NCBI RefSeq assembly: GCF_000255115.2
Contig: NC_018068.1
Span: 1,521,977-1,585,976, forward strand
Source: Desulfosporosinus acidiphilus SJ4
GTDB lineage: Bacteria > Bacillota > Desulfitobacteriia > Desulfitobacteriales > Desulfitobacteriaceae
Direction of reading: 5' to 3'
DNA: 64,000 bases
The translations under genes were made by a program, and so were the position numbers. Numbering within the stretch: the first letter of the stretch is position 1; each line of letters begins with the position of its first letter. Below the pieces are notes generated by a model. The model worked only from the letters and a program-made list of their open reading frames with translations, did no database searches and had not been told where the DNA came from. Shown here one piece after another: positions 1 to 64,000 of the stretch.

Positions 1-1
1 T

Positions 2-1435
2 ATCAGAATAGATATAAAGAATGATAGATTGGGGCAAGGTGGAAATGGAATAGTATATGCAGGAAAGTTGGGAAGTTCAGATATTGCAGTTAAATTCTTA
101 ATTAATTATACTTCTAAGAAATTAGAACGCTTTAAGGCAGAATACATAAATATTAACATGGTAAAGAGCAATCTGGTGAATACTGTTGATTATATCCATT
201 ATGAAGTGTTAAAAGTCGGTTCACTGGAAATTCCATTTATTATTATGAAAAAGTATGATGGGTGTCTAAAAAAGTTTAAAAACGGAATCACTGAATTAAA
301 ATGGGAGGATGTTAAAAGGATATATTTCAGCCTATGTAAAGCTTTAAAAACATTAGAAGAAAACAAAATCATCCATAGAGATTTAAAACCAGAAAATATT
401 TTAATTGATGAAAGCAGTGAATTTATCATCTCGGATTTTGGAATTGCCCATTTTGAGTCAGATGAATCCCCAATCAAAAATATAACTAAAAAAGGTGATA
501 GACTGGCAAATTTTGAGTTTGCAGCACCTGAGCAAGTAGGTGGTAAGGAAATATCCTTTGCTACTGATATATATGCTTTTGGTCAAATCCTCTATTGGTT
601 TGTTTTTGGAGAGGTCAATAGGGGAACAGGCGGTAACAATTTAGAAAGATTGTTTGAAAACGAAAGAGAAGCGATCATATTAAACCAAATAGTATATAAA
701 TGCTTGGCAAATAACCCACTAGATAGATTCCAAAATATCGAAGAAATTGAAGATTGCTATACTAGTTTATACAACAAGGAAAGAAATGTTGATGTATATG
801 AAGATATGCATAAATTTAGTGACATTGTTAGAAGTGTGTTACCAGAATGTTATCGACACGCATATTGTTTTGAAAACAAAACTGATATAAGTAATTTGAT
901 CAAAAAGTTAAGTGAAAATAAGTTCAATAGACCTTTAGAATATAATACTGGATCAGCAAACAATCAGATAAAAAGTTTCTACGAAATTGAAAACGGAAAC
1001 TTTATATTAGAGACAAGAGAAATTATAGTAAACAGGATATGGGGACTATTCGAGGATTCTTGCTACAACGATATTTTAATACTAGAAATTGAGAACCCTA
1101 AACTTTATCTATTGGATGGCGAAGAGTATTCTGCAGTTGCAATTATAAATAATGAATTAACAGTTCCGTACAATAAAATTGCTTCAGGGTATTTCAGGTT
1201 TCCAAATGGCGCTGTTGAATCCATAGTAAATATGGATATAGAAGAACGTTTTATTTATGATGAGACAGAAAAATATATAGTCATAGGGACATATCATCAA
1301 TGTTCAATTATTCCAGAAAATGATGGCTACATTGACGATTTGCAAAAATATCCGAATTTAAATGAACAAATTATTTTACAGCTGAAAAAAAATATATCGA
1401 AAAATAAAACATATGAAGTAAAATTAGGACTATAG
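2..1435 (+). CDS. Serine/threonine protein kinase, 5' end outside the window
   Basis: Eukaryotic-like (Hanks-type) protein kinase. The frame is open to the first base of the window, and the glycine-rich loop GQGGNG begins at the TTG at 29, so that TTG is not the real start and the N-terminus lies upstream. Counting from position 29: glycine loop residues 2-7, ATP-binding lysine in AVKF (22), catalytic loop HRDLKPEN (116-123), DFG (136-138) and APEQ. All catalytic residues are present, so it should be active. About 200 residues after the kinase domain match no family I recognise; no transmembrane segment is evident. It precedes a TIR-like gene by about 100 bases in the same direction. Kinases of this type occur in signalling and in phage-defence islands; the neighbourhood favours defence, but this is inference. 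Confidence 0.85.
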   Translation: MRIDIKNDRLGQGGNGIVYAGKLGSSDIAVKFLINYTSKKLERFKAEYININMVKSNLVNTVDYIHYEVLKVGSLEIPFIIMKKYDGCLKKFKNGITELKWEDVKRIYFSLCKALKTLEENKIIHRDLKPENILIDESSEFIISDFGIAHFESDESPIKNITKKGDRLANFEFAAPEQVGGKEISFATDIYAFGQILYWFVFGEVNRGTGGNNLERLFENEREAIILNQIVYKCLANNPLDRFQNIEEIEDCYTSLYNKERNVDVYEDMHKFSDIVRSVLPECYRHAYCFENKTDISNLIKKLSENKFNRPLEYNTGSANNQIKSFYEIENGNFILETREIIVNRIWGLFEDSCYNDILILEIENPKLYLLDGEEYSAVAIINNELTVPYNKIASGYFRFPNGAVESIVNMDIEERFIYDETEKYIVIGTYHQCSIIPENDGYIDDLQKYPNLNEQIILQLKKNISKNKTYEVKLGL

Positions 1436-1539
1436 AGTTCGGTAGACCAGACCATATTATAATTAGGCTAATAATCGATAACTGACATTAGTAAATGAGA
1501 GGATATATTGATTAACAATTTTAGATAGTGAGGGAAACT

Positions 1540-2697
1540 ATGAAAGTATCCTTATTCTATTCATGGCAATCTGACTTGCCAAATACTAAAAATCGCGGCT
1601 TGATAAATAACTGCATAAACAAAGCAACAAAACAACTGCTAGAAACTTGTTCCAAAATAACAGAGTTCGAATTGGAAATGGATAGCCGTAATGAAAGTGG
1701 TACACCAGATTTGGCTAAAAGCATTTTTGAAAAAATAGATGCTTGTGATATTTTTATAGCAGATATAAGTGTCATAAATTCAAAATCACACGAACGATTG
1801 ACGCCAAACCCAAATGTTCTCTTGGAATTAGGTTATGCAGCAAAAACAATAGGGTGGTCTAATATTATATGTATTTATAATTCAGAGTTTGCGGAAATTG
1901 AAGATTTGCCTTTTGACATACGTTTTAGAAAGCCTTTGATTTATGATACAAGTTCCGACCTGCCTAAAGCCCGCGATATGCTCACAAAATCATTATTATC
2001 ATCAATAGAAAATATTGTTGATACACGCATAATAGACAGGAAAGAGTACTTAATAACAAAACGCACAATAGATGTTCAAATACAGAGTGTTCTACTTGAC
2101 TTTTGTAGATTGCTGTACGAAACAAAACAGAATACTGCTGAAAAATTTAATTACCCAAAACTCTTGAATAGCTCGGCGATTGATATTGAGCAATTCCTAA
2201 GAAATAGAGAGCTATTGGGGTTCCATTTATTCAAAAATGTCAGTTTAAATATTAACGAACTTATTCATTTTTTCAACGATGAGTTAGAAACGTATTTTTT
2301 ATCGGAAAAGGAAAAGCGCATACTTGCAAAAATGGTCTTTTCTTTGCGCAGATATAAAGATTTACTGTATTCAAACGATGCACTTATAGATAATGGTAAA
2401 TGTGATGAGTATACTTTAACATCAGGATATGAAATGAACCCCCATAATTCGCCCGATTCATATTTGTTGCTTCAACCTTTGGCTGACGAAAAAGCTATAG
2501 TAATAAGTGGAGGTGATTTCGCTCCCGAAATAATTAATAGACTGCTTTCCAACCTTACGATTCGAGAACAATACATACAAACATTTAGTCAATGTATCTA
2601 TGATGTCGTTACTTTAACAAATGACTGGATAAAAATAACAGGTAATTACTTTATCGCAAACCCTAAGATGTTCAAAAGTACACCAGAAGAGCATTAG
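1540..2697 (+). CDS. TIR-like domain protein, possible defence effector
   Basis: The N-terminal 150 residues have the layout of a TIR-like/nucleotide-binding Rossmann domain: first strand FYSWQSDLPN, a strand CDIFIADIS after the second helix, and NPNVLLELGYA, whose Glu-Leu-Gly-Tyr-Ala motif sits where TIR-like NAD-cleaving domains and nucleoside 2-deoxyribosyltransferase-like proteins have their catalytic Glu. The remaining ~230 residues are helical and unrecognised and could be a sensor. I start at ATG 1540 because GAGG lies six bases upstream; an in-frame GTG at 1528 is possible. It follows the kinase gene and precedes the cassette array, so it may itself be the last gene of a cassette ending near 2988. 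Catalytic activity is inferred only. Confidence 0.55.
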   Translation: MKVSLFYSWQSDLPNTKNRGLINNCINKATKQLLETCSKITEFELEMDSRNESGTPDLAKSIFEKIDACDIFIADISVINSKSHERLTPNPNVLLELGYAAKTIGWSNIICIYNSEFAEIEDLPFDIRFRKPLIYDTSSDLPKARDMLTKSLLSSIENIVDTRIIDRKEYLITKRTIDVQIQSVLLDFCRLLYETKQNTAEKFNYPKLLNSSAIDIEQFLRNRELLGFHLFKNVSLNINELIHFFNDELETYFLSEKEKRILAKMVFSLRRYKDLLYSNDALIDNGKCDEYTLTSGYEMNPHNSPDSYLLLQPLADEKAIVISGGDFAPEIINRLLSNLTIREQYIQTFSQCIYDVVTLTNDWIKITGNYFIANPKMFKSTPEEH

Positions 2698-2901
2698 GAA
2701 ACAATAATTATGTGTTATGTTTAAGAAACAAACTATCCGCTAAAAAGCATAATATCAAGTTCAATTGACCACACCCAACTTCGCGTAAGGCTAATTAGTG
2801 GAAGTTTCCAAAAGCACAGGTCTGAAGCGGCTAAGTAAGTTAATTAATGTGAAGCCGGGAGCGAATTTTCAAAGATCTAATTGTGACCAGATATATCCTA
2901 G

Positions 2902-2994
2902 TCGCCTAAATGTAAAATATACGAACTTATTTCGGTAACCTTATCGCTATTGGAGTTTAGGCGAATAAACATTACGTGAATCCCAACGTTAGGC
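2902..2994 (+). repeat. Degenerate integron attC-like site
   Basis: The right end, AACGTTAGGCGAAATG (2985 onwards), contains the classical core site GTTAGGC (2988-2994) and closely matches the right ends of three better sites at 4302, 5132 and 5765. A left arm TCGCCTAAA (2902-2910) is nearly complementary to it and also forms a perfect 9-base inverted repeat with TTTAGGCGA (2956-2964). I could not find a clean internal stem, so the site is degenerate or rearranged. It would form the left boundary of the NYN cassette. The stretch 2698-2901 holds nothing else I can support. Confidence 0.5.
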
Positions 2995-3110
2995 GAAATG
3001 TCCATACCCACGTATTCCTTTTCCGTCAGATTTGTCCTCGAAAATATGAATGTCAAGTTTGTGAATGTGGTATGAATGTTCGGTTGTTTTTTTGAGATTG
3101 GGGAATGAGA

Positions 3111-3137
3111 AAAGACCTCCGTGGTTAGGAGGTCTTT
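3111..3137 (-). terminator. Hairpin terminator for the NYN gene
   Basis: AAAGACCTCC and GGAGGTCTTT form a perfect 10-base-pair stem with a 7-base loop. On the minus strand it is followed by TTTTCTC. It lies about 90 bases past the stop of the minus-strand NYN gene and inside the same cassette. Confidence 0.7.
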
Positions 3138-3229
3138 GTGTAAACTGTGTGTTAAAATGTCTGTAAAATGTCATGTATTTCTGTTTGTATAACTGTACTG
3201 TACTTGATGCTATTATATTCTACGGAATG

Positions 3230-4099
3230 TTATTGTGTCAACTCATTGGATGTAATTTCTTTGGAGTTGCTTCCCTCTCTTAGATATAATTGTTTATCCT
3301 CACCAATATATATTTCAACATATTTAAGAGCATGAGCACATTTAAAATATTCAACAACGTCATCTCTTAATTTACTTAATTTATTGGTTAATAATTGACT
3401 ATATCCGATTAAACCTACTGGATTAATATCATGTTTTCTCCATTTATCAGATTTGTATAATAATCCTGAAACATTTTTAGCATTATCTATTACTTCCTGT
3501 TGTAATTCCTCTATATTGATAGCATTTGCAGAATCCAGAATTTTATCACCTGTTAATTCTTGCCCAACTAAGACTTGTATTTCCTTACTTAGATTAAAAA
3601 TATCCTCGATATATTCATGGAAATCCGCATATTTAGTGACTATTTTATCAAATCCATTTTTAGTTGATAAAACAAAACTAATTTTGTTTTCTTCTTTGAT
3701 CGCTTTAATTAGAGGTATTAGATCTCTGTCACATGATATTAAAATAAAAACTTCTATTTTAGGATTTTTATATAAAGTTTTTAGAGCATCAACAGTCATT
3801 TCTAAATCTGCTGAATTCTTACCATTGTTTGATGTATGCCTTGTTTGTAACCCTATAGATTGTAACTCTGTCTGGTGATTCGAATCAAACATTTCCGTTC
3901 TCTCAAAATTACAATAAGCAATATTATCAACTATATTTAATGCATATTGTTCTTCAAGCCTTTTATTAATAACATTAAAAAAATCAATCTGAGTAGGTGT
4001 TTTTCCATAACTTTGTAACCGTTTAAAGATATTTTCATAGTCAATAAATACTGAAGTACTTAAAAACGTATTTTTACGTTCTTTTATTGAAGTTATCAT
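3230..4099 (-). CDS. NYN-domain (PIN-like) ribonuclease, reversed within a cassette
   Basis: 289 residues. The NYN/LabA-type PIN-like fold is visible: the first acidic residue in FIDYENI (~residue 20), the central acidic site NSADLEMTVDAL (~95-106), and SCDRDLIPLI (~123-132). Proteins of this family are predicted metal-dependent RNases. The C-terminal ~110 residues may be a small nucleic-acid-binding domain, not identified. A GGAGG precedes the start, so it has its own translation signal, and a terminator follows at 3111-3137. It is the only gene here read against the cassette direction and should carry its own promoter near 4120-4200. Its role could be phage defence or toxin-like; no antitoxin is seen. 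Confidence 0.8.
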   Translation of the reverse strand: MITSIKERKNTFLSTSVFIDYENIFKRLQSYGKTPTQIDFFNVINKRLEEQYALNIVDNIAYCNFERTEMFDSNHQTELQSIGLQTRHTSNNGKNSADLEMTVDALKTLYKNPKIEVFILISCDRDLIPLIKAIKEENKISFVLSTKNGFDKIVTKYADFHEYIEDIFNLSKEIQVLVGQELTGDKILDSANAINIEELQQEVIDNAKNVSGLLYKSDKWRKHDINPVGLIGYSQLLTNKLSKLRDDVVEYFKCAHALKYVEIYIGEDKQLYLREGSNSKEITSNELTQ

Positions 4100-4234
4100 T
4101 TTTAAATTCCTCCATTTCTGTCAATCAATTTCGACAGAATAGAGGGATTTCCTTCATTATGTGGAAAATATTATATTTATTGTTATTACAAAAATTGCCT
4201 GTTTGTGAATGTATTCCTTCGAAGTGGACACTTC

Positions 4235-4308
4235 GCCTAACAGAGTATTACTGTAACTAGAAAAGATGAATGCGGTTGGGACGCTACAGTAATACTTAAA
4301 CGTTATAT
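4235..4308 (+). repeat. attC recombination site of an integron gene cassette
   Basis: The layout is that of an attC site: left core GCCTAAC (4235-4241), 2 bases, stem arm AGTATTACTGTA (4244-4255), a 29-base loop region, perfect complementary arm TACAGTAATACT (4285-4296), 5 bases, right core GTTATAT (4302-4308). Recombination would cut after G4302. The same 2-base/5-base spacing recurs at 5064, with a 1-base/5-base version at 5695, while the stem sequence differs each time. That pattern is typical of attC sites and not of a dispersed repeat. No T-tract follows, so it is not a terminator. Confidence 0.8.
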
Positions 4309-4332
4309 AAAATGCCACGTTTAGGAGGTTTT

Positions 4333-5040
4333 ATGAAGAAAGATTTTCCGGAGTTGTTATATCAAGCAGTTGGATTAAGTTGTTGTGATGCAAGTTTCAG
4401 TTACGGTAATGTTTTATGTATAGGCCTTGGCGAAAGAGTTTATTATACTCACCCTAGTCTAAGGGATGTATTTCGAGGCGAATGGGATATACGATCATAT
4501 AACAGTGCTTGGAGATTAGTGAAAGATAATCAGATAATCTGCGGTTATTATGATCTACAAGAGGAAAGTGGACCTAAACTTGAACTCTTAATAGGTCATA
4601 AATTAATTGATATTAAGAAAATATCGTGCTTAGATGTTGGCTTTATCTTTGATGATGGATTTGAAATTGACTTCTTAGGACAATCAAGTTCTGGTCGTAT
4701 CTTAGAGATACTATTACCCGGAGACATTAATCTGGAACTAAAGAATAGTGAATGGATTCAATACATTTCGGATGAAAAAATTACAGGATTAAGTAATGAG
4801 GAATTGCTAATAAGTGAGTATTCAAAACGATGTCATAAGAGATGGGAAACACTGATTCCTCAGAAAAAATCAATAAATTATTGTGATAAATGTTCATATT
4901 TTCGCCCCATAAGTGGCCAATTTTATTTCTGGGATTATGGACTTTGTAGCAACGAATTATCAGAACAAGATGGAAAAGTAGTTAATGTGAGATATGGTTG
5001 TTTATATTATGACAATACATTGCCAACAGTCGAAGGTTAG
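4333..5040 (+). CDS. Cassette protein with C-terminal cysteine motif, function unknown
   Basis: About 235 residues from ATG 4333, chosen because AGGAGG (4323-4328) lies just upstream; an earlier ATG at 4312 overlaps the attC core region and is unlikely. I do not recognise the first ~180 residues, which look globular and rich in beta strands. The C-terminal 45 residues carry an ordered cysteine pattern, CDKCSYF, then WDYGLCSN, then RYGCLYY, which could bind zinc or an iron-sulfur cluster. It is the only gene of an 830-base cassette (4303-5132) and presumably depends on upstream transcription. Confidence 0.7.
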   Translation: MKKDFPELLYQAVGLSCCDASFSYGNVLCIGLGERVYYTHPSLRDVFRGEWDIRSYNSAWRLVKDNQIICGYYDLQEESGPKLELLIGHKLIDIKKISCLDVGFIFDDGFEIDFLGQSSSGRILEILLPGDINLELKNSEWIQYISDEKITGLSNEELLISEYSKRCHKRWETLIPQKKSINYCDKCSYFRPISGQFYFWDYGLCSNELSEQDGKVVNVRYGCLYYDNTLPTVEG

Positions 5041-5063
5041 CCATATGCATGCCGTGGCACTTT

Positions 5064-5138
5064 ATATAACACAGAATTTAGCGCCACTTAGTCAATATGA
5101 AAGCGGAATGACGCGGCGCAAATTCTTAAACGTTATAT
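5064..5138 (+). repeat. attC recombination site
   Basis: Left core ATATAAC (5064-5070) is the exact reverse complement of right core GTTATAT (5132-5138). Arms AGAATTTAGCGCC (5073-5085) and GGCGCAAATTCT (5115-5126) pair completely except for one extra A in the left arm. A single unpaired base of this kind is the extrahelical base that integron integrases use to choose the strand. Spacing between cores and stem (2 and 5 bases) equals that at 4235-4308. Confidence 0.8.
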
Positions 5139-5175
5139 GCAATGCTGGGTCTTTAGTTTTGATAGGGGTGAGAAT

Positions 5176-5643
5176 TTGGAAATAAAAATTGTAGAAGGCG
5201 AAATTAAATACATAGACGACTGTCTAGAAGCATTAATGAATTCTGAACTTGCTTGTACTTATCTCCCGGATGAAAAAACCGCAAAGAAACATCTGGTTGA
5301 AGCGTTTGAGAGGAAAGAAATGTATTTAGCATTAAATGATGAAAGTGAGTGCCTAGGATACATTAGGTTTGTTTTAAATGGTACATTTTATGATTTTCCA
5401 TATGTTTGCAATATAGCGGTCAAGAAGAATTTTCGTAGTCGGGGTATAGGGAAAAGGTTACTAGGTTATTTCGAAGAGATAGGTTTTACACATTCTGATA
5501 AGGTATTTCTCCTGGTAAGTAGTTTTAATGAGCATGCTAAAAAGTTATATGAATCAATTGGTTATAAACAGGTTGGTCTGATTAATGATCTTTTCAAAGA
5601 TGGAATATCGGAATACATAATGATGAAAGTAAAATCTTTGTGA
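5176..5643 (+). CDS. GNAT-family N-acetyltransferase (cassette gene)
   Basis: About 155 residues with the GNAT acetyl-CoA-binding core: CNIAVKKNFRSRGIGKRLL (motif A, R/Q-x-x-G-x-G/A form) and a C-terminal NEHAKKLYESIGYKQVG (motif B). I start at TTG 5176, six bases after GGGGTG; an in-frame ATG at 5137 lies inside the attC site. The substrate cannot be read from the sequence. Acetyltransferases are common integron cargo, including antibiotic-modifying ones, but nothing ties this one to a drug. It is the sole gene of a 633-base cassette (5133-5765). Confidence 0.85.
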   Translation: MEIKIVEGEIKYIDDCLEALMNSELACTYLPDEKTAKKHLVEAFERKEMYLALNDESECLGYIRFVLNGTFYDFPYVCNIAVKKNFRSRGIGKRLLGYFEEIGFTHSDKVFLLVSSFNEHAKKLYESIGYKQVGLINDLFKDGISEYIMMKVKSL

Positions 5644-5694
5644 GGCAACTGCCGATAAAAGAACAACTTGTGAAAGTATGAATCTCCGCACAGC

Positions 5695-5771
5695 ACATAA
5701 CAGCGTATTCCCTAAATCTGAGAGGATATGAATGTAGTAACCAGACTTCGGGAATACGCGGGACGTTATGC
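5695..5771 (+). repeat. attC recombination site
   Basis: Left core ACATAAC (5695-5701), stem arm GCGTATTCCC (5703-5712), perfectly complementary arm GGGAATACGC (5750-5759), 5 bases, right core GTTATGC (5765-5771). The right core is followed by GAAATGC, like the other sites. The left core matches the complement of the right core at six of seven positions. Confidence 0.78.
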
Positions 5772-5799
5772 GAAATGCTTCTTCTGGGGGGGAATCGAG

Positions 5800-6609
5800 T
5801 TGAAGGTTTGCTATATTTACTATTTTATAGAGCCAATTAAAGAACAATATCATGACGATGGAAGCACTGCGTTCTTGGAAATTGATATACCTGGAACTGA
5901 ATATCATTATAAAGCATCACTTTTAGGCACCGAAGATGTGCCTAATATGTTACGTATAAGTATAAGTTACGTTAACGAAGATAAGATTCCAGAAATTAGC
6001 TTAAATGCAATTCAGTCCATTAAAGAGCATATGTTTTCAACTTTACGCATTAGTTATGATCCTAGTTTGCAATTTTCAAAGATTAGTCTGTGGAACTTTA
6101 TTGATAAGGGAAATCCCCCAGGATTAAGTGTAAAGCTTCAGGAAAAGTATAATTCCGTACCTGTAAATAGAGAAATAATCAAAAATAACTTTACATCAAC
6201 ATGGGAAAATAGGTATTTAATTAAATTATTGACTGATGGGTTAAATGAAGATCTACCATTATATTACCGTTACTTATCCTTTTACAGAATATTAGAGGAT
6301 TCATACAAAAACAACGGAAAGTGGGATTCCGAATATGACATCCTTTTAAATAAATTCAATGACCAGTATATCAGTAAGGAATATTCAAAACTCAGCATTT
6401 CAGGTTATATCGAGACTTTGCGAAATAGATGTGCCCATGGAAGATTTATCTTTAAAAAGACTGATGAAAGAGGCATTACTCAGTTAGACAATAAGGGGCT
6501 TTTAGAATTACAGGAATTTATGCCTCTCATGATAGAAATAGTTGTCACTTCCATAAATAGCAATAAAGACACAGTGGGTAAATTTATCGTTGGATTAAAT
6601 AGGAAGTAA
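5800..6609 (+). CDS. HEPN-like protein, last gene of the cassette run
   Basis: 269 residues from TTG 5800, preceded by GGGGGGAA; the longer frame from 5728 would run through the attC site. The C-terminal part contains LRNRCAHGRF, an R-x4-H arrangement as in HEPN domains, which are found in toxin and defence RNases and in non-catalytic scaffolds. The N-terminal ~130 residues are unrecognised. No right-hand attC site is evident after the gene: GCATAAC at 6631-6637 resembles a left core but has no partner arm. The cassette is therefore either the terminal one or has lost its site. Confidence 0.55.
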   Translation: MKVCYIYYFIEPIKEQYHDDGSTAFLEIDIPGTEYHYKASLLGTEDVPNMLRISISYVNEDKIPEISLNAIQSIKEHMFSTLRISYDPSLQFSKISLWNFIDKGNPPGLSVKLQEKYNSVPVNREIIKNNFTSTWENRYLIKLLTDGLNEDLPLYYRYLSFYRILEDSYKNNGKWDSEYDILLNKFNDQYISKEYSKLSISGYIETLRNRCAHGRFIFKKTDERGITQLDNKGLLELQEFMPLMIEIVVTSINSNKDTVGKFIVGLNRK

Positions 6610-6628
6610 TAATCTGGGGAGACGCACT

Positions 6629-6850
6629 TTGCATAACATAAAGATTTACGAACTGGATAAACAATGGCACCAGCAAGACGCGGGTGCAAATGGTTGGAAA
6701 TATTTTAGGGAAGAAAAGGAATTAGTTGATAGTAGAACCGAAATGATTTATCGTAAAGGGAATTTCAGTGCGATAGTTGAACAGACTCGTGGTAATTCTC
6801 TTTATAGTTTGACTATGAGGTGGGAGCAAGGTGCTTCCACAAACCCTTGA
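6629..6850 (+). CDS. Small hypothetical protein (73 residues)
   Basis: TTG start at 6629 with GGGGAG (6616-6621) seven bases upstream, 20 bases after the preceding stop, suggesting translation together with it. The protein is polar and has no cysteine, membrane segment or motif I recognise. Because the start overlaps a possible attC left core (GCATAAC), the upstream part could be noncoding. Confidence 0.45.
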   Translation: MHNIKIYELDKQWHQQDAGANGWKYFREEKELVDSRTEMIYRKGNFSAIVEQTRGNSLYSLTMRWEQGASTNP

Positions 6851-7718
6851 CTTGTTACAGTATTTTCTAGAGAACGAACTTTACAAAATCCATATAACTC
6901 AACGGTGAAAACAAAATAAATACTGCAACCGTTACTGCAACCGGGCTCAAAAATTGCAGTATAAGTTAGTATACAGGGTGAATTGAGAACTACAAAACCC
7001 TTTAAAATGGGGTGTTTTAGGTTAACAAAGAACCAGTTAGGATACTAGTCAGCTTACTCGTAATGAGCAGGTCATCGGTTATGTTTCCTTGGACATTAGA
7101 AAGCAACATTTTTTAGACCCCCGGTGGCACATTTTTAAGCAAATATAGGGTGTACAGGGCAAGGGTATAAGTATTTGCGTAAAAGTACTGAAAATTAGAG
7201 AAAACGCCCCCTCTAAGTGGGGTTAAGGCATTATGAAGGTTCGAAAGGTCAAATCGTTAAAGGACGGTCTGACCATTTTGTTTTTTATTGGACTATTTTC
7301 ATGATCTTGGGAGGAAAACAAGGAAGAATGTGGAAAGTAACAAAAACCAACTTTTATTTAATCTTGAGTGGCTGAAAACACTTCAAAGTTTTTTAGTGGT
7401 TGGGAATTCTGAATGTAAAGCTTGCCGGTATCCTGCTATATTATGTGTCAAATTTGCATTGACATTATGTGAAAACATTTTTTAGATATAGCAAGGAAAA
7501 TTTAGGGATATTAATGTTCTGGGTGCCGTTCAGGGTTACAACACAACTCTCTGTCTGAACAGCATCAGCATTAGCTTTCTATAATTTTTTCTTCCCTCAA
7601 GCTGAGTCAACTTCTTCGAAAAGCCGGAATCTATAAAACTTATAGTTTTAGAGTTTTGCCGCTTTCCAAATCATTTTCAAGTTTTTAGTGATAAGGCAGG
7701 GAGAGGTGAAAAATTCAT
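6851..7718. other. Gene-poor stretch between the cassettes and the cas operon
   Basis: No convincing gene. A short frame around 7060-7145 is open without a start and may be a remnant. A weak hairpin CCCC...GGGG lies at 7206-7222 and a T-run at 7279-7287. A 65-codon frame at 7288-7485 lacks a ribosome site and recognisable content. The final ~100 bases should contain the cas promoter; GGGAGAGG at 7699-7706 is the cas3 ribosome site. Confidence 0.4.
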
Positions 7719-10151
7719 ATGCACTCTAAGCGCTTTATTGCTCATATTCGCAAAGTCGATAAGAGAGAACAATATGTGGATGAGCACAATGACCATGTAG
7801 CGGATCTCGCTGCTGCCGTGGCACATCAATACGGCGTTGCCAAGATGGCGAAGCTTGCGGGACGGCATCATGATGATGGCAAAAACACACCGGAATTTGC
7901 CGCATATATTCAGGCTGCGGCTGAAGGAAAACGGGTTGTCCGCGGTTCAGTCATCCATTCGACCCATGGCGCGATACTTGTCAATGAATTGGTTTCATCA
8001 AAGGATTTGTATTCTAAATTAACTGGGGAAATAATTCGAACAGTCATTATGAGTCATCATGGACTGAGAGACTGCCTTACGTTGGACGGCGATGCTGTGT
8101 TTGCGGAGGCGGCAGAAAAGGTTTCCGATTCCTATGAAGGTATAAAAGATGTGATATATCAGCATTATGGTGCGGATTTTATTAACAATGAATTTATAGG
8201 TGCCTGCCGCGACGCCCGGTCTATTGCCGAGAAAATTCGATTCTTACAGGACAAAAGCGAGTTTTTAGGTTCGCAGCATTTTTATTTGTCCATGTTCACC
8301 CGCTTACTTACCTCCATTGTCATTGATGCCGATCGCACAGATACTGCCTGCTTTGAAGATAACACCTCATTGCCGCAGATCAAAACGCCGTCCGAACGCA
8401 AGGAAATGTGGGAGAATTATCTCAAATATTATGAATCAAGACTAGAAGAACTGCAAAAGGAAAAAAAACCATCCAGTCTGGATCCATACCGAGCGGAAAT
8501 ATCAAGGTCCTGCGCAGAATTTGATGCGGGTGAGGGCGGAATTTTTCGGTTGGTGGTGCCCTGCGGCGCTGGAAAAACCTTAGCCGCTCTCCGGTATGCT
8601 TTACATACTGCACGGCGTTATGAGAAACAGCGCATTTTATATATTGCGCCCTTTAATTCCATTCTGGAACAAAACGCATCGGAAATTTCTAAATTTATTG
8701 GGAACGCCAATGCTGTGCTTGAGCATCATTCAAACATTATCTTTGATTCTGATGAGAGTGAAGACGAGAAAAGGTATCAATCATTGATTGAAAACTGGGC
8801 ACAGTCCCCTGTTGTGGCTACCACGGCCGTTCAGTTCCTGAATACGTTGTTCGCGGGAAAAACATCCTGCCTTCGCCGTATGCAAGCGCTGGGAAATTCG
8901 GTGATTATTCTAGATGAAATTCAAGCTCTGCCGATAAAAGTGTTAAAGCTCTTTAATGCCGCAATGAATTCTTTGGCATCTTTTTGCAAAACCTCGGTAG
9001 TACTTTGCTCAGCTACCCAACCCCTTTTGGACAGACTTGACAATTACCGGATTTTGCAGCCGCAAAGCATCATTGAAAATGAAGAAAAATACAGTGAGTC
9101 CTTCCGGCGTGTGCAAATTACAGACTGTATGACTGAGCAGGGATTTTCAATGGAAGAAACAGCTGGTTTTATTGTCATGCAATTGGACAGTGCAAAATCG
9201 GTACTGGCTATTGTAAACACCAAAGCTTGTGCACGTAAAATTTTTAAGCATATTCGGGACATGGTTGGAAAAGAAACTCAATACCGGGTTTTTCATTTGT
9301 CCACCAACATGTGCCCTGCTCATCGCAGCAACGTATTGCAGCAAATGCGCAAACTGCTTGCGCAGAATGATTCCAACGAAAAAATCATTTGCATCAGTAC
9401 TTCTTTAATAGAAGCGGGAGTGGATGTTTCTTTTGAACGGGTCGTCCGCTCGTTGACCGGCCTGGACAGCATCGTACAAGCGGCGGGACGTTGTAATCGC
9501 AATTATGAAACGGCCTGCGGAAACGTTTCAATCATCAATATTCGAGATGAACATGCAGGCGGGTTGGGATATCTCAAAAAAGCTCAAGAGGCTACACGGG
9601 AATTGCTGTACAGCATGAAACGATCTCCGGAACATTATCCGGGAGGAGCTTTGTCCAAAGCCGCGATGGAGGAGTATTATGCAAGATATTTCAAACCCTT
9701 GCTGAAGGAAATGGCATATCCCCTCAAGTTCGATCCGGAGTATACCATGATCGATTTATTGACGAACAATCCTTCCGGCAGCAAGCAATTTAAAGCAAAC
9801 TATGCTCACCAGAAACCTCCTTTGCTGAGACAGGCCTTCAGTGAAGCCGGCAAGGAGTTTTCCGTTATTGATGATGACGGAAAACTGGATGTTTGCATTG
9901 AATACGATGATGATGCCGGAAAATGGATGCAAAAGTTGAGATCGGCGGCTACCTTCCAAGAAAAGCGTTTGGCTCTACGGCATTTGCAGCCATACACAGT
10001 GCAATTAAGAGAAAATGACTGGCTCAGGAAGCAGCGATCCGCCCTTATGCCGGAAGATGTGGGAATCCTTGTACTTCCGTCGGGCTACTATGACCGTGAG
10101 TATGGAGTGGATGAAACCCTCAATATTTTGATGGAACCGTTAATCATTTAG
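7719..10151 (+). CDS. cas3: Cas3 helicase-nuclease, type I-C
   Basis: Single-stranded-DNA nuclease/helicase recruited by Cascade to degrade targeted DNA. 810 residues. The HD nuclease domain comes first (histidine around residue 26 and HDDGK at 51-55), then a superfamily 2 helicase: CGAGKT Walker A (~283), DEIQ motif II (~399, the I-C variant of DEAH), SATQP motif III (~430), and STSLIEAGVDV with AAGRCNRN near 560-590 (motifs V and VI). All catalytic motifs are intact. The start ATG follows GGGAGAGG by 12 bases. It is the first gene of the cas operon, with cas5c starting 20 bases after its stop. Confidence 0.95.
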   Translation: MHSKRFIAHIRKVDKREQYVDEHNDHVADLAAAVAHQYGVAKMAKLAGRHHDDGKNTPEFAAYIQAAAEGKRVVRGSVIHSTHGAILVNELVSSKDLYSKLTGEIIRTVIMSHHGLRDCLTLDGDAVFAEAAEKVSDSYEGIKDVIYQHYGADFINNEFIGACRDARSIAEKIRFLQDKSEFLGSQHFYLSMFTRLLTSIVIDADRTDTACFEDNTSLPQIKTPSERKEMWENYLKYYESRLEELQKEKKPSSLDPYRAEISRSCAEFDAGEGGIFRLVVPCGAGKTLAALRYALHTARRYEKQRILYIAPFNSILEQNASEISKFIGNANAVLEHHSNIIFDSDESEDEKRYQSLIENWAQSPVVATTAVQFLNTLFAGKTSCLRRMQALGNSVIILDEIQALPIKVLKLFNAAMNSLASFCKTSVVLCSATQPLLDRLDNYRILQPQSIIENEEKYSESFRRVQITDCMTEQGFSMEETAGFIVMQLDSAKSVLAIVNTKACARKIFKHIRDMVGKETQYRVFHLSTNMCPAHRSNVLQQMRKLLAQNDSNEKIICISTSLIEAGVDVSFERVVRSLTGLDSIVQAAGRCNRNYETACGNVSIINIRDEHAGGLGYLKKAQEATRELLYSMKRSPEHYPGGALSKAAMEEYYARYFKPLLKEMAYPLKFDPEYTMIDLLTNNPSGSKQFKANYAHQKPPLLRQAFSEAGKEFSVIDDDGKLDVCIEYDDDAGKWMQKLRSAATFQEKRLALRHLQPYTVQLRENDWLRKQRSALMPEDVGILVLPSGYYDREYGVDETLNILMEPLII

Positions 10152-10170
10152 ATCAAGGGAGGTGATGGTA

Positions 10171-10914
10171 ATGGAAGTCAAGAGAAATACCGTTGAATTC
10201 ATGGTAAGCGGTGACAGAGCCCTGTTTTCCGATCCGGTCACGCGTGTGGGAGGGGAAAAAACAAGCTATTACGTGCCGACTTACGAGTCTCTGAAAGGCA
10301 TACTGACCTCAGTCTACTGGAAGCCTACGATCATTTGGATTATAGATGCGGTTCGTGTCATGAACATGATTCAAACGCTGTCAGAGGGGATCCGTACAAA
10401 GAATTACAATGGCGGAAATGATTTGTCGATCTATACCTATCTTAAAGACGTCCGGTACCAAGTCCGTGCCCATTTCATATGGAACGAGAACCGTCCTGAA
10501 CTGGCGGCAGACCGCAATGAGAACAAGCACCATAATATTGCCCGGCGCATGATTGAGAGGGGCGGACGGCGGGACATTTTTCTGGGAACAAGAGAATGCC
10601 AGGGGATGGTTGAACCTTGTGTGTTTGGAGAAGGTTCCGGGACATATGACCCTGTGGATGAGCTTAATTTTGGCTATATGTTCCACGGTTTTACCTATGC
10701 GGATGAAGCGTTGAGAGATGCCGAAAAGGGGCATATGAGCGTGCGCTTCCATCATGTTGTTATGAAAAAAGGCGTAATTGAATTTCCAAACCCGGAAGAG
10801 ATTCCGGACAAGGACCGACGTATCCTTCATAAAATGCCGGTCAAACCTTTCGGAGAAGCAATAGGTAATTTTTCGAGACTGGGTGAATTTGCTGCTGAGG
10901 AGGTAAATCAATGA
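10171..10914 (+). CDS. cas5: Cas5c crRNA-processing nuclease and Cascade subunit
   Basis: In type I-C systems Cas5 replaces Cas6 as the pre-crRNA endonuclease and caps the 5' handle. About 247 residues. The N-terminal FSDPVTRVGGEKTSYYVPTYESLKGI is the typical RAMP start of the I-C family, and KHHNIARRMIERG contains the Lys-His pair used for RNA cleavage in characterised Cas5c proteins. I choose ATG 10171, eight bases after AAGGGAGG; GTG 10162 overlaps the ribosome site. The stop overlaps the cas8c start (ATGA), indicating coupling. Confidence 0.93.
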   Translation: MEVKRNTVEFMVSGDRALFSDPVTRVGGEKTSYYVPTYESLKGILTSVYWKPTIIWIIDAVRVMNMIQTLSEGIRTKNYNGGNDLSIYTYLKDVRYQVRAHFIWNENRPELAADRNENKHHNIARRMIERGGRRDIFLGTRECQGMVEPCVFGEGSGTYDPVDELNFGYMFHGFTYADEALRDAEKGHMSVRFHHVVMKKGVIEFPNPEEIPDKDRRILHKMPVKPFGEAIGNFSRLGEFAAEEVNQ

Positions 10915-13010
10915 ACTGGGTATCGTCGCTTTGCGCCCTGTATGATGCCAACGCGTATCGTGCCGGGGAAGTAGAAAGGTGGAAGGGAAAAGATTTAGTA
11001 CTGCTCCCCATAGGATACGATACTATGGAGGCACAAGTTGAAATCCATATTGATCAAAACGGCAACTTCATCAGAGCACGAACGCTGGAAAAAGATGAGG
11101 CGGAAACCCTTGTCCCGTATCCTGATAGCAGAGCCAGCGGAATCAAGGCATTGCCTCTTTTTGACGGTCTGTCTTATATTGCCGGTGATTTGCTGGAAAC
11201 GGTAACCTTTTATTTTTCCGGCGCAAAAAATGAAAAAGACAAAAAGAAAAAAAAGGCAAGGCTGAGAGAATCCTTTCCACTTTACATTGCGGGCCTCAAA
11301 GCATGGTGTGAATCCCCCTTTTCCCATCCGAAGGTGGCGGCAATCTATCACTATGTTGGGAAGCAAACGGTTGCAAAGAATTTAATCGACAGTCAGGTGC
11401 TAGTGGCTGATGAAAATAGCATCGTTTCTGACAAGATTAAAATTCAAAATGCGTCGGTTGAAAAGGCTTTTGTGCGTTTTCGGGTCTTTACGAACGACAA
11501 TAATTCGCCGGATAGTATTCTTAGCGATCCAGACAATGCACACGACAGTGCCGTATGGTTAGACAAAACTGTGCAGCGTAGTTTTATAGCCTATTATTCA
11601 TCCACTCTTCATAAAAAGGACCTTTGCTATATGACTGGGGAACATATGCCCATTGCCAAAACAAATCCGGTCAAAATACGGGGCAAATGGGATACCAAGG
11701 CCAAATTGATTTCTGCTAACGATGAAAGCAATTTTTCGTACCGGGGACGTTTTAATACGAAGGAAAAAAAAACCGGCTACAACGAAGCTCTTTCCATAGG
11801 TTACAACACATCCCAGAAAGCGCATAATGCACTAAAATGGATTATCCGCCGGCAAGGATTCAGTAGAGACGGTGTCTGTTTGGTGGCCTGGGAAAACGCA
11901 TTGAGGGATTTGCCCAACTTCCATGACAGTGCGGCCAGTATTCTAGCCAAAGTATCCGACGATGGGGAAGCCGATGAGGCGGAATTCGAGGAAGAGGCAC
12001 TGTTTGAGGAGGATGAAGCCGACGTTCCGGTGACGAATTATGTCAGCGCGGCGAAGTTTAATGCGGCTCTGGATGGATATGCTTCAAAATTGAGTGATAT
12101 ATCAAATATGGTGGTTCTCGCCCTTGACAGCGCGACTCCCGGGAGATTGGCCATAACTTATTATAAAGAACTGAAGTCTTCCCGTTATCTTAAGAACCTC
12201 CGCACATGGCATGAAAGCTGCTGCTGGAAACACGAATATATCCGGGACAAGGAATTGAAGGTCTACGAAGGAATGGCTTCTATTCCGGAGATTGCATTGG
12301 CGATCTATGGTACGGAACAGGGGGAGGATAAAAGCAATCCGAAAATTAAACTGTCAAAAAACAGCGATAATAAATCTCCCATGCTGGTATCTGCTTTTGA
12401 ACGATTGCGCCCATGTATTATTGAGGGGGCGGCAATTCCACGGGATATGGTGCGTGCTGCAGTTCTGAAGGCCTCCAATCCTTTGGCTTACGAAGCTAAG
12501 TTTAATTATCGTAAAGTCCTTCATATCGCCTGTTCAATGGTAAAACGACTCTATTGGGAGAAGAAGCAAAGAAATGAACGAGAAGGAGTGATTTTTAAAA
12601 TGGAGCTCGATAGAAGTAACCGGGATAGGAGTTATCTTTACGGACGCCTGCTGGCTGTAGCGGAACGAGTGGAGAGAGTCACCTATGAAAAAGGGGAAAC
12701 ACGCATTACAAATGCGGAACGGTATATGCAGGCCTTTTCCCATGCTCCTTTCCGCACATGGACAATGATTTGGAGTAATTTGCAGCCGTATATGAGGCAG
12801 CTGAAACCTTCCGGAAGAGAATTCTACAAGAACTTAGTCGGTGAGATCACAGAGCAATTTAAATATGAGGAACGTATTTCCGGCGATCCTCTCGATGGGA
12901 AATATTTGATTGGATATGATTGCCAAAGGTCAGAACTGAAGCGTAAGCCGAATGGGCAGTCTTCCTCGGAGGAAGAAAACAAAAAAGAAAATAATGAAGG
13001 AGAGGAATGA
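10911..13010 (+). CDS. cas8c: Cas8c (Csd1), Cascade large subunit
   Basis: Large subunit for PAM recognition and R-loop formation. 699 residues, longer than many family members; part of the excess is a strongly acidic insert near residues 350-380 (EEEALFEEDEADVP). The N-terminus MNWVSSLCALYDAN is characteristic of Csd1. The 3' end contains a second, in-frame translation start for Cas11c (see 12600). The start overlaps cas5c by four bases and the end overlaps cas7c in the same way. The C-terminus is a charged, low-complexity tail. Confidence 0.93.
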   Translation: MNWVSSLCALYDANAYRAGEVERWKGKDLVLLPIGYDTMEAQVEIHIDQNGNFIRARTLEKDEAETLVPYPDSRASGIKALPLFDGLSYIAGDLLETVTFYFSGAKNEKDKKKKKARLRESFPLYIAGLKAWCESPFSHPKVAAIYHYVGKQTVAKNLIDSQVLVADENSIVSDKIKIQNASVEKAFVRFRVFTNDNNSPDSILSDPDNAHDSAVWLDKTVQRSFIAYYSSTLHKKDLCYMTGEHMPIAKTNPVKIRGKWDTKAKLISANDESNFSYRGRFNTKEKKTGYNEALSIGYNTSQKAHNALKWIIRRQGFSRDGVCLVAWENALRDLPNFHDSAASILAKVSDDGEADEAEFEEEALFEEDEADVPVTNYVSAAKFNAALDGYASKLSDISNMVVLALDSATPGRLAITYYKELKSSRYLKNLRTWHESCCWKHEYIRDKELKVYEGMASIPEIALAIYGTEQGEDKSNPKIKLSKNSDNKSPMLVSAFERLRPCIIEGAAIPRDMVRAAVLKASNPLAYEAKFNYRKVLHIACSMVKRLYWEKKQRNEREGVIFKMELDRSNRDRSYLYGRLLAVAERVERVTYEKGETRITNAERYMQAFSHAPFRTWTMIWSNLQPYMRQLKPSGREFYKNLVGEITEQFKYEERISGDPLDGKYLIGYDCQRSELKRKPNGQSSSEEENKKENNEGEE
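12600..13010 (+). CDS. cas11c: Cas11c small subunit from an internal start in cas8c
   Basis: Type I-C loci have no separate small-subunit gene; studies of I-C Cascade showed Cas11 is translated from an internal site near the 3' end of cas8c. Here an in-frame ATG at 12600, codon 564 of cas8c, is preceded by AAGGAG (12583-12588, 11 bases away) in otherwise coding sequence. The product would be 136 residues beginning MELDRSNRDRSYLYGRLL, the helical C-terminal domain of Cas8c. Position and size fit the known arrangement; expression is not shown by sequence alone. Confidence 0.7.
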   Translation: MELDRSNRDRSYLYGRLLAVAERVERVTYEKGETRITNAERYMQAFSHAPFRTWTMIWSNLQPYMRQLKPSGREFYKNLVGEITEQFKYEERISGDPLDGKYLIGYDCQRSELKRKPNGQSSSEEENKKENNEGEE

Positions 13011-13867
13011 AAATGAGCATTCTGCAAAATAAGATTGATTATACAGCCATTCTCTCGGTCACGCGGGCAAATATCAATGGAGATCCCCTCAATGGAAACC
13101 GCCCCCGGGGAGATTATGAGGGATATGGGATCTTTTCGGACGTGGCCATCAAGCGCAAACTTCGTAATCGGCTTCAGGATTTGGGCGAATGCATTTTCGT
13201 CCAGTCGGACGACCGTTCGGATGACGGACATAAGAGCTTGAAAGATCGAGCAGATGGTTATGCGGAATTTAAAGCTGAAATGAGCAAAGGCAAAAAAGCA
13301 GATAAAGATAAATGCATGCAAATTGCTTGCCGTAAATGGTTTGATGTACGAGCATTCGGCCAGGTGTTTGCTTTTAAAGGGGATGAAGTATCCATTGGCG
13401 TGCGCGGCCCGGTATCGATTCAGCAGGCTATTAGTGTTTCACCCATAGACATTGTCGACATGCAAATTACCAAAAGTGTCAACAGTGAGGCAGGAAAGAG
13501 CGGTAAATCTTCGGACACGATGGGGATGAAGCATTATGTTAATTTTGGGTTGTATGTGATCCGCGGCAGTATTAATTGTCAATTGGCTGAGAAGACCGGC
13601 TTCACTGACGAGGATGCGAAAAAGCTTAAAGAGGCTTTGTGCACGTTGTTTGAGAATGATGCCTCCTCGGCGCGGCCGGACGGCTCCTGCGAAGTATGCA
13701 GGGTTTACTGGTGGGAACATGCTGAAAAGACACCGAAAGAAACATCGGCGATGATCCAGCGCGCTTTGCATATTACCCCCAAAAAAGATGTTCCAGATTC
13801 CTTTGGCGCTTATGATATTGTTCTGGACAGAACGGAATGCGTTCCTGAAATCATCAATTTGGTTTGA
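13007..13867 (+). CDS. cas7: Cas7c (Csd2) Cascade backbone subunit
   Basis: RAMP-superfamily subunit that polymerises along the crRNA spacer. 286 residues; TRANINGDPLNGNRPR near residue 20-35 is the family signature. GGAG at 12999-13002 could serve ATG 13007 (4 bases) or ATG 13013 (10 bases); the second spacing is closer to ideal. Overlaps the cas8c stop. It is immediately followed by the broken cas4. Confidence 0.93.
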   Translation: MKMSILQNKIDYTAILSVTRANINGDPLNGNRPRGDYEGYGIFSDVAIKRKLRNRLQDLGECIFVQSDDRSDDGHKSLKDRADGYAEFKAEMSKGKKADKDKCMQIACRKWFDVRAFGQVFAFKGDEVSIGVRGPVSIQQAISVSPIDIVDMQITKSVNSEAGKSGKSSDTMGMKHYVNFGLYVIRGSINCQLAEKTGFTDEDAKKLKEALCTLFENDASSARPDGSCEVCRVYWWEHAEKTPKETSAMIQRALHITPKKDVPDSFGAYDIVLDRTECVPEIINLV

Positions 13868-13899
13868 ATGAACTGAAGAATTGTGATGAGGTATTAACA

Positions 13900-14572
13900 A
13901 TGGAATATCAAGAGGAAGACTTTTTGCTGTTGTCCGGGATACAGCATTTCGTCTTTTGTAGGCGCCAGTGGGCCTTAATCCATATCGAACAGCAGTGGCA
14001 GGAAAATTTGCGCACCGTTGAGGGCGGTATCCTGCACGAGAAAACCCACGATTATACCATTAAGGAAAAACGAGGAGATTTGATCATATCCCGAAGCATG
14101 GGAATCTATTCCCGTACTTTAGGGATTACAGGGGCTTGTGATGTGGTGGAATTTCACAAGTCCCGGGACGGAGTTGCCCTCTATGGCCGGGAGGGAAACT
14201 ATAAGCCGGTTCCAGTGGAGTATAAACGGGGCAAGCCCAAGCAGGGCAATGCAGATGTGCTGCAATTATGTGCTCAGGCCATGTGTTTGGAAGAAATGCT
14301 ATTGTGTAGAATTCCCCGAAGGGTTTCTGTTTTATGGAGAACCTAAACGCAGGCTTAAAGTGATGCTTGACGAGGAGATCCGTGAACAGGTAAAGGGGAT
14401 TTGTAAAGAGATGCATGAGCTGTACGACAGAAGGTATACGCCTAAAGTAAAGCCGACCAAAGGCTGCAAAGCCTGTTCCCTTAGTGAACTTTGCCTGCCC
14501 AAGCTGTGTAAAAATCCATCGGCTCTGGCCTATATGAAGAAAAATGTTGCGGAAATTGAGGTTGATGAATGA
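13900..14572 (+). pseudogene. cas4: cas4 with a single-base frameshift
   Basis: Cas4 is a RecB-like exonuclease that selects PAM-containing prespacers and sets their orientation. The first frame (from ATG 13900, GAGG eight bases upstream) holds the first cluster cysteine (FVFCRRQW), the catalytic Asp in GACDVVEF and the E-x-K in VPVEYKRGK, then runs into a stop at 14344. The second frame, continuing to 14572, holds FYGEPKRR and the three remaining cluster cysteines (GCKACSLSELCLPKLC). Removing one C from CCCC at 14314-14317 restores RIPEGFLFYGEPKRR exactly as expected for the family. The gene is otherwise intact, so this is a recent mutation, a sequencing error, or rarely a programmed shift. 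Overlaps the cas1 start. Confidence 0.88.
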
Positions 14573-15600
14573 GAAAATTATTGAATACCCTCTATGTGAC
14601 CTCGCCTAATACTTATTTATCCCTTGATGGAGAAAATATTGTGATTTTAAAGGATGAGGCAGAGGCTCTGAGAGTTCCCCTGCATAATCTGGAGGGCATT
14701 ATTGCCTTTGGCTATACCGGCGCCAGTCCTGCTCTGATGGGTGCCTGCGCCAAGCGTAATATAGCCTTGAGTTTTATGAAGCCCAGCGGAAAATTCCTGG
14801 GCAGGGTTGTCGGCGAAGTTAAAGGCAATGTTACGTTGCGAAAGACTCAATATAGGTTATCAGAGGATGAAGCAGAGAGCCATAAAATTGCTCAATCCTT
14901 TATCTTGGGAAAAATATATAACGCCCGCTGGGTGGTGGAGCGGGCAACCAGGGATCATGGGGCTAGGCTGGATGTGGATAAATTGAAAGGAGTCTGCCAA
15001 ACCCTGGCTAACGCTTTGAAGCTGGTTGAAAAAAGTCAGGATTTAGAGCAGCTGCGAGGATTTGAAGGGGAAGCCGCGGCCCAGTACTTTCGAGTATTGG
15101 ACGATTTGATTCTTCAGCAAAAGGATGATTTTTATTTTAATTCCCGGAATAAACGCCCTCCCCTTGACAATGTTAATGCCATACTGTCCTTTGTCTATAC
15201 CCTTTTGGCCCATGAGGCAGCTGTGGCGTTGGAAACCGTTGGGCTTGATCCCTATGTGGGATTTCTGCACCGGGATAGGCCGGGAAGAATTTCCCTGGCC
15301 TTGGATCTGATGGAAGAGCTGCGGGCCGTGTATGCGGATCGGTTTGTTATTTCTTTAATCAATAAAAAGGTAGTCAATGGTGCCGGGTTTACCCGAATGG
15401 AAAATGGTGCGATCATTATGGATGATGATACTAGAAAAGCTGTTCTTAAGGCTTGGCAAAGTAGGAAACAGGAGGAGATTAGGCATCCCTTTCTGCAGGA
15501 AAAAATGGAATGGGGATTGGTGCCTTATGCCCAGGCTATGCTGCTGGCCAGGTTTATCCGGGGGGATTTGGACGGGTACCCGGCGTTTATGTGGAAGTAG
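14569..15600 (+). CDS. cas1: Cas1 integrase, type I-C
   Basis: Metal-dependent integrase that inserts new spacers with Cas2. 343 residues, the usual length. Catalytic residues are visible: Glu in FEGEAA (166-168), His in GFLHRDRPGR (234) and Asp in ISLALDLMEE (246). The start ATG overlaps the end of cas4 (ATGA) and cas2 begins 16 bases after its stop, so the adaptation genes form one translational unit. Confidence 0.96.
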   Translation: MRKLLNTLYVTSPNTYLSLDGENIVILKDEAEALRVPLHNLEGIIAFGYTGASPALMGACAKRNIALSFMKPSGKFLGRVVGEVKGNVTLRKTQYRLSEDEAESHKIAQSFILGKIYNARWVVERATRDHGARLDVDKLKGVCQTLANALKLVEKSQDLEQLRGFEGEAAAQYFRVLDDLILQQKDDFYFNSRNKRPPLDNVNAILSFVYTLLAHEAAVALETVGLDPYVGFLHRDRPGRISLALDLMEELRAVYADRFVISLINKKVVNGAGFTRMENGAIIMDDDTRKAVLKAWQSRKQEEIRHPFLQEKMEWGLVPYAQAMLLARFIRGDLDGYPAFMWK

Positions 15601-15616
15601 GTGAGAGGATATTTTA

Positions 15617-15901
15617 GTGCTTATCACTTATGACGTAAATACTCAAACAGCGGCAGGGAGAAAGCGGCTGCGTCAAGTTGCCAAACAATGTGTAAATTAC
15701 GGACAGCGTGTTCAGAATTCGGTCTTTGAATGCGTGTTGGATATGGCTAAGTTCCGCGAGGTTCAGCATAAGCTGGAGAAGATTATTGATACAGAGAAGG
15801 ATAGCTTGAGGTTCTATTTGTTGGGGAATAATTACAAGAATAAAGTTGAGCATATAGGCGTAAAGGCTTCCTTTGATGTTGAGGATACCCTGATCATTTA
15901 G
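15617..15901 (+). CDS. cas2: Cas2 adaptation protein
   Basis: 94 residues, ferredoxin-like subunit of the Cas1-Cas2 complex. The first strand LITYDVNT carries the conserved Asp. GTG start at 15617 with GAGAGGA (15602-15609) upstream. The stop is followed directly by the CRISPR leader, the standard I-C arrangement. Confidence 0.94.
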   Translation: MLITYDVNTQTAAGRKRLRQVAKQCVNYGQRVQNSVFECVLDMAKFREVQHKLEKIIDTEKDSLRFYLLGNNYKNKVEHIGVKASFDVEDTLII

Positions 15902-16070
15902 TGCGAATGTGAAGCGAACATAAAATCCTTGGGGGATTCGCACCTCGAGATAAGAGGGAATTTGTTGAAATATGTAGGGAATGTCGTGAAAACAATTATG
16001 TATATTAAAAAAATGGAAGAAGATGAATGAAATCTATCTATATAGAAGATAGTTTTTATTAGTTTTTGCT
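15902..16070 (+). promoter_or_regulatory. CRISPR leader
   Basis: AT-rich stretch between cas2 and the first repeat. It opens with an inverted repeat, GTGCGAA (15901-15907) and TTCGCAC (15937-15943), of the kind found at the start of I-C leaders. The A-rich part (15990-16070) would contain the array promoter and the integration signals. Confidence 0.75.
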
Positions 16071-18364
16071 GTCGCTCCCTACGTGGGAGCGTGGATTGAA
16101 ATTTTCCAAGCCAGATCCATGTGCCATGCTTTAAGGCGTCGCTCCCTACGTGGGAGCGTGGATTGAAATTAATAATGTACAGAAGTTTTCGGCTGAGATT
16201 TTAGTCGCTCCCTACGTGGGAGCGTGGATTGAAATTATTCCAAGAATCAAAAATGAATTTACCACCACACGTCGCTCCCTACGTGGGAGCGTGGATTGAA
16301 ATAAATGATCAATACACTATAACAGCAGACACCGACACAGTCGCTCCCTACGTGGGAGCGTGGATTGAAATTATAGCACAGGCCAGAGGATTCTCAAGAG
16401 GTTTTGTCGCTCCCTACGTGGGAGCGTGGATTGAAATAATAACGCCTTGTTCATTCCGATACTCATCAAACCAGTCGCTCCCTACGTGGGAGCGTGGATT
16501 GAAATAGATTTTAGATCGAACTCAATGTCATTGATGGACTGTCGCTCCCTACGTGGGAGCGTGGATTGAAATATCTTACACCATTTATCTCTTCTTCGGC
16601 AAGAGGGTCGCTCCCTACGTGGGAGCGTGGATTGAAATGTGTTTCCAGATTACTTTTATTGCATCTTCGAATGCGTCGCTCCCTACGTGGGAGCGTGGAT
16701 TGAAATATAAGCATGAGAACACCAACATTCGAGTTGATTAAGTCGCTCCCTACGTGGGAGCGTGGATTGAAATATAAGCATGAGAACACCAACATTCGAG
16801 TTGATTAAGTCGCTCCCTACGTGGGAGCGTGGATTGAAATTTTTTGATTCTAGACCAAATGAGCTCAAGGCTATGTCGCTCCCTACGTGGGAGCGTGGAT
16901 TGAAATTGGCTGCTGAAGGCCGTAGTTAGAAGTCGTTTTGTCGCTCCCTACGTGGGAGCGTGGATTGAAATCTAATTGGTGCGTCTGTACGAGTAATCAC
17001 AGCGGCAGTCGCTCCCTACGTGGGAGCGTGGATTGAAATTCTCAGAACACTCTCCATGCGCTCTGATTGCTTGTTGTCGCTCCCTACGTGGGAGCGTGGA
17101 TTGAAATATCTTTTGCCGCCAATACGACCTATTTCCTAACTGTCGCTCCCTACGTGGGAGCGTGGATTGAAATTCAAGGAAAACGAACGACGGCAACAAC
17201 TCCTGGGTCGCTCCCTACGTGGGAGCGTGGATTGAAATATCACGCACAATCTACACGGAACCGTCCCAGGACAGTCGCTCCCTACGTGGGAGCGTGGATT
17301 GAAATTCAAGGAAAACGAACGACGGCAACAACTCCTGGGTCGCTCCCTACGTGGGAGCGTGGATTGAAATCTCACGCAGGGCAAGGTCTAAGTCGTGGGC
17401 AAAGTCGCTCCCTACGTGGGAGCGTGGATTGAAATCCATTACCCCGCCTGGAGGTATCGGCACACCGGTAGTCGCTCCCTACGTGGGAGCGTGGATTGAA
17501 ATATACTGCAAGCAACTTGCTCGATGCTCTATCTTGTCGCTCCCTACGTGGGAGCGTGGATTGAAATATACTGCAAGCAACTTGCTCGATGCTCTATCTT
17601 GTCGCTCCCTACGTGGGAGCGTGGATTGAAATAAAGTAAAAATGAATCAAACGCCTCTCCTCCCTACGTCGCTCCCTACGTGGGAGCGTGGATTGAAATA
17701 GTTGATTGCCCAAATTATGAACCATTTGATAAACGTCGCTCCCTACGTGGGAGCGTGGATTGAAATATAATGTTGATCAAATTAGTGAATATCAATATCG
17801 TCGCTCCCTACGTGGGAGCGTGGATTGAAATGACATGGAATCCTTCATCAAATCGCTCCTGGCAACGTCGCTCCCTACGTGGGAGCGTGGATTGAAATTT
17901 ATCCAAAACTTGCGGTGTTACAATCGCGCTGAGTCGCTCCCTACGTGGGAGCGTGGATTGAAATCTTTTCTTCCTCGATAAACCGTTTCATTTGCTGTGG
18001 TCGCTCCCTACGTGGGAGCGTGGATTGAAATAGAAACAATCTGGTCAAACGTTTTATACACCGACACGTCGCTCCCTACGTGGGAGCGTGGATTGAAATA
18101 AATTTGGAGAGGAGGCAGGACTTGAACCTGCCAAGTCGCTCCCTACGTGGGAGCGTGGATTGAAATTTTAATGTCAACAGCCCCTTCGGATTTGTCGTTC
18201 TGTCGCTCCCTACGTGGGAGCGTGGATTGAAATCAGTTACCAAACAGCAACCGGCCTTTTTCCACTGAAGTCGCTCCCTACGTGGGAGCGTGGATGAAAT
18301 ACACCGAAAGGCATAGTTGCATTTGGTTTCATCGTCACTCCTATGTGGGAGCGTGGATTGAAAT
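16071..18364 (+). CRISPR. Type I-C CRISPR array, 35 repeats
   Basis: Repeat of 32 bases beginning GTCGCTCCC and ending GTGGATTGAAAT, with an internal palindrome CTCCC-tacgt-GGGAG. I count 33 identical copies (first at 16071, last perfect at 18202), then one lacking a T (18270-18300) and one with several changes (18334-18364). A further fragment, GATCCCTACATGGGGGCT, at about 18399-18416 marks older decay. The decayed end is far from cas2, so new spacers enter at the cas2 side. Spacers are mostly 33-37 bases. Three spacers occur twice: 16707/16774, 17174/17306 and 17503/17568. The spacer at 18100-18134 resembles the 3' part of a tRNA gene. The repeat matches the adjacent I-C cas genes. Confidence 0.98.
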
Positions 18365-18960
18365 CAACAAAGCTTATAACATTCTCGTAACATTGCTGTT
18401 GATCCCTACATGGGGGCTTTATATCCTTCCTTTATTTGGACAAATTTTGAATTTTCGAAATTAATAATACCTTATCTTGAGGCAGTGCTAAGTTTAAGAA
18501 AACAGACATTCAAAAGGTCGCTCATAGGGGCCACATCCCTCGACCCCAGGGGAAGCAGCTGACGTGGGGTTCCCTGTCCAAGCCTAACCCCCAGAGTGTC
18601 TCACTAATTGCCCCAAAAACACCTTAATGCAAGAATAATTAATATGAAGTGGAAAGAGATAACTTACATTTCTAAAATTGTGTCTTGACAAAGGGGTGCG
18701 GTATAAGCTACCTATCCGGATAGTTTTACATCAATTAATATGGAGATGCAACAAACAAGCGAGATAATCGAAAAGGATTAAAATATTAGTTGAGAGGTTC
18801 AAGTGCAGTTCTAAGAGTGACGGGCGAAATTCCCTCAGACTACTTACATAATAGGATAGGTATACCCTTGTGACTGTGACCAATTAAAAAAGTTAGGGCT
18901 AGGAAATCATGAAGAATATAGTAGTATCGTTAAGGAGTAGTGTATACAGGGATTATAATT
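18365..18960. other. Region between CRISPR array and truncated mntH
   Basis: No supportable gene. It contains the eroded repeat fragment (18399-18416), a TTGACA at 18685-18690 and, 21 bases on, a perfect 12-base palindrome CTATCCGGATAG (18712-18723) that could be an operator over a -10 region. No open frame with a ribosome site follows that I would call. Confidence 0.35.
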
Positions 18961-19644
18961 CTATTTGTCGATGCCTCTTTTTGTATGAGGCATTACGGTT
19001 GCGCCGAGCATCCCGACGGCGACCAATATGCTGTCAGGTCCAAGGTTGGGGACTAATGTATGGAAACCGACGGCTGACCAATCGGGTTTCGCCAGAAATA
19101 TTTCAATAAAGTAGGAGATTCCAATGATCGCCACAAGACCTATGATAATTCTCTCAACGACTTGTTGACCGTAACGTTGTAAATACACAATAATAAACGT
19201 TATGCCAACTGTGACCAAACCGGCAGTTACCAGGGGTATACCGAATAGAAGGTATAGACCAAGCGTTGAGCCGAGAAACTCAGCCATATAGGTGGCAATG
19301 GCTGCAAAGAGCATAATTGTCCAAAGCATCATGTTAATAGGTTTCGAAAATACCCGTCCGCAATGGGTCGCCAAATCAACTCCGGTCACAATACCGAGTT
19401 TAGCGGAAAGGGTTTGAAGGAATATGGCCATCAAGTTGCTCCATAGGACAACCCAAACCAGATTATAGTTAAAATTTGAACCGGCGCTAATGTTCGTGGC
19501 AAAATTACCGGGATCAATATAGGCAACGCTGACAATAAACGCCGGGCCCAAATACTTCAATAAACCTCTTGCCTTTGACAGCCAGGTATCTTTGGGTAAG
19601 GGCAAGGTTAGGGGGGATTGAGATAAATTAAAACCTTCACTCAT
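18961..19644 (-). pseudogene. mntH: Truncated mntH (Nramp manganese transporter)
   Basis: The first ~223 residues are a good Nramp protein: the TM1 metal-binding motif DPGNF is present, and the TM6 motif MPH is reached at 18985-18993. Immediately after MPH the sequence changes to TKRGIDK and stops, where the family continues for about 200 more residues. The protein lacks half of TM6 and TM7-11 and cannot transport. The breakpoint falls in a small inverted repeat, ATGCCTC (18971-18977) and GAGGCAT (18987-18993). Divergent from the MntR-like regulator at 19827, the usual partner. Confidence 0.85.
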
Positions 19645-19826
19645 TTTAAATTCCTCCTGTTAAACTTAATCTTAAAGATGGAATCATAAAGCGAATTGAA
19701 AGAATATAATGATATTGGATATCACTTGCGTTGGGTTAATTTTCAATAGTTTTATATTAAACGAAAGATTATTTAAGGCTGTATGGGCATAGTTAATGTA
19801 AGGTGAAGCAAAGGAAGTGGGGAAAC

Positions 19827-20249
19827 ATGCTTTCACCAAGTTTAGAGGACTACTTAGAGGAAATTTATCGCTTTTCATTAACACTTGATATTGTTCGGGT
19901 AACAGACATTAGTCATAGACTAAATGTCGCATTGCCATCCGTAACAAAGGCTCTCTATAAGTTAAGAGACCAACAATACATAAACTACGAACGATATGGT
20001 GAAATCAGACTCACCGATAAAGGTAGAGAAACGGGCAGCTATTTAGTTTTACGAAACCAATTGCTACAGGAGTTTCTTGGGTTAATATGTAGCAAGTGTA
20101 ATTTTGTTGCTGAGGCGGAAGCTATGGAACACTACCTTTCGACTGCAACGATCGATGCTATTAAAACTCTGGTGGAATTTATGAAAAACAATCCATCTTG
20201 CCAACAAGCCTTTGAAGATTTCATGTTTGTTAAGGCTAACAAAGAATAA
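19827..20249 (+). CDS. mntR: MntR-like DtxR-family manganese regulator with altered ligand
   Basis: 140 residues: winged helix (residues 1-70) and dimerisation/metal domain. Aligned from memory with Bacillus subtilis MntR, the metal ligands Asp8 and Glu11 (SLEDYLEEIY) and the Glu-x-x-Glu-His set (EAMEHYLS, ~98-102) are conserved, but the position of His77 is Asn (VLRNQLL). That His contributes to manganese binding, so metal response may be changed. I start at ATG 19827 after GTGGGG; GTG 19803 is an alternative. It faces the truncated mntH, its expected target. Confidence 0.8.
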   Translation: MLSPSLEDYLEEIYRFSLTLDIVRVTDISHRLNVALPSVTKALYKLRDQQYINYERYGEIRLTDKGRETGSYLVLRNQLLQEFLGLICSKCNFVAEAEAMEHYLSTATIDAIKTLVEFMKNNPSCQQAFEDFMFVKANKE

Positions 20250-20559
20250 CTATTTTTGTATTTAATCGGACACATCGACCTCCTTAGTATGTTTCTGTGG
20301 ATAGGTTAGCTTTAGCTAACTTAGAGGGGGGATTCTGGAGTTATAATACGTACGAATATAGAAATTGTTACAATACCAAGGCATGAAAAACATTCCAATG
20401 AATGAATGATTTTTCTAGGTCGCGCTTAGAAAAACAGAGTGCTCTGATTTCATCCTATTGATCGGGATTTGATTATTAATATTTCTGTTCTGAAACTACA
20501 CCGTAATTACTGGAACATTAGACATCGGATATAAATCATTAGACGCATTAAAAATAGTC

Positions 20560-20588
20560 TTGACAGGAAAAGATGTAAGTGATAAATT
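20560..20588 (+). promoter_or_regulatory. Promoter ahead of the M-box
   Basis: TTGACA (20560-20565), 17 bases, TAAATT (20583-20588), about 20 bases before the start of the riboswitch. The bases from 20250 to 20559 hold no gene that I can see. Confidence 0.55.
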
Positions 20589-20607
20589 CATTACGACAAT
20601 TGAGATT

Positions 20608-20790
20608 TCTTCGTTAGGTGAGGCTCCTATACGAACAAAGGCCACTGCCCGGAAATGTCGAGAGACACCAATGGGTAGAACAGGTATTACCGGATTAAGG
20701 TTTTACATAATGTGGCTGAATGAATTTTCTCATTCTACGTCGTGTAGTGCCAAAGCTCAGAACGAGTGAGGAAAGTGGGTTTATTTTTCT
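20608..20790 (+). ncRNA. M-box (ykoK) magnesium riboswitch
   Basis: The conserved M-box core is present in order: CTTCGTTAGGTGAGGCTCCT (20609 onwards), then ACTGCCCGGAAATGTCGAGA, then GACACCAATGGGTAGAACAG. It is followed by a terminator at 20803-20842, so the RNA should switch off downstream transcription when magnesium is plentiful. The two main downstream genes are both of magnesium-transport type, consistent with that role. Confidence 0.9.
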
Positions 20791-20802
20791 TGTGCGCGCT
20801 TT

Positions 20803-20842
20803 ACAAAGCTTTCCGTTATTTTTGGAAAGCTTTGTTTTTTTG
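20803..20842 (+). terminator. Riboswitch-controlled intrinsic terminator
   Basis: ACAAAGCTTTCC and GGAAAGCTTTGT form a perfect 12-base-pair stem with a 9-base loop, followed by seven T residues. It is the expression platform of the M-box. Confidence 0.9.
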
Positions 20843-21091
20843 TATGGAGGTGGGACGATTGGGTGATGATGATCTTGATTCATGTAATTTTAATAGGCCT
20901 AAAGGTATATTAAAGGAAATAAAAGACATTATTAAATTAAACCAAGCAAGTTTCCGCTTACATCTTAACTTTCACATTCTTAATAGTAATCAAATACAAT
21001 ACTGTAATCTCCAAATGATATTGTATTCACTTATTACCAATTTTTAAAATGTATATCCCAGTCATTTTCCCATCAAAGAGGAGGTGGTTTT

Positions 21092-21175
21092 ATGGACGCA
21101 GGCCCTGAACAAAGAATAGTAAAATTATTAGACCAAGATATGGTTCATAAAATCACTTTGTTATTGGAGGGATAA
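21092..21175 (+). CDS. 27-residue leader ORF coupled to the MgtE-like gene
   Basis: ATG 21092 with a strong ribosome site GAGGAGGTGG (21079-21088) and 27 codons (start MDAGPEQRIVKLLDQ). Its stop overlaps the next ATG as TAATG and the codons before the stop carry GGAGG, the ribosome site of the following gene. Layout suggests translational coupling or a leader peptide. No family is recognised. Confidence 0.55.
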   Translation: MDAGPEQRIVKLLDQDMVHKITLLLEG

Positions 21176-21177
21176 TG

Positions 21178-22398
21178 ATGGAGCTATTGACGGATCTTTT
21201 TGTTAGCGAACTAATAGGTAAATATATTATTGATCGTAGTGGTCTAAAGCTCGGTAAAGTTAGGGATGTCTGGGTCGATCCAGAGACTACGTTTCCGACT
21301 GTTCGGGGATTGATTATTAAGTATAATGGGGAGCTCAAAGTTGTTCCTTGGAAAGAGATCTATATGCTAAGTCGACAGGTTGTCGCACTCCGGGTAATCG
21401 CTTCAGAAGTTCGTTTTGAAAGAGTATCTGAAGGTCATTTATATATTAGTGGGATACTCGATCGGCAGATTGTTGATATCAATGGAGCCAAGCTAGTTCG
21501 TGTCAATGATATTAAATTAGCGGGTAACAGCAAAGGAGTACATATTGTATCTATTGATGTTAGCTTCGTTGGTTTAATTCGGAGGCTCCTCCCTAGAGGA
21601 ATGTTTAGTATGCCAACAAGTGGAAAGAGGTTGCAGCCCCATTTTATAGGATGGGACATGGTGCAGTCGTTATCAACAGGGGGCGATAGCTTATCTTTAC
21701 GTGCTTCAGGAGATAAGCTATCAAAAATACATCCAGCAGATCTGGCGGATATTCTGGAGAACATTAGTCATTATGAACGATTGGAATTGTTTGAACAGTT
21801 AAATCCTGAAATGGCGGCGGACACTTTAGCTGAGGTCGACCCAGATGTTCAAAAATCCATTCTAAGACAAATAAATAAAGAGCGAGCTGCAGACATACTT
21901 GAAGAAATGGAGCAAGATGAGGCAGCAGACCTCCTATCCGAAATGAATGAGGATGATTCGGACCAACTATTAAGTTTAATGGAAAATGAAGCAGCTTCAG
22001 ACCTTCGTGAGTTGTTGGAATATGACGAAGGAACTGCAGGTAGTTTGATGACAACCGACTTTTTGGTGTTCTCTATAGAGCTTACGGCAGATGAAGTCAT
22101 TAAGCAGTTAAGAGAACTTGCTCCTGAGGCAGATTATATTTACTATCTTTATGCAGTTGACTCCGAAGGGCGATTAAAGGGAGTCATATCGCTAAGAGAA
22201 CTAATTATCTCTTCGCCTGAAACAAGAATTAGCGAATTAATGCATACCAAAGTGATTAGTGTACTGGCTGATGAGGATGAGAAAAAGATCCGCCGGTTAT
22301 TTTCTAAATACAGTCTATTAGCACTTCCAGTGATTGATAAATCCGATAAAGTGATAGGACTTATTACTGTGGATGATGTACTACAACTGAAAAATTAG
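21178..22398 (+). CDS. PRC-barrel/MgtE_N/CBS protein without a membrane domain
   Basis: About 406 residues: two PRC-barrel-like segments (~10-80 and 85-150), an MgtE_N helical domain (~180-285, beginning HPADLADILENI and containing EEMEQDEAADLLSEM), then the EGTAGSLMTTDF linker and a CBS pair (~290-405). In MgtE these cytosolic domains sense magnesium and gate a C-terminal channel, but here the protein ends at the CBS pair and has no membrane segment. It probably regulates a separate transporter, most likely the Nramp-related protein encoded 55 bases downstream. ATG 21178 is seven bases after GGAGG; 21175 is also possible. Under the M-box. Confidence 0.85.
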   Translation: MELLTDLFVSELIGKYIIDRSGLKLGKVRDVWVDPETTFPTVRGLIIKYNGELKVVPWKEIYMLSRQVVALRVIASEVRFERVSEGHLYISGILDRQIVDINGAKLVRVNDIKLAGNSKGVHIVSIDVSFVGLIRRLLPRGMFSMPTSGKRLQPHFIGWDMVQSLSTGGDSLSLRASGDKLSKIHPADLADILENISHYERLELFEQLNPEMAADTLAEVDPDVQKSILRQINKERAADILEEMEQDEAADLLSEMNEDDSDQLLSLMENEAASDLRELLEYDEGTAGSLMTTDFLVFSIELTADEVIKQLRELAPEADYIYYLYAVDSEGRLKGVISLRELIISSPETRISELMHTKVISVLADEDEKKIRRLFSKYSLLALPVIDKSDKVIGLITVDDVLQLKN

Positions 22399-22453
22399 GC
22401 GTTCATAGAAATGTTAAGATCATTTATGAAAAATTATAAGGGAAGTGAAATAT

Positions 22454-23704
22454 ATGAAGCTTAGTAAACTTTCATGGCGTAATATTCTGTTGTTTTTGGC
22501 CATAGTTGGACCTGGGATTATCACGGCCAATGTGGATAACGATGCTGGTGGAATTACAACCTACGCGGTAGCAGGCGCTCAGTTTGGTTATAAGTTTCTT
22601 TGGATCTTTATTCCAATGACATTGGCCTTGATCGTAGTCCAAGAAATGAGCGCCCGTATGGGGGCGGTTACTGGCAAAGGTCTTGCGGATCTTATTCGTG
22701 AGAATTTTGGAGTACGGTTGACGATTTTCATTTTAATAGGGCTCCTTATAGCAGACGTAGGGAATACAGTATCGGAGTTTGCTGGGGTGGCTTCCAGTAT
22801 GGAGGTCTTCGGGGTAAGTAAATATATCACCGTTCCGCTGGGGGCGCTCCTAGTATGGTTCTTGGTTGTTAAGGGGACATATCGGCGTGTAGAAAGAATT
22901 TTCCTGATTGCCAGTGCAATTTTTATAACTTATATTTTTGCTGGTTTTCTAGCCCACCCGAATTGGGGTGAGGTGGCAAAAGCTACATTTATTCCGAGCT
23001 TCAGTACAAATTCTGAATATCTTGCGATGTTTGTTGGTTTGGTCGGTACTACAATCGCTCCCTGGATGCAGTTCTATATTCAGTCTGCCATCGTTGAGAA
23101 AGGAGTGACAGCCAAAGAGTATAAGTTTTCACGCCTAGATGTTATTTTTGGTTGTTTCATTACGGATATCGTGGCTGTTTTTATCATCGTTACAACTGCG
23201 GCAACATTGCATACCGCAGGTGTCTCCATCAATGATGCTAAAGATGCTGCCATCGCCTTAAGGCCACTAGCTGGACAATACGCTTCAATACTATTTGCCT
23301 TCGGGCTTTTCAATGCGTCAATCTTCGCAGCCACAATTTTACCGCTAGCGACGGCTTACTATGTGTGCGAAGCACTGGGGTTTGAGGCAGGCGTTGATAA
23401 GTCTTTCAGCGAAGCACCACAGTTTTATACCTTATATACGATTATAATAATCTTAGGGGCTTTGATTATCCTTATTCCCAATGCACCACTAGTTCTAATT
23501 ATGCTTTGGTCTCAGGTCATCAATGGTGTTCTTCTACCGTTTGTTCTCGTGTTTATGCTGGTTCTTATCAATAAAAAGAGAATCATGGGAGACTATACAA
23601 ACTCCAAATTCTTTAATGGAGTTGCATGGAGCACAACTGCGGTCATGGTGACCCTGACACTTTTATTGGTAGTAACCTCACTTTGGCCAAACTTTTTGGG
23701 ATAA
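22454..23704 (+). CDS. Nramp-related magnesium transporter (NRMT type)
   Basis: About 416 residues with 11 predicted membrane helices and overall Nramp similarity, but without the transition-metal motifs. Where TM1 of MntH has DPGN, this protein has VDNDAGG (27-33), and where TM6 has MPH it has TIAPWMQFY (~199-207). Loss of the TM6 methionine is a mark of the Nramp-related magnesium transporters described from clostridia and Eggerthella. Position under an M-box and next to MgtE-type sensor domains supports Mg2+ as substrate. ATG 22454 has GGAAG eight bases upstream; GTG 22445 is an alternative. A terminator follows at 23755. Confidence 0.87.
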   Translation: MKLSKLSWRNILLFLAIVGPGIITANVDNDAGGITTYAVAGAQFGYKFLWIFIPMTLALIVVQEMSARMGAVTGKGLADLIRENFGVRLTIFILIGLLIADVGNTVSEFAGVASSMEVFGVSKYITVPLGALLVWFLVVKGTYRRVERIFLIASAIFITYIFAGFLAHPNWGEVAKATFIPSFSTNSEYLAMFVGLVGTTIAPWMQFYIQSAIVEKGVTAKEYKFSRLDVIFGCFITDIVAVFIIVTTAATLHTAGVSINDAKDAAIALRPLAGQYASILFAFGLFNASIFAATILPLATAYYVCEALGFEAGVDKSFSEAPQFYTLYTIIIILGALIILIPNAPLVLIMLWSQVINGVLLPFVLVFMLVLINKKRIMGDYTNSKFFNGVAWSTTAVMVTLTLLLVVTSLWPNFLG

Positions 23705-23754
23705 ACAAACACCTAATAAATTAAATAATATGCTTCAGTTTCATATGAGTTAGG

Positions 23755-23785
23755 CCGCCTGTTTGAAGTCAGGCGGTTATTACTT
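23755..23785 (+). terminator. Terminator of the magnesium operon
   Basis: CCGCCTG (23755-23761) and CAGGCGG (23770-23776) form a stem followed by TTATTACTT. A near-identical element occurs at 26535. Confidence 0.6.
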
Positions 23786-23789
23786 GTCT

Positions 23790-24030
23790 TAGAAAAATAA
23801 TAAATCCTGTCGGACTCATTGATCTTTGAACCGAACCCTTCGTGGGCAATATCCTTAACTTGTTGAGAGATATATTTAAGGTGTTTGATTTTTCTGTTAA
23901 TAACAAGAAAAAAGGTAAGGGCAAAGATTCCAATGCTGATAACAAATAATGTTACAAAGATGGCAATAATGAAGATAGGGCTCCTATGTTGTAAATCTAA
24001 AACATAATAAAGCCACGTCATGAATGGGAC
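23790..24030 (-). pseudogene. Possible remnant of a membrane sensor (TM plus HAMP-like helix)
   Basis: The minus-strand frame encodes a hydrophobic segment, FIIAIFVTLFVISIGIFALT, followed by a charged helix RKIKHLKYISQQVKDIAHEG, which resembles the membrane-exit and HAMP region of histidine kinases. No kinase domain follows and the frame runs through the terminator at 23755. It could equally be a chance frame. Confidence 0.25.
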
Positions 24031-24050
24031 GTAATTAAGAATAGTGGGAG

Positions 24051-24692
24051 ATGAACATTTTGGAATTGCAGGAGGCAATAGTAAAAAGACGAACAATTAG
24101 AGATTTTTCCGAACAAAAAATAAATCCAGATATTATTAATAAGGCTTTGCTCGCCGGTCTCAAAGCTCCAAGTTATAATCACTTAAAGCAATGGTATTTC
24201 ATTTTAGTTTCAGACCGGGAGAAAAGAATTGCCCTAATCCACACAGAAAAAATGATCGAAAGTGTTACTGAAGAACTAGAAGAGTCTTTGAAAGACTTCG
24301 ATAATCTTTCAAAACAAATGTATCTAGACGCAATACCGAAACAGAAAAGGATGATGTTAAGTGCGCCAGAGTTACTTGTAGTTGTTTACAAACCGAAAAC
24401 ACAGATAGCTGATAGCACGAGAATATATGATCTGAATTGTTTAGCATCTGTATGGTGTTGTATTGAAAACATCTTGTTAAGTCTTGCAGAGGATAGTGTC
24501 TTTGGGGTAACATTTATTCCTCAGAATACTAAAGCAGTTAAAGAAGTTCTTAATATTCCACCAGAGTTAGAAGTGGCTGCAATTATTCCATTTGGATATA
24601 AAGCTAACAACGCAACTCTTATTCCACAAAAAGAAGTGAGATTAGAAGATAGATTGTTTATGAACAGATGGACAAAAGAGAATCCGATCTGA
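24051..24692 (+). CDS. Nitroreductase-family flavoprotein
   Basis: 213 residues, FMN-dependent oxidoreductase family. The N-terminal KRRTIRDFSEQKI supplies the FMN phosphate-binding Arg pattern, followed by AGLKAPSYNHLKQWYFILV and, near residue 165, FGVTFIPQNTKAVKEVLNIP and IIPFGYKA, all typical of the fold. The usual substrates are quinones or nitro-compounds; the true one is unknown. ATG 24051 is directly next to GGGAG, so TTG 24060, nine bases away, may be the start used. Monocistronic by appearance. Confidence 0.85.
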   Translation: MNILELQEAIVKRRTIRDFSEQKINPDIINKALLAGLKAPSYNHLKQWYFILVSDREKRIALIHTEKMIESVTEELEESLKDFDNLSKQMYLDAIPKQKRMMLSAPELLVVVYKPKTQIADSTRIYDLNCLASVWCCIENILLSLAEDSVFGVTFIPQNTKAVKEVLNIPPELEVAAIIPFGYKANNATLIPQKEVRLEDRLFMNRWTKENPI

Positions 24693-25058
24693 TATAAAAC
24701 TTAAGTCAATTATTCCAATTCCCCCACACCACTACCCCTTGCCAAGTTCAAGAAGCCGCCTCGTGTAAAGCCTAGCCAGTAGTCGAGTGCTGAGTCTTTG
24801 TGTGACGTGATTGGTGGCCTCTCTACCCGGAGAGCCGTGGTATAGGAACGAAACCGGAGCGACTTCAAACTGCGCTTGCCATTTGATTTGTGGTATGAAA
24901 CTGGGAGGGATTTGAGGAACCTTGTTGAATGTTATGATAGGCAGTGACTTATCTTAACAATTGGTATCGGCGTATATACAAATGAGATTAGGCTAGAAAC
25001 TTCCCGCTCTTTTTTCTTGAACAACTGTATGCTTAGAGCCTAATTAAGGAAGGATAAA
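24693..25058. other. Intergenic region without recognisable gene
   Basis: Relatively GC-rich 24760-24890 with several short self-complementary stretches (CTCTCTACCCGGAGAG at 24818-24833 is a perfect small hairpin), suggesting a structured RNA or an intron/IS remnant. I cannot assign it to a family. Confidence 0.3.
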
Positions 25059-25436
25059 TTATATCATTCGAAATACAAATCCTGAGATAAAGGGAATTAA
25101 CCAAATGATCCAAACAAATATGCTAAACTTGTGAAATTTATTAATCATCAGATCATCTTTCTTAATCAAAACAAAAGTCGCCCAAAAAGCGTGAACAAGC
25201 ATTAAAATGATGGCTAAAACGCCAGTAATACTATGAAAATATGAATTAGAAGTGATAATTTCAATGCTTCTGGCTATATTCTCCATAATCCAAGTGCCTG
25301 TTGTATCACAGACTAAACCAAAATAGAAGAATGTTAGGTGCCAAGCTTTAAGGTTCCCTTGTATCTTTTCGGACCAAACACCTACACTGTAAAAAATTAG
25401 GGCGAAATTAATAAAAATGATTGCATAGGTTAACAT
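25059..25436 (-). CDS. HsmA/TIGR03987-family small membrane protein
   Basis: 125 residues with four hydrophobic helices. The N-terminus MLTYAIIFINFALIFYSVGV followed by WSEKIQGNLKAWHL matches my memory of the TIGR03987 (HsmA) family, whose function is not established. GGAGG precedes the ATG. The promoter region (25440-25545) contains two copies of an operator that also occurs before the adjacent TetR gene, so this gene is the likely repressed target. Confidence 0.7.
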   Translation of the reverse strand: MLTYAIIFINFALIFYSVGVWSEKIQGNLKAWHLTFFYFGLVCDTTGTWIMENIARSIEIITSNSYFHSITGVLAIILMLVHAFWATFVLIKKDDLMINKFHKFSIFVWIIWLIPFISGFVFRMI

Positions 25437-25487
25437 CTTATTTCCTCCTTTGAATTTTATAGATATTATTTTATAAATCTAACTTAA

Positions 25488-25528
25488 ATGAACAATATTC
25501 ATAAAGCAATTAAATGAACAACGTTCAT
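25488..25528. promoter_or_regulatory. Paired TetR operators before the HsmA-type gene
   Basis: Two palindromes 11 bases apart: ATGAACAATATTCAT (25488-25502) and ATGAACAACGTTCAT (25514-25528). Both contain TGAAC-N3-GTTCA or its near match TGAAC-N3-ATTCA. The same pattern lies before the regulator at 26113. Confidence 0.75.
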
Positions 25529-25545
25529 TTAATGTTTAAAAAAAT

Positions 25546-26082
25546 TTAGATCTTTAAACTGTCGTATAACTCATCATAGCTAATATATTTATTTGTATTT
25601 AGATAAATTAAATTCGACATAATGAGTTGAGCAAGTTTATAGGACGCAAGTGGAGATTGAATATGACCTTTTGTTTTTTCAAGATCGATTAATTCACTTA
25701 ACTTACCGTAAAGAAGATGAAACTTATCATGTGACATATGATCATAACTATAGTTCTTATACATGGCCATTTCAATGAATATGGCAACATAACTACTTAT
25801 AAAAATCTCAAGTGAAAGAAATACTTTCCTAATCTTCTCTTTAATAGGTTCATCAATAGGTTTTAATTTTTCTATTAAATCGGATAGCTGACTCCAGTCT
25901 TCCCTCACAATCTCAAGAATAAGTTCATCTTTGGTAGGGAAATAGTTATAAAAAGTCCCTAAAGCAATGTTACAATTTTTTGCAATTTCCCTAACATTCA
26001 ACTCCTTATATCCTTTATTAGAGAGTAATTTTCTTCCTTCTAGAATAATAGTTTCATTTAAATTTTCTATGATTTTGGGCAT
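25546..26082 (-). CDS. TetR-family repressor
   Basis: 178 residues. The N-terminal TetR helix-turn-helix is clear: NVREIAKNCNIALGTFYNYFPTKDEL. The C-terminal ligand domain is unassigned. I start at the ATG whose codons read MPKIIENL, five bases after GGAGG; the frame extends four codons further to a TTG. Same orientation as the HsmA-type gene 110 bases downstream. Matching operators in front of both suggest autoregulation plus control of the membrane protein. Confidence 0.88.
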   Translation of the reverse strand: MPKIIENLNETIILEGRKLLSNKGYKELNVREIAKNCNIALGTFYNYFPTKDELILEIVREDWSQLSDLIEKLKPIDEPIKEKIRKVFLSLEIFISSYVAIFIEMAMYKNYSYDHMSHDKFHLLYGKLSELIDLEKTKGHIQSPLASYKLAQLIMSNLIYLNTNKYISYDELYDSLKI

Positions 26083-26112
26083 ATCTTCCTCCAAAAATTC
26101 ATTGCATTTTTG

Positions 26113-26125
26113 TGAACTTTGTTCA
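26113..26125. promoter_or_regulatory. TetR operator before its own gene
   Basis: TGAACTTTGTTCA, a perfect palindrome around three central T bases, 30 bases upstream of the regulator's start. Same half-sites as at 25488 and 25514. Confidence 0.7.
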
Positions 26126-26159
26126 TATTATATCACGGCTATCATTTATGTCAAATTAA

Positions 26160-26375
26160 TAATGCATAATGGGTAAACAATGTTAGTGTGTATGTTGCTG
26201 CATCCCTCAGACAAAACCTTTCAACCACCTCCAATACTCTAGTCATGCACTGAGGAGGAGAAAGAGCATTGCTGCTCTGAAAGAAGGATGAAGGTATGTC
26301 TAATCTAGCGGGCAACCTCCTAGATGAACTGAACCCCGTCAAGTAGACAGTCTAAAATTATTATTTAAATTGTCT
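26160..26375. mobile_element. Possible IS3-type remnant
   Basis: The sequence GAACCCCGTCAAGTAGACAG at 26331-26350 read on the other strand begins TGTCTACTTGACGGGGTTC, which resembles terminal inverted repeats of IS3-family elements. A second TGTCTAC lies at 26371 in direct orientation. No transposase frame survives. Confidence 0.3.
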
Positions 26376-26534
26376 ACCTAAAGGGACTTAGAAGGGAGCA
26401 TATCAGTTTCTACACGGCCCCTTGTTAGTCATATTATGGGCTCAATTCAAGCATATATTTATCTTTTTTGGTTGAGTACTCATCGAGCTTTTGAAATACT
26501 CAATGTTTTCAGGAAAATTCGTAACCAAAATAGG

Positions 26535-26565
26535 CCGCCTGTTTTCAAAGTGTCAGGCGGGTTTG
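26535..26565 (+). terminator. Terminator-like hairpin
   Basis: CCGCCTG (26535-26541) and CAGGCGG (26554-26560), nearly the same as the terminator at 23755 including the preceding TAGG. No gene ends just before it, so it may be a leftover of a duplicated or deleted segment. Confidence 0.45.
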
Positions 26566-26634
26566 CTTAAATAATTGTCTGGTGATAACCGGAATCGGTG
26601 TACTTGTTGAGCATCAGACTGAAGGAGAAATAAC

Positions 26635-26688
26635 ATGAAATACATTGTCACAAGATGGTCAAACGGTCCATCCACCACCACTGAATAA
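26635..26688 (+). CDS. Tiny ORF of 17 residues
   Basis: MKYIVTRWSNGPSTTTE with GAAGGAGAAA about seven bases before the ATG. The coding end overlaps one arm of an inverted repeat, CCACTGAA (26677-26684) with TTCAGTGG further on. Could be a leader peptide or chance. Confidence 0.3.
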   Translation: MKYIVTRWSNGPSTTTE

Positions 26689-26751
26689 AAGGGAATCTGT
26701 CTCTTTGAGTATTTCCTTCAGTGGGACCATTTCTCATTCTTATCTAGTCAT

Positions 26752-26913
26752 TTATATTTTATTTTCTTCCAAATCCTCCATTATTTTCACAATCGAATAT
26801 AAAGCGACAAACTTGATATGATCTTCTTTCGTCGATCCATTAATCCCATTAACTTTTTCACACTCAAACTTTAATTTTTTAAGCAACACATTCCACATTT
26901 GTTCATAATTCAT
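26752..26913 (-). CDS. Small hypothetical protein (53 residues)
   Basis: A minus-strand gene too short for most ORF cut-offs: ATG at 26913 preceded by GGAGAGAG, ending at TAA 26752. The product starts MNYEQMWNVLLKKLKFECEK and ends KIMEDLEENKI, a soluble helical protein, acidic at its C-terminus. No family recognised; good ribosome site and typical codon use support it. It lies among other small sporulation-type genes. Confidence 0.6.
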   Translation of the reverse strand: MNYEQMWNVLLKKLKFECEKVNGINGSTKEDHIKFVALYSIVKIMEDLEENKI

Positions 26914-27119
26914 GTAACTCTCTCCATTCTATTCTTTAAGGCAGTTTGCATAGAATCAACAATATTTTATCCCAAATGGACATGCTATACAATTGTTTTG
27001 TTTGGGCTCGAGCCGAGCAGCAAGAAAGTTTTTCAGTCCGGTCCAGCATTACACTAAAAATAATAAATTTAAATATATTTTGAGATAAACTTTACTTGTT
27101 CATTATATGGAAATCGCCA

Positions 27120-27216
27120 GTCACTTGCTAACCTCCTAATAAAGCCAAGCAAGTGACGTCAATAACAACACAGTAACACCAATGTCCTGGCTAATAGCTA
27201 AGACATTGGTGTTACT
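27120..27216. repeat. Two consecutive long hairpins
   Basis: First hairpin: GTCACTTGCT (27120-27129) with AGCAAGTGAC (27148-27157), 10 perfect pairs. Second: AGTAACACCAATGTC (27172-27186) with GACATTGGTGTTACT (27202-27216), 15 perfect pairs. The second may end transcription of the minus-strand LysM gene, though its T-tract is weak. The rest of 26914-27272 shows nothing further. Confidence 0.65.
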
Positions 27217-27272
27217 AAAATAAATATAAGAAAGAAACCTAAAGATCATAAAATGAGATGCCTGTAAAAAGT

Positions 27273-27611
27273 TTAATAGTGGCTTGGCGGAATTTCTAGG
27301 TGTTCCCCGGGGTAAATAAGGTTTGGATTACCCAAACGGTTGTAGCCAGCAAGTTCGCGCCAATCAAGGCCGTGACTATTAGCAATAGAATAAACGGTTT
27401 CACCCCTGCGTACTATATGAATTCGAGCTACAGGAACGTATTCTACGTTACAGGGATCGCAAGGAGAAGGGACTGGTTTAGCAACAACTAGTGGACTATC
27501 AGCATACATACCAGCTGAATAAGCCGATGTTTGCATTCCAGCAGGAAAAGACTGTTGTTGCATTCCAGACATCATTAGTGAATCACCTGGGTAAGCTGTA
27601 CCATAATACAT
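27273..27611 (-). CDS. LysM-domain protein, likely spore-associated
   Basis: 112 residues. The first ~65 are rich in Met, Gln, Ser, Ala and Tyr, like spore-coat proteins, followed by CDPCNVEYVPV and one LysM domain (~68-110: IHIVRRGETVYSIANSHGLD and GNPNLIYPGEHLEIP). LysM binds peptidoglycan; in Bacillus SafA a LysM directs the protein to spore cortex. No signal peptide, consistent with mother-cell location. AAGGGGG precedes the ATG. A second, smaller LysM gene lies just upstream in the same orientation. Confidence 0.8.
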   Translation of the reverse strand: MYYGTAYPGDSLMMSGMQQQSFPAGMQTSAYSAGMYADSPLVVAKPVPSPCDPCNVEYVPVARIHIVRRGETVYSIANSHGLDWRELAGYNRLGNPNLIYPGEHLEIPPSHY

Positions 27612-27802
27612 ATGAATTCCCCCTTGATTAAAAGGCGATTATTAGTTCGTTTTTAATAACATGTTATGGATATTGTGGAACATTGTGTATGTACGAGGTA
27701 AAAAGTTTTAACTCTTTGGCTAAGCCTTCGTTAGAAAAAAATGGTCGCTAGTGATTAGAGTTCACCGCGACCAAGGGTCATTGGAATACCAGGGACATTA
27801 GG

Positions 27803-27955
27803 TTACCAAGTTCTAATTCTTTCTCCGGGGTAAATAAGATTCGGATTGCGACGAAGCCAGGGATTTAAACGTAAAAGGTGATGGACACTTGTTCCACTAC
27901 GCTTTGCAATTTTATGCAGACTTTCACCACGACGTACAACGTGACGGTTATGCAT
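27803..27955 (-). CDS. Minimal LysM protein (50 residues)
   Basis: ATG at 27955 with GGAGG upstream; the entire product is one LysM domain (MHNRHVVRRGESLHKIAKRS, then NPNLIYPGERIRTW). The NPNLIYPGE motif is shared with the neighbour at 27273, so the two may be related by duplication. No signal peptide. Intracellular stand-alone LysM proteins of this size are usual in spore-formers. Confidence 0.75.
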   Translation of the reverse strand: MHNRHVVRRGESLHKIAKRSGTSVHHLLRLNPWLRRNPNLIYPGERIRTW

Positions 27956-28173
27956 TGTATTTTCCTCCTTTACCATTCTAAACCATTTTATGTATAGACA
28001 AAGATGTAAAGTGCAAGTACAAATTACATCAATGTGTTTTCAAACCCGACAAATCAAGCCCCCAAGGCATGTTGAGAGCATCGTTCGCCTCGAAGGAAAA
28101 CGCAACACAAAATATGGCGAAAAACCAGTGGTGTAGCCACTATATATAGGGTTTTGATCAAAAAATCATGTGC

Positions 28174-28212
28174 TTCTCTGTACTGCAAGAGTAGTGCGGA
28201 GAAACATTTTTT
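28174..28212. terminator. Terminator-like hairpin in a gene-free stretch
   Basis: TTCTCTGTACT and a matching AGTAGTGCGGAGAA arm form an imperfect stem followed by CATTTTTTT. The remainder of 27956-28368 contains no gene that I can support. Confidence 0.4.
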
Positions 28213-28368
28213 TACAGTTCTTGCATCAGAATTATGAAACTCCGTTACTTTGAACCTTAGGACTATGTCAGAAAATGCGAATTGAATTTAGAAATTATTT
28301 GGATAATAGATTTAGAAGAACAATGGTTTTATCAAAGCACTTAGAGAACTTATAAGGGGGAACTAACT

Positions 28369-28905
28369 ATGGAAAACATAGAACTATTTGGAGCATTGCA
28401 AGCCCGTTTTGAGAAAAACATGAACCGCCATAAAGGTCTTGAATGGACTAAAATTCAAGCAAAGTTGGAAGCTAATCCAGAAAAACTGTGGGCACTGAAT
28501 GAAATGGAAAGAACCGGTGGTGAACCGGATGCTGTTGGTTTTGATGAAACGACGGACGAATACATTTTTTATGATTGTTCAGAGGAAAGTCCTAAAGGCC
28601 GCAGAAGTATTTGTTATGACCGTGAAGCGCTGGAGTCAAGGAAAGAACATAAACCAGAAAATAACGCTCTTGATATGGCTGCTGCCATGGGCATTGAACT
28701 TTTAACAGAAGAACAATACCGAGAGCTACAGAAACTTGGGAAATTTGATACTAAATCATCGAGCTGGGTAAAGACACCTGCTAATATTAGAAAACTCGGC
28801 GGAGCCATCTTTTGTGATCGTCGTTATGACACTGTGTTTGTGTACCATAATGGAGCAGAATGCTACTATGCTGGCAGGGGTTTTCGTGGCTCGCTAAGGA
28901 TGTAA
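28369..28905 (+). CDS. DUF4256-family protein
   Basis: 178 residues. The family, whose function is not known, is recognised from MERTGGEPDAVGFDE, YDCSEESPKGRRSICYD and FDTKSSSWVKTPANIRKLGG toward the C-terminus. Soluble, no signal peptide. GGGGGAA lies nine bases before the ATG. Stands alone between intergenic gaps. Confidence 0.8.
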   Translation: MENIELFGALQARFEKNMNRHKGLEWTKIQAKLEANPEKLWALNEMERTGGEPDAVGFDETTDEYIFYDCSEESPKGRRSICYDREALESRKEHKPENNALDMAAAMGIELLTEEQYRELQKLGKFDTKSSSWVKTPANIRKLGGAIFCDRRYDTVFVYHNGAECYYAGRGFRGSLRM

Positions 28906-29057
28906 CCTAGAAGAATTGCTTCTACAAAGCGTCAAAATAATCATTACACAAAAATAGAAGATTAAATACTCGATATATCGGGATATGTGAGTTGCCCAAT
29001 ATTTTGAACTGAGGCTACTATTCTTCAAATGTATTCATTTATCAAAAAGGAGGTTTG

Positions 29058-29255
29058 ATGTTAATGAGTATTTTTACAGAGCTAATAATCAGAGGGGTCC
29101 TCGTTATTGCGTTAAATGATAGTATTATACTTTACGTGGTTAAAAAGCGTTCTACTCCAATAACTATTCCTTTAATTTTAGAAATAATTATAGTAACTGG
29201 TGTCGCATTAGTAATTAACATTTGGTATTGTCTTAAGAAGAATGGAATAATTTAA
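29058..29255 (+). CDS. Small two-helix membrane protein
   Basis: About 65 residues with two hydrophobic segments (IRGVLVIALNDSIILYVV and ILEIIIVTGVALVINIWY) joined by a charged loop. GGAGG (29049-29053) could serve ATG 29058 or ATG 29064. No family recognised. Confidence 0.5.
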   Translation: MLMSIFTELIIRGVLVIALNDSIILYVVKKRSTPITIPLILEIIIVTGVALVINIWYCLKKNGII

Positions 29256-29398
29256 AATAAAACATTAGAAATCATGACAAGACGCATTCTTCTGATAAAC
29301 GTAACAAGTTGAGTTCCACTTGCCTCATTTGTTACCAGTAGTCCCCATGTAATGAACTGCATAAAATCCAATTAAGTAGTGTTAAGGAGGAGCTTGTT

Positions 29399-30283
29399 AT
29401 GCAAAGAATTGTTCCGCATTTATGGTACGACACGGAGGCCAAAGAAGCGGTCCTGTTTTATACCAGTTTATTTGACCAATCGAAACTATTGGATGTAACA
29501 GTTATAGAAAACACCCCATCAGGTGACGCGGAAAGTGTCAGTTTTGAGTTAGCCGGACAGCAATTTAAGGCGATTAGTGCCGGCCCTTTCTTCAAATTCA
29601 ATCCATCCATTTCCTTGATGGTCGCTTGCTACTCAATAGAAGAGGTGAATACCAAGTGGAGAGCATTATCTGAAGGGGGAACGGAATTAATGCCATTAGG
29701 TGAATACCCCTTTAGTAAGCGGTACAGTTGGGTCCAGGACCGGTACGGCTTATCCTGGCAGTTAATGCTTACCGATCATGGACAAAGCGTTCAAAAGATT
29801 ACACCCAACTTGCTTTTCTCAGATGAATCATGCGGTAAAGCCGAAGAAGCTGTAAGGTACTACACTGAGCTCTTTGAAAAATCAGAAATAGGGACAATCA
29901 GCAGATACAAAGAAGGAGAGGCAGAGTCACCGAATGCAAAAATAAACTATGCTGCATTCATATTGAACGGTATCGCTTTTTCTGCAATGGATAATGGCTT
30001 TGATGTGGATTTTGGCTTTAATGAAGCATTTTCACTCATGATAAACTGTAAGGACCAGAAGGAGATTGATTACTTCTGGGACAAGCTCTCTGATGTACCT
30101 GAGGCTGAGCAATGCGGTTGGGTCAAGGACAAGTTTGGAGTATCGTGGCAAATTGTACCCGCAATAATGGATGAGATGATGAAATTCGGTGACAGAGAAC
30201 AATTACGGCGAGTGACAGAGGCGTTCCTGAAAATGAAGAAATTTGATTTGGAAGCTTTGCAAAAAGCTTATGATGGAATTTGA
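29399..30283 (+). CDS. Two-domain VOC (PhnB-like) protein
   Basis: 294 residues made of two tandem PhnB-type glyoxalase-fold domains: residues 1-130 (IVPHLWYDTEAKEAVLFYTS, then WVQDRYGLSWQLM) and 135-265 (ITPNLLFSDESCGKAEEAV, then WVKDKFGVSWQIVP). Metal ligands and substrate are not defined for this subfamily, which is often mis-annotated as 3-demethylubiquinone methyltransferase. GGAGG seven bases before the ATG. Confidence 0.88.
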   Translation: MQRIVPHLWYDTEAKEAVLFYTSLFDQSKLLDVTVIENTPSGDAESVSFELAGQQFKAISAGPFFKFNPSISLMVACYSIEEVNTKWRALSEGGTELMPLGEYPFSKRYSWVQDRYGLSWQLMLTDHGQSVQKITPNLLFSDESCGKAEEAVRYYTELFEKSEIGTISRYKEGEAESPNAKINYAAFILNGIAFSAMDNGFDVDFGFNEAFSLMINCKDQKEIDYFWDKLSDVPEAEQCGWVKDKFGVSWQIVPAIMDEMMKFGDREQLRRVTEAFLKMKKFDLEALQKAYDGI

Positions 30284-30626
30284 GGTGTAACACGAAGACA
30301 ACAGTTAGAATACAGGTTGACGTGTATAATCAATGTGTTTGAGGAGAAGTCTAGTGCTTCATACGTAGAATTATTGAATGAAATTGAATATGGCTTTAAT
30401 TAACATTATTGCTTGAGGTGGGACATATTTGTTACATATACATATTAAGATTAAAATGTCACTACGTTAGCAATAGAATCGGGAAAATGTGTTGAGGTTT
30501 CCCTCATAATGTATATTGCGATTATTAAAGGCTGGCTCACAGGAACAAAACCAAGTTGCGATTGTTCGGTTGGAAGCCGTTGTTATGGTCCTTTTTACAA
30601 TAAAAGCCTAAAGGGGGTGTTTGAAC

Positions 30627-30704
30627 ATGAAGACATGTCGTCAATGCGGATTAATTATTTTTATAAAATATGCAAAAGGATATCTGCCCTTAATATGGAA
30701 TTAA
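30627..30704 (+). CDS. 25-residue ORF with CxxC, possible fragment
   Basis: ATG 30627 after AAGGGGGTG; product starts MKTCRQCGLIIFIKYAKGYL. The CRQCG knuckle looks like half of a zinc ribbon, so it may be a truncated gene. The stretch 30284-30626 before it has no other supported feature. Confidence 0.3.
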   Translation: MKTCRQCGLIIFIKYAKGYLPLIWN

Positions 30705-30739
30705 CTAAATAAATTGAACATAGTAAAGGAGGAGTTCGT

Positions 30740-31156
30740 ATGTTTACAAATAATGGTCCACCAGGGATAATGTTTTCAGTAGTACCAATATTTTTCTTTG
30801 TGATTTTTTTCTTAGTGTTCGGCATTGTTATTGTTGGCATAGTAAAAAGCATTGGTCAATGGAAACATAATAATTCACAACCAGTATTGAATGTTGCTGC
30901 AAAGGTTATATCAAAGAGAACTTATTCAACTAGCAGTATTCATAATGACGTCGGGGAAAATGGAATTCAGCATGTTGAATCAAGTACCTCATATTATGTT
31001 ACATTTGAGGTTGAAAGCGGAGATCGAATGGAATTTTTGGTAAATGGTCGTGAATACGGACAGCTAGCAGAAAATGACATTGGAAAACTTACCTTTCAAG
31101 GTACCAGGTATTTAGGTTTTACTAGGAATGTTTCTCCTGCAAAGGATTTTCTGTAA
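30740..31156 (+). CDS. DUF2500-family membrane protein
   Basis: 138 residues: one N-terminal membrane helix (VVPIFFFVIFFLVFGIVIVG) and an extracytoplasmic beta-rich domain starting QPVLNVAAKVISKRTYSTS and ending LTFQGTRYLGFTRN, which match DUF2500. Function unknown. GGAGG precedes the ATG. The DUF975 gene starts 29 bases after its stop, so the two may be cotranscribed. Confidence 0.8.
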   Translation: MFTNNGPPGIMFSVVPIFFFVIFFLVFGIVIVGIVKSIGQWKHNNSQPVLNVAAKVISKRTYSTSSIHNDVGENGIQHVESSTSYYVTFEVESGDRMEFLVNGREYGQLAENDIGKLTFQGTRYLGFTRNVSPAKDFL

Positions 31157-31185
31157 TACAAAGAAAGATGATAGGAGTATAACAT

Positions 31186-31890
31186 ATGCCTCAGGAAAGC
31201 AAGGATCTAAAATGTAAAGCGAAGGAGCAATTAAAAGGTTATTGGCTGCAGGCAATCATTGTATGTTTCTTTACCTGGCTACTTACGATTGCCTTTAGAG
31301 AGAATGGACCAGTTTATGCTGTTAGAAATATTTTTCTGTATGGAAGAGCACTAAATGTGCCTCCTGTGAACCCATTTAGTAGTATTAGTAGTTTTATTAA
31401 GTATATTTTAATCGGAGAGATTGGCTGGGGCGATTTAATTAGTTTTATTTTGATGGGTCCATTAACACTTGGAGCGTCAGGATTCTTTCTTAAATTGATT
31501 AGGAATGAAGACCCCGGCATTAAAGACCTAGGTGACGGATTCAAATCTTTTCTAAAATCCTTTATCTTAAATCTCCTGATTACAATTTTCACAACCTTAT
31601 GGAGTTTGCTTCTAATTATCCCGGGAATTATAGCTGGTTTTAGATATTCAATGGCTTACTATATTATGATGGATAACCCACATTTAAGTGCATTAGAAGC
31701 ATTGAAACAAAGCAAAGCTATGATGGTTGGGTATAAATTTGATTTATTTATCCTCGAGCTTAGCTTTTTAGGTTGGCTTCTATTAGTTGCAGTAACTTTT
31801 GGTTTAGCATTACTATGGGTCAATCCCTATTATGAGGCCGCAAAAGTTAATTTTTACCAGGAATTAAAGGCAAATTCAACTATTGTTTAG
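31186..31890 (+). CDS. DUF975-family integral membrane protein
   Basis: 234 residues, five or six membrane helices. Family signature: GPLTLGASGFFLKLIR, then LLIIPGIIAGFRYSMAYYIM and ALKQSKAMMVGYKFDLF. Function unknown. Probably in one unit with the DUF2500 gene upstream. Confidence 0.8.
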   Translation: MPQESKDLKCKAKEQLKGYWLQAIIVCFFTWLLTIAFRENGPVYAVRNIFLYGRALNVPPVNPFSSISSFIKYILIGEIGWGDLISFILMGPLTLGASGFFLKLIRNEDPGIKDLGDGFKSFLKSFILNLLITIFTTLWSLLLIIPGIIAGFRYSMAYYIMMDNPHLSALEALKQSKAMMVGYKFDLFILELSFLGWLLLVAVTFGLALLWVNPYYEAAKVNFYQELKANSTIV

Positions 31891-32038
31891 CTTTATTTCG
31901 TTAACTTAAATTTAATATTCTATCGCCTGTAAAGAAGGAACTTTGCAAATATGAGAATTAGGCTTTTATGTTTGCAAAGCGATATGTAAAATTTCGTTGC
32001 TGAAAATATGCCAACAGATTGGAAAAGGGGTACGTAGT

Positions 32039-32512
32039 TTGAATGACTATAAATCCAACCTTAGAAGAATAATAGTAGGCCTCATAGTCTCAATGATTAT
32101 TTTTCCAATAATTTGGTTTTACTCTAATGGTCAAGTCTATCAAATAGACCCTGTACCTGTTTTTTTTATCTTCATGATAAATATACAAGTTATAATTTTT
32201 ATAATCTCACGAATACAGTTAAAATTTAAAAATACTTACAAGCTGATATCTAGCATTATATTAATTCTAATAGTTTGGTTATTCTTAAGGCCTAAAACGC
32301 CACAAGAGCAAGCAATAGCTAAATATTTAAAAGAAAACAGCAACTCTTGTACATTAACAATGATGGTAAGAGATTCAGATATAAATGATCCTCAGTACGG
32401 TGAGCTATTTTATGTTAATGGAGTTATAGGAAACTTTGCAGATGTGAACTTCTTCTATTTAGTAAAAGACAATGGTGGATGGAAAGTCTCCAGTGCTGGA
32501 ACGGGACCCTAA
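32039..32512 (+). CDS. Hypothetical membrane protein
   Basis: 158 residues from TTG 32039, eight bases after AAAAGGGG; a longer frame from 31997 lacks a ribosome site. Three hydrophobic helices occupy the first ~95 residues, followed by a ~65-residue domain with LTMMVRDSDINDPQYGELFY and ending GGWKVSSAGTG. No family recognised. A hairpin CTTTGCAAA/TTTGCAAAG lies upstream at 31943-31979. Confidence 0.6.
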   Translation: MNDYKSNLRRIIVGLIVSMIIFPIIWFYSNGQVYQIDPVPVFFIFMINIQVIIFIISRIQLKFKNTYKLISSIILILIVWLFLRPKTPQEQAIAKYLKENSNSCTLTMMVRDSDINDPQYGELFYVNGVIGNFADVNFFYLVKDNGGWKVSSAGTGP

Positions 32513-32581
32513 TGGCATATTGATGCTATAGTCATAACCATTAATTAACTTGCTATCCACCCCATACAGAGCTATCATCTC

Positions 32582-32618
32582 TTACACCGGATAACCAGGT
32601 GTAGGATATTTTTTTTAT
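32582..32618 (+). terminator. Intrinsic terminator
   Basis: TACACC and GGTGTA arms flank GGATAACCA and are followed by ATATTTTTTTT. Confidence 0.65.
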
Positions 32619-32731
32619 ACAAATATGTTCCCACAAGCCTGCATCAAGAGCCTGCCAATGGAGAAGATTTTGAGGAGTTGAATTTCTGGGTATACTCATG
32701 ATAACGATCAATTAATTTTGGAGGTGATAAG

Positions 32732-33481
32732 ATGAATGTAAAATTTGATCCAAATAACGTTGTTATTAAACTCTGTATGAGCGGAATGAGATTGGAAGAT
32801 GGCGGAAACACTGAAGATGCAATCATGATGTTTCATAAAGCATGGCAGGAATCAACAGACGACTATGAAAGATTTATAGCAGCTTATCATTTAGCTCGTC
32901 AACAAAAGAGTATTACAGACAAATTGAAATGGATGGAAACATCTTTACAGTGTGCACTAAATATCAATGATGAAAATGTTAAAAGCGCATACACAACTTT
33001 ATATTTAAACATTGCCAAATGTTATGAGGAGTTGTGTGATTCTGATAATGCAAAAAGAAATTATGAATTGTCAAATTCGTATAAAGGTGCACCTTCTGAT
33101 GAAGGGCCATTTTATCATGGGACAAAGGCAGATTTGCAGGTTGGCGATTTACTGACAGCAGGTGGAAATTCAAATTACAAACCTGGGCTTAAAATGAACC
33201 ACATTTATTTCTCTGCTAATATCAATGGCGCAGGACTGGCAGCAGCATTAGCAAATGGAGATGGAAGAGAACGCGTTTATATAATAGAACCAACAGGTGA
33301 GTTTGAAAACGATCCAAATGTTACCGACAAAAAATTCCCTGGTAACTTAACACGTTCTTATCGCTCACAAGAACCTTTAAGAATTATTGGTGAAGAAACA
33401 GAGTGGGCGAAACTGACAACTACGGAGCGACGCGAATGGCGCGAAAATCTAGCTAAAAACAAAGGCGGAATTATTAACTGA
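32732..33481 (+). CDS. arr: Rifampin ADP-ribosyltransferase with N-terminal helical extension
   Basis: Arr enzymes transfer ADP-ribose from NAD to rifamycins and inactivate them. Residues ~125-245 are a complete Arr domain: FYHGTKADLQVGDLL, NHIYFSANINGAGLAAALA, YIIEPTGEFENDPNVTDKKF and NLTRSYRSQEPLRIIGE. The His of YHGT (129) and the Asp of ENDPN are at the expected active-site positions. Free-standing Arr proteins are about 140 residues, so residues 1-125 are an addition; they are helical with TPR-like repeats (RFIAAYHLARQQKS, LYLNIAKCYEELCDSDNAKR). The extra part may bind a partner or substrate. GGAGG precedes the ATG. Confidence 0.88.
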   Translation: MNVKFDPNNVVIKLCMSGMRLEDGGNTEDAIMMFHKAWQESTDDYERFIAAYHLARQQKSITDKLKWMETSLQCALNINDENVKSAYTTLYLNIAKCYEELCDSDNAKRNYELSNSYKGAPSDEGPFYHGTKADLQVGDLLTAGGNSNYKPGLKMNHIYFSANINGAGLAAALANGDGRERVYIIEPTGEFENDPNVTDKKFPGNLTRSYRSQEPLRIIGEETEWAKLTTTERREWRENLAKNKGGIIN

Positions 33482-33539
33482 ACATATTTCATATGAGAAA
33501 TATCAGAAAACAAATATATCAAAGCAAAGCAAAGTGAAT

Positions 33540-33990
33540 TTTATATATAACTTCGAAATTGTTGGTGGATATGTTTCCGCAAACGTATAAATCTTCGATC
33601 TGTTACCATCAAAGAAAATTAAAATCGGTTGACTTGTCCTCGAGAACCTCGACATCAATTATGGCACTCGTACCATACAGAAACAGTCGTTTGACTGGAG
33701 AATCTGTGATCGGCAATCCGGCTTAAGAAAGTCGACTTTCCAGTGCCCGGTTGCCCTTATAGGGTATAGAGAGTAGAGATATCGTTCAGCAAAGTGTCAA
33801 TATATTGAACTTTGCCTTGAGGGGTATGGGACCAGGCAAAAAGATGGCGATCTTTGCCATTCCCGCCTTTTTCTCCTGAAAATAGCTTCTTTTCAACGTT
33901 TAGAGTCATCTGGTTAATAGCCTGCCAATTTTGGAAAAATAAAATAATTTTGAAATAATTATAGCAAGGTACGTTGGTAGTATTTGAGCA
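33540..33990 (-). pseudogene. Broken P-loop ATPase, PRK06851-like
   Basis: The minus strand encodes RHLFAWSHTPQGKVQYID, then an in-frame TAA where a Lys or Arg codon is expected, then GQPGTGKSTF (a Walker A), and further fragments in shifted frames such as FFDGNRSKIYTFAETYPP. Order and wording match the start of spore-former ATPases of the PRK06851 type (R/H-HLF-x-G-x-TP-x-G...LKGRPGTGKST). Only the first third is left, with stops and frameshifts. It lies directly downstream of the large oxidoreductase gene. Confidence 0.6.
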
Positions 33991-34031
33991 AATAATTAAG
34001 ACTGCCAGAGCAAGCCCTGGCAGTCTTATAA

Positions 34032-37000
34032 TCATTTGGCAGCATTCTGTTTGTTTCGTGCTTCGCTGGTTACGGCAGGTTCACGAACAGAAAGGGCCGG
34101 GGAGGATAGTTCGCCGTTTCTGATATAGTCAAGCATCATGGGGGTAATATACGGAACAAGTTGGGGCAACATGTTAGGCATTAAGGCGTCCATGGTTTTC
34201 GGCAGCAGGTCAGGCATCAATTCTTCCATATCTTCTGGCAGAGGACCTACGCGGCGCGATACCTCGGCTAGCATATCCGGCATGACTTTTGGCATGATTC
34301 CTGGAACCAGCTTAGGCATCATCAGAGGCATCATTTTTCCCATGATAGTTAAGCCACCGGGAATATAGTTCATGACCTTCATCATTGGTACCATGCCGGG
34401 AGGCATGTTGGCAAACATTTGCGGGAAGAGAGCCCCCATAATTTTAGCCATATTTTGGGGGTCCATTAAAAGGATAAATTTCTCGAAGTAACTCCACATT
34501 TCCAGAGAGAATTCTGTTTTATCTTCTGTTTCAAATCCTAAACCCTTGGCAATAAAGCGTGCTAAGTCCGTGATCGGAATGTCGAAGTTATTAGCTTTAG
34601 CTGCTGTTCTCAATTGAACCTGACAGCAAGGACAAAGAGCGAGCAAGGCATCAGCCTTGACATCAATGGCTTCCTGAATTCTCATACCCCCCAGCTTTGG
34701 AGCGACCGGTGTTTCGCCAATCAGAGTCAGTACAGAACCGCAACATAAGCCGGTTTCGCGGTTATGCTCCATCTCGACTAATTCTACGCCCGGAATAGCG
34801 GCAATAAGTTCGCGAGGCGGTTCATAAATTCCTTGGGCACGCCCGGCATGACAGGAATCATGGAAGGCAATTTTAGCGTTTATTTCGTGGTCAAACTTCA
34901 AATCTCCTTTGGCTAAGGCCTCAGCGGCAATTTCTGAGTAGTGCTTGACTTTAAACGGATAGTCAATTCCTTTTTTTCGAGCCAAATCGGCATAAAGTTC
35001 TTTCCAGACTAAGCCACATGCGGGGCAGGAGGTAACGATTGTTTTGGCACCGCGCTTTTTTGCTTCATTAACATTGTGCTCAAAAATCTCTTCAAAGACA
35101 TCCCACTTACCGGCTACCTTCATAGGTATGCCGCAGCAAGCCTCGTCAGTACCGAGATAGGTAAAGTCGATACCGGCCTTATCCAGAATGCGGACAGTCG
35201 ATACTGCAACATCACTGTTGACTAAGGATGCTGTACAGCCGGCAAAGTACATGACTTCAGCTTTTTCTTTAATTTTTGGCTTGATGTCCTCCGGGACCCA
35301 GTCCGCCCTTTTTTCTCGCTTGCTTGCCCAAATGTTCTTTTCCCCACGCAGGGATGCAGCCATCATTTCAAAAGGCGGGAAGGTCATCCGTTTTTCTTCA
35401 TGAACTAATTGTCCACGCATTGTCATCCAGTTATGCTCTACAGGGATATTTAGTTGACAACGGGTATTACAAACTTCACAAGTGGTACAGAGAAGAAACT
35501 TATTGACCATTTCCGGACTAAATTTCTCTCGGCCTGCAATAACCTCTCGCAAATAGGCATACTTGCCGCGAGGAGAATGGGACTCCCAGCCACGCCCCAT
35601 AAACTGTTCACAAGTTGAGACACAATAACCGCAACGGGCACAAGCTGTAGCAAAGAAGGCTACACTTCCCGGAACTCCATTTTTGTCTTTAGTTCTTTCA
35701 GAAAGATCACCCGTTGGAGCTTTAGCCGCATTGGCAATCGGCCGAATCAGAGGTTCAAATACCGAAGCCAATCCCATAATGTAATTAATGAGACCCGAGC
35801 CTATTACCTTATTGGGATTGAATAAATTATGGGGATCGACTTTGGCCTTATAGGCAGTAAGTTTTTGGTAACGTTCAGCACCTAAAACATTCTTCGCTTC
35901 ACCTTTAAAATACAAACCGGTTGAATAGGCCGAACCCTCGTATTTTTTAGCAATATTAATGACGGAAATTGCTAGGGCATAGGCTGGGTTGAAGGCTAAG
36001 GAACGCTCATCGTGGGGAATAAAACCTAAGATTGTTATTTTATCATCTTTGCCAACCATACCTTCGGCAACGAAAGGTTGTTTAATTTTCTTATCAATAT
36101 CGTTTAAAACGGCTGTTAGGTTTTTAGTGGGTATAATAACTTCAGTGGTAATGATGGAAGGACCAATCCGTTTTAAGCGCATGGGGGCAAAACGCAGATC
36201 CCATTCGTGTTCAGCTGCTTCTGAAGATAGTTCTTCACCTTTATTAGCCTCAATAATTCTCATTAAAGGCATATCGATGTCTGAGCGACGTGATTCAGGA
36301 TAGGCCAGGACCAAGACAAAAGCTTCCGGAAGCTGCGGTCTTACATGGGGATTAGCTTCTTCATAGGGATGACCATGTTTATGAGGCAGTTTTTTCTTCA
36401 GCCGCATGGATTCCGGGTTTAGGAAAGTGATGGACCAAATGGGTAAGTTATGATGGGAGATGGCCTTTAAAGCGTCACCTAAGGTTTGAGAATTCTCAAA
36501 GGCAAAAGCCCGGTGTACCTCTGTCTGTAATTCTCGGACTTTGAGAGTTACTTCACTAATGATTCCAGTAATTCCTTCAGCATCCGCAATATAGTCCCCC
36601 AATTCCTGACCGCTGAATTCCTTAATTTCACCAGAAGGCATAACTACCCTGGCTGCCAAAACATTTTCCTTAAACTGTCCGTACTCATAGGAACCAAAAC
36701 CGGAACCGCCTTGGGCCAGCCAACCACCAACAGTTGAAGCAGGCAGGGAGGTGGGATATAGCCTTAAATCTAAATTGTTTTTGTTGATTTGTTTTTGCAG
36801 TTGTTCCCAAATAATCCCCGGTTGGACGCGAACTGTTTGTTGGTCCAAATCTTCAGCGATCAGCTTATTCATGCCGCTCAAGTCTACCACAACAGCTCCT
36901 TCTGCAGGTAAAGCACCTCCATAGCCTGAAGTGGCCGAACCTCTTGGCACAAGCTGAATCTTCTCTTGCCGGGCAAGCTTGACCAACTCTGCGATTTCTT

Positions 37001-37178
37001 CTTCACATGTTGGCCGAACCACAGCACCTGCAATTCCAACGGGGACAAAAGGTTTAATCAGAAAAGGCAGAGCCCCCACATCATAAGAATAGAGTTTCCT
37101 TTCAATTCGATCAATCCTTATTCTTTCGCCAAAGATTTCTTGGAGTCGGGCAGTAACTTTTTCACTAACTACTGACAT
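34032..37178 (-). CDS. FAD/iron-sulfur oxidoreductase (GlcD-GlpC fusion) with Met/Pro-rich tail
   Basis: 1048 residues. In order: FAD_binding_4 domain (~40-220, LVPRGSATSGYGGALP), FAD-oxidase C domain (to ~470), two 4Fe-4S motifs CARCGYCVSTC (~509) and CTTCEVCNTRC (~562), and two CCG domains (CAGCTASL with CCGIPMK; HDSCHAG with GLCCGSVL and CPCCQVQL). This is the architecture of lactate/glycolate-type dehydrogenases fused to their electron-transfer subunit; the substrate is likely a 2-hydroxyacid. Residues ~905-1022 form an unusual tail of short Met-Pro segments (PGMVPMM, MMPLMMPKLVPG, MPNMLPQLVP). AGGAGTG precedes the ATG. No membrane anchor seen. Confidence 0.88.
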   Translation of the reverse strand: MSVVSEKVTARLQEIFGERIRIDRIERKLYSYDVGALPFLIKPFVPVGIAGAVVRPTCEEEIAELVKLARQEKIQLVPRGSATSGYGGALPAEGAVVVDLSGMNKLIAEDLDQQTVRVQPGIIWEQLQKQINKNNLDLRLYPTSLPASTVGGWLAQGGSGFGSYEYGQFKENVLAARVVMPSGEIKEFSGQELGDYIADAEGITGIISEVTLKVRELQTEVHRAFAFENSQTLGDALKAISHHNLPIWSITFLNPESMRLKKKLPHKHGHPYEEANPHVRPQLPEAFVLVLAYPESRRSDIDMPLMRIIEANKGEELSSEAAEHEWDLRFAPMRLKRIGPSIITTEVIIPTKNLTAVLNDIDKKIKQPFVAEGMVGKDDKITILGFIPHDERSLAFNPAYALAISVINIAKKYEGSAYSTGLYFKGEAKNVLGAERYQKLTAYKAKVDPHNLFNPNKVIGSGLINYIMGLASVFEPLIRPIANAAKAPTGDLSERTKDKNGVPGSVAFFATACARCGYCVSTCEQFMGRGWESHSPRGKYAYLREVIAGREKFSPEMVNKFLLCTTCEVCNTRCQLNIPVEHNWMTMRGQLVHEEKRMTFPPFEMMAASLRGEKNIWASKREKRADWVPEDIKPKIKEKAEVMYFAGCTASLVNSDVAVSTVRILDKAGIDFTYLGTDEACCGIPMKVAGKWDVFEEIFEHNVNEAKKRGAKTIVTSCPACGLVWKELYADLARKKGIDYPFKVKHYSEIAAEALAKGDLKFDHEINAKIAFHDSCHAGRAQGIYEPPRELIAAIPGVELVEMEHNRETGLCCGSVLTLIGETPVAPKLGGMRIQEAIDVKADALLALCPCCQVQLRTAAKANNFDIPITDLARFIAKGLGFETEDKTEFSLEMWSYFEKFILLMDPQNMAKIMGALFPQMFANMPPGMVPMMKVMNYIPGGLTIMGKMMPLMMPKLVPGIMPKVMPDMLAEVSRRVGPLPEDMEELMPDLLPKTMDALMPNMLPQLVPYITPMMLDYIRNGELSSPALSVREPAVTSEARNKQNAAK

Positions 37179-37304
37179 ACTCTCACTCCTAGTTTGTTGT
37201 TTAGATGATTGCAGCCGGAATTGAAAGCTATTTAGTTCTAAGAGAATCAGGATGGAAGTTGGATGTTGTTTGGAACTTGAACTGCTTAAATTAATTTAAC
37301 CTAA

Positions 37305-37330
37305 CCTAACCCCCGTATAGGGGGATAAAT
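37305..37330. promoter_or_regulatory. Perfect CCCCC-N5-GGGGG palindrome in a divergent promoter region
   Basis: CCCCC (37310-37314), GTATA, GGGGG (37320-37324), inside an otherwise AT-rich 450-base region between the oxidoreductase (minus) and the permease (plus). G-tract palindromes of this size resemble operators of CsoR/CstR-type regulators. No such regulator is in the window. It is preceded by tandem CCTAA units. The rest of 37179-37629 shows no gene. Confidence 0.4.
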
Positions 37331-37629
37331 AAAGAATACTCGAAAACTAGGATTAGGTCAATAGATTTTTGACGAAATTATAATTAATTTGTCGAAAATA
37401 GTACTAGGGAACTTGGGAAATAAAGGCGGTTTGGCCCTTCTAACAGGATTTGGGGATCATGCCGAAAGGGTTCCTAAGGATCTCCAGACGGTGGTACGAA
37501 CTTGATATTCTGCCTATGAAATCAGCGAAGAATATTATATAATAGGCAAGTGATGTTTATGCATAATAAATTAATTATCAAGAAGGAGAGCCAAGAATAT
37601 TATAAGTAGGAGGAGACATTGAAGTACAA

Positions 37630-38670
37630 ATGTATCAAAAAAACCGAAATTATTTGCCCTATGTTTTTTTATTCGCAATTATATTTTTAGTTGGTGTATG
37701 GTATGTGAAATGGAACCCATATTTTCACAAAGCCCTTTTGGCAGCTGCCAAACATTCCATTGGGGATTCCATTGTTTCGGGTAAAGCTTCGGTTCCACCA
37801 GCTCCATCATGGACGGCGGCTTGGAATTATACCATTTCCTATTTTAAGGCAGTGTGGCAAGCGATTATTTTAGGACTCTTATTAGGGTCTCTGGTACAGG
37901 TATTATTACCAAGGAATTGGATTTACAAATTATTTGGGGGAACGAATGTTAAGAGTACAGTACTTGCAGGGGCTGCCGGAATCCCATCTATGATGTGTAC
38001 ATGTTGCTCGGCTCCAGTTGTCGTTGGCCTGCGACAAAGGAAGGCTTCTATCGGGGCAGCCCTAGCTTACTGGCTTGGTAATCCAGTGCTTAACCCTGCA
38101 ACCATTATCTTTATGGGTTTTGTACTTTCTTGGAAGTTAGCTCTTTTTAGAATTGTAGCCGGAATTGTTATGGTTTTTGGGATCGGATATTTAGCGAACC
38201 ACTTGGTAAGCGGTGATGAGACCCCGGATGACTTTATTGCAAATGATTTTAAAGATGAAGTCCAAGGGAATCTTTTTAAACAATGGATTAAGGCTCTGCT
38301 GCCTTTAATTCGAGATACCCTTCCTGCATATTTCATTGTTGTTGTTATCCTCGGGGCTATTCGTGCCTGGTTATTTCCGGCAATAGGCACAGAATGGGCT
38401 GACAGCCTACTTGCAGTAATTGGACTTGCTATAGCCGGAACTTTATTTATCATTCCAACTGCGGGAGAAGTTCCTATTGTCCAATCACTCATGGCCTTTG
38501 GTCTAGGTATTGGTCCGGGGGTAGCTTTACTCATGACGCTGCCCGCAGTTAGTTTACCATCTCTTCTTATGGTCAAACGAGTCTTCCCAACGAAAGTGCT
38601 CTTATTTGTGGCAGGAGCTGTCGTATTAATAGGTATACTTAGCGGTATTGTGGCAATGTTCATATATTAA
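37630..38670 (+). CDS. YraQ/ArsP-family permease (DUF318)
   Basis: 346 residues with eight or more membrane helices. The family motif near TM3 is present: GIPSMMCTCCSAPVVVGLRQ, with LGNPVLNPATI in the next helix and an internal repeat IPTAGEVPIVQSL. ArsP exports trivalent organoarsenicals, and other members are near thiol or metal genes; the CTCCS cysteines suggest a thiophilic substrate. No arsenic genes adjoin it. Upstream GTAGGAGGAGA gives a ribosome site. Terminator at 38690. Confidence 0.8.
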   Translation: MYQKNRNYLPYVFLFAIIFLVGVWYVKWNPYFHKALLAAAKHSIGDSIVSGKASVPPAPSWTAAWNYTISYFKAVWQAIILGLLLGSLVQVLLPRNWIYKLFGGTNVKSTVLAGAAGIPSMMCTCCSAPVVVGLRQRKASIGAALAYWLGNPVLNPATIIFMGFVLSWKLALFRIVAGIVMVFGIGYLANHLVSGDETPDDFIANDFKDEVQGNLFKQWIKALLPLIRDTLPAYFIVVVILGAIRAWLFPAIGTEWADSLLAVIGLAIAGTLFIIPTAGEVPIVQSLMAFGLGIGPGVALLMTLPAVSLPSLLMVKRVFPTKVLLFVAGAVVLIGILSGIVAMFIY

Positions 38671-38689
38671 ATCTAACGGAAACGGAAAA

Positions 38690-38720
38690 ATTACCAGGAC
38701 GCTTGTTCTGGTAATTTGTT
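38690..38720 (+). terminator. Terminator after the permease
   Basis: ATTACCAG (38690-38697) and CTGGTAAT (38708-38715) with a TTGTTTT tail. Confidence 0.75.
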
Positions 38721-39117
38721 TTATGTAGGTTCAAACCTAGGACTTACTCAATGAACTGCCTTGAGCAGTTAAATAGTAAAACATTATAGTACTGAAGACT
38801 TGTTGACCGGGGACGGATTTTTATCCATTTTCTTTTAGGCCAAGGTCACATTAACTTATGCAAATAGCACTTTAATTTAGTGACTTTTGATACTAGTTAA
38901 GTTCTTTGAACTAGATTATTATGATGTAAATAGGACAGAAGACCTAATTGTATAGAACGTTGCACTTAGTTTAAGCTTATAGGTCTTTTGGTTAATTACT
39001 AAAACAGTTGAATACGGGGAAAGAGGTATATTTTAGTATTGGGTTGTCGCTCAGACGATAGATAGTAAGTGGCTCTCTGTTATAGAAAATTTATTTTACT
39101 AATAAGAGGTTTTAAAT
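38721..39117. other. Upstream region of the PAS-PucR regulator
   Basis: AT-rich, no gene seen. It presumably contains the promoter of the regulator at 39118; GAGG at 39106-39109 is its ribosome site. Confidence 0.35.
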
Positions 39118-41031
39118 ATGAAAAAAATAAAAAAAACCGATGATGGAGATGCTTTACTGAAATTAATGAATCAAAGTCCGGCCGTTATGCTTATCATTAA
39201 GGCTGGTACTGGAGAAATTTTGCATGCTAACCAAGCTGCTATTAATTATTATGGATATCTAACTGATGAACTCTTGTCAATGAGGATTTTTGATCTTAAT
39301 GTTGGTGATCGGTCATCTTTAGCTGATAATATAAAGGAAATAAAAGCCACAGGCCATAAGGTTTTTCAGTCAAAGCATAGGCATAAAAATGGAGATGTAC
39401 GTGACGTAGAAATCTTTTCAGGAGTTATAAATTACGAAAATAATATATCGATCCATTCAATCATCGTCGATGTTACGAATAAGGTTCAGCTTGAGCGAGA
39501 ACTTGAGAAAAACTGTGAGCGGATGGAGTTAGTTATTGCGGGAGCGGAGGCAGGTATTTGGGATTATGATTTAGTCAATAATTCCGCAACGAACGATCAG
39601 CGTTGGAAAGCGATTCTCGGCTATGAAGATCATGAGCTGAATGGGGGGGCGGAGGATTGGCAAAAATCTATTCATCCCGACGACATCGACAGAGTTAATC
39701 GAGCCGTTCAGGAAAGTTTGGCAGGAAAAACCAACGAATACCAAATTGAACATCGAATGCGGCACAAAGATGGATCCTATCGGTGGGTAAGTTCCAAAGG
39801 CAAAATAGTATTTAATGAAACTATGGAACCAATCCGGGCAGTTGGAACTATCATCGATATTACCAGAGTTAAAGAAATAGAAGAGCGAATTTCGGAAAAC
39901 GAAAAGAAATTAAGGAACTTCGCCCAAGCCATTCCCAATTTCAGCGCCATTGTTGATGAAGATGGAAGGTATATTGAGGTGTTCGGTGACAATAAAGTTT
40001 TACTACAAGAACTGGCAGATTCAATGACGGAAGATATAAGACAAACTCTATTGACCGGAGAAAATAGGAGCGTGATTCGGGAAATAAATTTTGGAAACGT
40101 AAAACGTTATTTTGAAAGCCGATCCGTGCCAATGCACTATCCTATTAATGGAAAAAGGACTGTTGCTGTATTTTTATCGGATATAACAGAATGGATTGAA
40201 ATTGACAAAGTGCTTAAATTCAAATACGAGTTGCAGCGCAAAAGTGATTTCATCGATAATATTCTGAATGGCAATTTGACACAAAATGAGAAAACAGTCT
40301 CTATGGCTAGGGAGTTTGGTATTGATTTAAACCTTCCATTATATTGCTGTCTGCTCCATATAAATAATGTCCCAGAAGAACCTATTCAAAAAAAACGTAT
40401 TCAGAATCAAAAGAACCAGCTTCTATATTTCATGAGCAGCAAAACGAATTGCCTTGTTTGGGATAATCAGGATAAGATTGGTGTAATATGTAACTCTAAG
40501 GATTTCCAGAGTTCTGAGGGAGAAACCGTGAAAAGTGTATTTGAAATTAAGAAGATGATTTCTGAATTTAATCCTAATCTTCCTATTTCAATGGGTGTCA
40601 GTGATGTTCAATACGGTTCCGACAGTATACAGAAAAGCTATCGGGAAGCATGGAACACTTTACTATCTGCTCAATATCAGGATCGAAACGAGGGAGGAAT
40701 CTATTATTACCGTGATATAGGACTTTTTCAAATTCTCACAAATATTTACAGAAGTGATAACACCTTTGAGTTTGTTCAGAAGATGCTTGGTCCTCTCATT
40801 GAATACGATTTGAAAAAAGGATCTGATTTTCTGGTTACACTGGAGGAAATCCTGCAAAGCAATAATATGAAAGATGCTGCAAATAGACTTTTCGTTCATC
40901 AGAAGACCCTCAATTACCGTAAACAACGTATTGAGAAGATCTTGGGAATGTCCTTAGATAATTTCGATACAAGATTAGCCCTAGGAACTGCTTTTAAATT
41001 GCATAAAATGAATAGCATGCTATTAAAATAG
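39118..41031 (+). CDS. PAS-domain sensor with PucR/CdaR-type helix-turn-helix
   Basis: 637 residues. Three PAS-like domains: 15-130 (QSPAVMLIIKAGTGEILHAN), 150-260 (a PAS_3 fold with HRMRHKDGSYRWVSSKGKI and VGTIIDITRVKE) and ~265-360. A GGDEF-like/CdaR middle section (~380-560) precedes a PucR C-terminal helix-turn-helix (~570-632: NNMKDAANRLFVHQKTLNYRKQRIEKI). No kinase or membrane segment, so it is a one-component cytoplasmic regulator responding to an internal ligand or redox cue. Its target is not clear; the permease upstream and DUF998 gene downstream are candidates. Confidence 0.85.
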   Translation: MKKIKKTDDGDALLKLMNQSPAVMLIIKAGTGEILHANQAAINYYGYLTDELLSMRIFDLNVGDRSSLADNIKEIKATGHKVFQSKHRHKNGDVRDVEIFSGVINYENNISIHSIIVDVTNKVQLERELEKNCERMELVIAGAEAGIWDYDLVNNSATNDQRWKAILGYEDHELNGGAEDWQKSIHPDDIDRVNRAVQESLAGKTNEYQIEHRMRHKDGSYRWVSSKGKIVFNETMEPIRAVGTIIDITRVKEIEERISENEKKLRNFAQAIPNFSAIVDEDGRYIEVFGDNKVLLQELADSMTEDIRQTLLTGENRSVIREINFGNVKRYFESRSVPMHYPINGKRTVAVFLSDITEWIEIDKVLKFKYELQRKSDFIDNILNGNLTQNEKTVSMAREFGIDLNLPLYCCLLHINNVPEEPIQKKRIQNQKNQLLYFMSSKTNCLVWDNQDKIGVICNSKDFQSSEGETVKSVFEIKKMISEFNPNLPISMGVSDVQYGSDSIQKSYREAWNTLLSAQYQDRNEGGIYYYRDIGLFQILTNIYRSDNTFEFVQKMLGPLIEYDLKKGSDFLVTLEEILQSNNMKDAANRLFVHQKTLNYRKQRIEKILGMSLDNFDTRLALGTAFKLHKMNSMLLK

Positions 41032-41118
41032 TTTGCCGACGAATTGGTTGCTTTTAAGAATGCAGCCATCAGTTAAATGGACTTAGACATTTATAGTTGT
41101 ATGAAATTGTTTTGCAAT

Positions 41119-41155
41119 CCCACGTTAATATTAATGAATAACGTGGGGTTTCTTT
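41119..41155 (+). terminator. Terminator of the PAS-PucR gene
   Basis: CCCACGTTA (41119-41127) and TAACGTGGG (41139-41147), followed by GTTTCTTT. Confidence 0.8.
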
Positions 41156-41437
41156 ATATTTAAGTATTCTTCTAGCTTTCGCCAATGACTCGATTTGAAT
41201 TGTTTCTTCAAAGGCAAGGTAATTTTCAAAGATTATGGTTAGTATATTAGCACAGACTAAATTTCTATCATGTACACGAAGGAAAAATCAATAACGATAT
41301 ATGGAAATAGCCCTGCAATCAGTCTCATAATAACGCAAGACTATTCTAAAAGAAATAAGCCAGAGTATATGGATTACAATCACCGATGTACCCTTTACTT
41401 ACGTATCAAATCTTTCGGGATAATGGAGGTTCCTACA

Positions 41438-42058
41438 GTGGAGACGGTACGAAAGATTTTGCTTATCTTCGGTATCCTTTCTTCCCTGCTTTATATAGTT
41501 ACTGACATTCTTTCAGTCATGCATTTTAATAACTACAGTTACATATCTCAAAGCGTCAGCGAACTGCAGGCGATCGGGTCCCCGACCAGACCCTTTACCG
41601 TTTTGTTGTATTCCATATACAATGTACTCGTTGTTGCCTTCGGCATAGGTCTCTTAATGACAGACAGACGAAAGCGCACTAGGTTTACGGTAATGTTACT
41701 TATAGGATATGGAATCGTGGAACAAGTAACGATGCTATTCTTTCCCATGCACCTTCGTGGAGTCAAAAAGACTATAATCGATATTATGCACTTAACATTA
41801 ACGAGTGTGACCGCATTCATTATTCTATTAGTCACTTGGGTTGGATCCACTTTATACGGGAAGTGGTTCCGCATTTATTCCATCGGGACAATCTTGATAC
41901 TTCTCCTATTTTGGGCTTTAGCCGGTTTTGACGGACTTCGAGTTCTGGCAGAGCTGCCTACGCCGTGGATGGGAATTAAGGAACGTATTACTATATATGC
42001 TTCCCTGCTTTGGCAGCTGGTACTGGGGATTAATACTTTGCGTTCAAAAAATTGTTAA
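41438..42058 (+). CDS. DUF998-family membrane protein
   Basis: 206 residues from GTG 41438, eight bases after GGAGG (41425-41429). The open frame continues 56 codons upstream, but that part has no ribosome site and no hydrophobic segment. Six membrane helices; the first loop has ISQSVSELQAIGSPTRPF, the hallmark Ser/Glu-rich motif of DUF998. Function unknown. Confidence 0.75.
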   Translation: METVRKILLIFGILSSLLYIVTDILSVMHFNNYSYISQSVSELQAIGSPTRPFTVLLYSIYNVLVVAFGIGLLMTDRRKRTRFTVMLLIGYGIVEQVTMLFFPMHLRGVKKTIIDIMHLTLTSVTAFIILLVTWVGSTLYGKWFRIYSIGTILILLLFWALAGFDGLRVLAELPTPWMGIKERITIYASLLWQLVLGINTLRSKNC

Positions 42059-42203
42059 TCTCAAATTAATTAGAAGTGGATTCAAGCCCCCGGAAAAATG
42101 GTTTGCAAAAAATTTGAAGGAATATTTGAGAACTTGTTGAATGTTTTTCTTTGTGGTGTGAGGCTGCATGAATAACTTTAAAATAGAGAACATGAGGTAA
42201 AAT

Positions 42204-42755
42204 ATGCAAAGCGTTAAAATTGACCCTACTTTATACAGGACCAAACCGATCAAAGAAAATCGACCAGAAACGGAAATGGCGATTTACGATTTATTGGAAA
42301 AACTTGATATTCCCTACTACAGGCTTGATCATGATGAAACCCCGTCTATTGAGTTTTGCTTTGAGGTTGAAAAGCTCTTAGAAATTGACATTTGTAAAAA
42401 TCTGTTCCTTTGCAACTCACAAAAGACAAGCTTTTATCTGCTGATGATGCCGGGGCGTAAGAAGTTCAGAACAAAAGATTTATCAAGACAGATTAATTCC
42501 TCCAGATTATCTTTTGCTGAGGCTGAGGATATGGAAAAGTATTTAAAGCTTAAACCAGGATCAGTAAGTGTATTAGGTCTTGTCTATGATATAAGAAAAT
42601 CAGTACAATTGCTGATTGATAAAGAAGTTTTGGAGAGCGAATATGTAGGATGTCATCCTTGTATCAACACTTCCAGTTTAAAGATTAAGACGTCTGATCT
42701 TCTCTCAAAGTTTCTGCCTTATACTGGACATGAACCGTTACTTGTAGAATTGTAA
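42204..42755 (+). CDS. proX: Prolyl-tRNA editing protein ProX (YbaK family)
   Basis: Trans-editing deacylase that removes alanine mis-charged on tRNA-Pro. 183 residues, a complete YbaK/INS domain: YRLDHDETPSIEFCFEVEKL, CKNLFLCNSQKTSFYLLMMPG with the lysine of the active site, LKPGSVSVLGLVYD and ESEYVGCHPCINTSSLKI. The freestanding form is common in clostridia. The N-terminal 30 residues are variable. Single gene in its neighbourhood. Confidence 0.88.
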   Translation: MQSVKIDPTLYRTKPIKENRPETEMAIYDLLEKLDIPYYRLDHDETPSIEFCFEVEKLLEIDICKNLFLCNSQKTSFYLLMMPGRKKFRTKDLSRQINSSRLSFAEAEDMEKYLKLKPGSVSVLGLVYDIRKSVQLLIDKEVLESEYVGCHPCINTSSLKIKTSDLLSKFLPYTGHEPLLVEL

Positions 42756-42907
42756 AATCACAGAGAAGAGTCTGCCCATTTTAAAGAAGCAACAAGAAAG
42801 AAGAGGCGACGCGTTGGATTATTTGAAGAAGAAAATAGTTCATATAAAATAAGCCTCTAGTAAGAAATCCTGATGATATCAAAGAAAAAAATAAAGGACG
42901 ACATAAG

Positions 42908-43663
42908 TTGAAAATTATTATTTCTCCGGCGAAGAAAATGAATAGGGACGCGGACTTTCTTCCGCCCCGTAATATCCCTGTGTTCCTTGAAAGAACTCAA
43001 AAGCTCAAGGAGTATCTACGGAGCCTTACATACGAGGAACTTAAAAACCTGCTTTGTTGTAATGACGAGATTGCCGGACTGAATTATGAACGGTATCAAG
43101 CCATGGATTTATGCAGCTACACAAACCCGGCTATTTTAGCCTACGATGGCATCCAGTACAAGTACATGGCACCTCAGGTATTTGAGTACGACTATTTTGA
43201 CTACATTGAAAATCATCTGCGGATTTTATCTGGATTTTATGGGATACTAAAACCTTTTGACGGGGTTGTACCCTATCGCTTGGAAATGCAGGCAAAGTTA
43301 AAAACGCCTTTCTGCAATAATCTGTATGACTATTGGAGAGATGACATCTATGAGGAATTAATCCGCAATGATTCCACGATTTTGAATCTTGCTTCAGCTG
43401 AATACAGTAAAACTATTGAGAAATACTTAACAGGCGATGTTAATTATGTTACTTGTAAATTCGGCGAGATGTTGAGCGGCAAAGTTGTCGAAAAGGGGGT
43501 TTATGTGAAGATGGCTCGCGGGGAAATGGTGCGGTTTATGGCCGAAAAAGCTATTGAAGATTTGGAAGAAATCAAAAAATTTAATGGGCTTGGTTTTAAA
43601 TATATGGATAAGTTGTCGGATGATAACACTTTTGTATTTGTAAAGGGAATTAAAGCAGAATAA
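42908..43663 (+). CDS. yaaA: YaaA family (DUF328) peroxide-stress protein
   Basis: 251 residues, full length. Start TTG 42908; the protein begins KIIISPAKKMN, and LAYDGIQYKYM, LSGFYGILKPFDGVVPYRLEM and FVKGIKAE define the family. In E. coli YaaA limits free iron during peroxide stress, and the fold binds DNA. GGACGA is the only weak ribosome site. No operon partner is evident; the GNAT gene follows after 106 bases. Confidence 0.9.
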   Translation: MKIIISPAKKMNRDADFLPPRNIPVFLERTQKLKEYLRSLTYEELKNLLCCNDEIAGLNYERYQAMDLCSYTNPAILAYDGIQYKYMAPQVFEYDYFDYIENHLRILSGFYGILKPFDGVVPYRLEMQAKLKTPFCNNLYDYWRDDIYEELIRNDSTILNLASAEYSKTIEKYLTGDVNYVTCKFGEMLSGKVVEKGVYVKMARGEMVRFMAEKAIEDLEEIKKFNGLGFKYMDKLSDDNTFVFVKGIKAE

Positions 43664-43769
43664 TGAACTCTCAGGATCCAATATTTGATTGTTTCTCTAT
43701 CAGAAAGATTATCTCGGTATTCTTTGGATACTTGATATTCAAAGTAATTTAGTTAAAAGGAGAAACCAC

Positions 43770-44258
43770 TTGAGTAAAATAATTATTCAACGAGCTGAAA
43801 GCAAGAACAGCCCCGACTTGACTTTAATTTCTTTTGCTTCAAAAAGATATTGGAACTACCCTGAGGAATATTTTGATGTTTGGAAACAAGAGTTGACCAT
43901 CACTCCCGACTATATAAAGAACAACCTTGTGTACATTGCTGAGGTCGAGGGGAAAATTACCGGTTATTTTTCGATCGTTGAGGTGAAAGGAGACTTTCGG
44001 GCAGGCAAGGTTTTAGTTAGGAAAGGTTATTGGTTAGACCATCTATTTATTCGGCCGGAGTTTATTGGGGAAGGAATTGGAACTGAATTAATATCCTTTG
44101 CAGTTAATCTGTGCGGACAAAAGTCAATTGGGCGGTTGTTTATTTTCTCAGATCCAAATGCTAAAGGGTTTTATGAAAAGATCGGGGCCAGATATATTGA
44201 GGAATCAGCATCGAGTATTCAAGGGCGCAGCGTACTACTCTATGAACTTGTCATATGA
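43770..44258 (+). CDS. GNAT-family N-acetyltransferase
   Basis: 162 residues from TTG 43770, seven bases after AAGGAG; the open frame runs 27 codons further upstream without a ribosome site. GNAT core: YWLDHLFIRPEFIGEGIGTELI and DPNAKGFYEKIGARYIEE. The R/Q-x-x-G-x-G/A loop reads EFIGEGIG. Substrate unknown. Confidence 0.82.
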   Translation: MSKIIIQRAESKNSPDLTLISFASKRYWNYPEEYFDVWKQELTITPDYIKNNLVYIAEVEGKITGYFSIVEVKGDFRAGKVLVRKGYWLDHLFIRPEFIGEGIGTELISFAVNLCGQKSIGRLFIFSDPNAKGFYEKIGARYIEESASSIQGRSVLLYELVI

Positions 44259-44558
44259 CGAACCTTTCCGTATACGTAGGGGAATCCGATCCGCTTTAAG
44301 AATGGCACGGAATATGAATTAAATTAAGTACCGTTAACGAAATCTAAGTTCTTTGCGGAGATTCATAGATTGATGCACAATTGGAAAGGTTTATGAAGTT
44401 TGTTGTACTAGGCCGGGTGAACATGGGTATTAGGAGGTTCCATTATTTAATGCTTCTAACGTGGCGGGAACACCTATGTTATACTAAAACTAAATAATGA
44501 TTGCGGAATTACGTTTCAATAAAAAGTTATTACAGAAGTGCGAAGGGCAGGAGAAAAA

Positions 44559-45143
44559 TTGGCACAATTATATTTTCGCTATGCGACCATGGGGAGCGGT
44601 AAAACCGCGGATTTATTGAAAATAGCCTATAACTATACGGAACAGGAAAAGAAAGTCTTAATTTTTACTCCAGCGATTGATACCCGCTTTGGCGTTGGAC
44701 GAGTCACTTCGCGGATGGGAATTTCCAAACCGGCTATAACTATTGATCCAAAAACAGACATTTTTGATCTAGTCCAGCGAGAAATGCCGGATTGTGTTTT
44801 ATGTGATGAAGGAAACTTTTTAACCCGTGGCAACGTTTTGGAATTCTGCCGGGTTGTTGATGAGTTAGATATTCCGGTGATTATTTACGGCTTAAAGAAT
44901 GATTTCCAGAATAATTTGTTTGAAGGGAGCGAAGCCCTTCTGATTTATGCTGACAAAATTGAAGAAGTAAAAACTGTATGTTGGTATTGCAACCGCAAAG
45001 CAACCATGGTCTTAAGGTTTAAAGATGGAGTACCTATCTTTGAGGGGCAGCAAATTGAAGTTGGCGGAAACGAGAGCTATCTGCCTGTTTGTCGAAGATG
45101 TTGGAACAAAGCAAGGGAAGGAACTAAAGCCAAATCTGATTAG
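44559..45143 (+). CDS. tdk: Thymidine kinase
   Basis: Phosphorylates thymidine for the salvage pathway. 194 residues from TTG 44559 after GGAG. Walker [13 protein letters not shown] (near residue 8-19), DEGNFL (the DEAQFL site, here with Gly-Asn), [19 protein letters not shown] (lasso region) and two zinc-binding pairs CWYC and CRRC. Gly-Asn in place of Ala-Gln at the DEAQF motif is unusual but the catalytic Glu stays. Bases 44259-44558 before it hold only the promoter region. Confidence 0.9.
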
Positions 45144-45257
45144 GATCAATCGAAAAGTTCTTGAGAGTTTAGTTGGTAGGAAGTGGAATAGCGGCACTTA
45201 AATGCTCCGACTTTAAAAAGGTCAGGCTACACAATTTGTTGTGCTCCAACTAGGTGG

Positions 45258-45773
45258 CTACTTTTTAATCCCCTTTTGGACTCGTTCTAAATCTTTAATC
45301 GCTGAAGCCAGGTCTTCCTGGCTGTTTTTTAATTGTTGTTGGCTGAATTCTCCCGAGTTTATCATACTGTCTTTCATTTCAAATATGGAGGATGATAGAA
45401 ATGTTGTCACTTGTACTAAATCATTGACTGTTGAATTATTTGCAGAAAGGTTTTCTAAAGCCTTGGCATTAACATAATCATTGACTGATAATTGATATAA
45501 TTTATCGAGATTCGAGAACATTTGATCCTTATTCGTTTGCTGAGATGATGATATAATCCCTTTGTACTGTTTAACAATATTTTTAAGTGAACCCTCGATC
45601 TGGCCGGCATTTTTACTAGGTGCAGAAATCGTTGGCATACTATCTGAAAGATCTTGCCAGGCAGAATTTTTTTTAAAGTTAATAAGCTTTGCTCCAGCAA
45701 CTATCGCCAGTACTAGAGACAATACAACTAACGTTGTAAATTTACCGGATCTCTTTGCAGCTGATTTAAGCAT
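45258..45773 (-). CDS. Membrane-anchored hypothetical protein with coiled coil
   Basis: 171 residues. A positively charged N-terminus and one hydrophobic helix (TTLVVLSLVLAIVAGAKLI) form an uncleaved signal anchor, followed by ~130 polar helical residues rich in Ser, Asn, Gln and Lys, ending DLASAIKDLERVQKGIKK. The C-terminal part is predicted outside the cell. AGGAGG lies before the ATG. No family recognised. It converges with tdk. Confidence 0.6.
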   Translation of the reverse strand: MLKSAAKRSGKFTTLVVLSLVLAIVAGAKLINFKKNSAWQDLSDSMPTISAPSKNAGQIEGSLKNIVKQYKGIISSSQQTNKDQMFSNLDKLYQLSVNDYVNAKALENLSANNSTVNDLVQVTTFLSSSIFEMKDSMINSGEFSQQQLKNSQEDLASAIKDLERVQKGIKK

Positions 45774-46183
45774 CTACGGCCTCCTTTTTGAAATTGAAGA
45801 CTACACATTACATCATATAAAAATGCTTAGCCTTTGAACGTCTAAGAAATGGGATTTGCAGATCCCATTATGCTTAGACCATTGTCCATTTGTTATAAGT
45901 ATTGAATAGGCAGATTAGTTATGCCTAAGGTCCTCAGCCAAAATATGGTTATCGTTATTTATTAAAGTTTTTTTAAGATCCGTTTTCGGGCTTGGTTACG
46001 AAGGGTCATTATTTAACCCGAATTTGGAGCAAAATCTTTGAAGGAAAACGGGTAATTGGAAGGATTAAACAATTGAAAGAAGATATATCAAATGATAAAG
46101 TAACCGTAGAACAAAAAAGGAAATAATATGGTTCCTGACGAATGTTCCCTTAAGGATCGATGGCATAAGGGGTTTTTTTTTGA
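45774..46183. other. Intergenic region without a supported gene
   Basis: Contains GGGATTTGCAGATCCCATT (45850-45868), an imperfect hairpin. A T-run at 46161-46170 precedes the GNAT gene; nothing else is evident. Confidence 0.35.
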
Positions 46184-46756
46184 ATGCTAAAAGGTTTACA
46201 AATAGGTAATTTAAGTCAAACTGACTTAAAATCAGCCTATCAGGTTTTCGAAACGACAATACCAGATACCTATAACAAAGAGGGTCTCGGGTCTCGGAAA
46301 AAAGACATTATGAATGAAATTTACTTTAAAAAGCAGCTGCTTGATTCCTCATTGACTCAAGATGGTCCTGAGATTTATTTCCTGCTTGCTAAACTAAACG
46401 AGAATGTCATCGGCACAATATCTTTTGGACCATGTGGTGAAGATATCAAAAAATGTACAGAAAGGCAGCTAAATAATGTAGGGGAAATAGGAAGTTTATT
46501 CATATTGCCTCCTTATCAAGGCCAGGGTGTTGGATCAGCTTTGCTTAGTACCATGGTAATGCAGCTGGATAAACAGGGCATTGACCAGTTTTGCTTAGAC
46601 AGCGGCTATAAAAATGCCCAAAAACGATGGTTGAGGAAATTTGGAGAACCCTATAAAGTAGTAAAAGATTATTGGGGACTTAATTATGATCACATGATTT
46701 GGCTTTGTAACGTTAAGTCGTATTTGCTGCCCGGTGTTCCTAAAAGTAATCGCTGA
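46184..46756 (+). CDS. GNAT-family N-acetyltransferase
   Basis: 190 residues. GNAT motif A is clear: GEIGSLFILPPYQGQGVGSALLSTM. The C-terminus KNAQKRWLRKFGEPYKVVKDYWG is an atypical motif B. No strong ribosome site; a TTG three bases before the ATG is in frame. Substrate unknown. Confidence 0.8.
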   Translation: MLKGLQIGNLSQTDLKSAYQVFETTIPDTYNKEGLGSRKKDIMNEIYFKKQLLDSSLTQDGPEIYFLLAKLNENVIGTISFGPCGEDIKKCTERQLNNVGEIGSLFILPPYQGQGVGSALLSTMVMQLDKQGIDQFCLDSGYKNAQKRWLRKFGEPYKVVKDYWGLNYDHMIWLCNVKSYLLPGVPKSNR

Positions 46757-47007
46757 TTGGAAATTCTCTGTTCGCTATTTGCTTATAGGTTCACTTTCTA
46801 AAAGATTGAATATGACCTTAGGATAAAGTGGATCAAAATATGTACAGTTTAGCAGGAATAATGAGATTTATGTATAATTTTAATAGTTATTAATTACCGA
46901 AATTGTTGTAAGTTATTGTCCCAATCCCGGATGAAGACTGTAATATTTGCAGACTATTAGATGCCTGATAGTGCAGATGCTAAAAAAAGAAGTAAGGTAG
47001 TGGGAAA

Positions 47008-48774
47008 ATGAAAAAATTAATTATGACTGGAAATGAAGCTATTGCCAGAGGAGCTTATGAAGCCGGTTGTTTAATAGCTGCTGCCTATCCAGGAACTCCA
47101 AGTACTGAAATACTGGAGAATTTGCCGCAGTACAAAGAAATTTACTCCAAGTGGTCACCGAATGAAAAAGTTGCTATGGAGGTTGCCTGCGGCGCGGCGA
47201 TTGCTGGTGCCAGGGCCTTGGCCTCTATGAAGCATGTCGGCCTCAATGTGGCGTCCGATCCTCTATACTCCATCGCCTATACAGGAATTAACGGCGGCTT
47301 GGTGGTTATAACGGCAGATGACCCTGGACTGCACAGTTCCCAAAATGAGCAGGATAACCGCTGGGTAGCTCCCCATGCTAAGGTGCTTATGCTGGAACCT
47401 TCCGACAGTCAGGAATGTCTTGATTTTATTAAAGCGGCCTTCGAACTAAGTGAAGAATATGATACACCGGTACTTTTTAGGGTAACAACCAGGGTGTGCC
47501 ATAGTAAAAGTGTTATCGAAAACCTCGGTGAGAGAAAAGAAGTCGGCTTAAAAACTTATACTAAGGATCCTGCCAAATATGTCATGGCTCCGGGGAACGC
47601 CTTACAACGGCATCCCATTGTTGAAGAAAAGCTTAAAAAGGCTAAAGCATATTCAGAAGCTTGTCCGTTTAATAAGATTGAATGGGGCAATAAGAAAATT
47701 GGGATCATCACCAGTGGGATCTCCTATCTTCACGCCCAAGAGGTTTTTGGAGAGAATGCTTCTTATTTAAAACTTGGGATGACCTATCCTCTTCCGGACA
47801 AAATGATTAAGGAATTTGCGGCCCAGGTGGAAACGGTCTATGTCATTGAAGAAAATGATCCATATCTGGAGCAGCACGTAAAATCATTGGGTATTCAATG
47901 CCTGGGCAAAGAATCACTTCCAATCTGCGGGGAGCTGAATTCGGGAATTATTCGAAGTGCCCTGCTTGGACAGAAAGCATCCCCAGGTTATCAAGTTGAG
48001 CAACAGGCGACCAAACGACCGCCGGTGCTTTGCGCGGGTTGTCCGCATCGTCCGTTATTTTTGGCTCTGAAGAAATTAAAAAATATTGTTGTTACCGGAG
48101 ATATCGGATGTTATACCCTGGGAATGGTCCCGCCCTTAAATATTCTGGATACGGTAATTTGTATGGGGGCAGGAATCTCCGCCGGTATCGGCTTTGAAAA
48201 AGCTAATCAAAAAGGTGGCCGGAAAGAAAAAGTGTTCGGCGTTATAGGAGACTCTACCTTCTTCCATTCCGGTATTACTGGCTTGATGGATGCGGTTTAC
48301 AGTAAAAGCAACATGGCTGTCCTCATTTTGGATAACAGCATTACGGCGATGACGGGACATCAACAAAACCACGGCACAGGCAAGACTCTGATGGGTGAGG
48401 AAGCACCTGTTATTGATTTGGTTAACATTGTCAAGGCGGTAGGGGTAAAACCGGAGAACATTCGGGTGGTTGATCCTTATAAGCTGGAGGAAACTGAGAA
48501 AGCCTTGCAGGAAGCCTATGACTCTCAAGAACTTTTCGTTGTTGTCACTAAGCGTCCCTGTGCTTTGATCAAAGAAGTCCAGAAAGAGAGAGCGGGACAA
48601 TATTGTTATATTGATACTGAGAAATGTAAAAATTGCAAGGCCTGCTTAAAAACCGGTTGTGTAGCGATCGCCGTTAAAGATGATAAGATGGTAATCGATG
48701 AAGTCCAGTGCAACGGTTGTACGGTGTGCCAACAGGTATGTAAATTCGATGCGATTGTTAAGGTGGGTGAATAA
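47008..48774 (+). CDS. iorA: Indolepyruvate ferredoxin oxidoreductase, alpha subunit
   Basis: Oxidatively decarboxylates arylpyruvates (indole-, phenyl-, hydroxyphenylpyruvate) to aryl-acetyl-CoA, reducing ferredoxin. 588 residues, family length. Pyrimidine-binding domain at the N-terminus (AAAYPGTPSTEILENL), TPP-binding domain with GDIGCYTLGM and GDSTFFHSGITGL and LILDNSITAMTGHQ, and a C-terminal 2x[4Fe-4S] ferredoxin domain with CKNCKACLKTGC and CNGCTVCQQVC. Oxygen-sensitive, cytoplasmic. First gene of a four-gene run with iorB starting one base after its stop. GTAGTGGG-type ribosome site. Confidence 0.95.
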   Translation: MKKLIMTGNEAIARGAYEAGCLIAAAYPGTPSTEILENLPQYKEIYSKWSPNEKVAMEVACGAAIAGARALASMKHVGLNVASDPLYSIAYTGINGGLVVITADDPGLHSSQNEQDNRWVAPHAKVLMLEPSDSQECLDFIKAAFELSEEYDTPVLFRVTTRVCHSKSVIENLGERKEVGLKTYTKDPAKYVMAPGNALQRHPIVEEKLKKAKAYSEACPFNKIEWGNKKIGIITSGISYLHAQEVFGENASYLKLGMTYPLPDKMIKEFAAQVETVYVIEENDPYLEQHVKSLGIQCLGKESLPICGELNSGIIRSALLGQKASPGYQVEQQATKRPPVLCAGCPHRPLFLALKKLKNIVVTGDIGCYTLGMVPPLNILDTVICMGAGISAGIGFEKANQKGGRKEKVFGVIGDSTFFHSGITGLMDAVYSKSNMAVLILDNSITAMTGHQQNHGTGKTLMGEEAPVIDLVNIVKAVGVKPENIRVVDPYKLEETEKALQEAYDSQELFVVVTKRPCALIKEVQKERAGQYCYIDTEKCKNCKACLKTGCVAIAVKDDKMVIDEVQCNGCTVCQQVCKFDAIVKVGE

Positions 48775-48775
48775 T

Positions 48776-49345
48776 ATGAATAAGAAGGTAATGCTTGTTG
48801 GAGTTGGCGGTCAAGGAACGATTCTCACCTCAAAAATTCTCGCCGAAGGATTACTAAGGGCCGGTTATGATGTGAAAATGTCAGAAATCCACGGTATGGC
48901 ACAAAGAGGCGGAAGCGTTACGACGCATATTATTTTCGGTAAAAAAGTAGCATCACCCATTATTGATAAAGGGGAAGCAGATGTCTTAGTAGCCTTTGAA
49001 AAGGTTGAAGCGCTGAGGTATATCGACCATTTGAAGCTTGGCGGAACCATAATTCTTAATGATCACGAGATTTATTCCCAAACAGTTCTCTCAGGTGCAG
49101 AAGCCTATCCCCAAGGTATCATCGAAAATCTGCAAAAAGCAGTTGATCATGTAGTCACGCTGAAAGCTGTAGCTATTGCCGAACAAGCCGGCAACGTTAA
49201 GACGCAGAATATTGTTCTGCTCGGGGCCTTAGTGAATGTTTTAGACCTGAAGGATATTCCTTGGCAGGAGGTCATACAGGATCTGGTTCCAGCAAAATTG
49301 CTTGAGGTAAATTTAAGGGCATTCCAGGCTGGATTAGATATCTAA
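48776..49345 (+). CDS. iorB: Indolepyruvate ferredoxin oxidoreductase, beta subunit
   Basis: 189 residues from ATG 48776; the ribosome site lies within the 3' end of iorA (AAGGTGGG). The longer frame from 48698 overlaps the ferredoxin domain of iorA and is not the gene. VMLVGVGGQGTILTSKIL and SEIHGMAQRGGSVTTHI are the conserved gamma-type domain motifs of 2-oxoacid ferredoxin oxidoreductases. It completes the IorAB enzyme. Confidence 0.95.
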   Translation: MNKKVMLVGVGGQGTILTSKILAEGLLRAGYDVKMSEIHGMAQRGGSVTTHIIFGKKVASPIIDKGEADVLVAFEKVEALRYIDHLKLGGTIILNDHEIYSQTVLSGAEAYPQGIIENLQKAVDHVVTLKAVAIAEQAGNVKTQNIVLLGALVNVLDLKDIPWQEVIQDLVPAKLLEVNLRAFQAGLDI

Positions 49346-49432
49346 TCCAGCGCTGTTAACATAGAAATCAGAGAATGTCCCAGGACGGTAGAATAGGCAG
49401 GGCATTACAATTAAAATTTGGAGGATGGTAGT

Positions 49433-51052
49433 ATGGGAGAAGTTAATACTAATGTGTCTCTATTGCTGACAATTTTACCAATAGCAATCATATTTTGCAT
49501 GCTCGTGATTGGAAAGAAATCTGCAGATATTAGTGGGATCATAGGTTGGCTGGCCGTTTCAGTGATTGCGTATCTCTTTTTTAGAACTTCACCGGAGGTT
49601 ATCCTCCGTTCAACTGTTGCAGGGCTTATTAAATCCTTTCCCGTATCTCTTATTGTGCTCACTTCACTACTTCAAATGGCCTATATGGAAAGGACGGGGG
49701 CCCTTAAAAGAGTTATCATATTTATCAAAACAATAGCCAGTGAAAATCAAGCTATCCAAATTATGTTGATTAATGTTGGTTTTGGCACCTTAATGGTTGC
49801 TGTGGGAGCAACTCCTGTATCCCTTCTTCCTCCAATTCTTATCGCGATGGGCTATTCAACCTATGTTGCAATAGCCCTTCCGTCAATAGGTTATGATTCC
49901 CTTTGTACCTATGCCCTGCTAGGTGCGCCGGTTGTCGTGTTCGTTGATATTGCCAACGGATTTTTCACGAAACTGGGTCATGCGCCGATCACTCTTAGTG
50001 ATGCGGGCAGGGTCTTTTTTATGTTTCTTCCTATAGTTTCAACTCTCATTGGATTCTGTATGTTGTGGATTGCGGGTCAATGGAAGGCAGTTAAACAAGG
50101 GTGGCTGCCTTGCCTCATTACCGGTATCGTCATTGGGATTGTGTCTTTTGTTACAAACCGGTACGATAATTTTGTTACGCTCACGGGGATATTTTGCGGT
50201 CTCGGGGTCATCGTGGCTATGATTATCTATTTGCTGGTTACCGGCCGGAAGATTATTGACAAAAGCAAGTTAACTCCGGAAGAGCTGGCCTACGAAAAAG
50301 AATATCCACTGTGGAAAGCCCTTATGCCCTGGATATTGTTAATTGTCACCATTCTTGCTTTAAACATACCTAAGCCAATATTTGATTATCTTTACCGTAC
50401 TGCTCTGCTTTCGGTGACCGGAATCACGGCAGATGGTTCTCCTATTGCAACTAGAGCTTTGTGGAACGCTTATACTTGGATTTTCGTCAGTACAGTTGTT
50501 TCTATGATTTTTTTGCGTCCGACGTCTACCCAGTTGAAAGAAACTCTCCAAGTTTGGAGTAAACGGGCTCCCCGCCCGGTATTTTCGGCGGCAATCTTCT
50601 TTGCCATTGGTGAGTTAATGAATATGTCCGGCTATGATATGGCGAAGAAGGGATATGCTGTAAAAAGCATGATTACCCTGTTGGCCGACTCTTCTGCCCA
50701 AACGTTTCACTCTGCCTATGGAGCCGTTACCGGGTTTATTGGTTTGCTGGGAGGTTTTATTACCGGAAGTGAAGCTTCGACCATCGGTATGTTTGCCAAA
50801 TATACGTTGACCACTGGTCAGAACTTAAAAATGAATGTCTACGGACTTATCCTAATTACCGCAGCTTTGGCATTCGGCGGCGGGCTGGCAAGTGTTATTT
50901 CTCCGGCTAAGCTGCAAAACGCGGCAGCCTCCATTGACAAGTTAGGAGAAGAAAACAAAGTTATCAGAGTTGCCTTTTTGTTTTCAATTGCTTTAACCTT
51001 GGTAGTATCTGCCCTAGCTTATATTCTGCTTGCCAGCGGATTGGAATTTTAG
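49433..51052 (+). CDS. L-lactate permease family transporter
   Basis: About 539 residues, 12-14 membrane helices, LctP/LldP superfamily: VGFGTLMVAVGATPVSLLPP, the conserved ALPSIGYDSLCTYALLGAPV, and HSAYGAVTGFIGLLGGFITGSEASTIGMFAKYT near the C-terminus. ATG 49433 is eight bases after GGAGG. Family members carry lactate, glycolate or other 2-hydroxy acids with protons. Between iorB and an acyl-CoA synthetase, the likely substrate is an aryl-lactate, arylpyruvate or related carboxylate; that is inference. Confidence 0.83.
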   Translation: MGEVNTNVSLLLTILPIAIIFCMLVIGKKSADISGIIGWLAVSVIAYLFFRTSPEVILRSTVAGLIKSFPVSLIVLTSLLQMAYMERTGALKRVIIFIKTIASENQAIQIMLINVGFGTLMVAVGATPVSLLPPILIAMGYSTYVAIALPSIGYDSLCTYALLGAPVVVFVDIANGFFTKLGHAPITLSDAGRVFFMFLPIVSTLIGFCMLWIAGQWKAVKQGWLPCLITGIVIGIVSFVTNRYDNFVTLTGIFCGLGVIVAMIIYLLVTGRKIIDKSKLTPEELAYEKEYPLWKALMPWILLIVTILALNIPKPIFDYLYRTALLSVTGITADGSPIATRALWNAYTWIFVSTVVSMIFLRPTSTQLKETLQVWSKRAPRPVFSAAIFFAIGELMNMSGYDMAKKGYAVKSMITLLADSSAQTFHSAYGAVTGFIGLLGGFITGSEASTIGMFAKYTLTTGQNLKMNVYGLILITAALAFGGGLASVISPAKLQNAAASIDKLGEENKVIRVAFLFSIALTLVVSALAYILLASGLEF

Positions 51053-51281
51053 AAATTCGATTTATTTTGGTCGACAATCGGAAAATATAACCTTCGGTTG
51101 TATGTGGCAAGAAGGACTAATACATACGAAGACAGTGTCTTTGGCTTCTAACATAAGTGAAACAAGGCAGCCGCTGGCCGTGACAATAAGCGGACGAGCT
51201 GATCGATACACTGCAACTCCTGTAGTGTGGATTGGCTGGGTGTCTTTGGAGCCAAGGATGAGAAAACAGGAGGAACAGAAA

Positions 51282-52916
51282 ATGCCCATTACAGAACTTC
51301 TATCGCGCAATGCTCAGTTGTATGGAAAGGAACTGTGTCTTAAGGAAATTAATCTGGATTTGCAAGAACGTCACAATGTCACTTGGCGTGAGTATGAATT
51401 GATTGAAAATAGCCCGTTGGGCGAATATCGTCGTGAAATGACTTGGGGAATTTTTGAAGAGAAAGCAAATCGGTTGGCCAATCTTCTGTTAAAGAGGGGA
51501 ATAAAAAAAGGAGACAAGGTTGCTATTTTGCTCATGAATTGCCTGGAGTGGCTGCCCATATATTTTGGAATACTGAAAACTGGAGCTGTCGTAGTACCGT
51601 TAAACTTTCGCTACACGGCTGAGGAAATTAAATACTGTCTCGACTTGTCCGAAGCCGTTGTTTTAATTTTTGGTCCTGAATTTATCGGGCGGGTAGAAAC
51701 GATTTACGACCAGATACCCAGAGTGAAAACATTGTTTTTTGCTGGAGAAGACCGTCCTTCCTTTGCCGAAAATTATGACCGCCTGACTGCTAATTGTTCC
51801 TCTGAAGCACCGGAGATCGTTCTTAAGGACGATGATGATGCCGTAGTCTACTTCTCGTCGGGGACAACTGGGTTTCCCAAAGCTATTCTGCATAATCACC
51901 GCAGCCTGATTTCCGCATGTTATACGGAATTAGAGCATCATAAGCAAACTAGGGAAGATAATTTTTTGTTGATTCCTCCGCTTTATCATACCGGTGCCAA
52001 GATGCACTGGTTTGGAAGTTTGCTCTCCGGAAGCAAAGCCGTAATCTTGCGCGGAGTAAAGCCTGATTGGATCCTTAAAACGGTATCAGAGGAAAAAATT
52101 ACGATTGTCTGGCTTTTGGTTCCCTGGGTTCAAGATATTCTCGATTCCATCGACAGAGGAGAGATTAGGCTGGAAGATTATGAAATCAGCCAGTGGCGAT
52201 TAATGCATATCGGTGCACAGCCGGTTCCGCCTAGCTTAATTCGTCGTTGGAAGAAGCTGTTTCCCAATCATCTCTATGATACAAATTACGGTTTAAGCGA
52301 ATCCATCGGTCCGGGCTGTGTCCATTTGGGCGTGGAAAACATCCATAAAGTTGCTGCTATTGGAATACCTGGCCATAATTGGGAGGTCAAGATAACTGAC
52401 GAGAATGGATGTGATGTAGTTCAGGGCCAGGTAGGCGAATTAGTGGTCAAAGGCCCGGGTGTTATGAAATGTTACTACAATGATCCTGAAGCAACAGCAG
52501 CTGCCCTCCAAAATGGCTGGCTGTTTACAGGAGATATGGCTCGGATGGACGAAGAGGGATTTATCTATTTGGTTGACCGCAAAAAAGACGTGATTATCAG
52601 CGGCGGAGAGAATATCTACCCTGTTCAAATTGAAGATTTTCTTCGTACTCATCAAGCCATCAAGGATGTTGGGGTGATTGGGTTGCCCCATCAGCGTTTG
52701 GGCGAAATTGCTGTAGCGATCATCGAACTTAAATCGGGATGTCAGTGCAGTGAAGAAGAAATATTATCGTTCTGTGTTCCGTTGCCGCGTTACAAACGTC
52801 CGCGCAAAGTTATTTTTGACCAAGTTCCCAGAAACCCCACAGGTAAGATTGAAAAACCGCGTCTGAGGGACAAATATGGCGCCTCAAGCATCGTGGCTAT
52901 TCAGACGGAGAGATAA
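51282..52916 (+). CDS. AMP-forming acyl-CoA synthetase
   Basis: 544 residues from ATG 51282, eight bases after AGGAGG. Class I adenylate-forming enzyme: VVYFSSGTTGFPKAI (P-loop A3), DTNYGLSESIG (A5), GWLFTGDMARMDEEG (A7), DRKKDVIISGGENIYP (A8) and NPTGKIEKPRLR with the catalytic lysine (A10). Ligates a carboxylic acid to CoA through an acyl-AMP. It begins about 230 bases after the permease gene; its open frame extends back into it without a start signal. With IorAB it could activate an imported aryl or branched acid, or run in reverse direction of flow to yield ATP. Substrate not determinable. Confidence 0.87.
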   Translation: MPITELLSRNAQLYGKELCLKEINLDLQERHNVTWREYELIENSPLGEYRREMTWGIFEEKANRLANLLLKRGIKKGDKVAILLMNCLEWLPIYFGILKTGAVVVPLNFRYTAEEIKYCLDLSEAVVLIFGPEFIGRVETIYDQIPRVKTLFFAGEDRPSFAENYDRLTANCSSEAPEIVLKDDDDAVVYFSSGTTGFPKAILHNHRSLISACYTELEHHKQTREDNFLLIPPLYHTGAKMHWFGSLLSGSKAVILRGVKPDWILKTVSEEKITIVWLLVPWVQDILDSIDRGEIRLEDYEISQWRLMHIGAQPVPPSLIRRWKKLFPNHLYDTNYGLSESIGPGCVHLGVENIHKVAAIGIPGHNWEVKITDENGCDVVQGQVGELVVKGPGVMKCYYNDPEATAAALQNGWLFTGDMARMDEEGFIYLVDRKKDVIISGGENIYPVQIEDFLRTHQAIKDVGVIGLPHQRLGEIAVAIIELKSGCQCSEEEILSFCVPLPRYKRPRKVIFDQVPRNPTGKIEKPRLRDKYGASSIVAIQTER

Positions 52917-52988
52917 TTTTTGTCCCCAACTAGAACATGTCATTGCAATTTCCATATTATAGTAATGAGGAGTTTGGAGGTGAATGAT

Positions 52989-53069
52989 ATGTTCTTTGGA
53001 CCATGGGGTTGGGGATTCGGTTTTGGTGTTCCATTTTGGCGTCCATTCTGGGGGGGCTTTTGGTGGTAG
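52989..53069 (+). CDS. 26-residue Trp/Phe/Gly-rich peptide
   Basis: ATG 52989 with GGAGG (52976-52980) eight bases upstream. The product starts MFFGPWGWGFGFGVPFWRP and is 6 Trp, 7 Phe, 7 Gly and 3 Pro of 26. Its composition is like small spore or coat proteins, but it matches none I know. A terminator at 53127 follows, so it looks like an expressed unit. Confidence 0.6.
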   Translation: MFFGPWGWGFGFGVPFWRPFWGGFWW

Positions 53070-53126
53070 AAACTCTTTAAATTGGATCTTCTTATGGTTA
53101 ACAAACAAAACGATCTCAAAAGCAAC

Positions 53127-53158
53127 AAGCCAGGTGCCAGAAAACCTGGTTTGTCTCT
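53127..53158 (+). terminator. Terminator after the small aromatic ORF
   Basis: AAGCCAGGT pairs with ACCTGGTTT (one G-T pair), loop GCCAGAAA, tail TTTGTCTCT. Confidence 0.6.
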
Positions 53159-53230
53159 ATTCTGGAATAAGACGCCTTAATGATTATTACAAAGAGTTAA
53201 AATAATGCTTTATGTTAGTAAGCTGATAAA

Positions 53231-53270
53231 GAAGAAATAACCTCATTAATTTGAGGTTGTTTCTTTTGTT
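53231..53270. terminator. Hairpin terminator
   Basis: GAAATAACCTCA (53234-53245) and TGAGGTTGTTTC (53252-53263) with a TTTTGTT tail. The rest of 53159-53458 has no gene. Confidence 0.65.
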
Positions 53271-53458
53271 CTGCTAGAAAAAGCGTAACTTTAGTTAATA
53301 ATTCTTTCAAATTTCTTCTAGTAGTGCAATTGGTCTGCGCTTGGTCAGCTAAGTTTTCTTTAGGGTATTTTAAGTTATGAGAATAGGACGCCGGAGTATT
53401 TGGCGTTCTGGATGTTACTTAAGTAATCGAAAGTTGGATGTGCAGTTAAAAACTGGTA

Positions 53459-53466
53459 TACTAGTA
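53459..53466. promoter_or_regulatory. Candidate GntR operator before its gene
   Basis: Palindrome TACTAGTA, 21 bases upstream of the GntR start. The same 8-mer lies in the uxuA promoter at 54306. Confidence 0.55.
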
Positions 53467-53486
53467 CAAAAAGATGGGAGTATCTT

Positions 53487-54170
53487 ATGGATATCGTTAT
53501 AACGGAACGATTGCCTTACGAGTCAACCCGTGAATATGTTTATCGATGTTTGAAAGAAAATATCATGAATTTAAGGTTATTTCCAGGTAGTGCCTTATCA
53601 GAAAAAGATATTTCAGTGTTGTTAAATGTAAGCAGAACCCCTGTCCGGGAAGCTTTTATTCAGCTGGAAAGCGAATATTTGTTGGATATATTACCTCAGA
53701 AGGGAACTAGGGTCTCTTTATTAGACGTCGAGAATGTTGAAGAGTCATTTTTCTTACGTGAAACAGTTGAGAAAGAAGTCTTCTATTTAGCGGTTAAAGA
53801 ATTCCCTTCTGATAAGTTATTTGAGCTTCAATCCAATATAACTCTCCAAGAATTATGTGTTGAAGAAGAAAATTATTTAAAGTTTTTTGAACTTGATGAA
53901 GCATTGCACAGATGTATCTTTGAAGGGTGTAAGAAAGGGCGTATTTGGTCACTTATCCAACAAATCAGTACCCATTATAATCGAGTAAGAATGTTAAATG
54001 TTGCAGCTAAACATGATTGGCCTGAGCTTTTATCACAACATAAAAAATTAGTTCAAGCCATCAAAGAAAAAAATACATCACTGGGTACCAGTACTGTAGA
54101 GAAACATTTAAATAAGATTCGAATCGATATTAAAGATTTACTTGTTGAATTTCGTCATTATTTTGTTTAA
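53487..54170 (+). CDS. GntR-family regulator (FCD type) of hexuronate genes
   Basis: 227 residues: N-terminal winged helix (ALSEKDISVLLNVSRTPVREAFIQLE) and a C-terminal FCD ligand domain (~80-220) with Asp and His ligands in FFELDEALHRCIFEG and LLSQHKKLVQAI. Such regulators (UxuR/ExuR/KdgR-like) bind sugar acids. It stands directly before the uxu genes in the same direction, with a shared palindrome TACTAGTA in front of itself and of uxuA, so it probably represses both until a hexuronate intermediate is present. Confidence 0.85.
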   Translation: MDIVITERLPYESTREYVYRCLKENIMNLRLFPGSALSEKDISVLLNVSRTPVREAFIQLESEYLLDILPQKGTRVSLLDVENVEESFFLRETVEKEVFYLAVKEFPSDKLFELQSNITLQELCVEEENYLKFFELDEALHRCIFEGCKKGRIWSLIQQISTHYNRVRMLNVAAKHDWPELLSQHKKLVQAIKEKNTSLGTSTVEKHLNKIRIDIKDLLVEFRHYFV

Positions 54171-54294
54171 ATTAGCATGATTAATTAACATGATTAAAAT
54201 TATAAAGGCATTGGATATCACCTCATTCTTGGGAAATGGACTAATTGTCCTCCAAAATGGGGTGATTTTCTGCATTCATTAGCTTAAAGAAATC

Positions 54295-54325
54295 TTGACT
54301 AACGCTACTAGTATGGTAGTATAAT
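54295..54325 (+). promoter_or_regulatory. uxuA promoter with overlapping operator
   Basis: TTGACT (54295-54300) and TATAAT (54320-54325) separated by 19 bases. TACTAGTA (54306-54313) lies between them and is part of a longer imperfect palindrome CTACTAGTATGGTAG. Binding there would block RNA polymerase. Confidence 0.7.
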
Positions 54326-54395
54326 TAGTATAAATTCGAGAAAGGGGTGTGAATTCCGGTTTCAGTTTTATATTTTGTCGAGGAGGATAGAACCT

Positions 54396-55472
54396 GTGAA
54401 AATGAGCTTTCGTTGGTATGGCAACAAACATGACAGTGTTTCTTTACCCTACATCAAGCAAATTCCTGGAATGAAAGGAGTCGTGACAGCTTTATTTGAC
54501 ATCCCAGTGGGAGACGTTTGGCCGTTAGAAGAAATTATGCACGTTAAGCAGGAGATCGAGAACTATGGCTTGCTTTTTGAAACCATTGAAAGTGTGAACG
54601 TCCACGAGGATATAAAATTAGGTTTGCCAAGCCGTGATCTCTATATCGAGAATTATAATAAGACACTGCGGAATCTTGCACGGGCAGGAATAAAAGTTGT
54701 TTGTTACAATTTCATGCCTGTATTTGACTGGACCCGCACAGAATTAGCCAAAGAACTTGCGGATGGATCAACTGCTCTATCCTATGATGATCGAGAGCTG
54801 CGAAATCTAGATCCGAGGGTTCTTGTTCAAGAGATGGAAAAAGGTTCAAATGGTTTTGTTCTGCCTGGCTGGGAGAAGGAACGATTAACAGAATTAAAAG
54901 GCCTCTTTGAAATGTATCGTGACTTTGATGAAAACAGGCTCTTTAAGAACCTGCAATATTTTCTTGAGGGAGTTATTCCTGTTGCTGAAGAGTGTGACAT
55001 AAAAATGGCGATTCATCCGGATGATCCACCCTGGTCTGTTTTTGGCCTTCCCCGTATCATTACTTCAAAATCTAACTTGGATCGTCTTATTCATTTGGTG
55101 GATAGTCCTTATAATGGTATAACCCTTTGTACTGGATCATTAGGCGCTAATCCGGAAAATAATATACCCGAGATTATCCGCCATTTTGGCAAACTGGGAA
55201 GGATTCACTTTGGTCATGTGCGAAACATCCGAATTCATCAACCGGGTGTTTTTAATGAAGTGGCTCATAAGGATGAGAACTCTTCTCTTGATATTTATGA
55301 AATTATGAAAGCCTTTTATGAAATCGGCTTTACAGGGCCGCTTCGCCCGGATCACGGTCGTATGATTTGGGGCGAGAAGGGGAGACCTGGCTACGGACTA
55401 TATGACAGGGCCATAGGAGCTAATTACTTGTTAGGGCTTTGGGATGCAATCTCCAGAGGAAGTTGTATCTGA
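54396..55472 (+). CDS. uxuA: Mannonate dehydratase
   Basis: Converts D-mannonate to 2-keto-3-deoxygluconate in glucuronate breakdown. 358 residues from GTG 54396, nine bases after AGGAGG; ATG 54402 is also possible. Conserved segments: MSFRWYGNKHDSVSLPYIKQ, VVCYNFMPVFDWTRTELA, MAIHPDDPPWSVFGLPRI, LCTGSLGANPENN and FGHVRNIR with metal-binding Cys and His residues. Complete by length. First gene of the operon; the truncated transporter gene starts 32 bases after. Confidence 0.94.
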   Translation: MKMSFRWYGNKHDSVSLPYIKQIPGMKGVVTALFDIPVGDVWPLEEIMHVKQEIENYGLLFETIESVNVHEDIKLGLPSRDLYIENYNKTLRNLARAGIKVVCYNFMPVFDWTRTELAKELADGSTALSYDDRELRNLDPRVLVQEMEKGSNGFVLPGWEKERLTELKGLFEMYRDFDENRLFKNLQYFLEGVIPVAEECDIKMAIHPDDPPWSVFGLPRIITSKSNLDRLIHLVDSPYNGITLCTGSLGANPENNIPEIIRHFGKLGRIHFGHVRNIRIHQPGVFNEVAHKDENSSLDIYEIMKAFYEIGFTGPLRPDHGRMIWGEKGRPGYGLYDRAIGANYLLGLWDAISRGSCI

Positions 55473-55504
55473 GGGCTAATGATTACTATGGAGGGATATG
55501 ATAG

Positions 55505-56107
55505 ATGTTTAAGAAATATCGCTGGACCATCGTCACGATGTTATTTTTGTCTAATGCTATCAATTATGTCGATAGATCGGCAATGTCCGTTGCCCTGCCT
55601 ATTCTGTCCAAGAAATTCGCCTTGACGCCGTTTGCTTCGGGTCTAATCTTAAGCAGCTTTTTTGTCGGATATGCAATTTTTAATTTTGTGGGCGGCTTTT
55701 TATCAGATGTGGTTGGCCCAAGGAAAGTCATGGGTTACGCCATGGCAGTATGGTCTATCTTTTGTGCGCTGACAGCAGGGGCATTCAATTTTATTTCGCT
55801 CTTTTTTATTCGTATTTTCTTCGGCTTCGGTGAAAGGCCGCTTACCTCTACGACCAACAAAACAATGAATAACTGGATTCCGCTTAAGGAGAGGGCCACA
55901 GCTGTCGGCATATGTAATGGAGGGGCCCCTATTGGGGGAGCTCTATCGGCACCCATCGTTGCTTTTATCTCCTTGAAGTGGGGATGGCAAGCGGATTTCT
56001 TGGTTCTTGGCGTCTTAGGAATGATATGGACGTTATGGTGGTTTAACGATCATGAAGATGGTATATTAGAACAAATGAAGACCCTGGCCAATGTGGGACT
56101 GTTTTAA
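55505..56107 (+). pseudogene. Truncated MFS hexuronate transporter
   Basis: Residues 1-~178 are the N-terminal half of an anion:cation symporter of the ExuT type: NYVDRSAMSVALPILSKKF, GFLSDVVGPRKVMGYAMAVW and FGFGERPLTSTTNKTMNNWI. After TLWWFNDHED the similarity stops and the frame ends at residue 200, while the family is about 430 residues long. The missing half ends where a fragment of KDPG aldolase begins, about 20 bases later, so one deletion seems to have joined two genes. Confidence 0.82.
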
Positions 56108-56124
56108 AGATTTTTTGGACATTG

Positions 56125-56290
56125 AGATAATGTGAGCGAATGGATTGAAGCCGGAGCGATGGCAGTGGGTATCGGAGGGAATTTGACCGGGGGAGCTGGA
56201 AAAGGCGATATGAGTCCATAACTGTTATAGCTAAACAGTTTGTAGAAAAGATCAAAACAGCACGGGCTCATTTGAGTCGAGGTAATAGGG
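56125..56290 (+). pseudogene. eda: 3' fragment of KDPG aldolase gene (eda)
   Basis: Reading from 56125: DNVSEWIEAGAMAVGIGGNL and TGGAGKG, then, after one missing base near 56205-56212 (GGCGATATGAG for GGCGATTATGAG), YESITVIAKQFVEKIKTA. This is the conserved C-terminal end of KDPG aldolases. The first ~150 codons, including the Schiff-base lysine, are gone, so no enzyme is made. Confidence 0.75.
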
Positions 56291-56302
56291 AGGACAAAAT
56301 CG

Positions 56303-57919
56303 ATGCTCAACTTAAGCAGAGAAAGCATAAAGAACGACAAGCCATGGAAAGAATCAGGTATTGAATTACCAGGCTTTCAATATGAAGATATGGTTAGGGC
56401 AACGAGAGATAATCCAGCCTGGGTTCATTTTGGGGCGGGAAATATATTCCGTGGATTTATCGCTGTACTTCAGCAAACACTTCTTAATACGGGAATGGCA
56501 GATACCGGGATTGCAGCCGTTGAGGCGTATGATTGGGAGATTATTGATCAAATTTACGAACCCTTTGACAATCTAAGTCTATTATCTACGATGAATATTG
56601 ACGGGACCTTGGAGAATAAAGTGGTCGGCAGCATTAGTGAAGGGCTGGTGGGAGACCCGGCACGTCCTAAGGATTGGGCAAGACTGATAGAGATCTTCAA
56701 GAAACCTTCTCTGCAAATGGTCAGTTTTACAATTACCGAAAAAGGTTATAGCTTAAAGGAGATGTCCGGGAAATACTATTCCGACGTCGAGACGGATATG
56801 CAGCGTGGGCCGGCGCAGCCCCGTCACCTTATGTCTAAAATTACCTCTCTGGCTTATGCCCGTTTTAAAAACGCTGAGCTTCCTCTAGCCTTTGTGAGTA
56901 TGGACAACTGTTCTCACAATGGGGAAAAACTTAAAAGCGCTGTGGTAACGATTGCTCAAAAATGGGCAGAGAATAGTCTGGTGGAAAAGGACTTCCTGTC
57001 CTATTTAAATGATCCGGCTAAAGTAACGTTTCCTTGGACGATGATTGATAAGATTACTCCAAGGCCTTCAGAAGCGGTGCAAAATGCTTTGACATCTTTG
57101 GGGTTTACCGGTACCAAAATCCTCTGTACTAAGAAAAATACCTTTATCGCTCCTTTTGTCAACGCCGAAGGGCCACAGTACTTGGTGATTGAAGATGATT
57201 TTCCCAACGGTCGCATGCCTCTTGAACGCGCAGGGGTGTTCTTTGCGGACAGACAGACGGTGGATAAGGTCGAAAAAATGAAGGTCTGCACCTGCTTAAA
57301 TCCTCTGCATACGGCTCTGGCGGTATTTGGCTGTCTCTTAGGATATACTCTCATTGCCGACGAGATGAAGGACAAGAGTCTTCGCCGTTTGGTTGAAAAG
57401 ATTGGGTATCAAGAAGGACTGCCTGTAGTCGTGGACCCGGGTATCATAAATCCGGAGGAATTTCTTCGTGAGGTCTTAGAACAACGGTTGACAAACCCTT
57501 ATATTCCTGATGCTCCCCAAAGAATTGCGACGGATACCTCACAGAAAGTGGGTATAAGGTTCGGAGAGACAATTAAAGCTTACCAAAAGCATGAGGATCT
57601 GGAGCCTACTGATCTCACCTATATCCCTTTAGTGATTGCCGGATGGTGCCGCTACTTGTTGGGAGTGGATGATGCGGGAAAGGAAATGAGATTGAGCCCC
57701 GATCCTCTGTTGGAACCGCTGCGTTCTTTTCTGGACGGTATAAAACTTGGGGATTCTGATTCTGTAGGTGGTAAATTGCAGCCAATATTGTCTAATAAAG
57801 ATTTATTTGGTCTGAATTTATATGATGTGGGACTGGGAGAAAAAATCGAAGGCTATTTTCAAGAGATGGTTTCAGGTGTTGATTCTGTAAGATTAACCTT
57901 AGAGAGATACTTGGTTTAA
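56303..57919 (+). CDS. uxuB: Fructuronate reductase / mannitol dehydrogenase family
   Basis: Reduces D-fructuronate to D-mannonate with NADH, the step before UxuA. 538 residues, complete. N-terminal Rossmann part VHFGAGNIFRGFIAVLQQTL, then DNCSHNGEKLKSAV, and the catalytic Lys/Asn/His region PFVNAEGPQYLVIEDDFPNGR and CTCLNPLHTALAVFGCLLG. GGGAGG precedes ATG 56303. Its context with uxuA favours fructuronate over mannitol or tagaturonate. Confidence 0.92.
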   Translation: MLNLSRESIKNDKPWKESGIELPGFQYEDMVRATRDNPAWVHFGAGNIFRGFIAVLQQTLLNTGMADTGIAAVEAYDWEIIDQIYEPFDNLSLLSTMNIDGTLENKVVGSISEGLVGDPARPKDWARLIEIFKKPSLQMVSFTITEKGYSLKEMSGKYYSDVETDMQRGPAQPRHLMSKITSLAYARFKNAELPLAFVSMDNCSHNGEKLKSAVVTIAQKWAENSLVEKDFLSYLNDPAKVTFPWTMIDKITPRPSEAVQNALTSLGFTGTKILCTKKNTFIAPFVNAEGPQYLVIEDDFPNGRMPLERAGVFFADRQTVDKVEKMKVCTCLNPLHTALAVFGCLLGYTLIADEMKDKSLRRLVEKIGYQEGLPVVVDPGIINPEEFLREVLEQRLTNPYIPDAPQRIATDTSQKVGIRFGETIKAYQKHEDLEPTDLTYIPLVIAGWCRYLLGVDDAGKEMRLSPDPLLEPLRSFLDGIKLGDSDSVGGKLQPILSNKDLFGLNLYDVGLGEKIEGYFQEMVSGVDSVRLTLERYLV

Positions 57920-58067
57920 CTGTCTATAGAACTATAAGGTTTTGATCCAATCGTGAGACTCCCGCTTCTCTAAGTGGGGAGGGAGTGGGCCCCGATGTTC
58001 AGCTTTAGCTGAAGGAGTTCACTGTTTAAACTTAGAAAAGCCAGATATTGAGGTGGCGAAAATAGCA

Positions 58068-58286
58068 ATGGATGTTGTTAGCTTCGGCGAATCCATGGTT
58101 GTATTTAGTCCGGAAGTTTCTGGGCCTTTACGCCATGTCAATCGCTTCAGCAAATCTTTAGGCGGGGCCGAGTCAAATGTTATGATCGCTCTTGCCAGGC
58201 TTGGCCGTGCCGTCGGTTGGTTTTCTAAAGTAGGCGACGATGAATTTGGAAAGTTCATAGGCGAAAAACGGAGGCTTGAAAGATAA
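58068..58286 (+). pseudogene. kdgK: Truncated 2-keto-3-deoxygluconate kinase
   Basis: Starts as a PfkB-family sugar kinase: VVSFGESMVVFSPEVSGPLR, FSKSLGGAESNVMIALARLG and GWFSKVGDDEFGKFI. It ends after about 72 residues (KRRLER, stop) where ~310 are expected, so the ATP site and catalytic Asp are missing. The sequence after 58286 shows no further kinase similarity in any frame I read. Last gene of the operon; GAGGTGG is the ribosome site. Confidence 0.83.
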
Positions 58287-58610
58287 TGCAACGGTCAAGT
58301 CTATAAAATCGTTATACACAATAGGATACAAAATGAAGAAGTATGAAGTATTCTGAACAAAAATAATTTACCAAGAACTTGCCGGGGTTTTGCCTCGGCT
58401 TTGTCTATCAGTTTATGGGAGCCTAACAGTCGTGTATTGGTTTAATTTAAGCTGGATATCCTAATTCTATTTGTTTTCAACCTAAACTAAAAATTTATTT
58501 TGCTTTAACAGTTTGTTCACATTTGCCTGATATACTTGTACTAAGGATAAACCTTATAAAATAATCTAGTTAGGTGAACAAGCAGAATTGGAGGGGGCAA
58601 TGAGAACAGT
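58287..58610. other. Region after the uxu operon
   Basis: Contains a hairpin GCCGGGG (58381-58387)/CCTCGGC (58393-58399) with a TTTGT tail, likely the operon terminator, and a possible promoter TTGTTC...TATACT near 58512-58546 for the small ORF at 58611. Confidence 0.4.
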
Positions 58611-58736
58611 ATGACAGCACAGGAAAAAAAGATAGTTGACACCATTTTAACTGATGTTGGACTGGAATCTTTAAAACTAGCAGACCGTTGCGATGATCAT
58701 AAAACCAAACCGACAATATCTAAAACAACCCATTAG
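58611..58736 (+). CDS. Small hypothetical protein (41 residues)
   Basis: MTAQEKKIVDTILTDVGLES and 21 more polar residues. GGAGGGGG (58590-58597) lies 13 bases upstream, a little far; a 4-codon ATG ORF sits between. A strong terminator follows two bases after its stop, which supports a real transcript. No family recognised. Confidence 0.5.
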   Translation: MTAQEKKIVDTILTDVGLESLKLADRCDDHKTKPTISKTTH

Positions 58737-58738
58737 GA

Positions 58739-58775
58739 AGCGAATACTATGTAAGTATTCGCTTCTTGTTTTTTG
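58739..58775 (+). terminator. Strong intrinsic terminator
   Basis: AAGCGAATACT (58739-58749) and AGTATTCGCTT (58754-58764), an 11-base-pair perfect stem with a 4-base loop and tail CTTGTTTTTT. Confidence 0.9.
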
Positions 58776-59132
58776 GGGTTTTGATTATAATTGCTTGCTA
58801 TTAACAGCTTTTTGCAGTCTATGAGGGATCTTTAATAGGGTGCTCTTGGACTTGATTGGCTCGGATCTTGGGTGACAGTTTGTCACCTAGTTCATTTTGG
58901 AAGGAATATTTTTACATGGTGTAGAATAACTGTTTAAAATGGATTCTAAGAAGGAATGAACAAAAGAATGGCAAATCTTAAAATGATTTATGACACGTTA
59001 TGGGAAGACTCTATCAAAAGGTTTTAGGAGAACAACTTTGAGGTTGATAATTTCTTAACAAGTAAACAATACGACATAATAATCCGCTGAAAATACATTT
59101 TAAAAGGAATAACAGCCTCTCCCTCCTGTATA

Positions 59133-59300
59133 ATGGTTCAAGGGTTTCCGGTGGCTGATCATCATCGATTTATTGAATGTCTCAACAATTATCGTGATTA
59201 TGATTTTGGTCTTACTCATATTACTGATATTGAATTGGTTTATAATGATTGGTATATGTCGAACCAATTAGTGTCACGTATTAAAACGTTTAGCTTATAA
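59133..59300 (+). CDS. Possible small protein or gene fragment (55 residues)
   Basis: Frame starting MVQGFPVADHHRFIECLNNY has protein-like composition (Trp, Tyr, His, Asp) but no ribosome site, and may be the tail of a degraded gene. Bases 58776-59132 before it hold no gene. Confidence 0.3.
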   Translation: MVQGFPVADHHRFIECLNNYRDYDFGLTHITDIELVYNDWYMSNQLVSRIKTFSL

Positions 59301-59339
59301 GGGAAGGATAACTAAATCGTTTTGTTTAAGAAAAGACAG

Positions 59340-59861
59340 CTAGAGTTCTCCTATAAACCATATTTCTCCAGAATGACTATAATTTTCAGAGTTGATTGCT
59401 GCCTTGTAACCTTCAACTTTTAGATTTCTGGGAATTTCTAAACTCCAATTAGTTTTAAAGTCCCTGGATGATGGCAACAATACCCATCCTTGTTCGAAGT
59501 AATTTGTCTCAAAAAAAGATTCGAAATACTCTTGGCTATTGAATATAATTATCTGAGAATCCCATAACTTAGGAAGGCTGATTGCAGCAACAATTCGGCT
59601 GAAAGTACCATTATCCTCTCGAATATTAATGAGATATACTATTCGTTCTATAAGTTTTTGAATATATAATCGTCGGACGGAGCCTGGAGTTGCCGTTGAG
59701 TCGATAAAATTTTCCGCTACCGGTAAATGTAAATGCCAATACCCCCTGCTGTTTTTCTGAGGAATATTAAAAGTATAGTTTTCAATCTTCCTGATCATTG
59801 CTTTACATTTTCTTTTCAGCCCACGAACTTTCTTCCTTGAACGCATCCTGCCTGTCCTCAT
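59340..59861 (-). CDS. DUF3916-family protein
   Basis: 173 residues. A basic N-terminus (RMRSRKKVRGLKRKCKAMIR) is followed by WHLHLPVAENFIDSTATPG, RRLYIQKLIERIVYL, ISLPKLWDSQIIIFNSQEYF and the C-terminal SGEIWFIGEL, which I recognise as DUF3916 of Bacillus-group bacteria. Function unknown. Soluble, no membrane segment. Confidence 0.7.
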   Translation of the reverse strand: MRTGRMRSRKKVRGLKRKCKAMIRKIENYTFNIPQKNSRGYWHLHLPVAENFIDSTATPGSVRRLYIQKLIERIVYLINIREDNGTFSRIVAAISLPKLWDSQIIIFNSQEYFESFFETNYFEQGWVLLPSSRDFKTNWSLEIPRNLKVEGYKAAINSENYSHSGEIWFIGEL

Positions 59862-60019
59862 TTCACAAGACTTAACATTTTATAAAGTCTCAATAGTTTT
59901 CTCCTAGAAGCCTCAAATCTCCTTCTGAGCCAGAGAAGGAAAGTAAGACAAAAATATTAATTTGTAAAGATTATTAAGGTTCGGAGTGTAGAATAAATGT
60001 CTTATAAGGAGGGGTATCG

Positions 60020-60394
60020 ATGAAGAATAAAGTCTTTAAAGCCTTACTGTATATGGTTAGTTCTATATTTCTTTCATCTGTATTGGCATTAATCATTGGC
60101 AAACTTTACGGTTTTGGTTTTTTTGAAAATCTATTTTGGATTGGAATTGTAATAGTTGCAGTAGGCGGCATGTCAAGCATAACTGGTCAAGCCTCGGGCA
60201 GCCGTATTCTTGGCGGAAACGAAAGCCAATATCAATCTTTTGCTAATATCGAAAGCTTACAAGTAGAACGGAAGCTAACCAATTATTATGCCAATTTTAA
60301 AAAACATGCAGTATTTGACCCAAGGATTAGTGGATTTGGGGTGATTTTATCTGGACTTATTCTGATAATAATTGGGTATCATTTTAGCTTATAA
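60020..60394 (+). CDS. Hypothetical membrane protein
   Basis: 124 residues with three hydrophobic segments (~10-28, 35-52, 103-122) and a polar middle of about 50 residues. GGAGGGG precedes the ATG. No family recognised. Confidence 0.6.
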   Translation: MKNKVFKALLYMVSSIFLSSVLALIIGKLYGFGFFENLFWIGIVIVAVGGMSSITGQASGSRILGGNESQYQSFANIESLQVERKLTNYYANFKKHAVFDPRISGFGVILSGLILIIIGYHFSL

Positions 60395-60549
60395 GAACAG
60401 AACTGCACGGAGTTAGCAAATTAATTGATTTTATCTATATAAGTCCTCCGACTGTGGACAATGGACGAATGCATGCATAGAATGTACTGGGCGAAATTAC
60501 CATTATGATTAATAGGATTGGGTAAAGAATAAAAAGGAGGATTATAGTC

Positions 60550-60663
60550 ATGGCTTTTGGAGCTGCAGGCGGAGAATGTGGCGGCGGTTTCGGCTGGGGG
60601 GCCGGTATAGGAATCGTTGTTGTTATTATCTTATTGTTAATCGCTATGGGGATTGTCTTTTAG
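60550..60663 (+). CDS. YjcZ-family sporulation membrane peptide
   Basis: 37 residues: a Gly-rich start (MAFGAAGGECGGGFGWG) and one hydrophobic helix (IGIVVVIILLLIAMGIVF). AAGGAGG lies nine bases before ATG 60550. This is the pattern of the YjcZ family of short sporulation membrane proteins. Hairpin GACGCC-gtat-GGCGTC follows at 60696-60711. Confidence 0.75.
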   Translation: MAFGAAGGECGGGFGWGAGIGIVVVIILLLIAMGIVF

Positions 60664-60942
60664 ATTATCTTTCACAAATAGAAACTTTGGAGGGGACGCC
60701 GTATGGCGTCTTCGCTGCATTAAAAATTGATGTAGGGGTCTTTAATAGAGGTAAAATTGTAGAATATTAAATTTATTGTTAACGATGTTTTTATGGTTTC
60801 CTTATGCTTTAACTGATATTCTTAACACTTTATTTATTCTAGTTTAAGCTATAATAAGGCATTGGTAATCTAAAACTAGTTGTCAAAATTTGTTCTATGT
60901 ATTACCATAGAGTCGCTATTTCATTGAAAGTTGAGGGAGAGT

Positions 60943-61017
60943 ATGATGTCAGGTATTTATGCGCAAAGTATAAGAGTAAAGAGTAACGTATCAAAGAGTA
61001 AAGAAATTTATTTCTAA
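60943..61017 (+). CDS. 24-residue ORF upstream of the APC transporter
   Basis: ATG 60943 after GAGGGAGA; product starts MMSGIYAQSIRVKSNVSKSK. It ends 48 bases before the transporter start and could act as a leader. No other gene is seen in 60664-61064. Confidence 0.3.
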   Translation: MMSGIYAQSIRVKSNVSKSKEIYF

Positions 61018-61064
61018 GTAACATAATCCATAGGATTGAATCTTCAAAAGAAGGGTGTGTTAGT

Positions 61065-62975
61065 ATGGCTTCGGCCAATGGTAAATTAATGTGGTTAAAA
61101 TTAAGGACATTAATTTTTGGTTACCCTCTCGAAACCCAAAGTGCGGAACACCAAAAAGTGGGTGTCTTTGGAGGAATCCCTATATTTGGTTCGGACGTTA
61201 TATCGTCACAGGGATATGCTCCTGATGCAATTCTCTACGTACTCATCTTAGCCGGTACAGCGGGGTATAATGCTTCGATGAAGGTTACCATTGCTATTGT
61301 ACTGTTGTTCATGAGTATCTTAATGCTCTATCGACGTACCATTCAAAAGTACGCTCAAGGCGGAGGATCTTATACTGTTGCTAACGCTTATCTGGGAGAG
61401 AAAATGGGATTACTGGCCGGGGCCAGTCTAAGCGTTGATTATATTCTTACTGTGGCCGTTAGTGTTAGTTCATCAGTTGAGAATTTGACTGGAGTTTTTA
61501 GCTGGTTTGGGGTAACCTCGCACAAAGTACTTGCAGATTGTCTGATCATATTGTTTATGACTGTGGTCAACTTGCGCGGCCTGAAAGAGTCTGCCCGTTT
61601 ATTTGCCTTACCGGTCTATACGTATATACTTAGCATTTTCGCACTTGTTGGATATGGCTTATTTAAGGTCTTTGTGTTTGGGGTAACTCCCATGCATACT
61701 CAGGCAATTATTGCTGCAAATACCCAAACTTTAACCCTGTTTGTCTTTTTGAAGGCTATGGCGGCGGGTACTACTGCCCTAACAGGCACGGAAGCAGTAA
61801 GCAATGGTGTAACGGCTTTTAAAGCGCCATCTCAGAAAAGAGCTATTCATACTTTATTCGTACTTGGATTCATCGTAGCCGCCGGGCTTGTTGGCTTAGT
61901 ATTCCTAGCAAGTAAATACCATCTTATACCAAGCACTGATAATACAATTATTAATCAATTGGGTTTGTTAATTTTCGGCAAAACGATTATGTACTATATT
62001 CTCATGGCAGGGATCGCAATTATTCTTGTTATTGCCGCGAATACACCGTTTGTAGGTTTACCGATTCTTTTAAGTCTGATGGCTCGTGATGGATATGCCC
62101 CTCGCTATTTCAAAAATCTTGGTGACAGGCTGGTTTACAGTGCCGGAATTTGGACATTGAGCATTATAAGTCTCATCTTAATTATTGTGTTTCGCGGAGA
62201 TACCCATAGCATGTTGCCCTTATATGCTATTGGAGTATTTATAAGTTTTTCTTTGACTGGTTTCGGCCTGGCCAAACATTGCCTTGAAACAAAACCTAAA
62301 ACATTCTATTCGGATTTAATAATATTCTTGTTTGGCGGGATCGTATCGTTTTTAATGTTTATGATATTTTTAATTACAAAATTTACCGAAGGAGCCTGGC
62401 TGGTAGCTATTATTATTCCTTTACTGATGCTATTCTTTAACATGGTGTCAAATGTTTATAAGAGAGAAATTAAGCTTATTAAGCCTACTATGGAAGATAT
62501 CGAAACTTTTAATCAAGAAATCACTAGGGTTAGGAATCGACGTTCTAGCGTTGAGCTTTCCGAATATCGAAGTAAAATAGTAGTCCCCGTTTTTGACTTG
62601 AATAGAATCGTCCTTAAGGCCCTGCAATATGGATATGAACTGAGTCCTCAAGTATCGGCCATTCACATTGCATCGGACAAAGAACGGGCGGAAAAACTGC
62701 GAAGACATTGGGAGAAAAGCAATATTCAAATCGAGTTAGTTATTGTGGAATCACCCTATAGGGCTACAGTCCAGGATTTATTACACTATGTTGATGAGCT
62801 TGAAAAAGATCCTCAATTTTCCACTGTTACCCTTGTGATTCCAGAATTTGTCCCGCCAAAAATATGGCAGAACTTCTTGCATAATCAAACCGGACAATTA
62901 ATGAAACTACTGCTTCTCCTGCATAAAAATATTCTGGTTACAAGCGTACCATATCATCCGCCCCTCAATGAATAA
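61065..62975 (+). CDS. KimA-like APC-superfamily transporter
   Basis: 636 residues: about 12 membrane helices (to ~480) and a cytoplasmic C-terminal domain of ~150 residues. The N-terminal GGIPIFGSDVISSQGYAPDAILY matches the S-x-x-S-S-x-x-Y-A/G-P-D/E motif of the KUP/KimA-like potassium transporters and some amino-acid permeases, and GGGSYTVANAYLGEKMGL follows. The C-terminal domain has a Rossmann-like USP fold (IVVPVFDLNRIVLKALQYG, VIVESPYRATVQDLLHYVDE). In Bacillus KimA, c-di-AMP binds this region and inhibits uptake. I see no c-di-AMP riboswitch upstream. Monocistronic. Confidence 0.8.
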   Translation: MASANGKLMWLKLRTLIFGYPLETQSAEHQKVGVFGGIPIFGSDVISSQGYAPDAILYVLILAGTAGYNASMKVTIAIVLLFMSILMLYRRTIQKYAQGGGSYTVANAYLGEKMGLLAGASLSVDYILTVAVSVSSSVENLTGVFSWFGVTSHKVLADCLIILFMTVVNLRGLKESARLFALPVYTYILSIFALVGYGLFKVFVFGVTPMHTQAIIAANTQTLTLFVFLKAMAAGTTALTGTEAVSNGVTAFKAPSQKRAIHTLFVLGFIVAAGLVGLVFLASKYHLIPSTDNTIINQLGLLIFGKTIMYYILMAGIAIILVIAANTPFVGLPILLSLMARDGYAPRYFKNLGDRLVYSAGIWTLSIISLILIIVFRGDTHSMLPLYAIGVFISFSLTGFGLAKHCLETKPKTFYSDLIIFLFGGIVSFLMFMIFLITKFTEGAWLVAIIIPLLMLFFNMVSNVYKREIKLIKPTMEDIETFNQEITRVRNRRSSVELSEYRSKIVVPVFDLNRIVLKALQYGYELSPQVSAIHIASDKERAEKLRRHWEKSNIQIELVIVESPYRATVQDLLHYVDELEKDPQFSTVTLVIPEFVPPKIWQNFLHNQTGQLMKLLLLLHKNILVTSVPYHPPLNE

Positions 62976-63005
62976 TTGAATATAAGACAGTGGATTCATA
63001 AATTA

Positions 63006-63041
63006 AAGTGGAGCCAGTTAATCATTGGCTCCACTTTAATT
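63006..63041. terminator. Bidirectional terminator
   Basis: AAAGTGGAGCCA and TGGCTCCACTTT form a 12-pair perfect stem with an 8-base loop; T-rich on the plus strand and serving also the minus-strand zinc-ribbon gene. Confidence 0.8.
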
Positions 63042-63257
63042 TATTGCCGTTATCTCAATTACATCTTGGTAGTTACAGATTTTTTTACACATCGGGCACA
63101 CAAGGTTCTTAGATTTCTTAGGCTTGTTCCTGAAATTGAACGATACCGTGATTGTTCTTTTTTTGCATGATATTGTTGCCCATTGATTCGATTTACTAAG
63201 CTGTCCACAATTTGGACATAAAAAATTCGGTATCTCTAGATTATCCCCCAAAACCAT
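63036..63257 (-). CDS. Small zinc-ribbon protein
   Basis: 73 residues with two cysteine knuckles, CPNCG near residue 14 and CPMCKK near residue 54, plus an intervening CKK, typical of a zinc ribbon. AAGGAAGG lies just before ATG 63257; TTG two codons later has better spacing. The stop overlaps the terminator stem at 63006-63041. Function unknown. Confidence 0.6.
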   Translation of the reverse strand: MVLGDNLEIPNFLCPNCGQLSKSNQWATISCKKRTITVSFNFRNKPKKSKNLVCPMCKKICNYQDVIEITAIN

Positions 63258-63462
63258 TACCTTCCTTCAAGCGCATTAACCCCCAGTATTCTACTTTTAG
63301 ACAGCCTACTATCTAGAGTATTCAGCTTGATTATTCCGTGTTACTTATGACATTAAAGTTAATTCATGAAGAAAAATGCCGTCGTTTAAAATTCTTAGAG
63401 GTCAACTAGGCAAAGGAATAGGTTTTATGTTACAATATAAAAAACTGAATAATACGGAATAA

Positions 63463-63625
63463 GTGATGCTTTCTTGAGGGAAAGCATTGAAAAGGGAAGT
63501 CAGTTAAAAGCTGACGCGGTGCCCGCCACTGTAAAAGGGAGTTAACTCACATGTGTCACTGGATTTGCTGGGAAGACGTGAGTTAATGTGGATCTTGAGC
63601 CAGGAGACCTGCTTCTTCCGCATAA
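63463..63625 (+). ncRNA. Cobalamin riboswitch
   Basis: Conserved blocks in order: GCGGTGCCCGCCACTGTAAA (63516 onwards), TGCTGGGAAGACG and GAGCCAGGAGACCTGC (63597-63612, the B12 box). A terminator follows at 63694. The downstream gene is cbiM, so it should lower cobalt uptake when B12 is plentiful. Confidence 0.95.
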
Positions 63626-63693
63626 AGCTACCTACGGGAAGTTAGGGAGGTGTATGACTGTGTTCTCGATTTTGCTGAATACTGGTTGAACAT

Positions 63694-63725
63694 AAATCCT
63701 TCGGTAGTTGAAGGATTTTTTTATT
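63694..63725 (+). terminator. Riboswitch terminator
   Basis: AAATCCTTC and GAAGGATTT with loop GGTAGTT and a T-rich tail TTTTATTTTG. It is the off-state structure of the B12 riboswitch. Confidence 0.85.
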
Positions 63726-63765
63726 TTGTTAATAATTTTGAATTCTATACATTGGAGGTTTTGGG

Positions 63766-64000
63766 ATGCATATTGAAGATGGTATTCTCTCTCCCCTGGC
63801 CTGGGGTTCATGGTACGCCGTCACTACCGGATTTATTATCCCGGGAATAAAAGAAATTAATAAGAAGGCCAAAGAAAATTTAGCCTATAAGCCCTTTTTA
63901 GCTATGACTGGTGTGGCAGTCTTTGTGATTTCGGCAATGCACCTCCCAGTGCCGGTGACAGGTTCTTGTTCCCATCCATGCGGTACGCCTCTGGCGGCAA
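63766..64000 (+). CDS. cbiM: Cobalt ECF transporter component CbiM, 3' end outside the window
   Basis: Substrate-capture membrane protein of the CbiMNQO cobalt importer. The N-terminal MHIEDGILSPLAWGSWY carries the Met-His N-terminus that binds Co2+, then helices AMTGVAVFVISAMHLPVPVT and GSCSHPCGTPLAA, as expected. TTGGAGG is seven bases before ATG 63766. The gene runs off the window after 78 codons; cbiN, cbiQ and cbiO would follow. Controlled by the cobalamin riboswitch upstream. Confidence 0.93.
   Translation, partial: MHIEDGILSPLAWGSWYAVTTGFIIPGIKEINKKAKENLAYKPFLAMTGVAVFVISAMHLPVPVTGSCSHPCGTPLAA

Follow-up and report, generated by a model that had tools for sequence, protein, structure and literature searches.

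The window analysed here is a stretch of 64,000 nucleotides of Desulfosporosinus acidiphilus SJ4 DNA. At positions 20560-23704 it carries an M-box leader followed by genes for a soluble sensor protein and for a Nramp-related Mg2+ transporter (NRMT), all on one strand (Table 1). Judged from its sequence, this locus is a Mg2+-starvation operon of the NrmT kind.

Table 1. Features of the sensor-NRMT locus (window positions)
Feature	Position	Strand	Basis and remarks
Promoter-like site TTGACA-17-TAAATT with extended TG	20560..20588	+	Consensus scan, sigma-70-like
M-box Mg2+ riboswitch aptamer, RF00380	20603..20777	+	cmscan 157.4 bits, gathering score 44, E 4e-36
Intrinsic terminator (M-box expression platform)	20803..20835	+	13 pairs, then T tract
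Leader mini-ORF MDAGPEQRIVKLLDQDMVHKITLLLEG	21092..21175	+	SD GGAGGTGG; stop overlaps sensor start (TAATG)
Soluble sensor, 407 aa	21175..22398	+	Tandem PRC barrel, MgtE_N, two CBS domains; Pfam, AlphaFold2 models, PDB matches
NRMT, Nramp-related Mg2+ transporter, 419 aa (predicted function)	22445..23704	+	Nramp PF01566; alternative ATG start 22454
Terminator-like hairpin 3' of NRMT	23753..23778	+	Terminator scan

The sensor and the transporter

The sequence-only reading had placed an M-box with a terminator upstream of the gene pair, and both were found: the aptamer scored above the RF00380 gathering score in the covariance model search and is followed by an intrinsic terminator. The stretch holds 10 terminator-like sites, where shuffles averaged 2.9, and promoter-like sites as a class showed no enrichment (13 against 11.7).

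Pfam identified PRC (PF05239, 43.1 bits against a cut-off of 21.2), MgtE_N and CBS (in two stretches) above the cut-offs in the sensor ORF. The MgtE channel domain PF01769 was not found in this ORF by Pfam, and the protein ends three residues past the CBS match. Since no PF01769 follows the CBS domains the sensor is not an MgtE, which bears out the earlier description of a soluble PRC/MgtE_N/CBS protein without the channel half. The closest PDB fold to the AlphaFold2 model was that of the MgtE cytosolic domain with Mg2+ (2yvy; Z 26.7, rmsd 2.3, 238 residues aligned). Because VIA-align of the whole sensor was little informative for residues 1-170, the N-terminal part was also folded alone. CdpB1 and CdpB2 are archaeal proteins with a role in cell division. 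Their PRC domains (8qzo) were the top structural match to the model of residues 1-171 (Z 12.7, rmsd 2.7, 128 aligned) and are the nearest structural likeness to this part, although the match lacks the MgtE_N and CBS parts of the sensor. A second PRC barrel (residues 91-165) is assigned from the 8qzo match, which extends over both halves, and from RimM hits that score far below their cut-offs. With the MgtE channel (2yvx, 2zy9, 5x9h) the sensor has in common MgtE_N and CBS domains of the same fold and the Mg4, Mg6 and Mg7 residues, but it has neither the distal plug nor the channel domain and carries an additional tandem PRC barrel. The proposal of a split MgtE thus stands as far as a sensing half without its channel is concerned, but the protein is more than a simple split, with the tandem barrel in front and the distal plug helix absent.

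The best PDB sequence match of the transporter was EleNRMT (7qia, 412.6 bits over residues 12-411), and the next entry, an MntH, scored 103.9 bits, so that the protein resembles a characterised NRMT more than it does MntH. As the earlier reading had it, the DPGN and MPH motifs are absent; alignments showed DAGG and APW in their places. In the available text of PMC8806188, NRMTs are defined by DxxG-TxxA/T versus DPGN-AxxM, and the window protein has DAGG and TTIA. EleNRMT, which moved Mg2+ in vitro, has the DxxG-TxxA binding-site motif in common with it; that text names no sensor partner, unlike the pair found here (PMC8806188). Mg2+ transport is the predicted function of the window NRMT.

Residues known from the Mg2+ sites of MgtE were surveyed (TtMgtE numbering) in 122 sensors that passed a length and completeness filter and in 19 MgtE controls. 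D95 was present in every sensor, D247 in 113, D91 in 109 and an acid at position 59 in 113. On the other hand, the Mg5 residue D226 was found in only 13 sensors, being absent in 109/122 compared with 6/19 MgtE, and the tail past D247 was 6-38 residues long in sensors versus 200-215 in the 19 MgtE. Detached sensors retain the Mg4, Mg6 and Mg7 residues of MgtE, mostly without D226, and stop short of the distal plug. At the position of the ATP-stacking Phe227 of TtMgtE, 109 of the 122 sensors have Leu; this change says little, because Phe is rare in the MgtE controls too (3/19). Y170 (4/19) and R187 (7/19) were also less frequent in the controls than in the sensors, so that this region of the controls may be poorly aligned.

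A mini-ORF in the leader

Between the M-box and the sensor gene lies a short ORF that the sequence-only reading did not contain. It is SD-led, has early acidic and proline codons and stands upstream of a Mg2+ gene, features expected of an mgtL-like leader ORF. A mini-ORF with a start mostly of the form MD(S/A/T)(G/D)P was found in 35 of 38 M-box sensor leaders (37 on a looser look), two of the 35 having Gly instead of Asp at position 2. Of the 24 leaders in which it was placed, 13 have its stop directly next to the sensor start or overlapping it. Single-base shuffles gave the motif in 0.04 of 77, and a dinucleotide shuffle control was run besides. Codon positions 1 and 2 are conserved by construction of the search pattern, so that information comes only from the free third positions and from the drop past codon 5. 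In one leader with the mini-ORF (G043), a search relaxed to E 1 still detected no M-box.

Among 1119 SD-led short ORFs, M-box leaders included, 54 carried a broader motif (M, D or E, and P within three positions); this set came mostly from sequence around sensors, NRMTs and M-boxes and not from a whole-genome survey. Comparable mini-ORFs were seen 3' of M-boxes ahead of unrelated Mg2+ transporter genes (corA and one mgtE), and outside the window's class an acidic-proline mini-ORF was present in 2 of 18 M-box leaders.

In the available accounts, mgtL and mgtQ (PMC11282234, PMC8092293) are likewise short leader ORFs in or near Mg2+-transport operons with early acidic residues and proline, and rv1805A (PMC12810186) is a conserved uORF behind an M-box, as here. 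These ORFs belong to other lineages and have other sequences. Compared with mgtL and mgtQ as described there, the mini-ORFs of the window's lineage have one or two early acidic residues only and closely spaced stop and start; mgtL has EPDP, whereas the motif here is a single Asp before Pro. The mini-ORF may represent a second, ribosome-based Mg2+ checkpoint.

Conservation and natural variants of the pair

The genome survey proposed with the sequence-only reading was carried out in three sampled groups and found the pairing conserved: the sensor was present in 239/239 NRMT genomes, mostly adjacent and unlinked in about 20, and none of the three samples held an NRMT-only genome. In the window's class (82 genomes) all 38 NRMT genomes had a sensor, 3 genomes had the sensor alone and 41 had neither. 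The corresponding figures were 126/126 in Terriglobia (151 genomes), with at least 1 genome having a sensor without NRMT and 24 having neither among the matches listed, and 75/75 in Nitrospirota (195 genomes), with at least 4 and, again among the matches listed, 116. Fisher tests on these counts treat genomes one by one and ignore kinship. Partial genes were scored as present (e.g. G055, G125, G141, G162, G246, G269, G355). The class counts leave out sensor hits that begin only past query residue 170 (MgtE-like), two N-terminal pieces of G011, the NRMT fragments G033:C130, G000:C3:1598804 and G001:C1:3302675, and the short NRMT pieces G000:C3:1588547, 1603394 and 1430993; those for Terriglobia and Nitrospirota leave out MgtE-type matches and Nramp hits of 32-38% identity.

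Within the window's class 37 of 41 NRMT genes adjoin a sensor, versus 0 of 53 other Nramp hits. Both genes are also kept where they are unlinked, as in G001, G002 and G038, in G085 (54 kb apart), G127 (199 kb) and G111 (957 kb), and in G082, G353 and G401; in G001 and G002 an M-box stands at each of the separated genes. A mirror tree of 100 adjacent pairs gave r 0.77, while shuffles reached at most 0.18; this is weak evidence because the value includes shared descent, and shared descent alone can yield such a correlation.

Sensors without an NRMT occurred in G039, G040, G045, G134, G301, G337, G347 and G349. Those of G045 and G134 are located at contig edges, and those of G301 and G349 pair with a second Nramp-related subfamily, which has its own diverged sensor in reversed gene order (5/5 cases). 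In G084 an NRMT is present but no first-type sensor; the sole sensor there adjoins the second-subfamily transporter. In G347 (Nitrospirota), where no NRMT match was found at E 1e-70, a 607-aa ORF unites PRC, MgtE_N, CBS and the MgtE channel, and its sensor part clusters with NRMT-paired sensors (local support 0.96). In the window genome the sensor query returned three sensors and nothing else at E 0.001; the NRMT of the third, an M-box sensor, has shrunk to a remnant of about 20 codons.

No NRMT-sensor fusion was found among 80 named loci. Long frames at L128 and L162 were ruled out as fusions, as they run through the adjoining sensor gene in another frame. The sensor and NRMT genes lie in the same frame in G190, with a stop between them, and in G167, with one TAG inside.

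Proposed regulation of NRMT by a detached sensor

In the available text of Shin et al. 2014 (PMC4072509), NrmT operons (Ca_c0685 and others) likewise combine an M-box, a soluble MgtE N-terminal-like gene and an NRMT, and cytoplasmic feedback was speculated upon. Both the pairing and the idea of gating thus date from that paper, while the partnership itself is upheld in 239/239 genomes and in the unlinked cases. New here are co-retention, the NRMT remnant, the sensor-MgtE fusion, the residue pattern and the leader mini-ORF; that text is without PRC barrel, co-retention after unlinking, fusion to the MgtE channel and leader mini-ORF.

The distribution of the two genes strongly supports a lasting partnership of sensor and NRMT. 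As a mechanism, the sensor likely gates NRMT in trans, which we regard as the best proposal partly because in G347, where NRMT is lacking, a sensor of the same type is joined to an MgtE channel. At low Mg2+ the M-box would permit transcription and NRMT would import Mg2+; the sensor would then dock to the cytoplasmic face of NRMT, perhaps via the tandem PRC barrel, which would stand in for the absent plug, and slow import, giving fast protein-level feedback over the slower RNA switch. Shin et al. 2014 (PMC4072509) reported that NrmT is functional without the MgtE-like fragment and that co-expression of the A. capsulatum fragment, the one published test of this kind, made rescue no better. The latter weighs less against gating, since an inhibitory subunit is not expected to improve rescue. 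Further points against gating are the sensors of genomes without NRMT, the extra sensor ahead of a KimA homologue in G008, the sensor arrangement of G084 and the failure to find an NRMT-sensor fusion in the 80 named loci. On balance, the locus is probably best explained as a Mg2+-starvation operon whose sensor is a dissociable regulatory subunit of NRMT, not a fragment of an MgtE channel.

The sensor could instead read cytosolic Mg2+ (or Mn2+) and act on other targets, for instance by serving as a metal chaperone or by regulating other transporters, with NRMT as a regulon mate. Solo sensors stand ahead of pfkA in G001, G038 and G039 (Pfam for G001), between what we take to be a gltX-like and an apt-like gene in G083, and next to presumably mtnA-like genes in G082, G337 and G347; a second sensor in G008 precedes a KimA homologue. 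Chaperone activity was itself offered as an alternative by Shin et al. 2014 (PMC4072509). However, NRMT genomes invariably keep a sensor, and G001, G038, G082 and G083 have an NRMT elsewhere, so that we consider such other targets unlikely to be the main role.

That the pair serves Mn2+ and not Mg2+ seems quite improbable. In its favour, rescue by the NrmT of A. capsulatum was complete for a Mn2+ defect but needed low millimolar Mg2+ for a Mg2+ defect (Shin et al. 2014, PMC4072509), and one mntH copy of the window genome, next to an MntR-like gene, is broken; but the window unit is controlled by a full M-box, which according to the same authors marks Mg2+ transporters (PMC4072509), and the genome also has a full-length mntH-like ORF at C3:1601266. 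Hitch-hiking of functionally uncoupled proteins within a common Mg2+ regulon, which would suit the inherited adjacency and the shared descent in the mirror tree, is very improbable given co-retention after unlinking, the lack of NRMT-only genomes in the three samples and the diverged, oppositely ordered sensor of the second subfamily (kinship being ignored in every test).

Gating of NRMT by the sensor may be extended, tentatively and with considerable doubt, to three successive Mg2+ checkpoints in the M-box operons of this lineage: the aptamer, the ribosome on the sensor-coupled mini-ORF, and the detached sensor gating NRMT, or elsewhere related LeuT-fold transporters, in trans. The mini-ORF would then be a portable Gram-positive control element comparable to mgtL.

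Shin et al. left the role of the MgtE-like fragment open, and co-retention suggests that an entire class of Mg2+ transporters likely has it as regulatory subunit. The survey supplies concrete pairs, residues and natural variants with which this regulator-transporter partnership becomes testable. If gating is true, a carrier unrelated to a channel would use the sensing half of that channel as a separate subunit, and if the mini-ORF is functional, a single operon would sense Mg2+ via RNA, ribosome and protein.

The M-box operon and its transporter

An M-box (the Mg2+ riboswitch RF00380) with a terminator was found ahead of the sensor and transporter genes, as the sequence-only reading had proposed, and Pfam placed no channel domain in the sensor, bearing out the view that the sensing half of MgtE stands here without its channel half. 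Against solved structures the transporter matched EleNRMT best (412.6 bits), the next entry being MntH (103.9 bits), and it carries DxxG-TxxA, the motif given for NRMTs in the available part of PMC8806188. Because EleNRMT was so far ahead of MntH and the motif was present, the transporter is, as judged from its sequence, an NRMT. Among 168 Nramp-type sequences gathered from loci, 163 scored above 380 bits; all of these contain the TxxA/T half-motif, and the DxxG half was missed by the pattern in 11.

Features of the operon and of the split mntH gene
Feature	Position	Strand	Remark
mntH fragment	window 18961-19644	-	
Promoter-like site	20560-20588	+	
M-box	20603-20777	+	157.4 bits
Intrinsic terminator	20803-20835	+	
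Mini-ORF	21092-21175	+	
PRC/MgtE_N/CBS protein (sensor)	21175-22398	+	407 aa
Nramp-related transporter	22445-23704	+	419 aa
Terminator-like hairpin	23753-23778	+	
mntH fragment	C3:1588547-1589170 (L018:2521-3192)	-	

This kind of operon is already known. The available text of Shin et al. 2014 (PMC4072509) reports M-boxes ahead of Nramp-related genes, shows Mg2+ transport, and describes a neighbour homologous to the MgtE N-terminal domain in most group members. It presents a cytoplasmic feedback or chaperone role for this fragment as speculation. NrmT functioned in its absence, and co-expression of the A. capsulatum fragment gave no better rescue. Among the open-access papers listed, no later one pursuing the fragment was found by title, abstract start or accessible text.

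The N- and C-terminal fragments of mntH lie about 47 kb apart, in an order that suggests a rearrangement. At C3:1601266 there is an mntH-like ORF of full length next to an mntR-like gene. Two NRMT remnants (L018:12811-13215, at C3:1598804, and C3:1603394) lie close to these genes, a picture that would fit duplication of an mntH-mntR-NRMT block followed by decay of one copy. The window also contains, by eye, ORFs like Cas1 and Cas2 and behind them repeat-rich ORFs resembling a CRISPR array (14569-17629), and a cobalamin riboswitch (63444-63630) whose downstream operon, running on into L018, we take to encode a cobalt ECF transporter.

Retention of the sensor in NRMT genomes

The proposed survey for the gene pair was carried out in three samples. 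In the window's class (82 genomes) NRMT was found in 38 genomes, all 38 with a sensor, and a sensor without NRMT in G039, G040 and G045; the sensor adjoins 37 of 41 NRMT genes versus none of 53 other Nramp matches. In Terriglobia (151 genomes, completeness at least 90%) the matches listed gave NRMT in 126, the sensor in at least 127, both in 126 and neither in 24. The sensor lay at most 600 nt upstream in 84 of these pairs, 0.6-8 kb away in 25, farther on one contig in 3 and on different contigs in 14, two of which (G158 and G184) contig ends may have split; in the sensor-only genome G134 it lies 177 nt from a contig end. In Nitrospirota (195 genomes, completeness at least 90%) the matches listed gave NRMT in 75, the sensor in at least 79, both in 75 and neither in 116, with the sensor at most 600 nt upstream of NRMT in 71 of 75 (median gap 14 nt) and on different contigs in 4, one of them (G246) partial. 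Summed, the sensor was kept in 239 of 239 NRMT genomes, in counts without phylogenetic correction. By gene content the fragment is more than a frequent neighbour: it is a partner that no NRMT genome of the three samples lacks. Direct gating of NRMT by the sensor, which would slow import when cytosolic Mg2+ is high, is the best putative mechanism, and we lean modestly towards it.

In the best 80 of 567 named NRMT loci the sensor lies within the locus in 69 and an M-box in 18. Two of the 11 sensor-less loci (L096, L097) belong to G002 and G001, which both carry a solo sensor elsewhere. Eight of the remaining nine genomes also have a sensor elsewhere, among them G084, whose sole sensor is of a diverged second type beside a second-subfamily transporter, and G089, whose sensor runs up to a contig edge; the NRMT of the ninth (L125, G088) is at a contig end.

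Sensor and NRMT occupy separate loci in G001, G002 and G038. Both loci have an M-box in G001 and G002, and none was found at the separated G038 sensor. In G347 (Nitrospirota) a single 607-aa ORF joins PRC, MgtE_N, CBS and MgtE channel; its sensor part clusters (local support 0.96) with two sensors that are paired with NRMT, the MgtE residues D226, D250, E258 and D259 are present by eye, and no NRMT match was found at E 1e-70. An NRMT match was likewise absent in G337, where the first-type sensor is shortened to 376 aa. The second subfamily of Nramp-related transporters, which shares 36-39% identity with the window NRMT, occurs at five loci, in all five with the transporter first and the second-type sensor after it.

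Other arrangements were also seen. In G190 (L259) and G167 (L260) a stop codon splits in-frame sensor and NRMT. A second sensor in G008:C4 (L178:1523-4909), with no M-box detected, precedes a homologue of KimA (6s3k, 372 bits), another APC-type transporter. In G092, from the Terriglobia sample, a 1155-aa ORF (L218:1532-4996, minus strand) fuses a membrane-protein-like N-half, which has no Pfam match, to a complete MgtE.

The window's genome has three M-boxes, each ahead of one of its three sensors, and NRMT follows two of these. The third sensor is solo (L015:3131-4432). Since its genus orthologues are paired and share its upstream neighbour (e.g. G017, G013), and the end of the solo gene has a 20-residue match to the NRMT start (55% identical, E 0.013, best in 15 kb), the adjoining NRMT was probably deleted in place. 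Comparison with the G024 orthologue, the nearest paired one compared, gave pN/pS 0.068 (dS 1.22, dN 0.042), a ratio that shows strong purifying constraint on the solo sensor.

Sensor fold and ligand-site residues

The AlphaFold2 model of the whole sensor (mean pLDDT 90, pTM 0.62) matched best 2yvy, the cytosolic domain of MgtE with Mg2+ bound (Z 26.7, rmsd 2.3, 238 aligned). Residues 1-171 folded alone (pLDDT 88, pTM 0.82) matched best the CdpB PRC domains, 8qzo (Z 12.7, 128 aligned), followed at Z 6-8 by a number of PRC proteins and by H subunits of reaction centres, a likeness that may reflect no more than a shared arrangement. Across 68 diverse sensors, 15 positions at least 90% identical fall in residues 91-165, one in 1-90 and 10 in MgtE_N; this concentration would make the second half of the PRC region a candidate surface for contacts.

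Site residues of TtMgtE, from the available text of PMC5882242, were transferred to 122 sensors through the window-sensor alignment. D95 (Mg6) is present in all 122, and of the two Mg4 residues D247 is kept in 113 and D91 in 109; position 59 (Mg7) is acidic in 113. D226 (Mg5) is present in only 13, and position 250 (Mg5) is acidic in 71, 22 of them Asp. Among 19 MgtE channel controls, D91 and D247 occur in 19, D95 in 9, D226 in 13 and D250 in 14, and 15 are acidic at position 59. The distal-plug residues E258 (Mg2) and D259 (Mg3) fall past the end of the window sensor. At the ATP site, with residues from the available text of PMC5529423, the 122 sensors have Y170 in 82, R187 in 79 and Leu at F227 in 109; Phe is at 227 in 3 of the 19 controls.

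The leader mini-ORF

A mini-ORF sits in the stretch from the terminator to the sensor gene; it has a strong SD, typically AGGAGGTGGTTTT, and a start that is mostly MD[S/A/T][G/D]P. Conservation drops past codon 5, and codons 2 and 4 vary in their third base. The pattern M[D/G][A/S/T/G/P][G/D]P matches 35 of the class's 38 M-box sensor leaders, with Asp at position 2 in 33 and Gly in two (the solo sensor of G000, the window's genome, and G024). A looser look added G073 (MDTGP) and G056 (MEADP) and found no mini-ORF in the G068 leader. The combined pattern of an SD and [start]D[S/A/T][G/D]P gave 35 distinct matches in all collected sequence, by their loci 34 ahead of sensor genes and one (L225) ahead of mgtE; the window has one match, versus 0 in 100 dinucleotide shuffles. 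In 24 leaders with both ends placed by script, the mini-ORF stop directly abuts the sensor start in 12, the sensor starts 11-14 nt past it in 7 and 36 and 62 nt past it in two, and the overlap is longer in 2; in the window it is 1 nt.

A looser motif, in which M is followed by D or E and these by P within three positions, was found in 34/38 sensor, 4/4 corA, 1/4 mgtE and 2/18 named M-box leaders, and in none of two partial mgtE, four mgtA-type, two ABC, two NRMT-only and one mgtC-first leaders, gene classes being assigned by family search at one locus each of corA, mgtA and ABC and by similarity for the rest. In the three mgtA leaders the mini-ORFs begin MDGGSS, MDEGSS and METDG.

Other M-box loci were noted as well. 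Ahead of the corA-type genes of L181, L182, L183 and L184, which follow M-boxes, are SD-led mini-ORFs that all use GTG as start codon and begin MDGGP, MDGDP or MDSLP. At L179 (G016:C24) and L180 (G041:C16) an M-box precedes an ABC transporter whose permease has BPD_transp_1 and whose ATPase matches SaoA best in NCBIfam, scoring below the cut-off; the M-box may control this ABC system. In a close relative (G011:C607, L078) an SD-led short ORF (MSTDDDPDL...) follows the terminator, and the gene between terminator and sensor is presumably MgtC-like. Mini-ORFs after the M-boxes of L102 and L282 (G080) begin MEPDSERPP and MSADPEPPP, in character like the EPDP motif of mgtL.

The obvious comparisons for the mini-ORF are mgtL and mgtQ. 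The available texts describe for mgtL a destabilising EPDP motif with ribosome drop-off at low Mg2+ (PMC11282234), and for mgtQ a proline at position 4 with acidic residues at positions 2 and 5 (PMC8092293); a mycobacterial M-box (available text of PMC12810186) controls a conserved, unrelated uORF. No paper was found with the string MDSGP or MDAGP beside an M-box or leader peptide, nor, by title or abstract start among the matches listed, any other report of such a mini-ORF. A single Asp near the start may not suffice to destabilise the ribosome, and simple translational coupling would be the plainer reading of the putative mini-ORF function. The surveys add a conserved leader ORF to a known kind of operon.
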